DNA of 33,554 bases from IMG/VR virus record IMGVR_UViG_3300050821_001043, positions 1 through 33,554 of that record; one strand, given 5' to 3'. This stretch comes from a virus. Under the pieces are notes generated by a model. The model searched no databases and was not told the DNA's origin. It worked only from the letters and a program-made list of their open reading frames with translations. A program made the translations under genes and the position numbers. Shown piece after piece: positions 1 through 33,554 of this stretch. Every line of letters starts with the position of its first letter. The first letter of the stretch is position 1.

Positions 1-248
1 CGATGCACGTAATCGTGTATTTCAACGTTTACCCTATTTACAACTGAAGTAAACAGTTGTGCGGCAACCTTTGCCGATTTGTGGGAAGAAAGGATAGCCG
101 TGTCAATCTCTTGGTTGATACAATCTACCATAAACTGATCTATACAACTTCTAGCAATCTTATGTAAAACCTTTATTCCAGGATGTGCAACAATTCCTGC
201 TAAATCTGCTAACTCTTGCGAGTCTAGGTGTATTTCTGGGTTAAACAT
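1..248 (-). CDS. Partial gene downstream of portal (C-terminus beyond window)
   Basis: Open reading frame read on the minus strand from ATG at 248 and running off the window start, so only the first ~82 residues are visible. It begins MFNPEIHLDSQELADLAGIV. A GGAGG ribosome site lies 4 nt upstream of the ATG. The visible part looks helical and soluble, with no recognisable domain. It is the next gene after the portal gene in the late block, 66 bp beyond the portal stop, so a small structural or head-assembly role is plausible but only inferred from position. Confidence 0.75.
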   Translation of the reverse strand, partial: MFNPEIHLDSQELADLAGIVAHPGIKVLHKIARSCIDQFMVDCINQEIDTAILSSHKSAKVAAQLFTSVVNRVNVEIHDYVH

Positions 249-314
249 CTTCCTCCAAAGACGTGCCGGGAGTATTTTGGTATAGCACCTAGCGGTAACT
301 CCCCGCTATCCTGA

Positions 315-2641
315 TTATTGAATTACTGGTTCTCCGCCTTCTAGTCCGGTGTTACTCGGTTCTCCTTCCTCTGCTTCGCTCTTTGCGCTGTTAAGGAATG
401 ATCCAACAATTAAGTCCTTTTGAATTCTCTGAGCGGCAGATTGTTCTTGTAGTTGCTGCTTCTGTTGAAAGTTCTGTTGACTCATTTGTTGCTGAGTGGC
501 TAGTTTAGACTGTTGTTGTGCAGCTTGCGATTTTGCTTGGCGATCTTGAATCATCTTTGGTGTCATTGGTTTAACAATATCATTAAAGTTTTTCCATTCG
601 CTAGCTTCCATCCACATTTTCAAAATCTCTTTAATGTCCACATATTCTTGGTTAATGTCTGCTAAGAATTCTTGAACATTAGGGTTAGTGAAAATCTGCT
701 CAATAAGCGTCATAGACTGACTCATTGTGCGTTTTGCTGCTAAACTTGCTCCTGCTAGAACTTCGTATTCAATTTTAGCTTCATGAAACTTCTGCAAGTC
801 TACTTCAAAGTCTTGTCCTTTTTCGTCGCCAAGAATTGAAAATATCTCAGCATCGGACAGGTACATAAAAACCAAATCGTCAAGAATGTACAGCCACGGC
901 TTAAAGACTTGTTCGATAAAGTTGTCAAGTGGCCCATCCAGTCTAGTAGCACTTGCTTGTCCCATTTGACCGGCACCTGTAGCTGTTCTTCCCATTCCGG
1001 CGCGAGGGCCAGCGGACGAACCTTGTACAAGTGTTTGATCTGCTCCGGAGCTACTTTCGGTTGCTGATTCTGACTCTCTAATTGCTGACCACACGTCCGG
1101 TGGAACTTTGGGAGTTTCTAATAACTTATAAGCTTTATCAACTTCGTTATCAACTGTTAGAATCTTCCCTAATCCAGTCCTAATCATTTGGGTAGGAGTG
1201 TTAGAATCTCTCTTACGTAAGTAAATTGGGTTTACACCAAATGACAAAATTTTGAGAATAGCATTGATAGTTCCTTGATCTACTCTCTGATTTTGTCCTA
1301 CAATTAACCCCACGCCCATTCCATAAAACGCTCTTGGACGATTCCACCAATTAGCAGATAGAAACGGAATAACTCCGAAATCGTTAGGCCCAGAATACAA
1401 TTTGTGCTGTCTAGCAATTACTATAATCTTTTTGCGTTTATCCCAATACTCTAACACTTCAAATTTCTTTAAAAGTAAATCTGGAGAAACTGATATGTTA
1501 ACTTCTTCTGCATGATGTACAACACCTTTCACATAGGCTGCTTGATCGGTAATCAGTTGAGCCGGGTTTCCTTCGTTAGACGGAGGCATCCACCATGCTT
1601 TTAAATCTGCTTCACTAGGTAAAACCCATCCTTTCTTGTCAGGATGATCGTTAGGCAGTTCTTCAATTCCTTTAAGAAAATTCTTTAAACCATAATAATC
1701 CATGTAGCGAATGTCGATAGCATAATCTGCACGTCTAATATCGCCCACGGATGCATGAGGATCAACTAATACCCTACTAATATCTCTGCTTTCAATAAAT
1801 GGTCTAGGAACATACTTTCTTTTAATCTCTATTTGCGGAGGGGAATCTTTAGGAAGCAGTAACTTCTGCTCTTGTCCTACAGGACCGGCTGCGATACTAT
1901 CAACAGTGGCTACTCTTTTCTTAGTAATAACTTCTTTGTATTTGATACCCCATTTCCAGATTCCTGTACCTAAATGGCACATTTGCTCTAAACCGTGCTT
2001 CGTTTCCATTTTGAAGTCACACTCATCTAATAGAGCAGAGAATAAAGCAGTTTTAGCATCTACTACATTTTGTGAAGTTCCGGGTCTAGGTCTTAAAACC
2101 ATTGGAGGATCAGTATAAAACAATCCTTTATATAATTGCGGAACTATAGCATTAACTACTTTTGCTACAGTGAAGCGTTGCACATTCGGTTCGCCCTTTG
2201 TTATCAACAACTTACGAGGTGTTGAAGTAAGTCATTTCTGCTTACTTCATACGGTTTATATTCCCGTATGTTCGGACTATCACATCGCTTCGTCTGAAGC
2301 GCCCTCTCGTTTAGTCTCTCAGCGTACCTTTTTCGGCTTCGCCCTTGTTGGCATTTCAGCGTTCAAGTCAATTAGAGTGGGTTTGAATATCCCCAAGCCG
2401 TTTAGCAAAGGATATAAGTATTTTCAAAAACGCTTATTGGACGTGGACTTTGAAACAAAATATCACTATCACGCCATAATAAACTATATTGCTTATTTTG
2501 TATAAAAGCTTCTGCTTTGCTTGCTGAACCAACTACTAAAGCAACTTCTGCACTAGCATTTGTTAAATCACCATTAGTTTTATAATCTAACGGAGTAAGT
2601 TCTCGATGGACATTTGCGCCATCAATCGGTATATTCGACAT
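315..2641 (-). CDS. Portal protein, gene split by a group I intron (exon 1 2409-2641, exon 2 315-2193)
   Basis: The portal (head-tail connector) forms the dodecameric ring at the capsid vertex through which TerL pumps DNA. Two reading frames, 2402-2641 and 315-2210, are the two ends of one protein. Joining 2409 to 2193 gives 2112 nt, exactly 704 codons, or 703 aa. Across the join the protein reads FENTYIL-EPNVQRFTVAKV. Exon 1 starts at ATG 2641 with GGAGG upstream, and this start lies inside the end of the GIY-YIG gene. Exon 2 holds the typical portal core (VAKVVNAIVPQLYKGLFYTD, then DPPMVLRPRPG) and a Gln-rich C-terminal tail. Read without splicing, exon 1 hits TAA after 79 codons. The portal call rests on sequence character and position beside TerL; exact exon ends come from P1/P10 pairing and frame. 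Confidence 0.82.
2194..2408 (-). mobile_element. Group I intron without ORF, inside the portal gene
   Basis: This ~215-nt insert interrupts the portal frame. On the minus strand it carries the group I core. An R-type segment GAGAGACTAAACG lies at 2320-2308 and an S-type segment containing ATAGTCC at 2280-2274; GACTA (2316-2312) pairs with TAGTC (2279-2275) to form P7. Between them CGCTTC/GAAGCG forms P8. Beyond P7, CATACGG/CCGTATG and GAAGTAAG/CTTACTTC make two P9-type hairpins. The exon end ATATCCT pairs with GGGGATAT near the intron 5' end (P1, with the usual U.G at the splice site). The intron ends in G. There is no ORF inside, so mobility would need an endonuclease in trans; the adjacent GIY-YIG gene is the obvious candidate. 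Confidence 0.85.
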
Positions 2642-3197
2642 TTTCCTCCATTAGTTGCTGTTTGAGTAGTTTATTCTTTTTCCGACTCTCAACCAATCTT
2701 CGTTTATGTTCTTCGGTCCTAGGCGGCTTTTTACAGCCTTTTTGCCCTAACTTTAGTGCTTCAATATGCTCTGGTGTTAATGGCCTTCCTCTTTGCGCTA
2801 GTCCGATTCGTTCACTCCATTCCGCAGTTTTTGGCATACCTTTTCTAGTAGCCGACATTTTTTCTTTAGTTTCAGGAGAACAAATATGAGTAGTTCCTAA
2901 CCGGCCCCCTCCACCGGCTGTAAGATTGTATCCAAGTTCTCCTTGTGTTCCAAAAAACTTGATATAAGCAATCTCAGCGTTATCCATGTCCTCCTTATCT
3001 TTAGGAGAATAAATAGACCTAATGGTAAACGATTCTGGTCCATGTTTGCGAATAGCGCGATATGGGGCTAACTTATTTCCCCTATTACCCAAAGCTGCTC
3101 TGACATTATGTTGCCAGTAAGCTTCCAGATCGTCACCCGCATGTTGTCCCACGTAGCATTTTCCATTCTCTACGTTTTGTATTAAATACACATGCAT
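2622..3197 (-). CDS. GIY-YIG homing endonuclease, free-standing
   Basis: 191 aa. The N-terminus HVYLIQNVENGKCYVGQ matches the GIY-YIG catalytic motif (the usual G-I-Y is V-Y-L here, followed by YVG). R and E residues follow in YRAIRKHGPESF and AEIAYIKFFG, as in the GIY-YIG nuclease fold. Residues ~105-180 hold repeated NUMOD3-like DNA-binding segments (SPETKEKMSATRKGM, TPEHIEALKLGQKG, TEEHKRRLVESRKK), as in segmental group I-associated endonucleases. The stop lies 20 nt inside the portal gene, and the portal ribosome site lies within this gene, so the two are translationally coupled. Placement directly next to an ORF-less group I intron suggests collaborative homing, in which this enzyme would cut intronless portal alleles. 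That role is inference. Confidence 0.88.
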   Translation of the reverse strand: MHVYLIQNVENGKCYVGQHAGDDLEAYWQHNVRAALGNRGNKLAPYRAIRKHGPESFTIRSIYSPKDKEDMDNAEIAYIKFFGTQGELGYNLTAGGGGRLGTTHICSPETKEKMSATRKGMPKTAEWSERIGLAQRGRPLTPEHIEALKLGQKGCKKPPRTEEHKRRLVESRKKNKLLKQQLMEENVEYTD

Positions 3198-3388
3198 CAG
3201 TCTTTATCCCCTAAAAACTTTCTCATATTTCTTACAGTCTCTCTGTAAGCTTCGTAATTTACTACTAACTCGCAATATAAACACAAACACCATTCGGAAA
3301 AAACGGAAATATTTAATGGCTCCCCCGGAAACGAACGCTCAAAGCACTTTATAGTACTTTTCTTAACTTCATCAAAAGAACGAGCCAT
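3197..3388 (-). CDS. Small hypothetical protein, 63 aa
   Basis: Starts at ATG 3388, just after the TerL stop, and ends overlapping the start of the GIY-YIG gene by one base. The protein (MARSFDEVKKSTIKCFERSF onward) has a CLCLYCELV stretch with three cysteines but no clear zinc-finger pairing. The tight spacing shows it is part of the late operon. I do not recognise a family. Confidence 0.7.
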   Translation of the reverse strand: MARSFDEVKKSTIKCFERSFPGEPLNISVFSEWCLCLYCELVVNYEAYRETVRNMRKFLGDKD

Positions 3389-3396
3389 ACTGTCTC

Positions 3397-5484
3397 CTAC
3401 ATTAGATCAGATAAAGGATCAGAATATTGATCTTGCAGAACTTCGGATTTTTGCTCTAATTGAAACGCAGTTACCGGATTATCCTCCATGTTCGATGCGT
3501 TGTATTTTGCGAATCTCCCTAAACCGTAAATCATGTTATGAAGTACTGTGGATTGGCGATTAGCTGTGTACTCTTGGTTTATAGAATTTACTTTAGCATC
3601 CATATCGGCATAACTTCCAAATTGTTCTACTAATAAAGAAATTGCGGAAACAATGTCGTCATGAGTGTCGTCAGACGTTCCTGTAAACTTTTCCATCTCA
3701 TTGTATATCTCTTCTAGTCCTTCACAGGAATTGAAGAAATAGAGACGTTCATCTCCTAATAGTCTAAGTACAGGTTTTGCTTTTAATTGTTTTGATCTAA
3801 GTTTTGATCCATAACCAAGAGTGACGTATTCTACTGGAATACTAATCTGTAACTTGTCCATCTCTCGACGTAGTTCTCTTCCCATCCACTTAACACCTAC
3901 AGAATCTTCAATAGCTATTCGTTTAGGCTTCCACTTGTTGCCCGTCTGGGCAATTATCCGTGGTAAATCAAATTCATTGTATCTTCCGCGAACCATGTTA
4001 ACTATATAAAATCTACCGCCATATATAATAGCAGTAAGAATTACAGTGTAGTCTGCCCATTGTTTAACGCTATATGCTGTGTCTACGGCAGTTACTACGA
4101 TCCCGCCCGGAGGATATTGTGTATGAGGAATAGTCCTTCTAATCAATAGTTCTTTAGGAAACTTAATCTTATTAATCTTTCTGGGATTATTAAGATATTT
4201 GATAGCAAAATAACCGGTATCACCATCTTCTGAGTCTAAATCTGAATCGTTCTTTTGCTCTTTAGTGAGAAATTCATAAGTAAGCCGTTCAGGAAACCAT
4301 AAGGTCCAATCGGCTTTCTTCATTTCTTCTTCTATCTTTCCAACCTTTTTAGCCTCATCTGTAGGCCACCAACATGCTCGTAAGTAGACTTTAAAATGTA
4401 CACTACTATTGAATTGTCCGCTATCTACGCTCCCTTTAATACTTTCTAACAGTCCTTCTTCTACTGCAAACTTTTCTTCTTTTTTAATAGTTGCGCCGTA
4501 AAAGTCCTGTTCATCGTACCAAGTTCCGATAACGTCAAAGAACCCGTAAGGATGCATCATTGCTTTGTTAATACTAATCTGCTTGTTAACATCTTTAATT
4601 CTGGTAATAGTTTTGCTATTTTCGTTAGTAACAACGTCATCCAATTTAAGAATACCAAAGTGCATACCAGACAAAGCCTGCTCGATAGATGCTACTCTTA
4701 GCGTAGGCTCCTTATCGTCACCGCCAGCAGGAGTCTGAAATTCTGACTGAATTCCATCTTCAGGAGGAACGCAATGTTCTGCAAACAAAACTTGAAATAA
4801 ACTGTTAGACCAATCTCCAGTTTCTTTGTCCATCAATTGACGAACATCGAATATCGGTTTTCCTTTTTTATTAATTTCATTAGTCTGTTCAAGTGTAAAA
4901 TGTTGCTTTACTTCTCCAATAAAGTCATTTGAGAGTCTAAGTGATCCTGTTAGAATCAACATAGTAACAGCGGGAAAACAAATTGTCCATTGTACACAAT
5001 CCGCCATATCAATACTGGATTTGAATCCGCCTCTTGGAACAAGCAACATGCGTTGTTTTAGGTCTGTGTATTGATTGGCGAAATGCTCGAATGTTAAGAA
5101 TGTTGGGTCTTTCTTGACAAAAAAATCATTACAAATATCTTCGTGAGTTTGCAGGGTAGTTTGGTTATACTTTTCTAATAAATGACACAAAAAGAATAAA
5201 TTAGTTTGAGCTAAAAATCTAAGTTGTAATAATCCATGAATCTCTTCTTGATTAAGTAATGGTCTTCCTTTTCCTAATTGCTTTGCCCACGAATCTAATA
5301 CCAACGTTTGCTGGCGCTCTGACAATTTCTTAAAGCTTATTGCAGATTTCTTCAGAAAGGATTCATCTGATAGGTCTTTGTATTGGTAATTAGGATTTTG
5401 TCTACAATCGGCATATAGTTTTTCTAGTTTTTCTAATTTCACAAAATTCCTAATAAATCTTTTAATTGACAATTGTGTAATCAA
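3397..5484 (-). CDS. Terminase large subunit (TerL)
   Basis: The packaging motor ATPase and headful/site nuclease that translocates DNA into the prohead through the portal. 695 aa. An N-terminal extension of ~140 aa precedes a Walker A-like loop at LLVPRGGFKSS (residues ~147-157). Walker B with two acidic residues is at GILKLDDVV (~277-285). The C-terminal RNase H-fold nuclease begins at VVTAVDTAY (D~468) and ADYT (D~478), and ends with HDDIVSAIS. Length is at the upper end for the family. The frame opens with TTG at 5484, overlapping the end of the previous gene by 23 nt. No good Shine-Dalgarno is visible and no ATG exists for a long way downstream, so the exact start is uncertain. Confidence 0.93.
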   Translation of the reverse strand: MITQLSIKRFIRNFVKLEKLEKLYADCRQNPNYQYKDLSDESFLKKSAISFKKLSERQQTLVLDSWAKQLGKGRPLLNQEEIHGLLQLRFLAQTNLFFLCHLLEKYNQTTLQTHEDICNDFFVKKDPTFLTFEHFANQYTDLKQRMLLVPRGGFKSSIDMADCVQWTICFPAVTMLILTGSLRLSNDFIGEVKQHFTLEQTNEINKKGKPIFDVRQLMDKETGDWSNSLFQVLFAEHCVPPEDGIQSEFQTPAGGDDKEPTLRVASIEQALSGMHFGILKLDDVVTNENSKTITRIKDVNKQISINKAMMHPYGFFDVIGTWYDEQDFYGATIKKEEKFAVEEGLLESIKGSVDSGQFNSSVHFKVYLRACWWPTDEAKKVGKIEEEMKKADWTLWFPERLTYEFLTKEQKNDSDLDSEDGDTGYFAIKYLNNPRKINKIKFPKELLIRRTIPHTQYPPGGIVVTAVDTAYSVKQWADYTVILTAIIYGGRFYIVNMVRGRYNEFDLPRIIAQTGNKWKPKRIAIEDSVGVKWMGRELRREMDKLQISIPVEYVTLGYGSKLRSKQLKAKPVLRLLGDERLYFFNSCEGLEEIYNEMEKFTGTSDDTHDDIVSAISLLVEQFGSYADMDAKVNSINQEYTANRQSTVLHNMIYGLGRFAKYNASNMEDNPVTAFQLEQKSEVLQDQYSDPLSDLM

Positions 5485-6910
5485 AACACGCTGGATTTGT
5501 GGTAATAGTCGGCATGTTGATAGTAAACCCGGTTCCTGCTGTTTTTGTAGCTAGTAACGGTGCCGCGTTAGCTACCGGCGCAGTGTTGCAAGTCACGCTC
5601 AGGCGCGTTCCTTCGTCTGCTACAGGCCACACGTTAATTTCAGAATTAGCTGTTACTGCTGTGGTGTTGATTGTGCAGGTAGCGCCAGAAGCGTTAGTCG
5701 CACAAGAAAAGGCTCCCGCTGAAGCTGACGTGCAGGTAACTACAGAAGGGCTAGCCGAAGTTCCTACCCCGGCACAATTTGTTGCAGTAATATAGGTCTT
5801 TCCCGAAACAGCCAATGTAGCAACAACGTTTGAAGTCGCGGTCACGTTCACGCCAGCGGCGATGCTGGCGGCGGAACTAATGGCTCCAGTGGAAGTGATG
5901 ACAGCTAAACAACCCGCGCCATTGATCTGCGCACATAGGAAATTTCCTCCGAATCCTGTAGCTGCATCTAGTCCTACTAATGTTCCAGATGTACTAAGAG
6001 AACCGTCGGCGGCTGCGCCATTCCTAATATATAAAGCTGGATATGTAGTGGTTGCCGAACCTCCTGTCTCTAGCGTCCCGCTAAGAAGTAGAGGAGAGAC
6101 TGATGCCGCACCGTTGACACTCATCGTCTGTGCAGCAGTCCAAGTGTCAGCGTTTGCTAGCGAACCGGCTCCTAATGTGTTGGCAGAAAGTGTAACAGCG
6201 GCACTGCCGTTATAGGTAGAGCCGGATGCTGCTCCTGAGTTGCTATTATTGAGCGTTAACGCATTGGTGACACTACTTGCACTGTTTGCTACACAAGCTG
6301 TGCAGGTTCCGGTCAAATTTGTGATAACTCCAGAAATGGGAGTGCCTAATGCGGGAGCAACAAGGGTTTTATTGGACAGGGTTGCAGTTTCAGAAATTGT
6401 ATCAACAGTGTCGCTAGTAGACGGAAACGTCATAGTCGTTCCGTCAGTTCCGGCAAAAGTAAGCGAGTTACTAATAGTAAGTGTTTTGCCAGAAGCTACG
6501 CTAAGTCCGGTAACCGAAGTCGCCGCGATAGTTCCCGTACCAGATACGCTTAAACTTCCGCCAGTTCCAATCACCAAGACATTAGCGTTCGTTGCAGCAG
6601 ATACACCAGAAAAGGGAACGGCGGTTGCCGTGATAGTGCCCGAACCGGTTGCACCTAGACTTCCCCCGGTTCCTACCAAAAGTGCAGCCGTATTAGTTCC
6701 TGCTGTGATTGCGGAGAATGCTGGAGCGCCAGCAGATGCAGAAATTACTCCACCTGAGATAGTGATGGATGTTCCATCAGGTTTTACGCATCCCAATGTC
6801 GATGTAGTAGCCGTTGGACAAGAACTACCAAATGGACTGATAAGTAAAGTTTGCGCTTGACTCGAAACGGCTAGTCCCAAAGCAGCTAATATAATTAGTA
6901 AATATTTCAA
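5462..6910 (-). CDS. Exported beta-repeat, low-complexity structural-like protein with Sec signal peptide
   Basis: 482 aa from a TTG start at 6910 with TAGGAG upstream. Residues 1-19 (MKYLLIILAALGLAVSSQA) are a clear Sec signal peptide with an A-x-A type cleavage site. The mature part is almost entirely Gly/Ser/Thr/Ala with repeating units such as ITAGTNTAALLVGTGGSL and LVIGTGGSLSVSGTGTI. It also has a segment ATLSNKTLVAPALGTPISGV of the kind common in phage fibre and head-decoration proteins. Scattered Cys pairs in the C-terminal third (TCTACVA, GAFSCATNASGATC) fit disulfides formed after export. A tail or virion fibre would not normally carry a signal peptide, so a cell-surface or periplasmic role is possible. 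Its GC-rich, repetitive composition differs from that of its neighbours. Confidence 0.75.
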   Translation of the reverse strand: MKYLLIILAALGLAVSSQAQTLLISPFGSSCPTATTSTLGCVKPDGTSITISGGVISASAGAPAFSAITAGTNTAALLVGTGGSLGATGSGTITATAVPFSGVSAATNANVLVIGTGGSLSVSGTGTIAATSVTGLSVASGKTLTISNSLTFAGTDGTTMTFPSTSDTVDTISETATLSNKTLVAPALGTPISGVITNLTGTCTACVANSASSVTNALTLNNSNSGAASGSTYNGSAAVTLSANTLGAGSLANADTWTAAQTMSVNGAASVSPLLLSGTLETGGSATTTYPALYIRNGAAADGSLSTSGTLVGLDAATGFGGNFLCAQINGAGCLAVITSTGAISSAASIAAGVNVTATSNVVATLAVSGKTYITATNCAGVGTSASPSVVTCTSASAGAFSCATNASGATCTINTTAVTANSEINVWPVADEGTRLSVTCNTAPVANAAPLLATKTAGTGFTINMPTITTNPACFDYTIVN

Positions 6911-6918
6911 ACTAACTC

Positions 6919-7347
6919 CTAGCTCTGAGAGCCTGTAAAGTGAAAGATAACCTTAGTTGTTCCATCACCGGTAGTCCAAGTGACAATATTTATTCTTAAA
7001 TAAAAAGACGGTTTAAAGGCTATACTTTCCATATTGGAAGTAGTACAACTTGTACTGGCTGGAGATGTGGTATCTAGTCCAAACCAATTAACATTGTCAA
7101 AACTTCCTTCTACCCTAAAAGTACAGGCGACTGGCGCTGTTCCACTCAAACTCCAATCAATCGAATAATCATTAATAGGAGAAGTTTTAGAAGGCAACCC
7201 ACTGTTTAAAAGTATATAATTACCTAACTGTCCTGTAGTGGTAGGAGTTGTCCAAGCGTACAAAAGGTTCTGGGGAAGCGAATCCTGCGCTTTCGCGGTT
7301 AAGGACAGTCCAAAAATGAATAACAATAGTGCAAGAATTCTTTTCAT
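6919..7347 (-). CDS. Secreted small protein with Sec signal peptide
   Basis: 142 aa. Residues 1-20 (MKRILALLLFIFGLSLTAKA) form a strong signal peptide with cleavage after AKA. The mature domain of ~120 aa is beta-rich (VACTFRVEGSFDNVNWFGLD, then SFYLRINIVTW) and resembles a small beta-sandwich of the virion-decoration or carbohydrate-binding kind. No catalytic motif is visible. It lies 9 nt before the other signal-peptide protein, so the two are likely co-translated and exported together. I do not recognise a named family. Confidence 0.75.
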   Translation of the reverse strand: MKRILALLLFIFGLSLTAKAQDSLPQNLLYAWTTPTTTGQLGNYILLNSGLPSKTSPINDYSIDWSLSGTAPVACTFRVEGSFDNVNWFGLDTTSPASTSCTTSNMESIAFKPSFYLRINIVTWTTGDGTTKVIFHFTGSQS

Positions 7348-7353
7348 ATTATC

Positions 7354-7566
7354 CTACTTACCGTGATGCCAGTGTGACATGTTTTGCGCGAGTTGGGCCA
7401 TTTCCCGGACATGTTCGTTAGTACTGTGAGTCGCAGCTTCTACACGTTCTTTAGGAATATCCTTATCAGGACTAATTCCCAAAGCATTGTGTAAGCCATT
7501 TTTGTGCAAGTGCATAACCACCCTATGCTTAGATAGGTGAACCGTTTCAGTTTTCTTATCAGACAT
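7354..7566 (-). CDS. Small His-containing hypothetical protein, 70 aa
   Basis: The preferred start is ATG 7566 (MSDKKTETVHLSKHRVVMHL), because AGGAG lies 7 nt upstream; the open frame extends to 7635 but without a ribosome site. The protein is helical, charged and ends MSHWHHGK. Family unknown. It follows the His-rich gene closely in the late operon. Confidence 0.7.
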   Translation of the reverse strand: MSDKKTETVHLSKHRVVMHLHKNGLHNALGISPDKDIPKERVEAATHSTNEHVREMAQLAQNMSHWHHGK

Positions 7567-7576
7567 TTTTATTCTC

Positions 7577-7879
7577 CTAAGCAGCAGGTAGACCAGCAGG
7601 AGGCATCGCTCCACCGGCAGCGGCAGGAATTCCACTTTGACCTTGCTCGGCTTCTGCTTCGCCGGGATTAGGAGTGCCCATGTGCATCATCATATGCTCA
7701 GCTAGCTGATCATCACCATGCGTGACATGATCTTCGTCAGGATGAGCCGGATGAGTGTGAACATGTGTATGGATATGACCGCCACTCTTAGCCTTTCGTG
7801 TAATAATGTGTTTAATCTCTTTCTTAGGTGTTTCGGAACCGCCTAGCGATCCGGCCACTGCATCTGTATACTCGTGCAT
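7577..7879 (-). CDS. His-rich hypothetical protein, 100 aa
   Basis: Starts at ATG 7879 immediately after the phosphatase-like gene. It has a central His-rich run (GGHIHTHVHTHPAHPDEDHV) and a second group HMMMHMG, then a Pro/Ala/Gly tail ending AGLPAA. Such alternating His could bind metal, but no defined domain is visible. It could be a small structural or scaffold-like protein, judging by position alone. Confidence 0.7.
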   Translation of the reverse strand: MHEYTDAVAGSLGGSETPKKEIKHIITRKAKSGGHIHTHVHTHPAHPDEDHVTHGDDQLAEHMMMHMGTPNPGEAEAEQGQSGIPAAAGGAMPPAGLPAA

Positions 7880-8377
7880 TTATTCCTCTGATTTGTAAAG
7901 TTCGTTCCAATGCGAACGAGCTACTTGACGGATACCCATCGCGGGATCGTATTTCTGATAAATTGCTCTGTAGATTTTTTCGGATGTTACAAAGTTGTGC
8001 GGAAGGTCGCCAATTGATCGTAAAAACATTAATCCGACTGACGGTGCTCTAGAATGACCAGCCTCACAAGCTATTAAAATTTTTTTACCTTTGTCTAAAC
8101 TCTCTTTAATGAAGTCAAGCCCGAATTTTATACAGTCGAAAGGAACCAAGTTCGGATCATCTACATCAATAAGATTGAGAGCACAAATGTTGCCTTTAAT
8201 GACATGTAGGTAGTCTTTGCTATTTTGGGGAGCACCTAACGTCTCATACCCTAGCAAATCTCTATGACCGTCCGGTCCCTCTTTGGTGCAACGTAGGAAT
8301 GCCCATCCTTTCTCTCTACGTATCTTGAGGAAGTCTTTTTCGTCACCTACCCAGACATTTGTAAAAATGGGTTCCAC
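7880..8377 (-). CDS. Dual-specificity / tyrosine-phosphatase-like protein
   Basis: 165 aa from GTG 8377, chosen because GAAGGA lies just upstream and the GTG overlaps the preceding stop (TAGTG); a longer frame to 8470 would overlap that gene. The signature loop is ILIACEAGHSRAPSVG, that is C-x5-R with C~104 and R~110, followed by S/A as in dual-specificity phosphatases. LIDVDD (D~72-75) sits where the general acid is usually found. The N-terminus EPIFTNVWVGDEKDF fits the family opening strand. Substrates could be phosphoproteins, RNA caps or phosphoinositide-like groups; nothing in the sequence decides. It is unusual to find such an enzyme in a late structural operon. Confidence 0.85.
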   Translation of the reverse strand: MEPIFTNVWVGDEKDFLKIRREKGWAFLRCTKEGPDGHRDLLGYETLGAPQNSKDYLHVIKGNICALNLIDVDDPNLVPFDCIKFGLDFIKESLDKGKKILIACEAGHSRAPSVGLMFLRSIGDLPHNFVTSEKIYRAIYQKYDPAMGIRQVARSHWNELYKSEE

Positions 8378-8592
8378 TAAATTCCTTCTATTAAAATTTG
8401 TTTCTTCTTCTCGACAATCTGTTGCTGTGCTTGCTGTTGCTGGCACATCTGGATAAAATTTCTTAAACAAATATCAGCAAAGTCCTTAGCGAACAAAGCT
8501 GCATCGGCAGGTAAAAGAACTGCTAGTCCATTCTTAGTCCATACCTTCTGAAAGTTCTGTGCATCTTGTAGCGGAACACTGAAACTAGCCAT
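8377..8592 (-). CDS. Small hypothetical protein with Gln-rich C-terminus, 71 aa
   Basis: Starts ATG 8592, overlapping the stop of the preceding gene, and ends in TAG overlapped by the GTG of the phosphatase-like gene. It begins MASFSVPLQDAQNFQKVWTK. The C-terminal part MCQQQQAQQQIVEKKKQIL is a likely helix. Family unknown. Confidence 0.72.
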   Translation of the reverse strand: MASFSVPLQDAQNFQKVWTKNGLAVLLPADAALFAKDFADICLRNFIQMCQQQQAQQQIVEKKKQILIEGI

Positions 8593-8891
8593 TATTCTCC
8601 AAATATATTCGTCATTACATTCTTGATGTTTGCTGAAGCGGCTTGCTCAACTAACGTCTTATCGCCCGGTTTATTAGTCTGTGCTGTGTCTTCTGTGTCG
8701 TATAGTTTAAGCCCGTTCTTATTAATGAACTCACCAAGAATGATAGTCTTGAAAAAAGCTTTATCGTCTGCGGTAGAATCTAAATACATCTTCACGAGAC
8801 TTGCTAATAATTTTCTGTTAGGCATTAGTCGTTCATCTGCCAGAACCTTATTAAGCATAGTTTTGTGGTATTTTATGTTTGCTATAGCCAT
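8592..8891 (-). CDS. Small hypothetical protein, 99 aa
   Basis: Begins at ATG 8891 with a GGAGG-type site upstream (TTGGAGGAACA). It is soluble and helix-rich (MAIANIKYHKTMLNKVLADE onward). No known domain was recognised. It is the second gene of the late operon and overlaps the next gene by one base, so it is co-translated with it. Confidence 0.73.
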   Translation of the reverse strand: MAIANIKYHKTMLNKVLADERLMPNRKLLASLVKMYLDSTADDKAFFKTIILGEFINKNGLKLYDTEDTAQTNKPGDKTLVEQAASANIKNVMTNIFGE

Positions 8892-8903
8892 TGTTCCTCC
8901 AAA

Positions 8904-9323
8904 CTAGACTAAATGTATTTTACAAGGTAATGCTGAACTTGCTGTCCAGAATCTCACTCTTGTTTTGTTATTATTTACTGAAACTACTCCACAAACTAAT
9001 AACCCTTCTGTTATAAACCCTTGGTAGTCAACGCTACTTAATATCGGCTCATAGTCAGGGTGTGTGTGGCAGTCTCCAACAATACGTTCTCCGTTTTTAA
9101 GAACTTTTTCTTTAAGTTCTGTAAATTCGTCATCATTCCAACAAACTTCACAATGAGTTTGTGTATGGTAGTTTTTAGGATATACAAAACGAGTTATCTC
9201 TATTTCATCAACAGAGTTGACTTTACCTATAAGAAATGCTTGAATCTCCAACGGGTAGGACTGTCTTGACAGTTTACGGAAGTAGTCGAGAGCGCCTTTA
9301 CGGACTTTAACCCTCGAAAACAT
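8904..9323 (-). CDS. JAMM/JAB-domain metalloprotease-like protein
   Basis: 139 aa, a stand-alone MPN(+) domain. The zinc motif is complete: E26 in YPLEIQAFLIG, then GDCHTHPDYEPILSSVD, giving H86-x-H88-P-x6-S96-x2-D99. This is the canonical pattern of JAMM deubiquitinase-like and phage tail-assembly proteases. Family members cleave isopeptide or peptide bonds; in phages they occur in lambda gpK-type tail proteins and in stand-alone forms. It is the first gene of the late operon, preceded by the structured leader and with AGGACTT upstream of ATG 9323. The target is unknown; processing of a virion protein or of host-conjugated tags is conceivable. Confidence 0.88.
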   Translation of the reverse strand: MFSRVKVRKGALDYFRKLSRQSYPLEIQAFLIGKVNSVDEIEITRFVYPKNYHTQTHCEVCWNDDEFTELKEKVLKNGERIVGDCHTHPDYEPILSSVDYQGFITEGLLVCGVVSVNNNKTRVRFWTASSALPCKIHLV

Positions 9324-9517
9324 AAGTCCTCCGACAACAAAGGCAGGGAGCCGTAAAACTCCCTGCCTGATACTAGCCCTTTTCGGGCTATTAGCCGCTC
9401 TGTTAGGTAATATAAATAATACGGCGGCTCAAACGTGTTTTAATCTTAGGCGGGGTCGATACGTATTAAGTACCGAGGAGGAGTTCCCCGCCCGTTCTCT
9501 TTCAAATTCTTTGATCT
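9324..9517 (-). ncRNA. Hairpin-rich leader of the late operon
   Basis: The stretch between the predicted start site (~9517) and the JAMM ATG contains four inverted repeats in series: GGCGGGG/CCCCGCC (9449-9455 and 9486-9492), AGCCGC/GCGGCT (9393-9398 and 9424-9429), TAGCCC/GGGCTA (9374-9379 and 9385-9390) and AGGCAGGGAG/CTCCCTGCCT (9341-9350 and 9359-9368). None is followed by a good U-run, so simple terminators are unlikely. An antitermination-type or regulatory leader, or mRNA stabilisation, is inferred. Confidence 0.5.
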
Positions 9518-9523
9518 ATATAC

Positions 9524-9552
9524 ATGATACCATGACAAATAGCCGTTGTCAA
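9524..9552 (-). promoter_or_regulatory. Sigma-70-type promoter for the late (structural) operon
   Basis: Read on the minus strand: TTGACA (9552-9547), a 17-nt spacer, then TATCAT (9529-9524). The -35 is a perfect match and the -10 matches at five of six positions. It points into the hairpin-rich leader and the JAMM gene, and is the best promoter upstream of the late block. Confidence 0.75.
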
Positions 9553-9614
9553 TAGCAAAAAGTGTTAATATTTTGACTTATATACTTGAATCTATTAGAC
9601 TTTTAAAGACTATT

Positions 9615-10139
9615 TTAAGAAATCGTATTTATTTCAACTATTTTAGGAGGAATTACTACAATTTGTTGTTTAGGTTTGCAAAGTGCTGGTCTGTATATTG
9701 GCTTTTCAACTCTTTCCCGTTTAACCTTCTTATATCCTTTTTGCATATGAGGATGCACCTTGCAATGACATTTATGACAAAGCGGGACAATGTTATTTCG
9801 TCTATTTCTTCCCCCTTTGGCTAATGGAACAACGTGATGCCGCAAAGTGGCTTCTCCTGCGCACAGATAGCACTTTATACTGCGGTTCAAAGGAAACTGG
9901 TAACCTTTGGTGTAATTAAATCCTCTACGCTTGCACACCATATCTAGCAAGGGAACATCTGGTTTGTCTAGTTTTAGATGTGATATTAAAAAAGCTAATC
10001 TGTTGTTTGACTTTATTTTCTTAAACTTTAGCGGTACGGCAAATCCGGGCCTATTCTTTTGCTTTCTTTTCTTAATGCCGGATGCCCACTGAGAATATTT
10101 CTTTATAGGAACTTCTTCTATTACGAACTGATCAGACAC
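9615..10139 (-). CDS. HNH endonuclease
   Basis: 174 aa from GTG 10139 with GGGAAGGA upstream. The HNH domain is at residues ~88-130. It has CYLC, then LRHHVVPLAKGG (the first His pair), NNIVPLCHKCH and KVHP: two CxxC zinc knuckles and the H-N-H residues. The N-terminal 80 residues are basic (IKKRKQKNRPGF, KFKKIKSNNR) and probably bind DNA. The gene sits between RNase H and the late promoter, and a structured non-coding stretch precedes it. It is a free-standing mobile endonuclease, or could act in packaging; the family alone does not decide. Confidence 0.87.
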   Translation of the reverse strand: MSDQFVIEEVPIKKYSQWASGIKKRKQKNRPGFAVPLKFKKIKSNNRLAFLISHLKLDKPDVPLLDMVCKRRGFNYTKGYQFPLNRSIKCYLCAGEATLRHHVVPLAKGGRNRRNNIVPLCHKCHCKVHPHMQKGYKKVKRERVEKPIYRPALCKPKQQIVVIPPKIVEINTIS

Positions 10140-10675
10140 ACTTTTTCCTTCCCTACCGGATTATTACGGTAAGCCTTTATTTGCCCTATACCACTTATTA
10201 CAGTAGACTTACTTGCCTTTCAGGTTGCTATCTGCTGTATCCACCATAGTTTATTTACAGATAATGCTTGTATTCATGTAAATAAGCCCTTGATTCTAAA
10301 TCATTTAGCTTATTAGTTCTAAATGTTATCAAAGTTTATAACTTCAGCGGTACAAGTGAAGGATTGTAATCGCACCCTTCTCGTTTGCTAAACGCCCTAC
10401 CAATTGCAGACTTACCTAAGCTATGTAACTAGCTTATTCTTCTTTATCTTTACCGGTTTCCCGGTCACCCGGTATCCGTATAGGTTCCATCTCGTTGTTT
10501 TAGCACTTCGGGGTCTTCTAGACTTTTTCAGCTAGGTAGAAATCCCTCAACGGTAAAGATTGTAAAGTTAAACATAGACACAAGAGCGATTACAACGCCT
10601 TGCCAGAAGTGGTAGTTCTGTTGTCCATTTAAGCGGCCCGTTATTTAAGGCTTACGCAGTGCCGCGAAGCTATAC
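10140..10675. other. 536-bp non-coding stretch with many inverted repeats
   Basis: No credible gene is seen on either strand. The stretch holds an unusual density of short inverted repeats: TTATTTAC/GTAAATAA (10251-10258, 10278-10285), CTAAAT/ATTTAG (10296-10308), CGTTT/AAACG near 10383, AAGCTA/TAGCTT near 10418, and ACCGG/CCGGT near 10452. A perfect 10-nt long-range pair TTGTAATCGC (10364-10373) and GCGATTACAA (10586-10595) also occurs. On the minus strand, 10430-10350 has a tRNA-like look (AATTGGTAGG D-loop-like, GTGCGATT T-loop-like) but does not fold into a full tRNA. It may be a structured RNA, a decayed tRNA array, or a remnant of an intron once tied to the HNH gene. I could not find a group I or II core. 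Confidence 0.45.
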
Positions 10676-11113
10676 CTATCCATTTTTGGATAAAACATCT
10701 GCTTCCGTATTCTTTTCTCTAGGAACCCAGACGTATTTAATATCAACTTTCTTGCAAAGTAGTTTTATTTCAGAATCGAAAGCCAGTCTAAAAGCCTCAA
10801 AATAAAGCTTTTCAGTCTTGGACTTCCAAACATCTTTCATTATGTTGATGACTAGTTTAGAATCACCATACACTCTTATAGACGCTTTAGGAAAGGATTC
10901 GTTAGCAAGAATTTCATAAATTTTTTCCAATGCTTTGTGCAAAGCAAAAAACTCAGCATAATTGTTGCTAAACTCAGGTCCAGTTCCTATAATTCCAGAA
11001 TCAGTATAGGTAACGTCTCCATCGTGAATAACATACCCGTATCCAGCTTTCCCACCGGGATTAGGCCAACACGAGCCGTCAAAGTTAAGAGAGAACGTCC
11101 TTACACCATTCAT
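10676..11113 (-). CDS. Ribonuclease H (type I)
   Basis: Degrades the RNA strand of RNA:DNA hybrids, here probably removing primers during phage replication. 145 aa, a complete RNase HI fold. D12 is in SLNFDGSCWPNPG, E54 in NYAEFFALHKAL, D84 in VYGDSKLVI, and D139 in the C-terminal NTEADVLSK; these are the four metal-binding acids. It is shorter than E. coli RNase HI and lacks the basic handle loop. It is transcribed divergently from the DNA polymerase, and its predicted transcript starts at or next to the ATG. Confidence 0.92.
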   Translation of the reverse strand: MNGVRTFSLNFDGSCWPNPGGKAGYGYVIHDGDVTYTDSGIIGTGPEFSNNYAEFFALHKALEKIYEILANESFPKASIRVYGDSKLVINIMKDVWKSKTEKLYFEAFRLAFDSEIKLLCKKVDIKYVWVPREKNTEADVLSKNG

Positions 11114-11119
11114 ATTCCT

Positions 11120-11148
11120 ATCTTATCAAATCTTTTCCAATCTGTCAA
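11120..11148 (-). promoter_or_regulatory. Promoter for RNase H, predicted leaderless transcript
   Basis: Minus strand: TTGACA (11148-11143), a 17-nt spacer, TAAGAT (11125-11120). The ATG begins at 11113, seven bases past the -10, which is where transcription normally starts. An mRNA from here would have essentially no 5' leader. Confidence 0.7.
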
Positions 11149-11187
11149 GCGTTCTGGCAAAATATTTTTAATTATTTTTCAAAAGGA

Positions 11188-11216
11188 TTGACTTTTGGGT
11201 CAAAGTGGGGTAGAAT
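11188..11216 (+). promoter_or_regulatory. Promoter for DNA polymerase, predicted leaderless transcript
   Basis: TTGACT (11188-11193), a 17-nt spacer, TAGAAT (11211-11216). The polymerase ATG is at 11223, exactly seven bases downstream of the -10, and no Shine-Dalgarno can fit between them. This is the mirror image of the RNase H promoter on the other strand. Confidence 0.72.
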
Positions 11217-11222
11217 GGGTAT

Positions 11223-13772
11223 ATGGATTACTCCGCCCGGACGCCGCTAGTCTTAAATCCCCCGCCAAACATAACCAGAGTCACAGACGAAGAATCGGCA
11301 GAAAAGCTATTCTTTTTCTTAGAAAAAACCCTTCAATTCGGGTTTGACGTTGAAACCACACCAGTTAAAGACTTTTATTGGCGCAGGACTAGAACCAAAC
11401 AATTCGGGAACAGTACAGAACAATATGTAATAGATTTATTACCATTTGCTAACAATGATCCAAAGGTGTTATTTGACTGTCAGGGAGAGTACGGAAAGAA
11501 CCTTTATTTAGCGCCACGTATTAAATGGCTTACAGAAAGGTTATCAAAATATCTTTGTAGCGATAGCTGGACCAAGATTGGAGCAAACTTAGGCTTTGAG
11601 TATTTAACAGAATACTGGCAGTTTGGTTTACGTATATTTGGATTACGGGATGTTATGATGCGCGAGAAGTGCATCTACGCCGGTCTTAGTGGAGAAGCTT
11701 CTCTTAAAAATTACTCTTTCTATTCACTTGAAGAAATATTTGGAAGATATTTTGGATATAGTATTGATAAGAGTTTACAGGAATCGTTTAATTTGGATGA
11801 TCCACTTTCCGACCCCCAATGGGAATACGCCGCACTAGATACGCGGCTTCCGTTGGCTGTTATTGGAATGCAAAATCTTGTAATAAAAGGCGAAACTCCT
11901 GACTCTCTACGTAAAAAAGGACAAACGATTCTGGCATCTAGACTAGAAAGAGTTAAAAAACAAATCCTAGGAGACAATCTAGAAGAAATCTGTGACATTG
12001 AAGACAACGCTATCGGCGCGTTTATCGACATGCATGTTCACGGAGAGCGGCTAAATTGTGAAGCATGGTTAGAAAGAGCAAAACTTAACAAGGAAAAGCT
12101 AGCTCAGACTTTTAAAAAACTCGATGATATTTTTCTACCGTTAGTAGGTTCTAAGAACGATATTGTTACAGAGCAGATGGTAGAAGACGCAAAGGTTAAA
12201 TGGAAATTTTATAACGAAGAAACTGAGGAAGAAACTAAGTTAAAAGCCGAACTAAGAGTTGCTAAGAAAACTAACTTAGAACTATTCGGACAACTGACCG
12301 CCAAACAAAACGAATTGCTTTTAGCTCGTAAAGAGATTAAAGAGAAGTTTAAACAAGAGGCTTCAGAATTAGGGAAAAGACGCACAAGACTGGTTAACCT
12401 TGCTGACAAGTGTGAAGGTGAAGCTCTAATTAACTATGAGTCTGACGCTCAGTTAAAGGCTATTCTTAAAGAAAACTTTAAGGTTCTGAAGGATATTGAA
12501 GGACTAGATGACGAGACTTTAGAAAAGTATAATCATGTTCCTGTCATGAAATTAATTCAGGATTATCATGCTATTTCTAAAGAAGTTGGAACTTATGGAG
12601 AAGCATGGGCGACAAAGTGGGCAACACATCCTTGCGGAGACGAAGGTTGGCTACATCCCGTTACCGGACGACTGCATTGTGAATTTAACCAATATGACGC
12701 AGCAACAGGACGCAGCAGCAGTACAAAACCCAATGCTCAGAATTTGCCTAAAGACAAAGAAGTTCGTAAATGTTTTATCAATGATCTGCCAGACGAGGAA
12801 GATGAATATACAAAAGTCACTATCGACATGTCTGGTGCTGAACTTCGCATTCTGGCGGAAGAGGCGCAAGACCCTATTTGGATAAAAGCATTTAACAACG
12901 ATGAAGATGTTCACTCTGTTTGCACGGAGTTAGTAGAAGGTCCGGAACTGTGGCACAAATTAGCTTTGCCTGATTGCGCATATTATACGGTTAAACCAGA
13001 TGGGACGTTTGCTAAGAAGAAATGTAAGTGTCCTGCTCACAATGAAAAGCGTGATGGAATGAAACCGACTAATTTTGGTTTGCCATACGGAATCGGGCCG
13101 CGAAAGTTATCAGTACAAATTGGCAAAACCTACGCGCAGACTAAAGACCTTATGTTCAGGCATAAACAAAATTTTCCTTATATTTGGCAGTATTTGGAGA
13201 AATCTGGATTCGATGCTAAAGCTGCCTTGAAGTCTTTTGATATGTTTGGGCGCAGACGTATCTTTGAAGAACCTACTTGGGAACTAGCAAAAGAATATGC
13301 AAAAGAAGATATTGAAAAGAAGTTAAAACTAGAACCGGAAGTTTCCAAGAAAAATATAGAAACTTTTATAACAATTAAGGGTCGCAAACCTACAGCAGAA
13401 GAAAAATGGGAACTAACTCATAGACAGCCTACTGATCAGGAGATTTCTAAAGCTTTTCAAGCTATGTATGGTAACGCAGAAAGGCAGGGGAAGAATCATC
13501 GTATACAATCTGCCAACGCTACAATAATTAAGATCGCTATGGGGTCCGGTTACGATAAAGAAGGAAAACCCTTTTTGTGGCATATCCTGCCAAAGTACAA
13601 GAGCAAATTGCAAAAAATGGTTCATGATGAACTAGTAATATCTGTTCCAGTCAGGTTTGCTGAAAAGGTGGCTTTGCTGGCACAAGACGCGATTAAAAGG
13701 GCTGCTGCTATGAAAATGAAACTAATCACAATGGAGAGCGACTACAATATCGCGCCACACTGGAAAAAATGA
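11223..13772 (+). CDS. Family A DNA polymerase with 3'-5' exonuclease domain
   Basis: The phage replicative polymerase. 849 aa. The proofreading domain is N-terminal: FGFDVETT (D42, E44), IGANLGFEYL and YAALDTRLPL are Exo I, II and III. The polymerase domain has motif A VTIDMSGAELRIL (D535), motif B GMKPTNFGLPYG (K614, Tyr in the fingers) and motif C MVHDELVIS (D802). A long Lys/Glu-rich insertion at ~320-430 forms a probable coiled segment between the two domains, replacing the thumb/linker of the usual T7-type enzyme. A Cys/His group CKCPAHN at ~600 is unusual and may bind zinc. RNase H is divergent next door; the next gene overlaps by four bases (ATGA). Confidence 0.96.
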   Translation: MDYSARTPLVLNPPPNITRVTDEESAEKLFFFLEKTLQFGFDVETTPVKDFYWRRTRTKQFGNSTEQYVIDLLPFANNDPKVLFDCQGEYGKNLYLAPRIKWLTERLSKYLCSDSWTKIGANLGFEYLTEYWQFGLRIFGLRDVMMREKCIYAGLSGEASLKNYSFYSLEEIFGRYFGYSIDKSLQESFNLDDPLSDPQWEYAALDTRLPLAVIGMQNLVIKGETPDSLRKKGQTILASRLERVKKQILGDNLEEICDIEDNAIGAFIDMHVHGERLNCEAWLERAKLNKEKLAQTFKKLDDIFLPLVGSKNDIVTEQMVEDAKVKWKFYNEETEEETKLKAELRVAKKTNLELFGQLTAKQNELLLARKEIKEKFKQEASELGKRRTRLVNLADKCEGEALINYESDAQLKAILKENFKVLKDIEGLDDETLEKYNHVPVMKLIQDYHAISKEVGTYGEAWATKWATHPCGDEGWLHPVTGRLHCEFNQYDAATGRSSSTKPNAQNLPKDKEVRKCFINDLPDEEDEYTKVTIDMSGAELRILAEEAQDPIWIKAFNNDEDVHSVCTELVEGPELWHKLALPDCAYYTVKPDGTFAKKKCKCPAHNEKRDGMKPTNFGLPYGIGPRKLSVQIGKTYAQTKDLMFRHKQNFPYIWQYLEKSGFDAKAALKSFDMFGRRRIFEEPTWELAKEYAKEDIEKKLKLEPEVSKKNIETFITIKGRKPTAEEKWELTHRQPTDQEISKAFQAMYGNAERQGKNHRIQSANATIIKIAMGSGYDKEGKPFLWHILPKYKSKLQKMVHDELVISVPVRFAEKVALLAQDAIKRAAAMKMKLITMESDYNIAPHWKK

Positions 13773-14170
13773 CAGATTACATTGAAAAGAGATATGAACA
13801 ACAACTGCCAATTTACGGATACACTGTTCACGTAGTTGTGTCCACTAACATTAATAAATCAAGGATAAAGCGAGACAAGGTAATTGGAAGAGGATGGGAA
13901 GAAGATTATACTACTAGGGCGCTTCACTCCGGTATTTCTGATAAGCCTGTTTCTTATATATTCATGCCAGCAAACGCCAGAGTTGGAGAGATAGTACACG
14001 AAAGCGTCCATGCGTGTCAAAGAATTGTAGAATGGATCGGTGCTACGTATCGTGATCCAGAATTGATAGCGTATTTGATCGGATACGTAACCGAGGGTGT
14101 TTACCAGTTCGTCGGGCATTTTAATAAAATTTACAAAAAAGAACTTGACAAGCTTGAGAGAGAGGTTTAA
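13769..14170 (+). CDS. HExxH zincin-like protein
   Basis: 133 aa, overlapping the polymerase stop by ATGA. Residues 74-83 read EIVHESVHAC, with H77-E78-x2-H81, the zincin motif. A Glu ~29 residues later (YVTEGVY) could be the third ligand. The preceding strand YIFMPANARVGEIVHE fits the edge strand of a minimal zincin. It may be a metallopeptidase or an inactive metal-binding relative; no pro-region or signal peptide is present, so it acts in the cytoplasm. Family name not recognised. Confidence 0.72.
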   Translation: MTDYIEKRYEQQLPIYGYTVHVVVSTNINKSRIKRDKVIGRGWEEDYTTRALHSGISDKPVSYIFMPANARVGEIVHESVHACQRIVEWIGATYRDPELIAYLIGYVTEGVYQFVGHFNKIYKKELDKLEREV

Positions 14171-14179
14171 TATGAAGGT

Positions 14180-14644
14180 ATGTCAGACATTGGGGCGTTA
14201 AAGCTGGAAGACGTTGACAAACTTGAGGATCAGTCTAATATAGATTTGGTCCCGTTAGATGAAGACTGGTTTGTAACCAAGTGGCTGCAATTTCACGACG
14301 AAGGAAACGCTATTAAAGGCGGAAAAACCAGAAAATACTCTGTCTACAATAGGACTAGTAAAATCCTTTTAGGATATGTTAAGTGGAAAGGTGGATGGAG
14401 ACAGTACAGTTTTTATCCTCTTAGTGAAACACAATTTGACGGGCAATGTTTAAGGGATATTGCGGATTTTTGTTATCTCATGACCGTCAACCATAAAATG
14501 CCAGCCATGCTCAAGAACGCTAAAAAAAGAATGGCAAATTGGCGGAAAATGCGAATAAAACAGTTGACAGAGCGCAAAAAGCGTGGTAATCTAGGGTTAG
14601 AAGTAAAGAACGAAGTGAAAGAAGAGATTTTGCCATTAGATTAA
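14180..14644 (+). CDS. Hypothetical protein, 154 aa
   Basis: ATG 14180 with GAAGG just upstream. An acidic N-terminus (EDVDKLEDQSNIDLVPLDED) is followed by an aromatic-rich middle (WFVTKWLQFHDEG, then GYVKWKGGWRQYSFYPL) and a strongly basic helix (KNAKKRMANWRKMRIKQL). The middle resembles small phage proteins of unknown function with a beta-sheet; the basic tail suggests nucleic-acid contact. Co-directional with the polymerase, so possibly a replication accessory. Confidence 0.75.
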   Translation: MSDIGALKLEDVDKLEDQSNIDLVPLDEDWFVTKWLQFHDEGNAIKGGKTRKYSVYNRTSKILLGYVKWKGGWRQYSFYPLSETQFDGQCLRDIADFCYLMTVNHKMPAMLKNAKKRMANWRKMRIKQLTERKKRGNLGLEVKNEVKEEILPLD

Positions 14645-14688
14645 ACGGCATGGTGGAGGGTCGTGAGGCCCCTATATTTAGGAGAAAA

Positions 14689-14919
14689 ATGGTAGCAACA
14701 ATTATTATTCTAGCGGTTCTTGTGATTGTTTTGGGTTATCTCAATTATAGGAACATAAATGTGGCTAAGTCTTTGTCAAATGAGTTGACACTCGCTAAGA
14801 CGGCTGTTAATAGTCTGACTACTCGTGCAACAACGGCTGAGAACGCCCTAACAGGAAAGCTAGCAGCGGAAGGAAAGGCTGTTGCTAACGTTGGATCAGC
14901 GGTTACAAAGGTTGTTTAA
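14689..14919 (+). CDS. Small single-pass membrane protein with coiled-coil tail
   Basis: 76 aa from ATG 14689, which has AGGAG at the right distance; an upstream in-frame ATG at 14650 has GGCATG but a poorer site. The N-terminus MVATIIILAVLVIVLGYLNY is one membrane span, followed by a heptad-like Ala/Leu/Thr-rich segment (LSNELTLAKTAVNSLTTRAT). The layout (short N-terminus, one TM helix, coiled coil) is like Rz/spanin-type or holin-accessory proteins, but no cysteine or lipobox supports this and there is no endolysin nearby. Function not assigned. Confidence 0.72.
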   Translation: MVATIIILAVLVIVLGYLNYRNINVAKSLSNELTLAKTAVNSLTTRATTAENALTGKLAAEGKAVANVGSAVTKVV

Positions 14920-14921
14920 GT

Positions 14922-15009
14922 TTGGTTGGAATTTGTCGGAAGGTCGTTCCACACACTCACGCCGACTTTGAGAGACTGCTAATCATTGTGGTAAAAGCAG
15001 ACCAACCAA
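14922..15009 (+). ncRNA. Structured RNA candidate with three-stem fold, upstream of tRNA cluster
   Basis: An outer 8-bp stem TTGGTTGG (14922-14929) pairs with CCAACCAA (15002-15009). Inside are GTCGG/CCGAC (14935-14939, 14962-14966) and CTGCT/AGCAG (14976-14980, 14996-15000). The overall layout is a three-way junction ending next to a CCA-like tail, and GACTGCTAATC looks like a tRNA-Ser(GCT) anticodon loop. There is no TTC-type T-arm, so it is not an ordinary tRNA. It may be a decayed tRNA or a tRNA-like RNA. Confidence 0.4.
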
Positions 15010-15017
15010 TTAAGTTT

Positions 15018-15092
15018 GGGGTTATCGTCTAACAACTAGGACACTCGCCATTAGTGCGAGAAATGAAGGTTTAACCCCTTCTAACTCCACCA
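15018..15092 (+). tRNA. tRNA-like gene, Glu-type body, UUA in anticodon position, several invariant bases changed
   Basis: A 75-nt cloverleaf ending in encoded CCA. Acceptor GGGGTTA/TAACTCC, D-stem GTCT/GGAC, anticodon stem CTCGC/GCGAG, T-stem GAAGG/CCTTC. The pattern TCGTCTAA...TAGGACA is that of tRNA-Glu/Gln. Anticodon loop CATTAGT puts UUA (complementary to the stop codon UAA) at 34-36, but with A at 33 instead of U. The D-loop GG (18-19) is AA and the T-loop is TTTAACC, so C56 is U; A19 could pair with U56. Either a degenerate gene, an ochre suppressor, or a tRNA used outside translation. The acceptor piece of the tmRNA begins directly after its CCA. Confidence 0.6.
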
Positions 15093-15157
15093 AGTAAGCA
15101 TGTATGAAGCGCAATTAGTAGTTTAAGACAAGGGTTCGACTCCCTTCCGATCCACCA
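15093..15157 (+). ncRNA. ssrA: Permuted tmRNA, acceptor piece (3' half)
   Basis: tmRNA rescues stalled ribosomes by acting as tRNA and then mRNA. This piece has the 3'-end pattern of tmRNA: TAAGCATGTA (15095-15104), then T-arm AAGGG-TTCGACT-CCCTT (15130-15146), acceptor strand CCGATCC (15147-15153) and ACCA. No 5' acceptor strand precedes it. Its partner GGGTCGG lies downstream at 15243. The helix P2 is formed by GCATGT (15098-15103) with ACATGC (15285-15290), and TAGTTTAA (15119-15126) with TTAGACTA (15262-15269). Hence the gene is circularly permuted, as in alphaproteobacterial and some cyanobacterial tmRNAs. Confidence is high because four independent pairings link the two pieces. Confidence 0.85.
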
Positions 15158-15242
15158 AGTTTAGTAGTATAATTTTATGTTATAACGGACAATAATAAAC
15201 AGGTTCGATTCCGGTTAATGTCAGGGTTGTTATAGCATAATT
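15158..15242 (+). other. Intervening segment of the permuted tmRNA
   Basis: 85 nt between the acceptor and coding pieces, expected to be cut out. TATGTTATAAC (15176-15186) pairs with GTTATAGCATA (15229-15239) with one wobble, making a stem that stacks beyond the tmRNA acceptor stem and could hold the precursor for processing. Inside is an orphan T-arm-like hairpin, AACAGG-TTCGATT-CCGGTT. Confidence 0.6.
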
Positions 15243-15480
15243 GGGTCGGTCATGGTTTCGATTAGACTAGATAAATGTTAGCAGACATGCAACTAGGCGA
15301 CTAGTTTGACAGCGCAAAACAAAAACTGCCGAAGAAATGACGCAGACGAACGCATTCATTGATGCTGCAAATTTTGACTTCGGTCAAAGCTTTGCAACCG
15401 TTAATGACGGCGAATTCGTAAAGGTCTAACCGAAGGGTTAGCCTGAGTCTGGCCCACTCGAAACAGAACGGGCCATTAAA
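15243..15480 (+). ncRNA. ssrA: Permuted tmRNA, coding piece (5' half with tag reading frame)
   Basis: Begins GGGTCGG (pairs with 15147-15153; the third pair is G.U, the alanine identity element G3:U70) and carries the tmRNA hallmark TGGTTTCGATT (15252-15262). PK1 is visible: AACTAG (15291-15296) with CTAGTT (15301-15306), and the loop GCG with CGC at 15313-15315. Twelve A-rich bases then lead to the resume codon GCC at 15328, the same spacing as in E. coli. The tag frame runs 33 codons to TAA at 15427, starting AEEMTQTNAF and ending GEFVKV. After the stop come hairpins CTAACC-GAAG-GGTTAG (15426-15441) and TGGCCC/GGGCCA (15450-15475). The 3' end is approximate. Confidence 0.82.
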
Positions 15481-15484
15481 TTTT

Positions 15485-15561
15485 GTGTGGTTGGCGAAAC
15501 TGGATAACGCGCTAGTCTGTGGCACTAGTTACTGTAAGTTCGAGCCTTACACTACACTCCA
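15485..15561 (+). tRNA. tRNA-His (GTG)
   Basis: 77 nt ending in encoded CCA. Acceptor GTGTGGT/ACTACAC, anticodon stem CTAGT/ACTAG with loop CTGTGGC (anticodon GTG at 15519-15521, U33 present), T-stem GTAAG/CTTAC with loop TTCGAGC. The discriminator base reads T rather than the C normal for bacterial tRNA-His, unless the first G counts as G-1. Confidence 0.85.
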
Positions 15562-15570
15562 AGGATACCA

Positions 15571-16452
15571 ATGAGCTATAATTTTGAAACTCTTGGTAAT
15601 GAATTAGGATCAGCAATAGTGAACCTAGAAGCTATCAAAAGACTATACGGGGCATCAACTTTATTAAATCGCTTAGGAATTACAGGGATAGGAGAAACCT
15701 TGCCAGAAGTAAACGCACCAAATACGCAGAATGTTCCGTTTAGCATGGAAGCTGTTGTTGTGTGTGACCACTATTCTGATTTTTTGGTCCATACATTGCC
15801 CCATACTAAGTTTTTATTTGACAAAATTGTGGTAGTAACTTCTTACGAAGATAAAGAGACACAAAGAGTTTGCGAGTTTCATCACGTCATGTGTATCAAG
15901 ACTGATGAACTTATGTCCCGCAAGGGCGAATTTCACAAAGGAAAAGGAATTAACGAAGGATTGCAGCAATTATCCATGAAGGGATGGGTCGTGCACATGG
16001 ATGCTGACATATATCTTCCTCCACAGACCCGAATTCTTATTGAACGTGCTAAACTTGATCCTACATTTATTTATGGAATTGACAGGTTTATTGTTAAAGG
16101 CTATAAAGAATGGGCCACTTTCACAGCTATGCCCAAACTTCAGCAAGAGGCTGAAACGTACATACATCTTAACAATTCATTTCCATTAGGAACAAGAGTC
16201 ATGCATGGATTCGCAGGAGGGTGGTTGCCTATCGGTTATTTCCAAATGTTTAATCCTTTAGTAACTGGAATAAAAACATATCCCGATGCGCATACTAATG
16301 CAGGAAGAGGAGATACACTATTTGCAGAGCAATGGCCTAGGTCTAAACGAGCGCTAATACCAGAAATTGTAGGATACCATTTAGAAAGCATTAACTCATC
16401 AATGGCTGCAAACTGGAACGGCAGAACAACATTGCCGTTTTTACCTGAATAA
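15571..16452 (+). CDS. Glycosyltransferase-like protein, GT-A fold
   Basis: 293 aa. Residues ~60-150 have the GT-A nucleotide-sugar fold: MEAVVVCDHYSDFLVHTLPH, FDKIVVVTSYED and, after a KGEFHKGKGINEGLQ segment, WVVHMDADIYLPP with the metal-binding D144-x-D146. The C-terminal half (GFAGGWLPIGYFQMF, then RGDTLFAEQWP) looks like the acceptor side. Phage GT-A enzymes modify phage DNA, virion proteins or host surface sugars; the sequence does not say which. It follows the RNA cluster directly, with AAGGAT upstream of ATG 15571. Confidence 0.86.
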   Translation: MSYNFETLGNELGSAIVNLEAIKRLYGASTLLNRLGITGIGETLPEVNAPNTQNVPFSMEAVVVCDHYSDFLVHTLPHTKFLFDKIVVVTSYEDKETQRVCEFHHVMCIKTDELMSRKGEFHKGKGINEGLQQLSMKGWVVHMDADIYLPPQTRILIERAKLDPTFIYGIDRFIVKGYKEWATFTAMPKLQQEAETYIHLNNSFPLGTRVMHGFAGGWLPIGYFQMFNPLVTGIKTYPDAHTNAGRGDTLFAEQWPRSKRALIPEIVGYHLESINSSMAANWNGRTTLPFLPE

Positions 16453-16456
16453 TATT

Positions 16457-16960
16457 ATGGGAGTCTATTCTGTTCTTATCGATTTAACTGGTAGTAGGTT
16501 TGGAAGATGGTTAGTTCTAAACAGAGAGCCAGATAAAAGCGGAAATGTAATGTGGAAGTGTGTTTGTGATTGTGGAAACATCAAGACCATTCGCGGGAGT
16601 CATTTGAAATCTGGTCGATCATCTTCCTGTAGATGTTACTGTGCGGAACTTAATAAAGAACTTAAAACTACACACAACCTAAGTAAAACGCCCTTATACA
16701 GACGTTACATGTCGGCTAAAGGTAGGTGCCAGAATCCTAATAACCCAAAATATCCGGATTACGGTGGAAGAGGTATAGAATTTTTATTTGATTCGTTTTT
16801 AGAATTTAAAAACGCTTTAGGCGATCCACCAAGTCCGAATCACCAAGTAGATAGAAAAGACAACGATGGGCCATATTCAGCAAACAATGTACAGTGGGCA
16901 ACTAGATCACAGCAAATGCGAAACAGACGACCGCTATCAGAATGGAATTTCAAAGATTAG
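16457..16960 (+). CDS. Homing-endonuclease-like DNA-binding protein
   Basis: 167 aa. The N-terminus LIDLTGSRFGRWLVLNRE and WKCVCDCGNIKTIRGSHL, with a CxCDCG zinc-ribbon-like group, matches the DNA-binding head common in phage HNH/Vsr-type endonucleases. The C-terminal part HQVDRKDNDGPYSANNVQWA and TRSQQMRNRR is the conserved catalytic-end pattern of that family (DR-x-DNDG-Y...N..WAT..QQ..NRR). A free-standing mobile endonuclease is likely. It starts only 4 nt after the glycosyltransferase stop, in a spot typical of an inserted gene. The exact nuclease superfamily cannot be settled by eye. Confidence 0.75.
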   Translation: MGVYSVLIDLTGSRFGRWLVLNREPDKSGNVMWKCVCDCGNIKTIRGSHLKSGRSSSCRCYCAELNKELKTTHNLSKTPLYRRYMSAKGRCQNPNNPKYPDYGGRGIEFLFDSFLEFKNALGDPPSPNHQVDRKDNDGPYSANNVQWATRSQQMRNRRPLSEWNFKD

Positions 16961-16975
16961 AGGTCTAGGAGAAAT

Positions 16976-17188
16976 ATGAGCGAAGTAATTGACAACGTTT
17001 TGGATAATTTAGAAGAAGCCAACAACTCTTTAAGAGGACAGACTGTCGATCTTATTAAGGAAACTTTTAGAAAGAACCCTGTGTTTACGGTTAGCGAATT
17101 TTTTGATTATATGCACGATGATTTGCTTTATGATATTTTTCAAAACTATCAGATTGTGCTCGTTCCGAAGCACGCGGAGAGAGTCTAG
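16976..17188 (+). CDS. Small hypothetical protein, 70 aa
   Basis: ATG 16976 with AGGAG upstream (TCTAGGAGAAAT). Acidic and helical: MSEVIDNVLDNLEEANNSLR, then FFDYMHDDLLYDIFQNYQIV. No family recognised. It runs as an operon with the next two genes. Confidence 0.75.
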   Translation: MSEVIDNVLDNLEEANNSLRGQTVDLIKETFRKNPVFTVSEFFDYMHDDLLYDIFQNYQIVLVPKHAERV

Positions 17189-17197
17189 AAAGGGATA

Positions 17198-17587
17198 ATG
17201 AGTAAACCGTATATCCATGCTATTAGTTCTGCTAAAAAGTTTGGAGGAGTTCCTGAAGATTACTTGGCAATTCATGACTTTATGGATAGCTCTAAGGGAA
17301 CAATAGCTGATAGCCGCCATAGAGCACTTACACATAATGCGTGGTTTTTATCAGTAATCTTGGAAAAAGTATTCGGTCACAATGTTACAAATAGTAATGG
17401 AAGATTGGTAAGTGTTAGAGACATAGGTGAGCAACATATATTAGAAGACTACGGTGGACGTTTTATACCATCTGCTCAAGATTTTCTGCAAGAAATAGAG
17501 ATTAAAGAGTGGATGGTGCAAGGAAAAGGTGCTCCACCTTCATTTGCAAAGTTAGTACCAAAAGAAAGGAATAGAAGAATATTATGA
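17198..17587 (+). CDS. DUF6915-like conserved protein, 129 aa
   Basis: The sequence has the pattern of a widespread phage/bacterial small protein: SAKKFGGVPEDYLAIHDFMD, then RHRALTHNAWFL, GEQHILEDYGGRFIPSAQDF and QEIEIKEWM. His and Asp clusters (HDFMD, RHRALTH, GEQHILED) could bind a metal. The function of the family is unknown. It overlaps the next gene by ATGA. Confidence 0.75.
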   Translation: MSKPYIHAISSAKKFGGVPEDYLAIHDFMDSSKGTIADSRHRALTHNAWFLSVILEKVFGHNVTNSNGRLVSVRDIGEQHILEDYGGRFIPSAQDFLQEIEIKEWMVQGKGAPPSFAKLVPKERNRRIL

Positions 17588-18072
17588 GTACTTTATCAGA
17601 AATTAAGACTATTAAGAAAGAAATCGAGAAACTTAGAAGCGATGCTAAGAAGAAAGTAGAAGAAATTTTCAAGGTTGCTGCGTTAGAACTATTCGTTGAG
17701 TACCCAAACTTACAAGAGTTTGGTTGGACTCAGTATACTCCTTATTTTAATGATGGTGATCCATGTACTTTTAGGTCTAGTCATGATAGTCCTTTTATAA
17801 CCTTTATGAACGGTAATGAGGAAACTGATGAAGACGAAGACGATTACCAAGAAGAGTGGTCAGATTACAAGTACTACGACGGTTATGGAAAAGATAGAAA
17901 GTTGAAAACAGGTTTGACCAAAGAGCAAAAAGCTGAACTAAAGACTGGCAACGCTGTCGGTAAATTTCTTGAAAACTTTGACGACGAAGACATGGAAAAT
18001 CTTTTTGGTGACGGCTATAAGGTGACTGTTACTAAGGACGGAATTGTTGTGGATGATTACGACCATGACTAA
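17584..18072 (+). CDS. Acidic hypothetical protein, 162 aa
   Basis: N-terminal coiled coil (EIKTIKKEIEKLRSDAKKKV) followed by a strongly acidic stretch (EETDEDEDDYQEEW) and an acidic C-terminus ending DDYDHD. It could be a DNA-mimic-like or chaperone-type protein; this is a composition argument only. It overlaps the previous gene by four bases; its stop lies just upstream of a tRNA. Confidence 0.75.
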   Translation: MSTLSEIKTIKKEIEKLRSDAKKKVEEIFKVAALELFVEYPNLQEFGWTQYTPYFNDGDPCTFRSSHDSPFITFMNGNEETDEDEDDYQEEWSDYKYYDGYGKDRKLKTGLTKEQKAELKTGNAVGKFLENFDDEDMENLFGDGYKVTVTKDGIVVDDYDHD

Positions 18073-18073
18073 T

Positions 18074-18152
18074 CAGGGTCAGGGCCATCTAGAAGGCCAC
18101 TTGGTCTGGAGCCAAGAAAAACGTGGGGGTGCGAATCCCTCGACCCTGACCA
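18074..18152 (+). tRNA. tRNA-like gene, Pro (TGG) anticodon position, non-standard loops
   Basis: 79 nt with encoded CCA. Acceptor CAGGGTC/GACCCTG (7 bp), D-stem GGCC/GGCC, anticodon stem CTTGG/CCAAG, T-stem GGGGG/CCCTC. Loop TCTGGAG places TGG (Pro) at 34-36 with C at 33 instead of U. The T-loop is TGCGAAT (G55 for U55) and the D-loop ATCTAGAA lacks the GG pair. The variable loop is 8 nt. The stems are perfect, so it is folded and probably expressed, but translation activity is uncertain. Confidence 0.65.
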
Positions 18153-18158
18153 ACTATT

Positions 18159-18440
18159 ATGAAAAAGTTAATATATAGTATTTTATTATTTCCGACTTTG
18201 TTGCTAGCTGAGATTAAAAGTCAGCCGCCAACTCTTCAGCAGTTAAAAGATGTTGATCTTATGACTGCTAAACCTTTAGTAATTACTAGTAAGGGCGTTT
18301 ATAGCTGTCCTGATGTTAGTTGGACAATGTATCTAGAAGTTTCTGATAAGAATGGAAAAGGTTTAGCCCCTGTAGGTCAGAAGGCTAGGGTAATAGATAG
18401 TGAAGGAAAATATTCATTAATTTGTATTAAGATAGACTGA
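18159..18440 (+). CDS. Exported small protein with signal peptide, 93 aa
   Basis: Residues 1-17 (MKKLIYSILLFPTLLLA) form a Sec signal peptide. The mature part (YSCPDVSWTMYLEVSDKNGK, then SEGKYSLICIKID) has two Cys that could form a disulfide in the periplasm. Starts 7 nt after the tRNA CCA. No family recognised; a periplasmic or surface role, such as superinfection exclusion, is only a guess. Confidence 0.7.
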   Translation: MKKLIYSILLFPTLLLAEIKSQPPTLQQLKDVDLMTAKPLVITSKGVYSCPDVSWTMYLEVSDKNGKGLAPVGQKARVIDSEGKYSLICIKID

Positions 18441-18449
18441 GGAAATAGT

Positions 18450-18518
18450 CTCCTAGTCGTCTAATGGAAGGACTCCCCCATAGAAGGGGGCAATACGGGT
18501 TCGATTCCCGTCTAGCAT
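18450..18518 (+). tRNA. tRNA-like gene with 6-nt anticodon loop and no CCA, framed by a long inverted repeat
   Basis: D-arm GTCT-AATGGAA-GGAC (GG present), C5/G5 anticodon stem (18475-18479, 18486-18490) with loop ATAGAA of only six bases, T-arm ACGGG-TTCGATT-CCCGT. The acceptor strands CTCCTAG and CTAGCAT pair at five of seven positions and no CCA follows. The whole unit sits inside GGAAATAGT (18441-18449) / ACTATTTCC (18522-18530), a perfect 9-bp stem. The anticodon is ambiguous (AGA or TAG). It may be a tRNA under decay or a tRNA mimic. Confidence 0.5.
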
Positions 18519-18532
18519 AAAACTATTTCCAA

Positions 18533-18597
18533 GAGGGAAAGATAGACGTAACAGGAGTGATTACCCTGTCGGAACGTTCGTGAAATCCTAAGCCCTC
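18533..18597 (+). ncRNA. Small structured RNA candidate
   Basis: GAGGG (18533-18537) can pair with CCCTC (18593-18597), enclosing ACAGG/CCTGT (18551-18555, 18565-18569) and the self-complementary GAACGTTC. It lies between two tRNA-like genes and has an outline of a decayed tRNA, but no T-arm fits. Weak evidence. Confidence 0.3.
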
Positions 18598-18610
18598 CCG
18601 GATTAAAACT

Positions 18611-18781
18611 ATGGCCATATATAATTATAAGTGTCCTATATGCGGCAAGACTGAAGAAAAATTAATCAGATGGGATCAACTGCCTCCTATCTGCGATTGT
18701 CACGATGTTGAAATAGAAATGGTTAAAGTACTATCAGTCCCTAGTCCTGCTCAATGGAACTGTGCTAGAGGTAGTCTTTGA
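18611..18781 (+). CDS. FmdB-like zinc-ribbon mini-protein, 56 aa
   Basis: Opens MAIYNYKCPICGKTEEKLIR and continues PPICDCHDVEIEMVKVLSVP. This is the CxxC...CxC zinc-ribbon layout of the FmdB/RpmJ-like putative regulatory family (usual opening MPIYEYxCxxCG). It ends PSPAQWNCARGSL, also usual for phage members. Too short to be picked up by length alone but clearly coding. The stop overlaps the region of the next tRNA by one base. Confidence 0.8.
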   Translation: MAIYNYKCPICGKTEEKLIRWDQLPPICDCHDVEIEMVKVLSVPSPAQWNCARGSL

Positions 18782-18858
18782 ACGGGGGTCCGTTGGCATG
18801 GCCTTCAGCCTCATAAGCTAGAAGGAATAGCGGGGTCCGAATCCCCCTCCCCGAACCA
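18782..18858 (+). tRNA. tRNA-Met or tRNA-Ile2 (CAT)
   Basis: 77 nt with encoded CCA. Anticodon loop CTCATAA is the canonical Met loop (U33 present; CAT at 18812-18814). The acceptor CGGGGG pairs with TCCCCG and the first pair is A.A. The T-arm has GGGG-TCCGAAT-CCCC (C55 for U55). The anticodon stem has one bulged A. Whether it is Met or lysidine-modified Ile cannot be told from sequence. Confidence 0.72.
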
Positions 18859-18903
18859 ACCCTGTGCTATACTGTAGTTAGTAGTTCGACCCGCGAAAAT
18901 TTT

Positions 18904-18980
18904 GCCTACGTAGTCCAACGGCAGGAGACAACAGTTTTAGGAACTGTACAGTGTAAGTTCGAGTCTTACCGTAGGTACCA
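18904..18980 (+). tRNA. tRNA with Leu (TAG) anticodon but class I variable loop
   Basis: 77 nt with encoded CCA. Acceptor GCCTACG/CGTAGGT, anticodon stem ACAGT/ACTGT with loop TTTAGGA (TAG at 18938-18940, U33 present), T-arm GTAAG-TTCGAGT-CTTAC. D-loop AACGGCA has GG. A bacterial tRNA-Leu should have a long variable arm; here it is 5 nt, so the amino acid charged is uncertain. Confidence 0.75.
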
Positions 18981-18991
18981 AGAAAGGAAAC

Positions 18992-19072
18992 ATGGCACCA
19001 ATTCTAGTAGTTATCGGAGCAGCAATTGTTTGGGAACTTCTTTGTAGATTTGATAGAAAGGTTAGGGAATAG
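18992..19072 (+). CDS. Membrane micropeptide, 26 aa
   Basis: MAPILVVIGAAIVWELLCRF then DRKVRE. A GAAAGGAA ribosome site lies just upstream of ATG 18992 and the stop TAG overlaps the GTG start of the next gene. One short membrane helix with a basic C-terminus. Function unknown; phages use such peptides as holin-like or membrane-protein modulators. Confidence 0.6.
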   Translation: MAPILVVIGAAIVWELLCRFDRKVRE

Positions 19073-19725
19073 TGGGAATTTTCTTCACAAGCGATCAGCA
19101 TTTTGGACACGCAAATGTTATTAAATTTTGTAACCGTCCTTTTAAAGATGTTGACGATATGCAGGAAAGACTGATAGAGAACCATAACAGTGTTGTCAGA
19201 CCGGGCGATCTTGTCTATATGTTAGGGGATATGTTCTGGAGAACTACCAGCCTCGAACGTGCGCTAATGATAAAAATACGGCTAAATGGGCAGCATTATT
19301 ATATAAATGGCAACCATGAAGAACTGTTTAAAAATAAGTCTTTAAGGGATCAATTTATTTGGATAAAGGAAAGAGAGACTATTCATCCTGCCGGTTACCA
19401 ATATATAGTTTTGGACCATTTCGCAGGAAAAGTCTGGAATAAAAGCCATTCCGGAAGTTATCAGTTGTATGGTCATTCACACAACGAATTGGATAAGAAT
19501 CCTGATACCAGTTTATTATCTTGTGACGTAGGAGTTGATAGTTGGGACTATAAGCCGGTTAGCATCGAACAGGTTAAAGAGAAAATGGATAAGAGATTGG
19601 CTGCTAGGGAAGCTAGTAGGTTAATCTGTCCAGAGTGTAGCAGGACTTTTTACTCTATTACCCAGACTGATAAACTTTGCGCGGATTGTGGAGTTACTAT
19701 GAAAAGTGTGTTGGTGCAACAATGA
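19072..19725 (+). CDS. Calcineurin-like metallophosphoesterase with C-terminal zinc ribbon
   Basis: 217 aa from GTG 19072. Metal-binding motifs in order: FTSDQHFGH (D-x-H), LVYMLGDMFW (GD), YYINGNHE (GNHE), VLDHFAG and YGHSHNE (GHxH). This is the two-metal phosphoesterase core of the YfcE/phage type. The tail ICPECSRTFYS and LCADCGVTM is a CxxC/CxxC zinc ribbon. Substrates for phage relatives are unclear (2',3'-cyclic phosphates, nucleic acid ends). The next gene starts at ATGA overlapping its stop. Confidence 0.88.
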   Translation: MGIFFTSDQHFGHANVIKFCNRPFKDVDDMQERLIENHNSVVRPGDLVYMLGDMFWRTTSLERALMIKIRLNGQHYYINGNHEELFKNKSLRDQFIWIKERETIHPAGYQYIVLDHFAGKVWNKSHSGSYQLYGHSHNELDKNPDTSLLSCDVGVDSWDYKPVSIEQVKEKMDKRLAAREASRLICPECSRTFYSITQTDKLCADCGVTMKSVLVQQ

Positions 19726-19916
19726 AGGTCACTCAGGTAAAATTAGAATATCTCTTTGATAACATGATATGTTGGTTACCAACTGATGAGTACAGTTTAA
19801 AAGTAGGAACTAGACTGTCACTCAAAAATCAACCTAGAGTTTGGACAGTAGTAGAAATTTACAGTACTCAAGACCATTTTGAGATTAACAGAAGATGGAA
19901 CGTAGGTGGATTATGA
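19722..19916 (+). CDS. Small hypothetical protein, 64 aa
   Basis: Start ATG 19722, overlapping the previous stop as ATGA. It reads MKVTQVKLEYLFDNMICWLP onward and looks like a small beta-barrel (SLKVGTRLSLKNQPRVWTVVEIY). Family unknown. Confidence 0.72.
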   Translation: MKVTQVKLEYLFDNMICWLPTDEYSLKVGTRLSLKNQPRVWTVVEIYSTQDHFEINRRWNVGGL

Positions 19917-20233
19917 GTTATCAAATTCCCTTTAGTGATCGTGGTCAGCTTCAATACGCTAATAGCTACGTTGAAAAGTTCACAGATGGTTTCCGTTGGG
20001 TTGATAATCATGAGTTTGACGCTACCTTAACGTTTGAAGGATATTACCGAGGACGGTCAGCCGGTGGGTTCAGGTTTAAAGACAATCTATATACATATTA
20101 CATGTTTATGACCGACATTGATGATTTGCTCAAAACGAAGGTTATAGACAAAGGTGTAGTATCCGGTAAGTGGACATTTGTCAAGCGTGGAATGAATTAC
20201 GGTATTAAACTTGTAGCTGAAAAGGAACAATGA
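19913..20233 (+). CDS. Hypothetical protein, 106 aa
   Basis: Start ATG 19913 in an ATGA overlap. Rich in Tyr/Phe and Gly (GYYRGRSAGGFRFKDNLYTY), probably a beta-rich cytoplasmic protein. A small conserved phage protein, not recognised by name. Confidence 0.74.
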   Translation: MSYQIPFSDRGQLQYANSYVEKFTDGFRWVDNHEFDATLTFEGYYRGRSAGGFRFKDNLYTYYMFMTDIDDLLKTKVIDKGVVSGKWTFVKRGMNYGIKLVAEKEQ

Positions 20234-20448
20234 GCGACGATTTAAATGAACTACCCGAATGGTTGACTGATAGGCAGCCTGTTAATGATGAAAGAATTCT
20301 GGCAATTGATTTGCAGGTAATTTATAATGAAGGACAATTCCCCAATTTTGAGACACCTTTGCAATGGGCCGAAGAAATGCTACGAGCCGCTAATATAATG
20401 GTAGAAGGCTATAAGGAATATATTAACAAGTTGAAAGAAAATGGTTAA
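20230..20448 (+). CDS. Small hypothetical protein, 72 aa
   Basis: ATGA overlap with the previous gene. Acidic: MSDDLNELPEWLTDRQPVND, then a helix (LQWAEEMLRAANIMVEGYKE). Not recognised. Confidence 0.72.
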   Translation: MSDDLNELPEWLTDRQPVNDERILAIDLQVIYNEGQFPNFETPLQWAEEMLRAANIMVEGYKEYINKLKENG

Positions 20449-20629
20449 ACTTTATCAAGGTATTCTAAAGAACATAACAGCCGGGGTGCTTGTTGAGGAC
20501 GACATAATCGTCAAGACGGCACCCATTTTTAACTGGTCTAGGGGGTTTCCCCTTGAAGTCCTGTCGAACTGGCTGTATAATAAAGGTGGAAGGCTTGAGG
20601 AGATAAATGGAACCGAAGGTTTACTTTAG
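20441..20629 (+). CDS. Small hypothetical protein, 62 aa
   Basis: Overlaps the preceding gene by 8 nt, and the following micro-gene starts inside it. Begins MVKLYQGILKNITAGVLVED. Family unknown. Confidence 0.65.
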   Translation: MVKLYQGILKNITAGVLVEDDIIVKTAPIFNWSRGFPLEVLSNWLYNKGGRLEEINGTEGLL

Positions 20630-20762
20630 TAAAGAATTTTTAGAAATACTTAAGCAGAATACTAAAATTACTCGTTTACCTTCTGTTTTAGAATTGGCTA
20701 TGCGAAATTTAGAATTTTTTGAAGAAGATGGAAAGAAGATGGTGAGGATCAAATGCAAATAG
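20607..20762 (+). CDS. Micro-gene, 51 aa
   Basis: ATG 20607 preceded by GAGGAGATAA, a very strong ribosome site. Product MEPKVYFSKEFLEILKQNTK..., ending KKMVRIKCK, helical and basic at the end. It overlaps genes on both sides, as usual in this operon. Function unknown. Confidence 0.68.
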   Translation: MEPKVYFSKEFLEILKQNTKITRLPSVLELAMRNLEFFEEDGKKMVRIKCK

Positions 20763-21430
20763 CAGCTTTTTCTGATACGCATACACAGCATCGCCAAGTG
20801 ACTATTCCTCTAGCTGACGTTGCCATCTTCGCGGGTGACCTTATGGGTTCCGGTTACCGTCACTCTGAGGTTAAGGACTTTGGTAAATGGTTTTCAGATT
20901 TGCCCCATGCTAATAAAATTTTAGTAGTCGGAAACCATGACCGTCTTTTCGAGTCAAATAAGAAGTGGTGCCTAGAACAATTTTCTAAAGATGTTGTATA
21001 TTTAGAAAATGACCATATTATTATAAACGGGTTAAAGGTCTATGGATCACCTGTTCAGCCGGAATTCTTTGGTTGGGCGTTTAATGTACCTAGAGGAACA
21101 CAGATTAAAAAGTATTGGGATAATATTCCTGACGATACGGACGTTCTGGTAACTCATGGACCACCTATGGGAATTTTGGATCGTTGTATTCCCGGTGACG
21201 GAACAATGACTTATAGCCAATCTGACCATCTGGGTTGTGAAGAACTTAGAAAAGTAGTTGATAGGATTGCGCCTAAGGTTCATATTTTTGGACATATTCA
21301 CGGATCATATGGTGTAAAAGTTTTACAGCAAGTCAGCGAGAATAGAAAACTAGCTACTGCGTTCCATAACGTGTCGATTTGTAACGAAAAGTATGAAGCA
21401 GTTAACCAACCACATGTTATAGAGGGTTAG
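20753..21430 (+). CDS. Calcineurin-like metallophosphoesterase
   Basis: 225 aa. Motifs in order: IAAFSDTHTQH, VAIFAGDLMG, KILVVGNHDRLF, VLVTHGPPMGILD and VHIFGHIHGSYG. This is the full five-motif two-metal phosphoesterase set of the MPPED/YfcE-like class. No zinc ribbon here, unlike the one at 19072, so the two are not recent duplicates. Substrate unknown. Confidence 0.9.
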   Translation: MQIAAFSDTHTQHRQVTIPLADVAIFAGDLMGSGYRHSEVKDFGKWFSDLPHANKILVVGNHDRLFESNKKWCLEQFSKDVVYLENDHIIINGLKVYGSPVQPEFFGWAFNVPRGTQIKKYWDNIPDDTDVLVTHGPPMGILDRCIPGDGTMTYSQSDHLGCEELRKVVDRIAPKVHIFGHIHGSYGVKVLQQVSENRKLATAFHNVSICNEKYEAVNQPHVIEG

Positions 21431-21994
21431 ATGCTGGCGGCAGCTATTATTGTTTACTGCTCGAAAGTTTCTAATAATAACGTAAAACTATATGAACTTC
21501 CGCCATCCGTTACCGGTTGCGTATCTCCTCAAATATACGTAAAATGCGATGTATGTTTAAAATATATAATAATTACTAGTACTGAGATAGTAGACTTAAT
21601 TACAGCGTTTGCAGAAAAACACAAACATATAGAACTTGATCCGAACAAAGGATGGTTAATGGGCGAATTAGTATTTAGTAAAAGTTTTGACACGGCCCTT
21701 ACGCCATCTATTGATCAAGATACTATTAAACGTTTAGCCAAATACTCTAATTTTAACGTAGATGCCCAAGCTAGATCGGTTAACGGAAATTACGAGTATC
21801 GGCTAGTCTGCACAAAATGTAAAGAATACACTATCCAAGATATTAGTTTTCCACAGTGGCTTGCTAGATTAGGTTTTGAGGGAGAGGCTAATCCTGTTAG
21901 GGAGTTCTGCAAACAACACGCGCACGGAGTCACTGTGTACGTAGAAGATATAGTTGCCGAGGTTATTAACGGCAGAAAGTTTAGGAATGAATAG
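21431..21994 (+). CDS. Protein with duplicated CxxC...HxH zinc-type modules and GRKFRNE tail
   Basis: 187 aa, GAGGG upstream of ATG 21431. Two similar modules: VKCDVCLKYII...FAEKHKHIEL and LVCTKCKEYTI...FCKQHAHGVTV, each CxxC, ~25-30 residues, then (K/Q)HxH. The next gene's product carries a third module, so this is a repeated small zinc-binding unit. The last residues, EVINGRKFRNE, match a tail shared by several proteins in this phage. The function of the module is unknown. Confidence 0.75.
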   Translation: MLAAAIIVYCSKVSNNNVKLYELPPSVTGCVSPQIYVKCDVCLKYIIITSTEIVDLITAFAEKHKHIELDPNKGWLMGELVFSKSFDTALTPSIDQDTIKRLAKYSNFNVDAQARSVNGNYEYRLVCTKCKEYTIQDISFPQWLARLGFEGEANPVREFCKQHAHGVTVYVEDIVAEVINGRKFRNE

Positions 21995-22667
21995 TCCTTA
22001 TTTCAATCTACCCGTTTATGGTGAGACTTTGCCAACTTTTACCCCAGATCAGCAAGATATTTATAATCAGATACTAATGCTTTGCGGTCCTACCTATTAC
22101 TGCGAACCTCCCTACAAGACTGTAGCAGAGATTAGCAACTATACAGGATCAAAACGAGCATTAGGTATCTGCATGGCTGCCGTCAGTATACTAGAAAAGT
22201 TTAATGCAGAACCAGCTAGAAGACAGCACTTACAAAGTCAGATTAAGCTGTATCAGTATAATTTACAGGTAAACGACTTATTAAGTACCAACGGAGATTG
22301 GGGGGATTATAAGTGGAAAAGTCACCCTGACGCGGTTATACCGCTAAAACAGATGCAACAAGTAAGCATTCCCGGCGCATTAGGCGGTCTTCCGAAAAAA
22401 CTTAACAAGATTAATAGATACCTGATAGCATTTATTAGCGAGGCCAGTAATAGTAATGTGGTTAGTCACCAATCTGTTAGTGAGTATCAGGTAAGCCTTA
22501 TCTGCACTGTGTGTAATGCTACGTTTAGCTATGACGAAGATGCTGAGTCAGACTGGGCAGTAAATAGTGCTAGGGATTTTTGCCACGAACACCGGCATGT
22601 TAAAATACAGGTAGAATTAGAAATACCTTCTAACCCGGCAGTCCGGAGAAAGTTCAGGGACGAATGA
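21987..22667 (+). CDS. Protein with CxxC...HxH module and RRKFRDE tail
   Basis: 226 aa from ATG 21987, nested over the end of the previous gene; upstream in-frame starts lack a ribosome site. The N-terminal half (MNSPYFNLPVYGETLPTFTP onward) is helical with no known domain. The C-terminal module LICTVCNATFSYDED...FCHEHRHVKI is the same zinc-type unit as in the preceding protein. It ends AVRRKFRDE. The last ATGA overlaps the next gene. Confidence 0.74.
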   Translation: MNSPYFNLPVYGETLPTFTPDQQDIYNQILMLCGPTYYCEPPYKTVAEISNYTGSKRALGICMAAVSILEKFNAEPARRQHLQSQIKLYQYNLQVNDLLSTNGDWGDYKWKSHPDAVIPLKQMQQVSIPGALGGLPKKLNKINRYLIAFISEASNSNVVSHQSVSEYQVSLICTVCNATFSYDEDAESDWAVNSARDFCHEHRHVKIQVELEIPSNPAVRRKFRDE

Positions 22668-23134
22668 TAGAAACTATCAAATCTATTAACCTTGCCTGTA
22701 CGACTGGCGGTCATGATAAGGTTTATAACTTATGGGTTAACCGGATTGCAGGTGAGGCGGGTATAGCTCTTAAGTATGAAGTTGTCGCTGAATATGGTAA
22801 GCGATTAGGAGTTCTTAAAAAAATTATTAAGGGGAACTATCCGAATGCTCATCAGGCTGTGACAGCTTTTGACGATTTGGTAGATGAAAAGAAGAAGAAA
22901 GGCTACGTAGAACCCTTAAAAAACGATATAAAGTACAAGGTATCTATAACGAGTTCTAAGCCTCTTACACCGTTATATATACTTCCTAAGAAAGAAGAAT
23001 ATAAGGTTACTTTCAGGCAGGACAAACCGACTATTACCATACCTCAAGACGAATATTTAAAGTTATTAGCAGGGACGGTTCCGGTGGCTGTTCCTGTGAC
23101 TGTAGTTAATGGGAGGAAATTTAGAGATGAATGA
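22664..23134 (+). CDS. Hypothetical protein with GRKFRDE tail, 156 aa
   Basis: Starts ATG 22664 in the stop of the preceding gene. Helical N-terminal half, then two similar beta segments (DIKYKVSITSSKPLTPLYIL and KEEYKVTFRQDKPTITI), and the end TVVNGRKFRDE. The tail codons also contain GGAGG and the next start codon, so the tail region does double duty. Family unknown. Confidence 0.74.
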   Translation: MIETIKSINLACTTGGHDKVYNLWVNRIAGEAGIALKYEVVAEYGKRLGVLKKIIKGNYPNAHQAVTAFDDLVDEKKKKGYVEPLKNDIKYKVSITSSKPLTPLYILPKKEEYKVTFRQDKPTITIPQDEYLKLLAGTVPVAVPVTVVNGRKFRDE

Positions 23135-23429
23135 CATGATTGAATCTGAATTCAGAGAGTTTGAAAACTTTATGGATATGGCTAATTACTATCGGACCAA
23201 GGCATTCGTATTTGATACGCTTGAATCTGCCCATTGGTATCTGGTCTATACGGCTAATAAAGATATAAGTAATAATGAAAGGGATAGCCGTTTAGAAGCT
23301 GCCGGTATTATAGACAAATCTAGAACACAGCTATTAAGAGAATCTCAGGATCGTGCTATCGCCAAACACACTGTAAGAACTATAAAACTACTAGACCCCG
23401 TAAACAATACGTATAAAGAAAAATACTAA
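23127..23429 (+). CDS. Hypothetical protein, 100 aa
   Basis: The preferred start is ATG 23127 (MNDMIESEFREFENFMDMAN), with GGAGG 10 nt upstream inside the preceding gene's tail. A helical, charged protein, last of the tightly packed plus-strand run; a terminator follows at 23498. Not recognised. Confidence 0.72.
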   Translation: MNDMIESEFREFENFMDMANYYRTKAFVFDTLESAHWYLVYTANKDISNNERDSRLEAAGIIDKSRTQLLRESQDRAIAKHTVRTIKLLDPVNNTYKEKY

Positions 23430-24089
23430 AAATTATCTGCAATACCATATAACATCCTTCCTGTATATAATAACCCATATAATTGAATAAGGTTGGTTAG
23501 GAATCCTTAGAGTTACCTAGGGATTCCTATCAGTCTTTTTATCAGTCATTTAATAACCTTGTCAGGTGTTATTATGCCGGGACTGCTACGATGGCGCTGG
23601 CGACTAGGGCGTGGGTCGGTCACACCCCTTGGCAACTAGGGTTGGTTAGGGACTCCTATGATTCTAAAAGACTTAGAGCAACTAATAAACTAGTAGCTTG
23701 AGAATAGACTAATAGGATCACTGTCAGTCGATTACCAGAAGGCTATCAGCTTTCATATCCTATTGATTAATGGAGGGTTACCATCCGCTGTCAACATTTC
23801 TACATAAAGTTGATTTTCGCCTATTAGTCCACTTGGTTAGTCCACTATCAAATGTTACAAAGCGTAGCAGTAGACTGATAGCAGGATAGTCGAACCTATT
23901 AAAAATGGGAATGACTGATAGTAACTGAGCAATTGATAGGCCAATGGTTATTCATTACTGGCGTTATGTTCCTATAGTCAATTATTTTTATTACCGTATC
24001 GAATACGCTTTTATCCTTTGCTCGATTAGTGCATTTTCTTGTATACAGGTATAGGGATAATATGCTTTCATTATGTGCGGGAGGAAATT
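23430..24089. other. 660-bp non-coding stretch with dispersed repeats
   Basis: No gene is visible. After the terminator, short related motifs recur in both orientations: CTATCAGTC/GACTGATAG (23527, 23871, 23909), TATCAGTCA near 23542, CTATCAGC near 23743, GACTAATAGG/CCTATTAGTC (23706, 23821). GGTTGGTTAGG occurs at 23491 and again near 23641, followed by GAATCC or GACTCC. Iteron-like repeats in a gene-free area suggest a replication origin or regulatory region, but no initiator gene sits beside it. The pattern is imperfect and may be partly chance. Confidence 0.4.
23498..23540 (+). terminator. Rho-independent terminator after the packed gene run
   Basis: TAGGAATCC (23498-23506) pairs perfectly with GGATTCCTA (23521-23529), followed by TCAGTCTTTTT. 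It closes the transcription unit ending at 23429. Confidence 0.7.
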
Positions 24090-24293
24090 ATGAACCGTTT
24101 AGGTGTATGCTCCGATTGTCAAAAGTCTGGAATACTGTTGTATGAGGATTTAGGCGCACTATGGCTTACACAACACGAAGATTACGGCAATGGTTTGTGT
24201 GTAGGTTCCGATTGTGTGCCAGAAACAACTTACCCGCATACGTGCGAAGTGCCGTATTGCTTCGACTGTGACGTTATCGCAAGCAAACAGTAG
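24090..24293 (+). CDS. Cys-rich small protein, 67 aa
   Basis: ATG 24090 with GGGAGGAAATT upstream; longer frames lack a site. It has six cysteines: LGVCSDCQKSG, GLCVGSDCVPE, HTCEVPYCFDCDV. CxxC pairs fit a small zinc-binding protein. Function unknown. Confidence 0.74.
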   Translation: MNRLGVCSDCQKSGILLYEDLGALWLTQHEDYGNGLCVGSDCVPETTYPHTCEVPYCFDCDVIASKQ

Positions 24294-24302
24294 GGAGGAT
24301 AT

Positions 24303-24560
24303 ATGCAATTGACAGCACATCCAATAGCCTGCACTTGTGTAGGCTGCATGAGCATGAGACGAACGGCAATTGAGATAGGTCTAGCGCAACCGGGACAAAT
24401 AGTCCCTGACAGCTACGATGTAACGGGGTACAGCGTCTATATCAGCGGAACCCCTGTTATGCTGCTAGCGTCTATCATGAACAACGATACATTTACTTGG
24501 CAGTTTGAATCCCATGTTATTGACTCATGCATTGACGCCAGTAACCCTAACGACATTTAA
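24303..24560 (+). CDS. Hypothetical protein, 85 aa
   Basis: GGGAGGATAT upstream of ATG 24303. Begins MQLTAHPIACTCVGCMSMRR, with a C-x-C-x2-C group. The rest has beta strands (GYSVYISGTPVMLLASIMNN). Terminated by the hairpin at 24581. Not recognised. Confidence 0.72.
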   Translation: MQLTAHPIACTCVGCMSMRRTAIEIGLAQPGQIVPDSYDVTGYSVYISGTPVMLLASIMNNDTFTWQFESHVIDSCIDASNPNDI

Positions 24561-24580
24561 CAACGTTTACTAGCCTATTA

Positions 24581-24606
24581 AACCCTGATTACGGTCAGGG
24601 TTTTTT
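24581..24606 (+). terminator. Rho-independent terminator
   Basis: AACCCTGA (24581-24588) pairs with TCAGGGTT (24595-24602) and runs into TTTT. It ends the two-gene unit 24090-24560. Confidence 0.82.
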
Positions 24607-24624
24607 AGTGACTAATAACCGTTA

Positions 24625-24638
24625 TTAACTATAGTTAA
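24625..24638. promoter_or_regulatory. Operator-like palindrome, copy 1
   Basis: TTAACTATAGTTAA is a perfect 14-bp palindrome. Related copies are at 24735-24748 and 25545-25558; the last overlaps the -35 of the endonuclease VII promoter, which suggests a repressor site. Confidence 0.45.
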
Positions 24639-24734
24639 TAGTTCTATATAAATCATAGTTAACATAGCTCGGAACATACCTTAGCAATCCGATTGCCAAA
24701 CTGATAGAATCGACAAACTATCTCAACTATTTTG

Positions 24735-24748
24735 TTAACTATGATTAA
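24735..24748. promoter_or_regulatory. Operator-like palindrome, copy 2
   Basis: TTAACTATGATTAA differs from copy 1 at one position. It lies in the gene-free stretch with no clear promoter of its own. Confidence 0.35.
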
Positions 24749-25092
24749 TCTCATTACTCCAGTTTTGGAGTTTTCGGTCAATTCTAGGTTGCTCCGAGTG
24801 AACAGGTTTTTGTTACATTTTGTTTCATTTGATGAAATAAATCGCTTTATTTGCGGGTTTTCATATCAAAAAAGCTTGTTACATTTTGATAGTCGCTGAA
24901 ACCCCTATAAACATTGACGATTTACACTACTTTGAAAACGGTTTGTAATCAACAACTTACACACAAATACTGGTAGTTTAGCATATGCCTGTTCTTGGGC
25001 CTACAAGGGGGATAGGCGCGCTCCGAGTCATTTTATGAGGCTAGGATACGTCTAAAAACTAGTAAAGTGATTTACCTTGTAAAAGCTTAAAA

Positions 25093-25524
25093 TTACATAC
25101 CTATTAAGTCTAGTATTCTCATAGAGTTATACACATTCATTGGGTTTTCAGGCAATTTGCGCTCTAAATAGGCGACTGATTTTGTCAATATTGATACGCT
25201 GTCTTTAGCTGATCCGAGTACATTATTACAACTATGGCAAAGCAAACCGCGAACGGTATTCGTAGCATGACAGTGATCTACTACCAATCCGTTACGTTTG
25301 CCCGGACCCGGAAGCTTGGAGTCATTTGCATGTATGCCGCAAATTGCGCATCTATAGTCTTGTGCTTTGAGCAGCGTATAGTATTCGTCCAATGTAAGGT
25401 TGTAATTCTTTTCAAGGTTGTTAGCGAAGTGAGAACAAGTTTTGCACCAATATAGGCCGCTACCATATTGACGATACGTTGTAGGTTTTTGGCATACGTA
25501 GCATAGTTTAGAATTTTCGTCCAT
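25093..25524 (-). CDS. Recombination endonuclease VII-like nuclease
   Basis: 143 aa, a His-Me finger nuclease of the T4 gp49 type, which resolves branched DNA before packaging; stand-alone relatives also act as homing enzymes. Zinc knuckle CYVC...WCKTC at the N-terminus, then YRCAICG, LVVDHCHATNTVRGLLCHSC and NNVLGSAKD. DHCH holds the catalytic His and the following N the metal ligand. It stands alone on the minus strand in an intergenic area, as expected for a late-acquired mobile gene. Promoter and ATG are so close that the transcript would be nearly leaderless. Confidence 0.9.
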   Translation of the reverse strand: MDENSKLCYVCQKPTTYRQYGSGLYWCKTCSHFANNLEKNYNLTLDEYYTLLKAQDYRCAICGIHANDSKLPGPGKRNGLVVDHCHATNTVRGLLCHSCNNVLGSAKDSVSILTKSVAYLERKLPENPMNVYNSMRILDLIGM

Positions 25525-25529
25525 ACTCC

Positions 25530-25558
25530 ATTATACCACAAAAGTTAACCATAGTTAA
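25530..25558 (-). promoter_or_regulatory. Promoter of endonuclease VII gene overlapped by operator copy 3
   Basis: Minus strand: TTAACT (25558-25553), a 17-nt spacer, TATAAT (25535-25530), with TG before the -10 (extended -10). The palindrome TTAACCATAGTTAA (25545-25558) covers the -35. ATG 25524 is six bases past the -10, again giving almost no leader. Confidence 0.65.
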
Positions 25559-25559
25559 T

Positions 25560-25589
25560 AACCCCTGTCAGAAAATGGCAGGGGTTTTT
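25560..25589. terminator. Rho-independent terminator
   Basis: CCCCTGTC (25562-25569) with GGCAGGGG (25577-25584), then TTTTTA. It isolates the following AAA operon from upstream plus-strand transcription. Confidence 0.75.
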
Positions 25590-25591
25590 AC

Positions 25592-25620
25592 TTGCTATTA
25601 ATCTGTTTCTATGGTTTAAT
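25592..25620 (+). promoter_or_regulatory. Extended -10 promoter, TGGTTTAAT class, copy 1
   Basis: TTGCTA (25592-25597), a 17-nt spacer, TTTAAT (25615-25620) with TGG just before it. The same core ATGGTTTAAT recurs before 27473 and 28935. It drives the 54-aa gene and AAA ATPase. Confidence 0.65.
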
Positions 25621-25638
25621 CGTGTTTGAGGTTCTGCC

Positions 25639-25803
25639 ATGCGATTTATCGTCAAGATTGATTCGACTGGTAAGTTTTGGGTATTGGATGCGCTGAATTG
25701 CTATGAACCGATAACCAACACGTCTATGTGCTTAGTATCTGCAAAGTCACTTGCCGATACCATGAATAACCCCAAACATGTTTACCCTTATGGGTGGAAT
25801 TGA
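25639..25803 (+). CDS. Small hypothetical protein, 54 aa
   Basis: ATG 25639 with GAGG upstream. It reads MRFIVKIDSTGKFWVLDALN..., ending KHVYPYGWN; small, beta-rich. It is the first gene of the AAA operon, and its stop is 6 nt before the ATPase start. A conserved accessory of the ATPase is possible but unproven. Confidence 0.7.
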   Translation: MRFIVKIDSTGKFWVLDALNCYEPITNTSMCLVSAKSLADTMNNPKHVYPYGWN

Positions 25804-25809
25804 GGAAAA

Positions 25810-27366
25810 ATGGAATTTCTAACACAATTCAAGGCAGCGCGGAGGGTATCAACTCCATTGGTTGCCGTTCGCACGTTTGACGCTAAATCAACCATTGACG
25901 GGGTTAGGACGTTATTCGACGCCGATACTCTTCCCCCGTTCATCATTTGGGATTGCGCACAAGGTTTCAAAGTTGCTAATCAGGGAACCAAGAGCGCAAC
26001 CATTGCTAACGGTATTGTTAGCACGGCAATCCAAGCTTGCAATAGCGCAATCGAAGCAACTATAGACATTAAAGAAGCATTGCGTATTGCTGAATGTTTT
26101 AATGGTACGAATAACAATGATCCTATTGTATTCCTGTCAAATCTTCACTTGTTTTGGAGTGAGCGCGAGGTTATACAAGGGGTTTGGAACATTCGGGACA
26201 CGTATAAGGCGAAGGGTAATATGTTGGTTTTGCTTTGTTCTGCTGGCAGCATCCTGCCAACTGAGTTAACCAACGATATTCTTATCCTTGACGAACCTCT
26301 GCCAACGGTGGACGTATTGAAGAAAATCGTATTCGATACGTTTGAATTTGCAGGGGTTACTCCCCCGACTGATACTGTGATCGAAAATGCAGTTAACGCG
26401 CTAAATGGCTTGCCGTACTTTCCGGCAGAACAGTCTACGGCTATGTGTCTCACAGCAAACAAGAAAACGAAACTCGGAACGTTGGATATCCACGAACTTT
26501 GGGAGAGAAAACGTCAAGTTATCAATCAGACTCCCGGTTTAACTGTTTGGCAGGGTAACGAATCCCTTGACGATATAGGAGGATTAGAGGCTATTAAGAC
26601 GTATTTGACGCGCGTATGCGAGGGTAAAGGTTCGCCTAACGTGTTTATATTCTTGGATGAAATAGAAAAGGCATTTGCAGGAACAGGGACCGATACCAGT
26701 GGAGTAACAACCAAACTTACAGGAGGAATGCTCCAATGGTTGCAGGATAAGAACATACAAGGGGTTATCCTGCTAGGCGTGCCCGGAGCGGGTAAGACGC
26801 AAATTGCTAAAGCAATCGGCACGAAGTTTAATAAACCTGTAATAGCTTTTAACCTGTCTTCGATGGAGTCTAGTTTAGTAGGTTCGTCGCAATCGAACCT
26901 CCGCCAAGCGCAAGCTACTATCGATGCAGTCGGAGGTGGCAAGGTATTCGCAATTGCGACTAGCAACGGTATGGATGCGTTACCTGCTGAATTACTCGCC
27001 AGATTCCAATCTGGCACATTCTTTTTTGACGTTCCAACCAACGAAGAGAAAGAAAGCATATGGAAGATTTACCGAGCGAAGTATAATGTACCCGATAGTG
27101 AGCCGTTACCAGACACTACCGGTTGGACTGGTAGAGAGATTAAAGCTTGCGCATTGACAGCGTACAACCTAGGAATAACTCTAGTAGAGGCTAGTCAATA
27201 CGTTGTCCCTATCACAGACTCGCAGCAAGATAGGATTGAAAACCTCAAGCGCAATAGCTCTGGTAAGTATCTATCAGCATCGAAGACAGGAAAGTACCAT
27301 TACGAACCTGCTAGCGTGCCTACACACGTTCCGGAACAAGTAACCGGACGGAAGATGCGCGATTAA
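25810..27366 (+). CDS. Ycf46-related AAA+ ATPase with permuted motif order
   Basis: 518 aa, AGGAAAA upstream of ATG 25810. The N-terminal ~190 aa domain (FLTQFKAARRVSTPLVAVRT, ILDEPLPTVDVLKKIVF) is the inactive N-domain of Ycf46-like ATPases. Then comes DDIGGLEAIKTYL, followed by a Walker B segment VFIFLDEIEKAFAG (D283-E284), with TDTSGVTTKLTGGMLQWLQD after it. Only then does Walker A appear, GVILLGVPGAGKT (K329), with LVGSSQSNLRQAQ, sensor 1 FAIATSN (N386), LLARF and the lid domain. In ordinary AAA+ proteins Walker A comes first, so strand beta-3 has been moved ahead of beta-1. All motifs are intact, so it is likely active. Ends VTGRKMRD, a variant of the shared tail. Partners: DUF1257 and DUF2997 genes downstream. 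Confidence 0.88.
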   Translation: MEFLTQFKAARRVSTPLVAVRTFDAKSTIDGVRTLFDADTLPPFIIWDCAQGFKVANQGTKSATIANGIVSTAIQACNSAIEATIDIKEALRIAECFNGTNNNDPIVFLSNLHLFWSEREVIQGVWNIRDTYKAKGNMLVLLCSAGSILPTELTNDILILDEPLPTVDVLKKIVFDTFEFAGVTPPTDTVIENAVNALNGLPYFPAEQSTAMCLTANKKTKLGTLDIHELWERKRQVINQTPGLTVWQGNESLDDIGGLEAIKTYLTRVCEGKGSPNVFIFLDEIEKAFAGTGTDTSGVTTKLTGGMLQWLQDKNIQGVILLGVPGAGKTQIAKAIGTKFNKPVIAFNLSSMESSLVGSSQSNLRQAQATIDAVGGGKVFAIATSNGMDALPAELLARFQSGTFFFDVPTNEEKESIWKIYRAKYNVPDSEPLPDTTGWTGREIKACALTAYNLGITLVEASQYVVPITDSQQDRIENLKRNSSGKYLSASKTGKYHYEPASVPTHVPEQVTGRKMRD

Positions 27367-27411
27367 TCATCGAACGAAGTAAAGCGATTTATCTTCGCGG
27401 GAATAGGCATC

Positions 27412-27443
27412 ATAATCCCTCTAGACAAAACTAGGGGGATTAT
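27412..27443 (+). terminator. Hairpin between AAA ATPase and DUF1257 genes, enclosing a -35
   Basis: ATAATCCCTCTAG (27412-27424) pairs with CTAGGGGGATTAT (27431-27443), one wobble, loop ACAAAA. The T-run after it is weak (GGTTTAAT). It could be a partial terminator; the promoter -35 TAGACA (27422-27427) lies in its arm and loop. Confidence 0.5.
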
Positions 27444-27451
27444 GGTTTAAT
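27422..27451 (+). promoter_or_regulatory. Extended -10 promoter, TGGTTTAAT class, copy 2
   Basis: TAGACA (27422-27427), an 18-nt spacer, TTTAAT (27446-27451) with TGG. It gives a start near 27458, 15 nt before the AUU start codon of the DUF1257 gene. Confidence 0.55.
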
Positions 27452-27472
27452 AGGAAAGGATGGAGGTGTACT

Positions 27473-27871
27473 ATTTCAGCTTACAGTGAGAACAAAACAA
27501 GTTTCAAGGATACGGCTATACTCTGTGAAGCATTAGCAGAGTTAGGCTATTCGACTGTAGAGGTTCATGAAAAAGCAACGAACCTTTACGGTTATCATGG
27601 TGACAAACGTGCAGACCTAGCAAACGTTATTATTCGCCGTTTGCACGTTGGTTCGGCGTCTAATGACATTGGATTCAAACGGAACCTTGATGGGTCATAT
27701 TCTGCGATTATCTCAGAGTACGACAGTCATAGGCATAATGCCGAATGGATGCGCCAGCTAAAAGAATCGTACGGTAACAAGCTTGTACAGCGTAAGGCGA
27801 AGCAACTAGGTCTTCGCGGTTCACCGCAGAAAGTTAACGGTAAGACGGTTTACACTTACGTTAAGGCATAA
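27473..27871 (+). CDS. DUF1257 (Ycf35-like) protein, AUU start
   Basis: 132 aa. The protein shows the DUF1257 pattern: SAYSENKTSFKDTAILCEAL, ELGYSTVEVHEKA, then DIGFKRNLDGSYSAIISEYD and YGNKLVQRKAKQLG. In-frame coding similarity runs back to 27473, but the only start-like codon there is ATT, six bases after GGAGG; the first ATG/GTG/TTG in frame is TTG 27641, which would cut off the first 56 residues. Upstream stop is at 27422. DUF1257 and Ycf46-type ATPases occur together in cyanobacteria, plastids and other bacteria; the biochemical role is unknown. Confidence 0.82.
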   Translation: MSAYSENKTSFKDTAILCEALAELGYSTVEVHEKATNLYGYHGDKRADLANVIIRRLHVGSASNDIGFKRNLDGSYSAIISEYDSHRHNAEWMRQLKESYGNKLVQRKAKQLGLRGSPQKVNGKTVYTYVKA

Positions 27872-28549
27872 ATGAAAGAGATTAGTTTAACTAGAGGCAA
27901 AACCGCGCTAGTAGATGACAGCGATTATATCGTACTGTCTGTATATAAATGGCATGCGCGGTTTTGTCCTAAAAGCAAGAAATTCTATGCTGTACGGATG
28001 GCCACAGAAAATGGAAAGCGCATTGTTTACCGCATGCATTGGGCCATTATGGGCCATAAACGAATAGATCATAAAGACGGCAACGGGCTAAATAATCAGC
28101 GTTACAATCTTCGGCCAGCAAATACATTACAAAACAATCGGAATAGAGCTAAAGGTATTGGAAAGTATTCTAGCCAATACAAGGGAGTAAGTTTGCATGC
28201 ATGCGGTAAATGGTCGGCGCAAATATCCTTGCACAATAAGCAAAGATACCTAGGTCTTTTTGTGCTTGAAATTGACGCTGCAAAACGGTATGATCAAGAG
28301 GCTACTAAAGAGTTTGGAGAGTTTGCAAAGCTAAACTTTCCAGAAATGGAGAATATCATGGCGAAAATTGTTAAAATCACGGTAGACGAAAACGGAGATT
28401 TTACAGTCGATTTAAACGGGTTTAAAGGCCGTGGATGCGATGCCATCATTAAGGCATTCGGGGAAGAATCGACCATAACCAAAGAAACACACAAGCGGGA
28501 GTATGGCGAAAACGAACGTGCAACCAACGTGCAGGTAACAGGACGGTGA
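27872..28549 (+). CDS. HNH-AP2 homing endonuclease fused in frame to a DUF2997-like protein
   Basis: 225 aa. Residues ~1-100 are an HNH_3-type nuclease: YRMHWAIMGHKRIDHKDGNG then LNNQRYNLRPAN. Residues ~108-155 are an AP2 DNA-binding domain (SSQYKGVSLHACGKWSAQIS, then LGLFVLEIDAAKRYDQEA). From M163 (MAKIVKITVDENGDFTVDLN, GFKGRGCDAIIKAFGE) the sequence is a DUF2997-type protein, the usual neighbour of DUF1257. The endonuclease appears to have landed exactly at the 5' end of the DUF2997 gene. It ends QVTGR, a shortened form of the shared tail. Starts directly after the DUF1257 stop. Confidence 0.85.
   Translation: MKEISLTRGKTALVDDSDYIVLSVYKWHARFCPKSKKFYAVRMATENGKRIVYRMHWAIMGHKRIDHKDGNGLNNQRYNLRPANTLQNNRNRAKGIGKYSSQYKGVSLHACGKWSAQISLHNKQRYLGLFVLEIDAAKRYDQEATKEFGEFAKLNFPEMENIMAKIVKITVDENGDFTVDLNGFKGRGCDAIIKAFGEESTITKETHKREYGENERATNVQVTGR
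28358..28549 (+). CDS. DUF2997-like protein from a nested in-frame start
   Basis: 63 aa starting at ATG 28358. GGAG lies six bases upstream, inside the AP2/linker codons, so a free DUF2997 product can be made in addition to the fusion. The sequence MAKIVKITVDENGDFTVDLN and KGRGCDAIIKAFGEE fits the family's short two-strand, one-helix layout. Identification is by pattern and by gene neighbourhood. Confidence 0.65.
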   Translation: MAKIVKITVDENGDFTVDLNGFKGRGCDAIIKAFGEESTITKETHKREYGENERATNVQVTGR

Positions 28550-28552
28550 GCT

Positions 28553-28879
28553 ATGGACCATGTAACCCTAACAGTCGATTCAAACGGGGATATTAAATTC
28601 CTAGTATCCCCGTTGTCAGAGGGTTTTCTAGACTCTGATAGTACCGTTAAACGTGCATCGCACGTCGAACCTTGGAATCCCTTTATCCGTTGCGTATTCC
28701 ATACGCTTAGACTGTTTGGGGATACTGGCAGGGTAGCGGATTGGTCTAGACGTTGGTCTATCGACTGGCGAGTTAACCTCTCCCCTGTCAATGGTCCTAT
28801 CCTTCCGATAACCTTTACTAACCGTGCTACTGCAATCGAATTTGAGGTTAAATGGCTAGAGGATAATTTTCTTGCCTAA
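28553..28879 (+). CDS. Hypothetical protein, 108 aa
   Basis: ATG 28553, four bases after the preceding stop. Begins MDHVTLTVDSNGDIKFLVSP; the central part has Trp/Arg-rich segments (VADWSRRWSIDWRVNL) and the C-terminus ITFTNRATAIEFEVKWLEDN. The opening strand resembles the DUF2997-like opening (TVDSNGDIKF), perhaps a paired small protein. Not recognised. Confidence 0.72.
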   Translation: MDHVTLTVDSNGDIKFLVSPLSEGFLDSDSTVKRASHVEPWNPFIRCVFHTLRLFGDTGRVADWSRRWSIDWRVNLSPVNGPILPITFTNRATAIEFEVKWLEDNFLA

Positions 28880-28901
28880 CCTCATGCGGTAATGGTTTAA
28901 T
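28872..28901 (+). promoter_or_regulatory. Extended -10 promoter, TGGTTTAAT class, copy 3
   Basis: TTGCCT (28872-28877), an 18-nt spacer, TTTAAT (28896-28901) with TGG. It points at the 329-aa gene at 28935, with an expected start near 28908. Confidence 0.6.
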
Positions 28902-28934
28902 AGCAATGGCGATACATCGCCCAAAGGATGCGAT

Positions 28935-29924
28935 ATGAATGTAGCTGAAAAAACCGTTAATAAGTCTTCAATTGTCGAAACAACGGTATTCCTCCGGATT
29001 AGCTATGGAATACCGGGCAATACTCGCCGTGTCAGTTCGTCTCAAGTAGACGTTAAGTCAAACGAAGACGCATTGCCCAACGTTGACTTTGAAGCTTTGA
29101 GCGAAGATGAAAAGACAATTGCCAAAGAGAAGGCAAAGCGTATGCTCAAAGTCTCTAAAGAATTGCTTGAATCCCCCGAGCTAGAGGCTATCAAGAAAGC
29201 AGATGGCATTATGCGAACCTACATTTACAAGCAATGCCTTCCCTATACGGATATGGGAGTTATGATTCTCCCTTTGGGTCAAGACGGTTGGTTCGCGCAA
29301 TCGGTCAACGATAGGTTAGAAGCATATGCCGATGAACGGAAAGAATTAGTATCGGCATGTGTCGCTAATTACCCCGAGCGTATCAAGGATGCAGAGAAGC
29401 AACTTTCACCGCTTGGACTGTTTAATCAGTCCGATTACTTGTCAAAAGAGGAATTTGCAGCAAAGTTTTCGTTTAGCTGGCGCATGTTCTCTTTCGCCGT
29501 TCCGGAAAATCTTAAGAAAATCGGCAAATTTGCAGAAGAATCTGCCAAACTTGAGGAAACGTTCAAAGTAGCTGCAACGGAGATTACAGTTTTGATGCGC
29601 GAATCCCTGCATGGGTTAATGTCTCACCTTAAAGACGTTTTGACGCCTACTGAAGACGGAAAGAAAAAGCGGATTTTCGATAGTGCTGTCACTAACATTC
29701 AGGAGTTTCTTGACACGTTTTCGGCACGTAACATCACGAATGACGAGGAACTTAACACGTTGGTGGAACAGGCTAAAGCATTAATCAATCCGGGAGTGTA
29801 TGCTGATAAACTTCGCAAGGATGACTCATTCCGTGCCGATATACTAGCAGGGGTCGATAACCTGTCTAGTGATCTAGCAAAGTTGGTTGAAATAGTTCCC
29901 GGTAGAAAGTTTAGAGACGAATAG
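28935..29924 (+). CDS. Helical 329-aa protein with GRKFRDE tail
   Basis: Starts ATG 28935 with AAAGGATG upstream. All-helical and charged: ALSEDEKTIAKEKAKRMLKV, SVNDRLEAYADERKELVSAC, DYLSKEEFAAKFSFSWRMFS. Length and layout recall DUF3150-type proteins that sit beside MoxR/Ycf46-like AAA ATPases, but I cannot confirm the family by eye. It ends KLVEIVPGRKFRDE, although no gene follows; a strong terminator comes next. It is likely a partner or substrate of the AAA system. Confidence 0.8.
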   Translation: MNVAEKTVNKSSIVETTVFLRISYGIPGNTRRVSSSQVDVKSNEDALPNVDFEALSEDEKTIAKEKAKRMLKVSKELLESPELEAIKKADGIMRTYIYKQCLPYTDMGVMILPLGQDGWFAQSVNDRLEAYADERKELVSACVANYPERIKDAEKQLSPLGLFNQSDYLSKEEFAAKFSFSWRMFSFAVPENLKKIGKFAEESAKLEETFKVAATEITVLMRESLHGLMSHLKDVLTPTEDGKKKRIFDSAVTNIQEFLDTFSARNITNDEELNTLVEQAKALINPGVYADKLRKDDSFRADILAGVDNLSSDLAKLVEIVPGRKFRDE

Positions 29925-29941
29925 ATTAAACAATTAATAAG

Positions 29942-29981
29942 AATCCCCCTAGGTTTAAATAGCCTAGGGGGATTTTCTTTT
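29942..29981 (+). terminator. Strong Rho-independent terminator
   Basis: AATCCCCCTAGG (29942-29953) pairs perfectly with CCTAGGGGGATT (29963-29974), followed by TTCTTTT. It closes the AAA-associated gene set. Confidence 0.9.
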
Positions 29982-29988
29982 GTAGACG

Positions 29989-30090
29989 GCTCAGGGGCAT
30001 CCCACGACCTCCCGCAACGCTCAGGGGCATCCCACGACCTCCCGCAACGCTCAGGGGCATCCCACGACCTCCCGCAACGCTCAGGGGCAT
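29989..30090. repeat. 30-bp tandem repeat, three full copies plus a part
   Basis: The unit begins GCTCAGGGGCATCCCACGAC and ends CTCCCGCAAC. Copies start at 29989, 30019 and 30049 with a 12-bp remnant at 30079, identical to each other. It lies between the terminator and the tandem promoter region. The minus-strand reading frame through it is only a by-product of the 30-bp period. Confidence 0.92.
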
Positions 30091-30115
30091 CGATTTTAAT
30101 TCAGAGTTATCCATC

Positions 30116-30201
30116 TGGTACTTGACTATAAAGTTTTTACTGGTACTTGTGGAAAACTATTGAAAATAGCTGTTGACACTGGTACTAGTTATTGGTACTC
30201 T
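30116..30201 (+). promoter_or_regulatory. Promoter region with four TGGTACT repeats
   Basis: TTGACA (30173-30178), a 17-nt spacer and TACTCT (30196-30201) with TGG in front give the main promoter for 30224. TGGTACT occurs at 30116, 30141, 30180 and 30193. The last one forms the extended -10; the others could be operator copies or decayed tandem promoters (TTGACT at 30122 precedes the second). Confidence 0.6.
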
Positions 30202-30223
30202 TATTTCAGTGAGGGACAAAAAC

Positions 30224-30502
30224 ATGATTGTTAGTAAAGAATATAACGTAGGCTACGGTGGTACTTTCAGAAACGATGCATACGGTGATTGGAAAGCGGG
30301 TGACGTTGTTCGCACGTTTGACGGTCCATTCTGCAATGCTGTTATCTTAGGGTTTACTGATGATGGACTGGCAAAGCTTGCGCGTCCATACATTTATGTA
30401 TCCCTTCCGGGTATTGCTCCTAACCCATTGACAGGAATTGAGACATATATCGTTCCTGTTAACCTGTTAACGTTAGTTGAGCACGCAAGGATGGTCAGTT
30501 AA
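30224..30502 (+). CDS. Hypothetical protein, 92 aa
   Basis: ATG 30224 with GAGGGA upstream. MIVSKEYNVGYGGTFRNDAY, then GDWKAGDVVRTFDGPFCNAV and TYIVPVNLLTLVEHARM. Probably a small beta-barrel; conserved phage protein of unknown role. Longer upstream frame to 30173 is rejected because the promoter lies inside it. Confidence 0.75.
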   Translation: MIVSKEYNVGYGGTFRNDAYGDWKAGDVVRTFDGPFCNAVILGFTDDGLAKLARPYIYVSLPGIAPNPLTGIETYIVPVNLLTLVEHARMVS

Positions 30503-30511
30503 AAATAACAG

Positions 30512-30539
30512 TTGACAAAGTTTGATAACCTGCTATTCT
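30512..30539 (+). promoter_or_regulatory. Promoter for the small-gene set 30556-30960
   Basis: TTGACA (30512-30517), a 16-nt spacer, TATTCT (30534-30539). The first ATG is 17 nt further on, with AGAGGGAA as ribosome site. Confidence 0.62.
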
Positions 30540-30555
30540 AACGGTAGAGGGAAAC

Positions 30556-30684
30556 ATGAACATTCGACAACGTTACCGCCGTTACCGTTCTCGTTGCCGT
30601 GCTTATAACTGGCATTACATGCGCTTTCGTGAATGGTACGGCGCGTGCGCTAACATCCAACCGGGCAAATACGGATACGCTTGA
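30556..30684 (+). CDS. Arg/Tyr-rich micro-protein, 42 aa
   Basis: ATG 30556 with AGAGGG upstream. Begins MNIRQRYRRYRSRCRAYNWH; nine Arg in the first half and no acidic run, so it probably binds nucleic acid or an acidic surface. Ends GKYGYA. Directly behind a promoter, likely early and highly made. Confidence 0.65.
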   Translation: MNIRQRYRRYRSRCRAYNWHYMRFREWYGACANIQPGKYGYA

Positions 30685-30697
30685 AAGGAAAGTTAAC

Positions 30698-30805
30698 ATG
30701 TTCTCACAAATGACACGAAAGGAAAAGTTGCTGTCAATGTTTTTTATGATTGCTGCGCCTATCGTGGCAATTATCGGACTGGCAGCATTGGTAATCGGAC
30801 TATGA
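30698..30805 (+). CDS. Small membrane protein, 35 aa
   Basis: ATG 30698 preceded by AAAGGAAAG. MFSQMTRKEKLLSMFFMIAA then PIVAIIGLAALVIGL: a basic N-terminus and one long membrane helix. Role unknown. Overlaps the next start by ATGA. Confidence 0.65.
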   Translation: MFSQMTRKEKLLSMFFMIAAPIVAIIGLAALVIGL

Positions 30806-30960
30806 AACTCGCGCCTTCGCTCAAAGGACAGTTGACAAAGGCTGTCAAAACGTGCAACGATAACCGTACTAGGTTTTCGTCTGTTAAGAAAGCTTTCAGA
30901 AAGCTTTATCCGCCCGAACAAGCAAAGCACGCAACGCGCAAGTATCTGCAAACCATTTAA
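30802..30960 (+). CDS. Basic micro-protein, 52 aa
   Basis: ATGA overlap. MKLAPSLKGQLTKAVKTCND, then VKKAFRKLYPPEQAKHATRK. Lys-rich, helical, may bind nucleic acid. Last gene before the hairpin at 30980. Confidence 0.65.
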   Translation: MKLAPSLKGQLTKAVKTCNDNRTRFSSVKKAFRKLYPPEQAKHATRKYLQTI

Positions 30961-30979
30961 TTTTAACCAAAGCAACCTA

Positions 30980-31006
30980 GGGGTTATCAAGTGGTAACCC
31001 CATTTT
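30980..31006 (+). terminator. Weak terminator-like hairpin
   Basis: GGGGTTA (30980-30986) with TAACCCC (30995-31001), followed by ATTTT. It may attenuate rather than stop transcription, since the next gene starts 11 nt later without a clear promoter of its own. Confidence 0.5.
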
Positions 31007-31016
31007 AGGAGTTGTT

Positions 31017-31415
31017 ATGAAAATCTCCGTTAACTATGAATTTAACCAATACGATGTGTCAGTAACGGCAGCTAGCAAGGAACTAGCAAAAGCCTTGACA
31101 GAATGCGCTAGTGAGTATATGTTTACTGGTAACAGTACGACTCCTAACGTTGGTACCGTTTCTGAGATTACTATAGGACTGGCCGACAAGTCTGATACCA
31201 ATGTTGTTAAAGGTTTTATAACTCTTATCAAAGCGTATCATGGTATCGACTCCAATAAGATCAATTGTATTAGACTTTTGAGAACTGTTACTCGTTGGGG
31301 TTTGAAGGACTCGAAGGATTTGGTAGACTTCGCTATCGGCGCTACTGCCTATCCTCATACATCCTACCCCGATTGGATCACTAACGCTAAGTCTGACAAT
31401 GATAGCCCATTTTGA
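31017..31415 (+). CDS. Protein with ribosomal L7/L12 C-terminal-like domain
   Basis: 132 aa, TTAGGAG upstream of ATG 31017. Residues ~75-110 read AYHGIDSNKINCIRLLRTVT then RWGLKDSKDLVDFA, matching the L7/L12 C-terminal signature (KI..IK.VR..TG.GLKEAKDLVE). In L7/L12 this surface recruits translation GTPases. A phage protein with this motif could contact EF-Tu/EF-G or simply reuse the fold. The first 70 residues are an unrelated beta domain. Confidence 0.75.
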   Translation: MKISVNYEFNQYDVSVTAASKELAKALTECASEYMFTGNSTTPNVGTVSEITIGLADKSDTNVVKGFITLIKAYHGIDSNKINCIRLLRTVTRWGLKDSKDLVDFAIGATAYPHTSYPDWITNAKSDNDSPF

Positions 31416-31423
31416 GGTTAGCT

Positions 31424-31618
31424 GTGAACAAGCTATTAGAAGCTATTGACGAGTTGTATTGGATTGCCGATGATTCTAGGCTTTGCCGTGAGTTATCCGA
31501 AAAATGCTTAGAAGTCATTATCAAACTTGACACGATACGTCAAGAAGGTGTAATATCATTTCATTCAGCCGATTCGGACGTTTCTATCAGGATTGGCAGA
31601 AAGTTTAGGGACGAGTAA
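31424..31618 (+). CDS. Small protein with GRKFRDE tail, 64 aa
   Basis: GTG 31424 is preferred, with GAGG six bases upstream; a TTG at 31412 is also open. MNKLLEAIDELYWIADDSRL then LSEKCLEVIIKLDTIRQEG, a two-helix protein, and the tail VSIRIGRKFRDE. The stop is followed at once by the next ATG, and AGGGACGAG of the tail serves as its ribosome site. Confidence 0.74.
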   Translation: MNKLLEAIDELYWIADDSRLCRELSEKCLEVIIKLDTIRQEGVISFHSADSDVSIRIGRKFRDE

Positions 31619-32182
31619 ATGGCATACGAAGAGGCGTTGACAGCAACGGGCGCAATGGTCGAATTATACGAAACATTTGGTTCCTATCAGGGCGATTGGT
31701 GGGCAAAAGTTTTGTATAACGGTTCATTAGGATGGGTACATGGTACATATGGTTCTTGCTCTGGCTGTGACGCTTTTGAGAGCGAAGTTGGCTATTCTGG
31801 AAAAGACACTTGTGACGAGCATCGGTACGACTATCCTAAGCCGACTAACTGTGATGCTTGCGAAGTAGCTAAAAAAGATTATCAGAAAAGACTGGTAGAA
31901 TTCGGCAAGTGTTATCTTGAAAGTATCATGACGCAAGCTGAAGCTGAGAACGAAGCTGGCAAAGAGTTTGCATGGAAATATGACAAAGAAGCTGTCAAGG
32001 AGACGGTAAAGTTTTTACAGGATAATACCTGTGACGGGAAAATTTATTGGGTAGAACCTGCGCCGGAACCGGAAGACGACGAAGAGACTCTAGAAGCAAC
32101 TAGCGACGACTACGAAGATGACGGAACCAATGCCATAACAGTTAAACAAGTATTGAGCAACTTGATGAAGGATTACAGCTAG
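31619..32182 (+). CDS. Conserved phage protein with Cys pairs and acidic C-terminus, 187 aa
   Basis: N-terminal domain GDWWAKVLYNGSLGWVHGTY, GSCSGCDAFE and DTCDEHRYDYPKPTNCDACE with two CxxC pairs that fit a zinc site. The segment KRLVEFGKCYLESIMTQAEA is a conserved helix of this phage family. The C-terminus is acidic (PEPEDDEETLEATSDDYEDD) and stops after VLSNLMKDYS. A second open frame (-1) covering 32146-32271 continues with coding-like sequence to a GRKFRDE end, so the true C-terminus may be reached by a frameshift. Confidence 0.78.
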   Translation: MAYEEALTATGAMVELYETFGSYQGDWWAKVLYNGSLGWVHGTYGSCSGCDAFESEVGYSGKDTCDEHRYDYPKPTNCDACEVAKKDYQKRLVEFGKCYLESIMTQAEAENEAGKEFAWKYDKEAVKETVKFLQDNTCDGKIYWVEPAPEPEDDEETLEATSDDYEDDGTNAITVKQVLSNLMKDYS

Positions 32183-32271
32183 GACAAGTTTTAAAGTTAC
32201 CTGCAAAGTCTTTGGTACTTGATCTTACAACCATCTGGGAAGGTAAGGGAAGGAAATTCCGTGATGAATAA
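32146..32271 (+). CDS. Out-of-frame continuation ending in GRKFRDE
   Basis: A frame opening after a TAA at 32143 and overlapping the end of the preceding gene reads SIEQLDEGLQLGQVLKLPAK then SLVLDLTTIWEGKGRKFRDE. It has no ATG/GTG start with a ribosome site before residue ~20. The look is that of a C-terminal extension of the 31619 gene separated by one base, caused by a programmed -1 shift, a real mutation or a sequencing error. A stand-alone small gene starting at ATT or TTG is a weaker option. Confidence 0.5.
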   Translation, partial: TSIEQLDEGLQLGQVLKLPAKSLVLDLTTIWEGKGRKFRDE

Positions 32272-32641
32272 GTTTTTAATAGCATTGCTACTGACTACTA
32301 GCGCGTATGGCGAGTCATTGCCAGATGCCCCTAAGCCTCATGACTATGTAGAATGGAGTTTAATAGCTACTGACGTCACGTTGAGAGGGTTAGACGCATA
32401 TTCTACTCGTAAAGTTTTAACAGCACCTTGTCATTGTAACCACGAAGATGTGTTGCCTGATTTTATCTCTCATAGTACAGGGATGATGATAGGGTACTCT
32501 GCTACTGTCGTAGGGTTTGATTATCTGCTATCAACTGAGTTAAAGAAACACGGACATAACAAGCTGTCAAAATTTGTATATGTAGTTGATATATCGGTAG
32601 AAGCGCCGACGTTACACAATTTTTCATTGAGGACAAAGTGA
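32264..32641 (+). CDS. Exported/membrane protein with signal sequence, 125 aa
   Basis: The preferred start is ATG 32264 (MNKFLIALLLTTSAYGESLP), with GGAAGGAAA upstream. Residues 1-16 form a Sec signal peptide. The mature part has ATDVTLRGLDAYSTRKVLTA and CHCNHEDVLPD, then a hydrophobic stretch STGMMIGYSATVVGFDYLL. This looks like a small membrane-associated or lipocalin-like periplasmic protein of bacteria. Function unknown; could alter the envelope during infection. Confidence 0.7.
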   Translation: MNKFLIALLLTTSAYGESLPDAPKPHDYVEWSLIATDVTLRGLDAYSTRKVLTAPCHCNHEDVLPDFISHSTGMMIGYSATVVGFDYLLSTELKKHGHNKLSKFVYVVDISVEAPTLHNFSLRTK

Positions 32642-32763
32642 AAATAACTAAGATTCCTCTTGACATTGAAAACCTGTTCCGGTATATTAACTACATGGCC
32701 GAGTTAACAAAGTGGCAAGAGGGACTAAGAACAAGGCCAACTTTCAGGAAGGTGATAAAATGA
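32638..32763 (+). CDS. Micro-gene, 41 aa
   Basis: GTG 32638 overlaps the previous stop (GTGA), with GAGGACAAA upstream. MKITKIPLDIENLFRYINYM then AELTKWQEGLRTRPTFRKVI. Helical and basic; unknown. Confidence 0.6.
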   Translation: MKITKIPLDIENLFRYINYMAELTKWQEGLRTRPTFRKVIK

Positions 32764-32861
32764 AGCTAATTTTGTCAAAAAGTTTTACGGGAAAATGGGA
32801 AATTTGGCTAAAAGGATTTAAGCATCCTCAAAGCATGAAGCTTCTCATTACTTTGTGGTAA
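32760..32861 (+). CDS. Micro-gene, 33 aa
   Basis: ATGA overlap with the preceding gene; AGGAAGGTG upstream. MKLILSKSFTGKWEIWLKGF then KHPQSMKLLITLW. Very short; supported only by spacing and ribosome site. Confidence 0.5.
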   Translation: MKLILSKSFTGKWEIWLKGFKHPQSMKLLITLW

Positions 32862-32903
32862 ACCATTAACCAATAACCTTTTAACTAATCCACGGAGGGA
32901 TTT

Positions 32904-33236
32904 ATGATTGTTGGTAAAGATTTTCCTGATTTGTTCGCCAAAGACAACTTTACACTTCGCCGTACTACCGGGCATAACATGCATGATCCGGAGTCTTTCA
33001 TTACTGGTGCAGAGATTAGTAAAGGTTTTACGTACACTAACAGTCGGCGTAATTGGTCCGACCATTCACACTATTTGCAAGCTGTCGTGGGAGATATTTC
33101 TCCTGAACAAATTGCTAGCACTGCTCCTAGGGTACGTATCATTCCTGATACATCACCTGTTAACTGTGGTCACGTAGGAATTGACCGATATTGTGATGCA
33201 TGTCTTGACAAATTCTTGGAAAGTGAGATGCAGTAA
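32904..33236 (+). CDS. Hypothetical protein, 110 aa
   Basis: CACGGAGGGATTT upstream of ATG 32904. MIVGKDFPDLFAKDNFTLRR, then RRNWSDHSHYLQAVVGDISP and CGHVGIDRYCDACLDKFLES, where C-x-H...C-x2-C fits a small zinc knuckle. Family unknown. Overlaps the next ATG by one base. Confidence 0.73.
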   Translation: MIVGKDFPDLFAKDNFTLRRTTGHNMHDPESFITGAEISKGFTYTNSRRNWSDHSHYLQAVVGDISPEQIASTAPRVRIIPDTSPVNCGHVGIDRYCDACLDKFLESEMQ

Positions 33237-33554
33237 TGACAAACAAAGTTAAAGTTCCTGATAACGTTTTATCAAAAGTCTATCAGTCTGTTGACAACGA
33301 TTGGCACCAACATGTAAACGGTGAGGGATGGGTTTACAAAACTGCTAAAGTTGCTAATAGCGTTTATTTACATCCTACATCTATTGTGCACGGCAATGCT
33401 CAGGTGTCCGGCGATGTTTGGGTGTCCGGCAATGCTCGGGTGTCCGGCAATGCTCAGGTGTCCGGCGATGCTCGGGTGTCCGGCAATGCTCAGGTGTCCG
33501 GCAATGCTCAGGTGTCCGGCGATGCTTGGGTGTCCGGCAATGCTCAGGTGTTCG
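33236..33554 (+). CDS. Hexapeptide-repeat (left-handed beta-helix type) protein, truncated at window end
   Basis: Begins MTNKVKVPDNVLSKVYQSVD and, after ~48 residues, becomes a string of VSGNAQ / VSGDAR / VSGDAW hexads. At least nine hexads are visible before the window ends. Such repeats fold into a three-sided beta-helix and are common in phage proteins of unknown role and in bacterial acyltransferases. The repeats are near-identical at DNA level in 18-bp units, so the length is probably variable between relatives. Confidence 0.82.
   Translation, partial: MTNKVKVPDNVLSKVYQSVDNDWHQHVNGEGWVYKTAKVANSVYLHPTSIVHGNAQVSGDVWVSGNARVSGNAQVSGDARVSGNAQVSGNAQVSGDAWVSGNAQVF
33388..33554 (+). repeat. 18-bp coding tandem repeat
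   Basis: The unit GGTGTCCGGCAATGCTCA recurs with few changes (GAT for AAT, GG or TG near the end) through the end of the window. It encodes the hexads of the beta-helix protein. Near identity indicates recent expansion by slippage or recombination. Confidence 0.85.

Follow-up and report, generated by a model that had tools for sequence, protein, structure and literature searches.

A C-terminal GRKFR-type tail on an AAA ATPase, a DUF3150 protein and accessory proteins of soil phages is a predicted docking motif

Why do proteins of several distinct families, encoded by one phage, end in the same short peptide? The question is raised by a 33,554-base viral contig, a complete record (IMG/VR IMGVR_UViG_3300050821_001043) whose whole length is hereafter called the window. 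A preliminary description had reported related tails on the proteins ending at 21994, 22667, 23134, 27366, 29924 and 31618, written in differing codons, and proposed a phage-wide C-terminal address or docking tag. We read the tails by direct translation, which confirmed all six as well as the codon differences. Window open reading frames of at least 60 residues were then scored with the strict pattern GR[KR][FMI][RK], taken at the C-terminus. Five proteins carry it, in the form GRKFR[DN]E or GRKMRD, and one more ends in RRKFRDE. The strict pattern occurs five times at C-termini and never internally, for a chance expectation of about 0.02 in the window, based on 20 internal matches per 1.33 million residues in AAA-carrying relatives.

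All frames concerned lie on the + strand. Accessory protein A (187 residues, 21431..21994; tail GRKFRNE, 21971-21991) and accessory protein B (226 residues from an ATG at 21987, 21987..22667; tail RRKFRDE, 22644-22664) have a common zinc-binding-like C-terminal domain, CxxC...FCxxHxH. The earlier view that the protein bodies are unrelated therefore holds in that several distinct families are represented, but not for this pair. Accessory protein C (156 residues, 22664..23134; tail GRKFRDE, 23111-23131) harbours a WGR domain (PADLOC WGR_XIII, E 8e-8; Pfam WGR at E 0.006, below the cut-off). The AAA ATPase (518 residues, 25810..27366; tail GRKMRD, 27346-27363) consists of a degenerate N-terminal ATPase-like domain and an AAA domain. 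Its module neighbours are an untailed DUF1257 protein (27473..27871; Pfam 8e-11), with an apparent ATT start preceded by GGAGG as read from the sequence, and an HNH/AP2-like protein (27872..28549) fused in frame to a DUF2997 domain (28346-28546), with weak Pfam matches to HNH_3 and DUF2997. Gene D (28935..29924) codes for a 329-residue DUF3150 protein with the tail GRKFRDE (29901-29921) and has no downstream start close to its stop codon. Accessory protein E (68 residues, TTG start, 31412..31618; tail GRKFRDE, 31595-31615) yielded no homologue in our search.

A seventh candidate, the 41-residue open frame at 32146..32271, does end in GRKFRDE (32248-32268) as previously reported, but its status as a protein is doubtful: it has no ATG, GTG or TTG at its head, a search for a homologue found none, and it overlaps the Shine-Dalgarno sequence and the ATG of the next gene at 32264. 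Since the frame may represent a frame-disrupted terminus of the 31619 gene, or the match may be coincidental, it was left out of all tail counts.

The DNA polymerase, terminase and AAA proteins of the window match those of the Tunturiibacter phage Tunturi_3 and of many soil and peat contigs. Tunturi_3 is a 97.6-kb podovirus with an acidobacterial host (PMC11924767), and the hosts of this phage group are probably Acidobacteriota. We collected Tunturi_3 and about 25 soil contigs as relatives, and read 35 records, most of them in full. Outside the module, the 23 AAA-positive records contain 40 accessory strict tails, where 1.5 are expected from the internal rate. The 12 AAA-negative records, several of which are fragments, contain one (0.35 expected); that lone tag (G020_2038m) is, by eye, on a homologue of a tagged zinc-binding-like family. 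Permuted versions of the motif, restricted to those that do not overlap with it, gave few matches (median 1). A scan of the whole collection for GRKFRDE followed by a stop returned a single contig in 2.9 million, itself of this phage group, and the exact peptide is therefore not widespread. On chromosomes, the RKFRFD pattern gave 1-3 matches in five of eight Acidobacteria genomes and none in the other three, and the non-module ORFs adjoining chromosomal modules are all untailed, which gives no sign of a wider tail family on chromosomes.

The constant carriers of the tail are the AAA ATPase and the DUF3150 protein encoded by gene D, both of which keep the tail in remote phages as well as in chromosomal copies from Acidobacteria. 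With a loose pattern that suits distant relatives and also gives chance matches (7/55), tails were found on 45 of 55 AAA proteins with a DUF3150 neighbour (7.2 expected by shuffling) and on 43 of 51 DUF3150 proteins (6.9 expected); some module AAA and DUF3150 proteins thus have no recognizable tail. For AAA proteins without a nearby DUF3150 gene, several of which sit close to contig ends, the count is 8 of 27 (2.6 expected). DUF1257 and DUF2997 were rejected as carriers (2/35 and 7/45, with 3.1 expected by shuffling in each case). The VTGR end at 28549, which had been listed among the tails, is the end of the DUF2997 domain, and we regard it as incidental. The usual gene set, for both phages and Acidobacteria metagenome-assembled genomes (MAGs; mostly Bryobacterales), comprises AAA, DUF1257, DUF2997 and DUF3150, and the tail is kept in some loci where profile searches, which could miss divergent copies, detected no DUF1257 or DUF2997. 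In the MAGs, helicase, Gp157, radical SAM and SSB genes adjoin the module; such neighbours point to DNA metabolism.

The AAA ATPase matches Pfam AAA (1e-14). A single-sequence search for its homologues gave no matches, and they were obtained only with an alignment as the query; profile and fold libraries returned AAA and p97-like matches only, and no Ycf46 model. For gene D, the window protein alone does not match the DUF3150 profile (PF11348), which is found in 5 of 11 homologues (best 7e-6), two chromosomal copies being over the cut-off. Its predicted fold is that of a DUF3150 protein in BFVD (Foldseek E 3e-14, TM 0.71/0.78), and we assign it to DUF3150 on the homologue profile and the modelled fold. 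As a search of this fold against the PDB gave no significant match, no function is proposed from its structure.

The accessory carriers are diverse. The commonest family is the zinc-binding-like one, with CxxC and HxH motifs, to which A and B belong; homologues with a form of the tail occur in seven relatives (G001, G003, G004, G005, G006, G010 and G189), at a body identity of about 30%. Others include C-x-C...C-x-H proteins that resemble SWIM by eye, without a SWIM match in a Pfam search, and several orphan proteins. The short motif is thus common to at least three non-homologous protein groups, among them AAA, DUF3150, zinc-binding-like and WGR proteins. Only a few proteins per genome are tagged, and the term phage-wide was too broad.

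AlphaFold2 models of the DUF3150 protein (45 homologues) and of the AAA protein (47 homologues) have confident bodies, with mean pLDDT values of 90.6 and 92.6, and tails below 50; neither tail is docked in cis. The predicted AAA fold resembles the tandem ATPases p97, Rix7 and NVL. The tail arginine R324 is one of only two invariant columns among the 45 DUF3150 homologues, R514 of the AAA protein is conserved in at least 90% of the 47 homologues, and G513, R514 and R517 are invariant in 12 close ones. Judging from alignments and models, such invariance within a disordered terminus has the look of a linear motif that would bind another molecule. Tails also vary locally, with GRxxRDE(V) in G001, GRRFR* in G016, GRKIR* throughout L238, and GRKFK, followed by EAL, KGL, EKL or PRI, across most of G004. 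Within a genome, accessory tails match one another (p 0.0002) and the DUF3150 tail (p 0.0002), and the AAA tail at p 0.05, in permutation tests that take genomes as independent, though the phages are related. Position 4 is Phe in 42 of 49 DUF3150 and accessory tails versus 2 of 16 AAA tails (p 2e-7), which have Met, Ile or Val there.

Taken with the co-occurrence of the AAA and DUF3150 genes, peptide-level conservation, disorder and within-genome matching favour the docking part of the initial proposal: the tail probably serves an AAA/DUF3150 machine as a short linear docking motif at the C-terminus, and would have been transplanted from there onto the accessory proteins that carry it. Among the options listed at the outset, the data favour a link to the AAA ATPase.

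It is highly improbable, in our estimate, that translational coupling gave rise to the tail as a by-product, with GGNAGGAARTTYCGATGA serving as a Shine-Dalgarno sequence with an overlapping ATGA start and spelling GRKFR* by chance in the frame of the upstream gene. Many tails do end in CGATGA, and 29 of 36 accessory tails lie -12 to +15 from a downstream start, 24 of these with a Shine-Dalgarno-like sequence. However, such a start is present at none of the 13 DUF3150 tails and at 5 of the 16 AAA tails, so that the tail is not confined to downstream starts; such confinement, with conservation of the DNA rather than the peptide, had been named beforehand as what would refute the tag. Nor is the DNA conserved: the second codon is CGN in 29 of 65 cases, which abolishes AGG, the K-F-R residues are not needed for the signal, and the enrichment is limited to AAA-positive relatives. 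In the first tail codon the wobble positions are near maximal entropy, and Arg is encoded from both codon families. Identical pentapeptides have 73% DNA identity between genomes against 74% expected under free codon choice, and only slightly more (80%) within a genome, by which we also rejected the copying of the tail as a DNA cassette. As originally claimed, then, it is the peptide that is conserved, in the relatives as in the window, while bodies, linkers and codons diverge. Coupling acts as an additional constraint on the accessory genes and is not the origin of the motif, and part of the conservation of accessory tails may be shared with the downstream start signal.

Three other readings were weighed. 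The tail might direct proteins to a structure or compartment of the phage, such as the capsid or a replication site, with the AAA and DUF3150 proteins as two of its cargoes; encapsulin cargo peptides likewise place one peptide on several non-homologous cargoes. We consider this unlikely, since chromosomal copies of the module are tailed too and tags are absent from relatives that have homologous portal and terminase proteins but no detected AAA, which argues against a receptor in the conserved virion. It is quite improbable that the tail marks proteins for timed degradation by ClpXP or another host protease. ClpX signals can be basic C-terminal tags, as in MuA, and some tails (G004) end in -AL or -GL, but the ATPase itself is tailed and the tail tracks the module, not the host. 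The residues past the core vary freely, being acidic in the window and numbering more than 20 in the DUF3150 protein of G006, so that no fixed C-terminal end is read; fixed terminal residues of the ssrA/ClpX type were not found. The tmRNA-like gene of the window, considered as a source of the tail, was rejected, the motif being absent from its reading frames. We give no greater weight to a basic patch that brings proteins to phage DNA or RNA: the core is positively charged, zinc-binding-like and WGR proteins are among those tagged, and SSB and helicase genes adjoin the module, but a generic patch could do without an invariant Arg, without a fixed hydrophobic residue and without genome-specific matching, and acidic residues follow several tails.

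Under the preferred reading of docking to an AAA/DUF3150 machine, the core G-R-[K/R]-hydrophobic-[R/K] would be presented on a flexible linker. The machine would consist of the tandem AAA ATPase and the DUF3150 protein, whose genes are usually accompanied by those for DUF1257 and DUF2997; all tails would plug into one common pocket, and the machine or a partner would act as a hub gathering accessory proteins. The AAA ring is our first choice of receptor, held tentatively, because loci with no detected DUF1257 and DUF2997 still have the tail, because it vanishes in settings without the AAA-DUF3150 pair and is lacking from DUF3150 in a MoxR/VWA setting, and because the ATPase's own tail has Met, Ile or Val for Phe, as expected of a placeholder. 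This non-aromatic tail would be an internal placeholder displaced by client tails, and clients might then be remodelled or recruited to phage DNA. More speculatively, the system may amount to a phage recruitment code, in which a machine with multiple copies of one peptide pocket makes a client or adaptor of any protein that gains the tail, and in which pocket and tails change together to give per-phage dialects (GRKFRDE, GRKIR, GRKFK and others).

By analogy, this docking logic resembles that of several known tails, from which it differs in sequence and partners. SSB-Ct and the clamp-binding C-termini of T4 are short motifs that end flexible, diverging linkers and are recognized by a common hub; the tail described here has neither DDDIPF nor a clamp box and is tied to the AAA/DUF3150 module. 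Proteasomal AAA ATPases have a flexible tail that ends in HbYX, a short conserved peptide used for docking. The present ATPase also ends in a short conserved peptide on such a tail, but without Hb-Tyr-X at the extreme C-terminus, with variable residues after the core and with many carriers that are not ATPases. In gene sets of Ycf46, DUF1257 (Ycf35) and DUF2997, the AAA member of which we take to be Ycf46, and in Rhizobium phage RHph_I4, an AAA gene likewise adjoins DUF1257 and DUF2997, but neither a DUF3150 protein nor such a tail was detected in RHph_I4, whereas the set described here has both. A DUF2997-ycf35-fed7 cluster has been reported in cyanobacteria (PMC4284462). The control Javan368 has an AAA protein without DUF3150 and no tail. 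Synechococcus phage MinM2 (MoxR-DUF3150-VWA) also has an AAA ATPase gene adjoining DUF3150, but the AAA is of another type, a VWA protein is present, and MoxR and DUF3150 are untailed. Tunturi_3 (PP885686) has the same gene order, with an AAA protein (gp103) ending in DGRIIR and a DUF3150 protein (gp96) ending in DRKFHLEGEEF, but no accessory tags by the GR[KR][FMI][RK] pattern. The literature that we searched contained nothing on GRKFR tails in this sense, nor on DUF3150.

We found no established function for DUF3150, DUF1257, DUF2997 or this type of AAA protein, the members of a module that diverse phages share with bacterial chromosomes. The seven-residue tail offers an experimental handle on it, as a bait peptide for the receptor, and the sequence rule picks out the likely partners of the machine, including small proteins that are otherwise unannotated. 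If the dialects do change together within a genome, these phages would provide a natural system in which to follow the evolution of docking specificity.

The DUF1257 gene of the AAA ATPase/DUF3150 module (27473-27871) lacks ATG, GTG or TTG at its conserved start. An ATT codon at 27473 is preceded by GGAGG at good spacing, and its use as a start agrees with the N-terminus of the DUF1257 family. The next gene (27872-28549) encodes a single in-frame fusion between an HNH/AP2-like protein of the homing-endonuclease type and DUF2997. In the related record G010, an HNH-like ORF (17918) whose end is similar also adjoins DUF2997. Of note, gp96 of Tunturiibacter phage Tunturi_3 (L012, 18899-19855) is labelled as an HNH endonuclease in GenBank; our analysis does not support this label, and the protein is a DUF3150 homologue.

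Beyond the stop codon of the gene at 31619, an open frame continues as far as GRKFRDE (31619-32271 overall). A frame change may have deprived this gene of its end. The homologue in G190 is shorter, which would fit a gene with or without such a change.

A permuted tmRNA gene was identified at 15098-15372 by its match to Rfam RF04321 (83.5 bits versus a cut-off of 47); ARAGORN made no call there. Its putative tag frame, taken from the alignment, may encode AEEMTQTNAFIDAANFDFGQSFATVNDGEFVKV, a long candidate peptide that does not end in LAA. tRNA genes adjoin the tmRNA gene on the phage contig.

Nine 18-bp repeats (33391-33551), extending up to the contig end, encode VSGNAQ-type hexapeptides that are left-handed beta-helix-like, and a second array, of 30-bp repeats, is found at 29989-30091. 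Within a gene-dense region, approximately 600 bases (23430-24040) are devoid of long ORFs and matched nothing in Rfam.

In Acidobacteria MAGs (L295-L309), the AAA/DUF1257/DUF2997/DUF3150 set is present in approximately 1-3 copies per genome, near SSB, Gp157, helicase and radical SAM genes. These copy numbers and neighbours suggest that the chromosomal sets are integrated or mobile islands.
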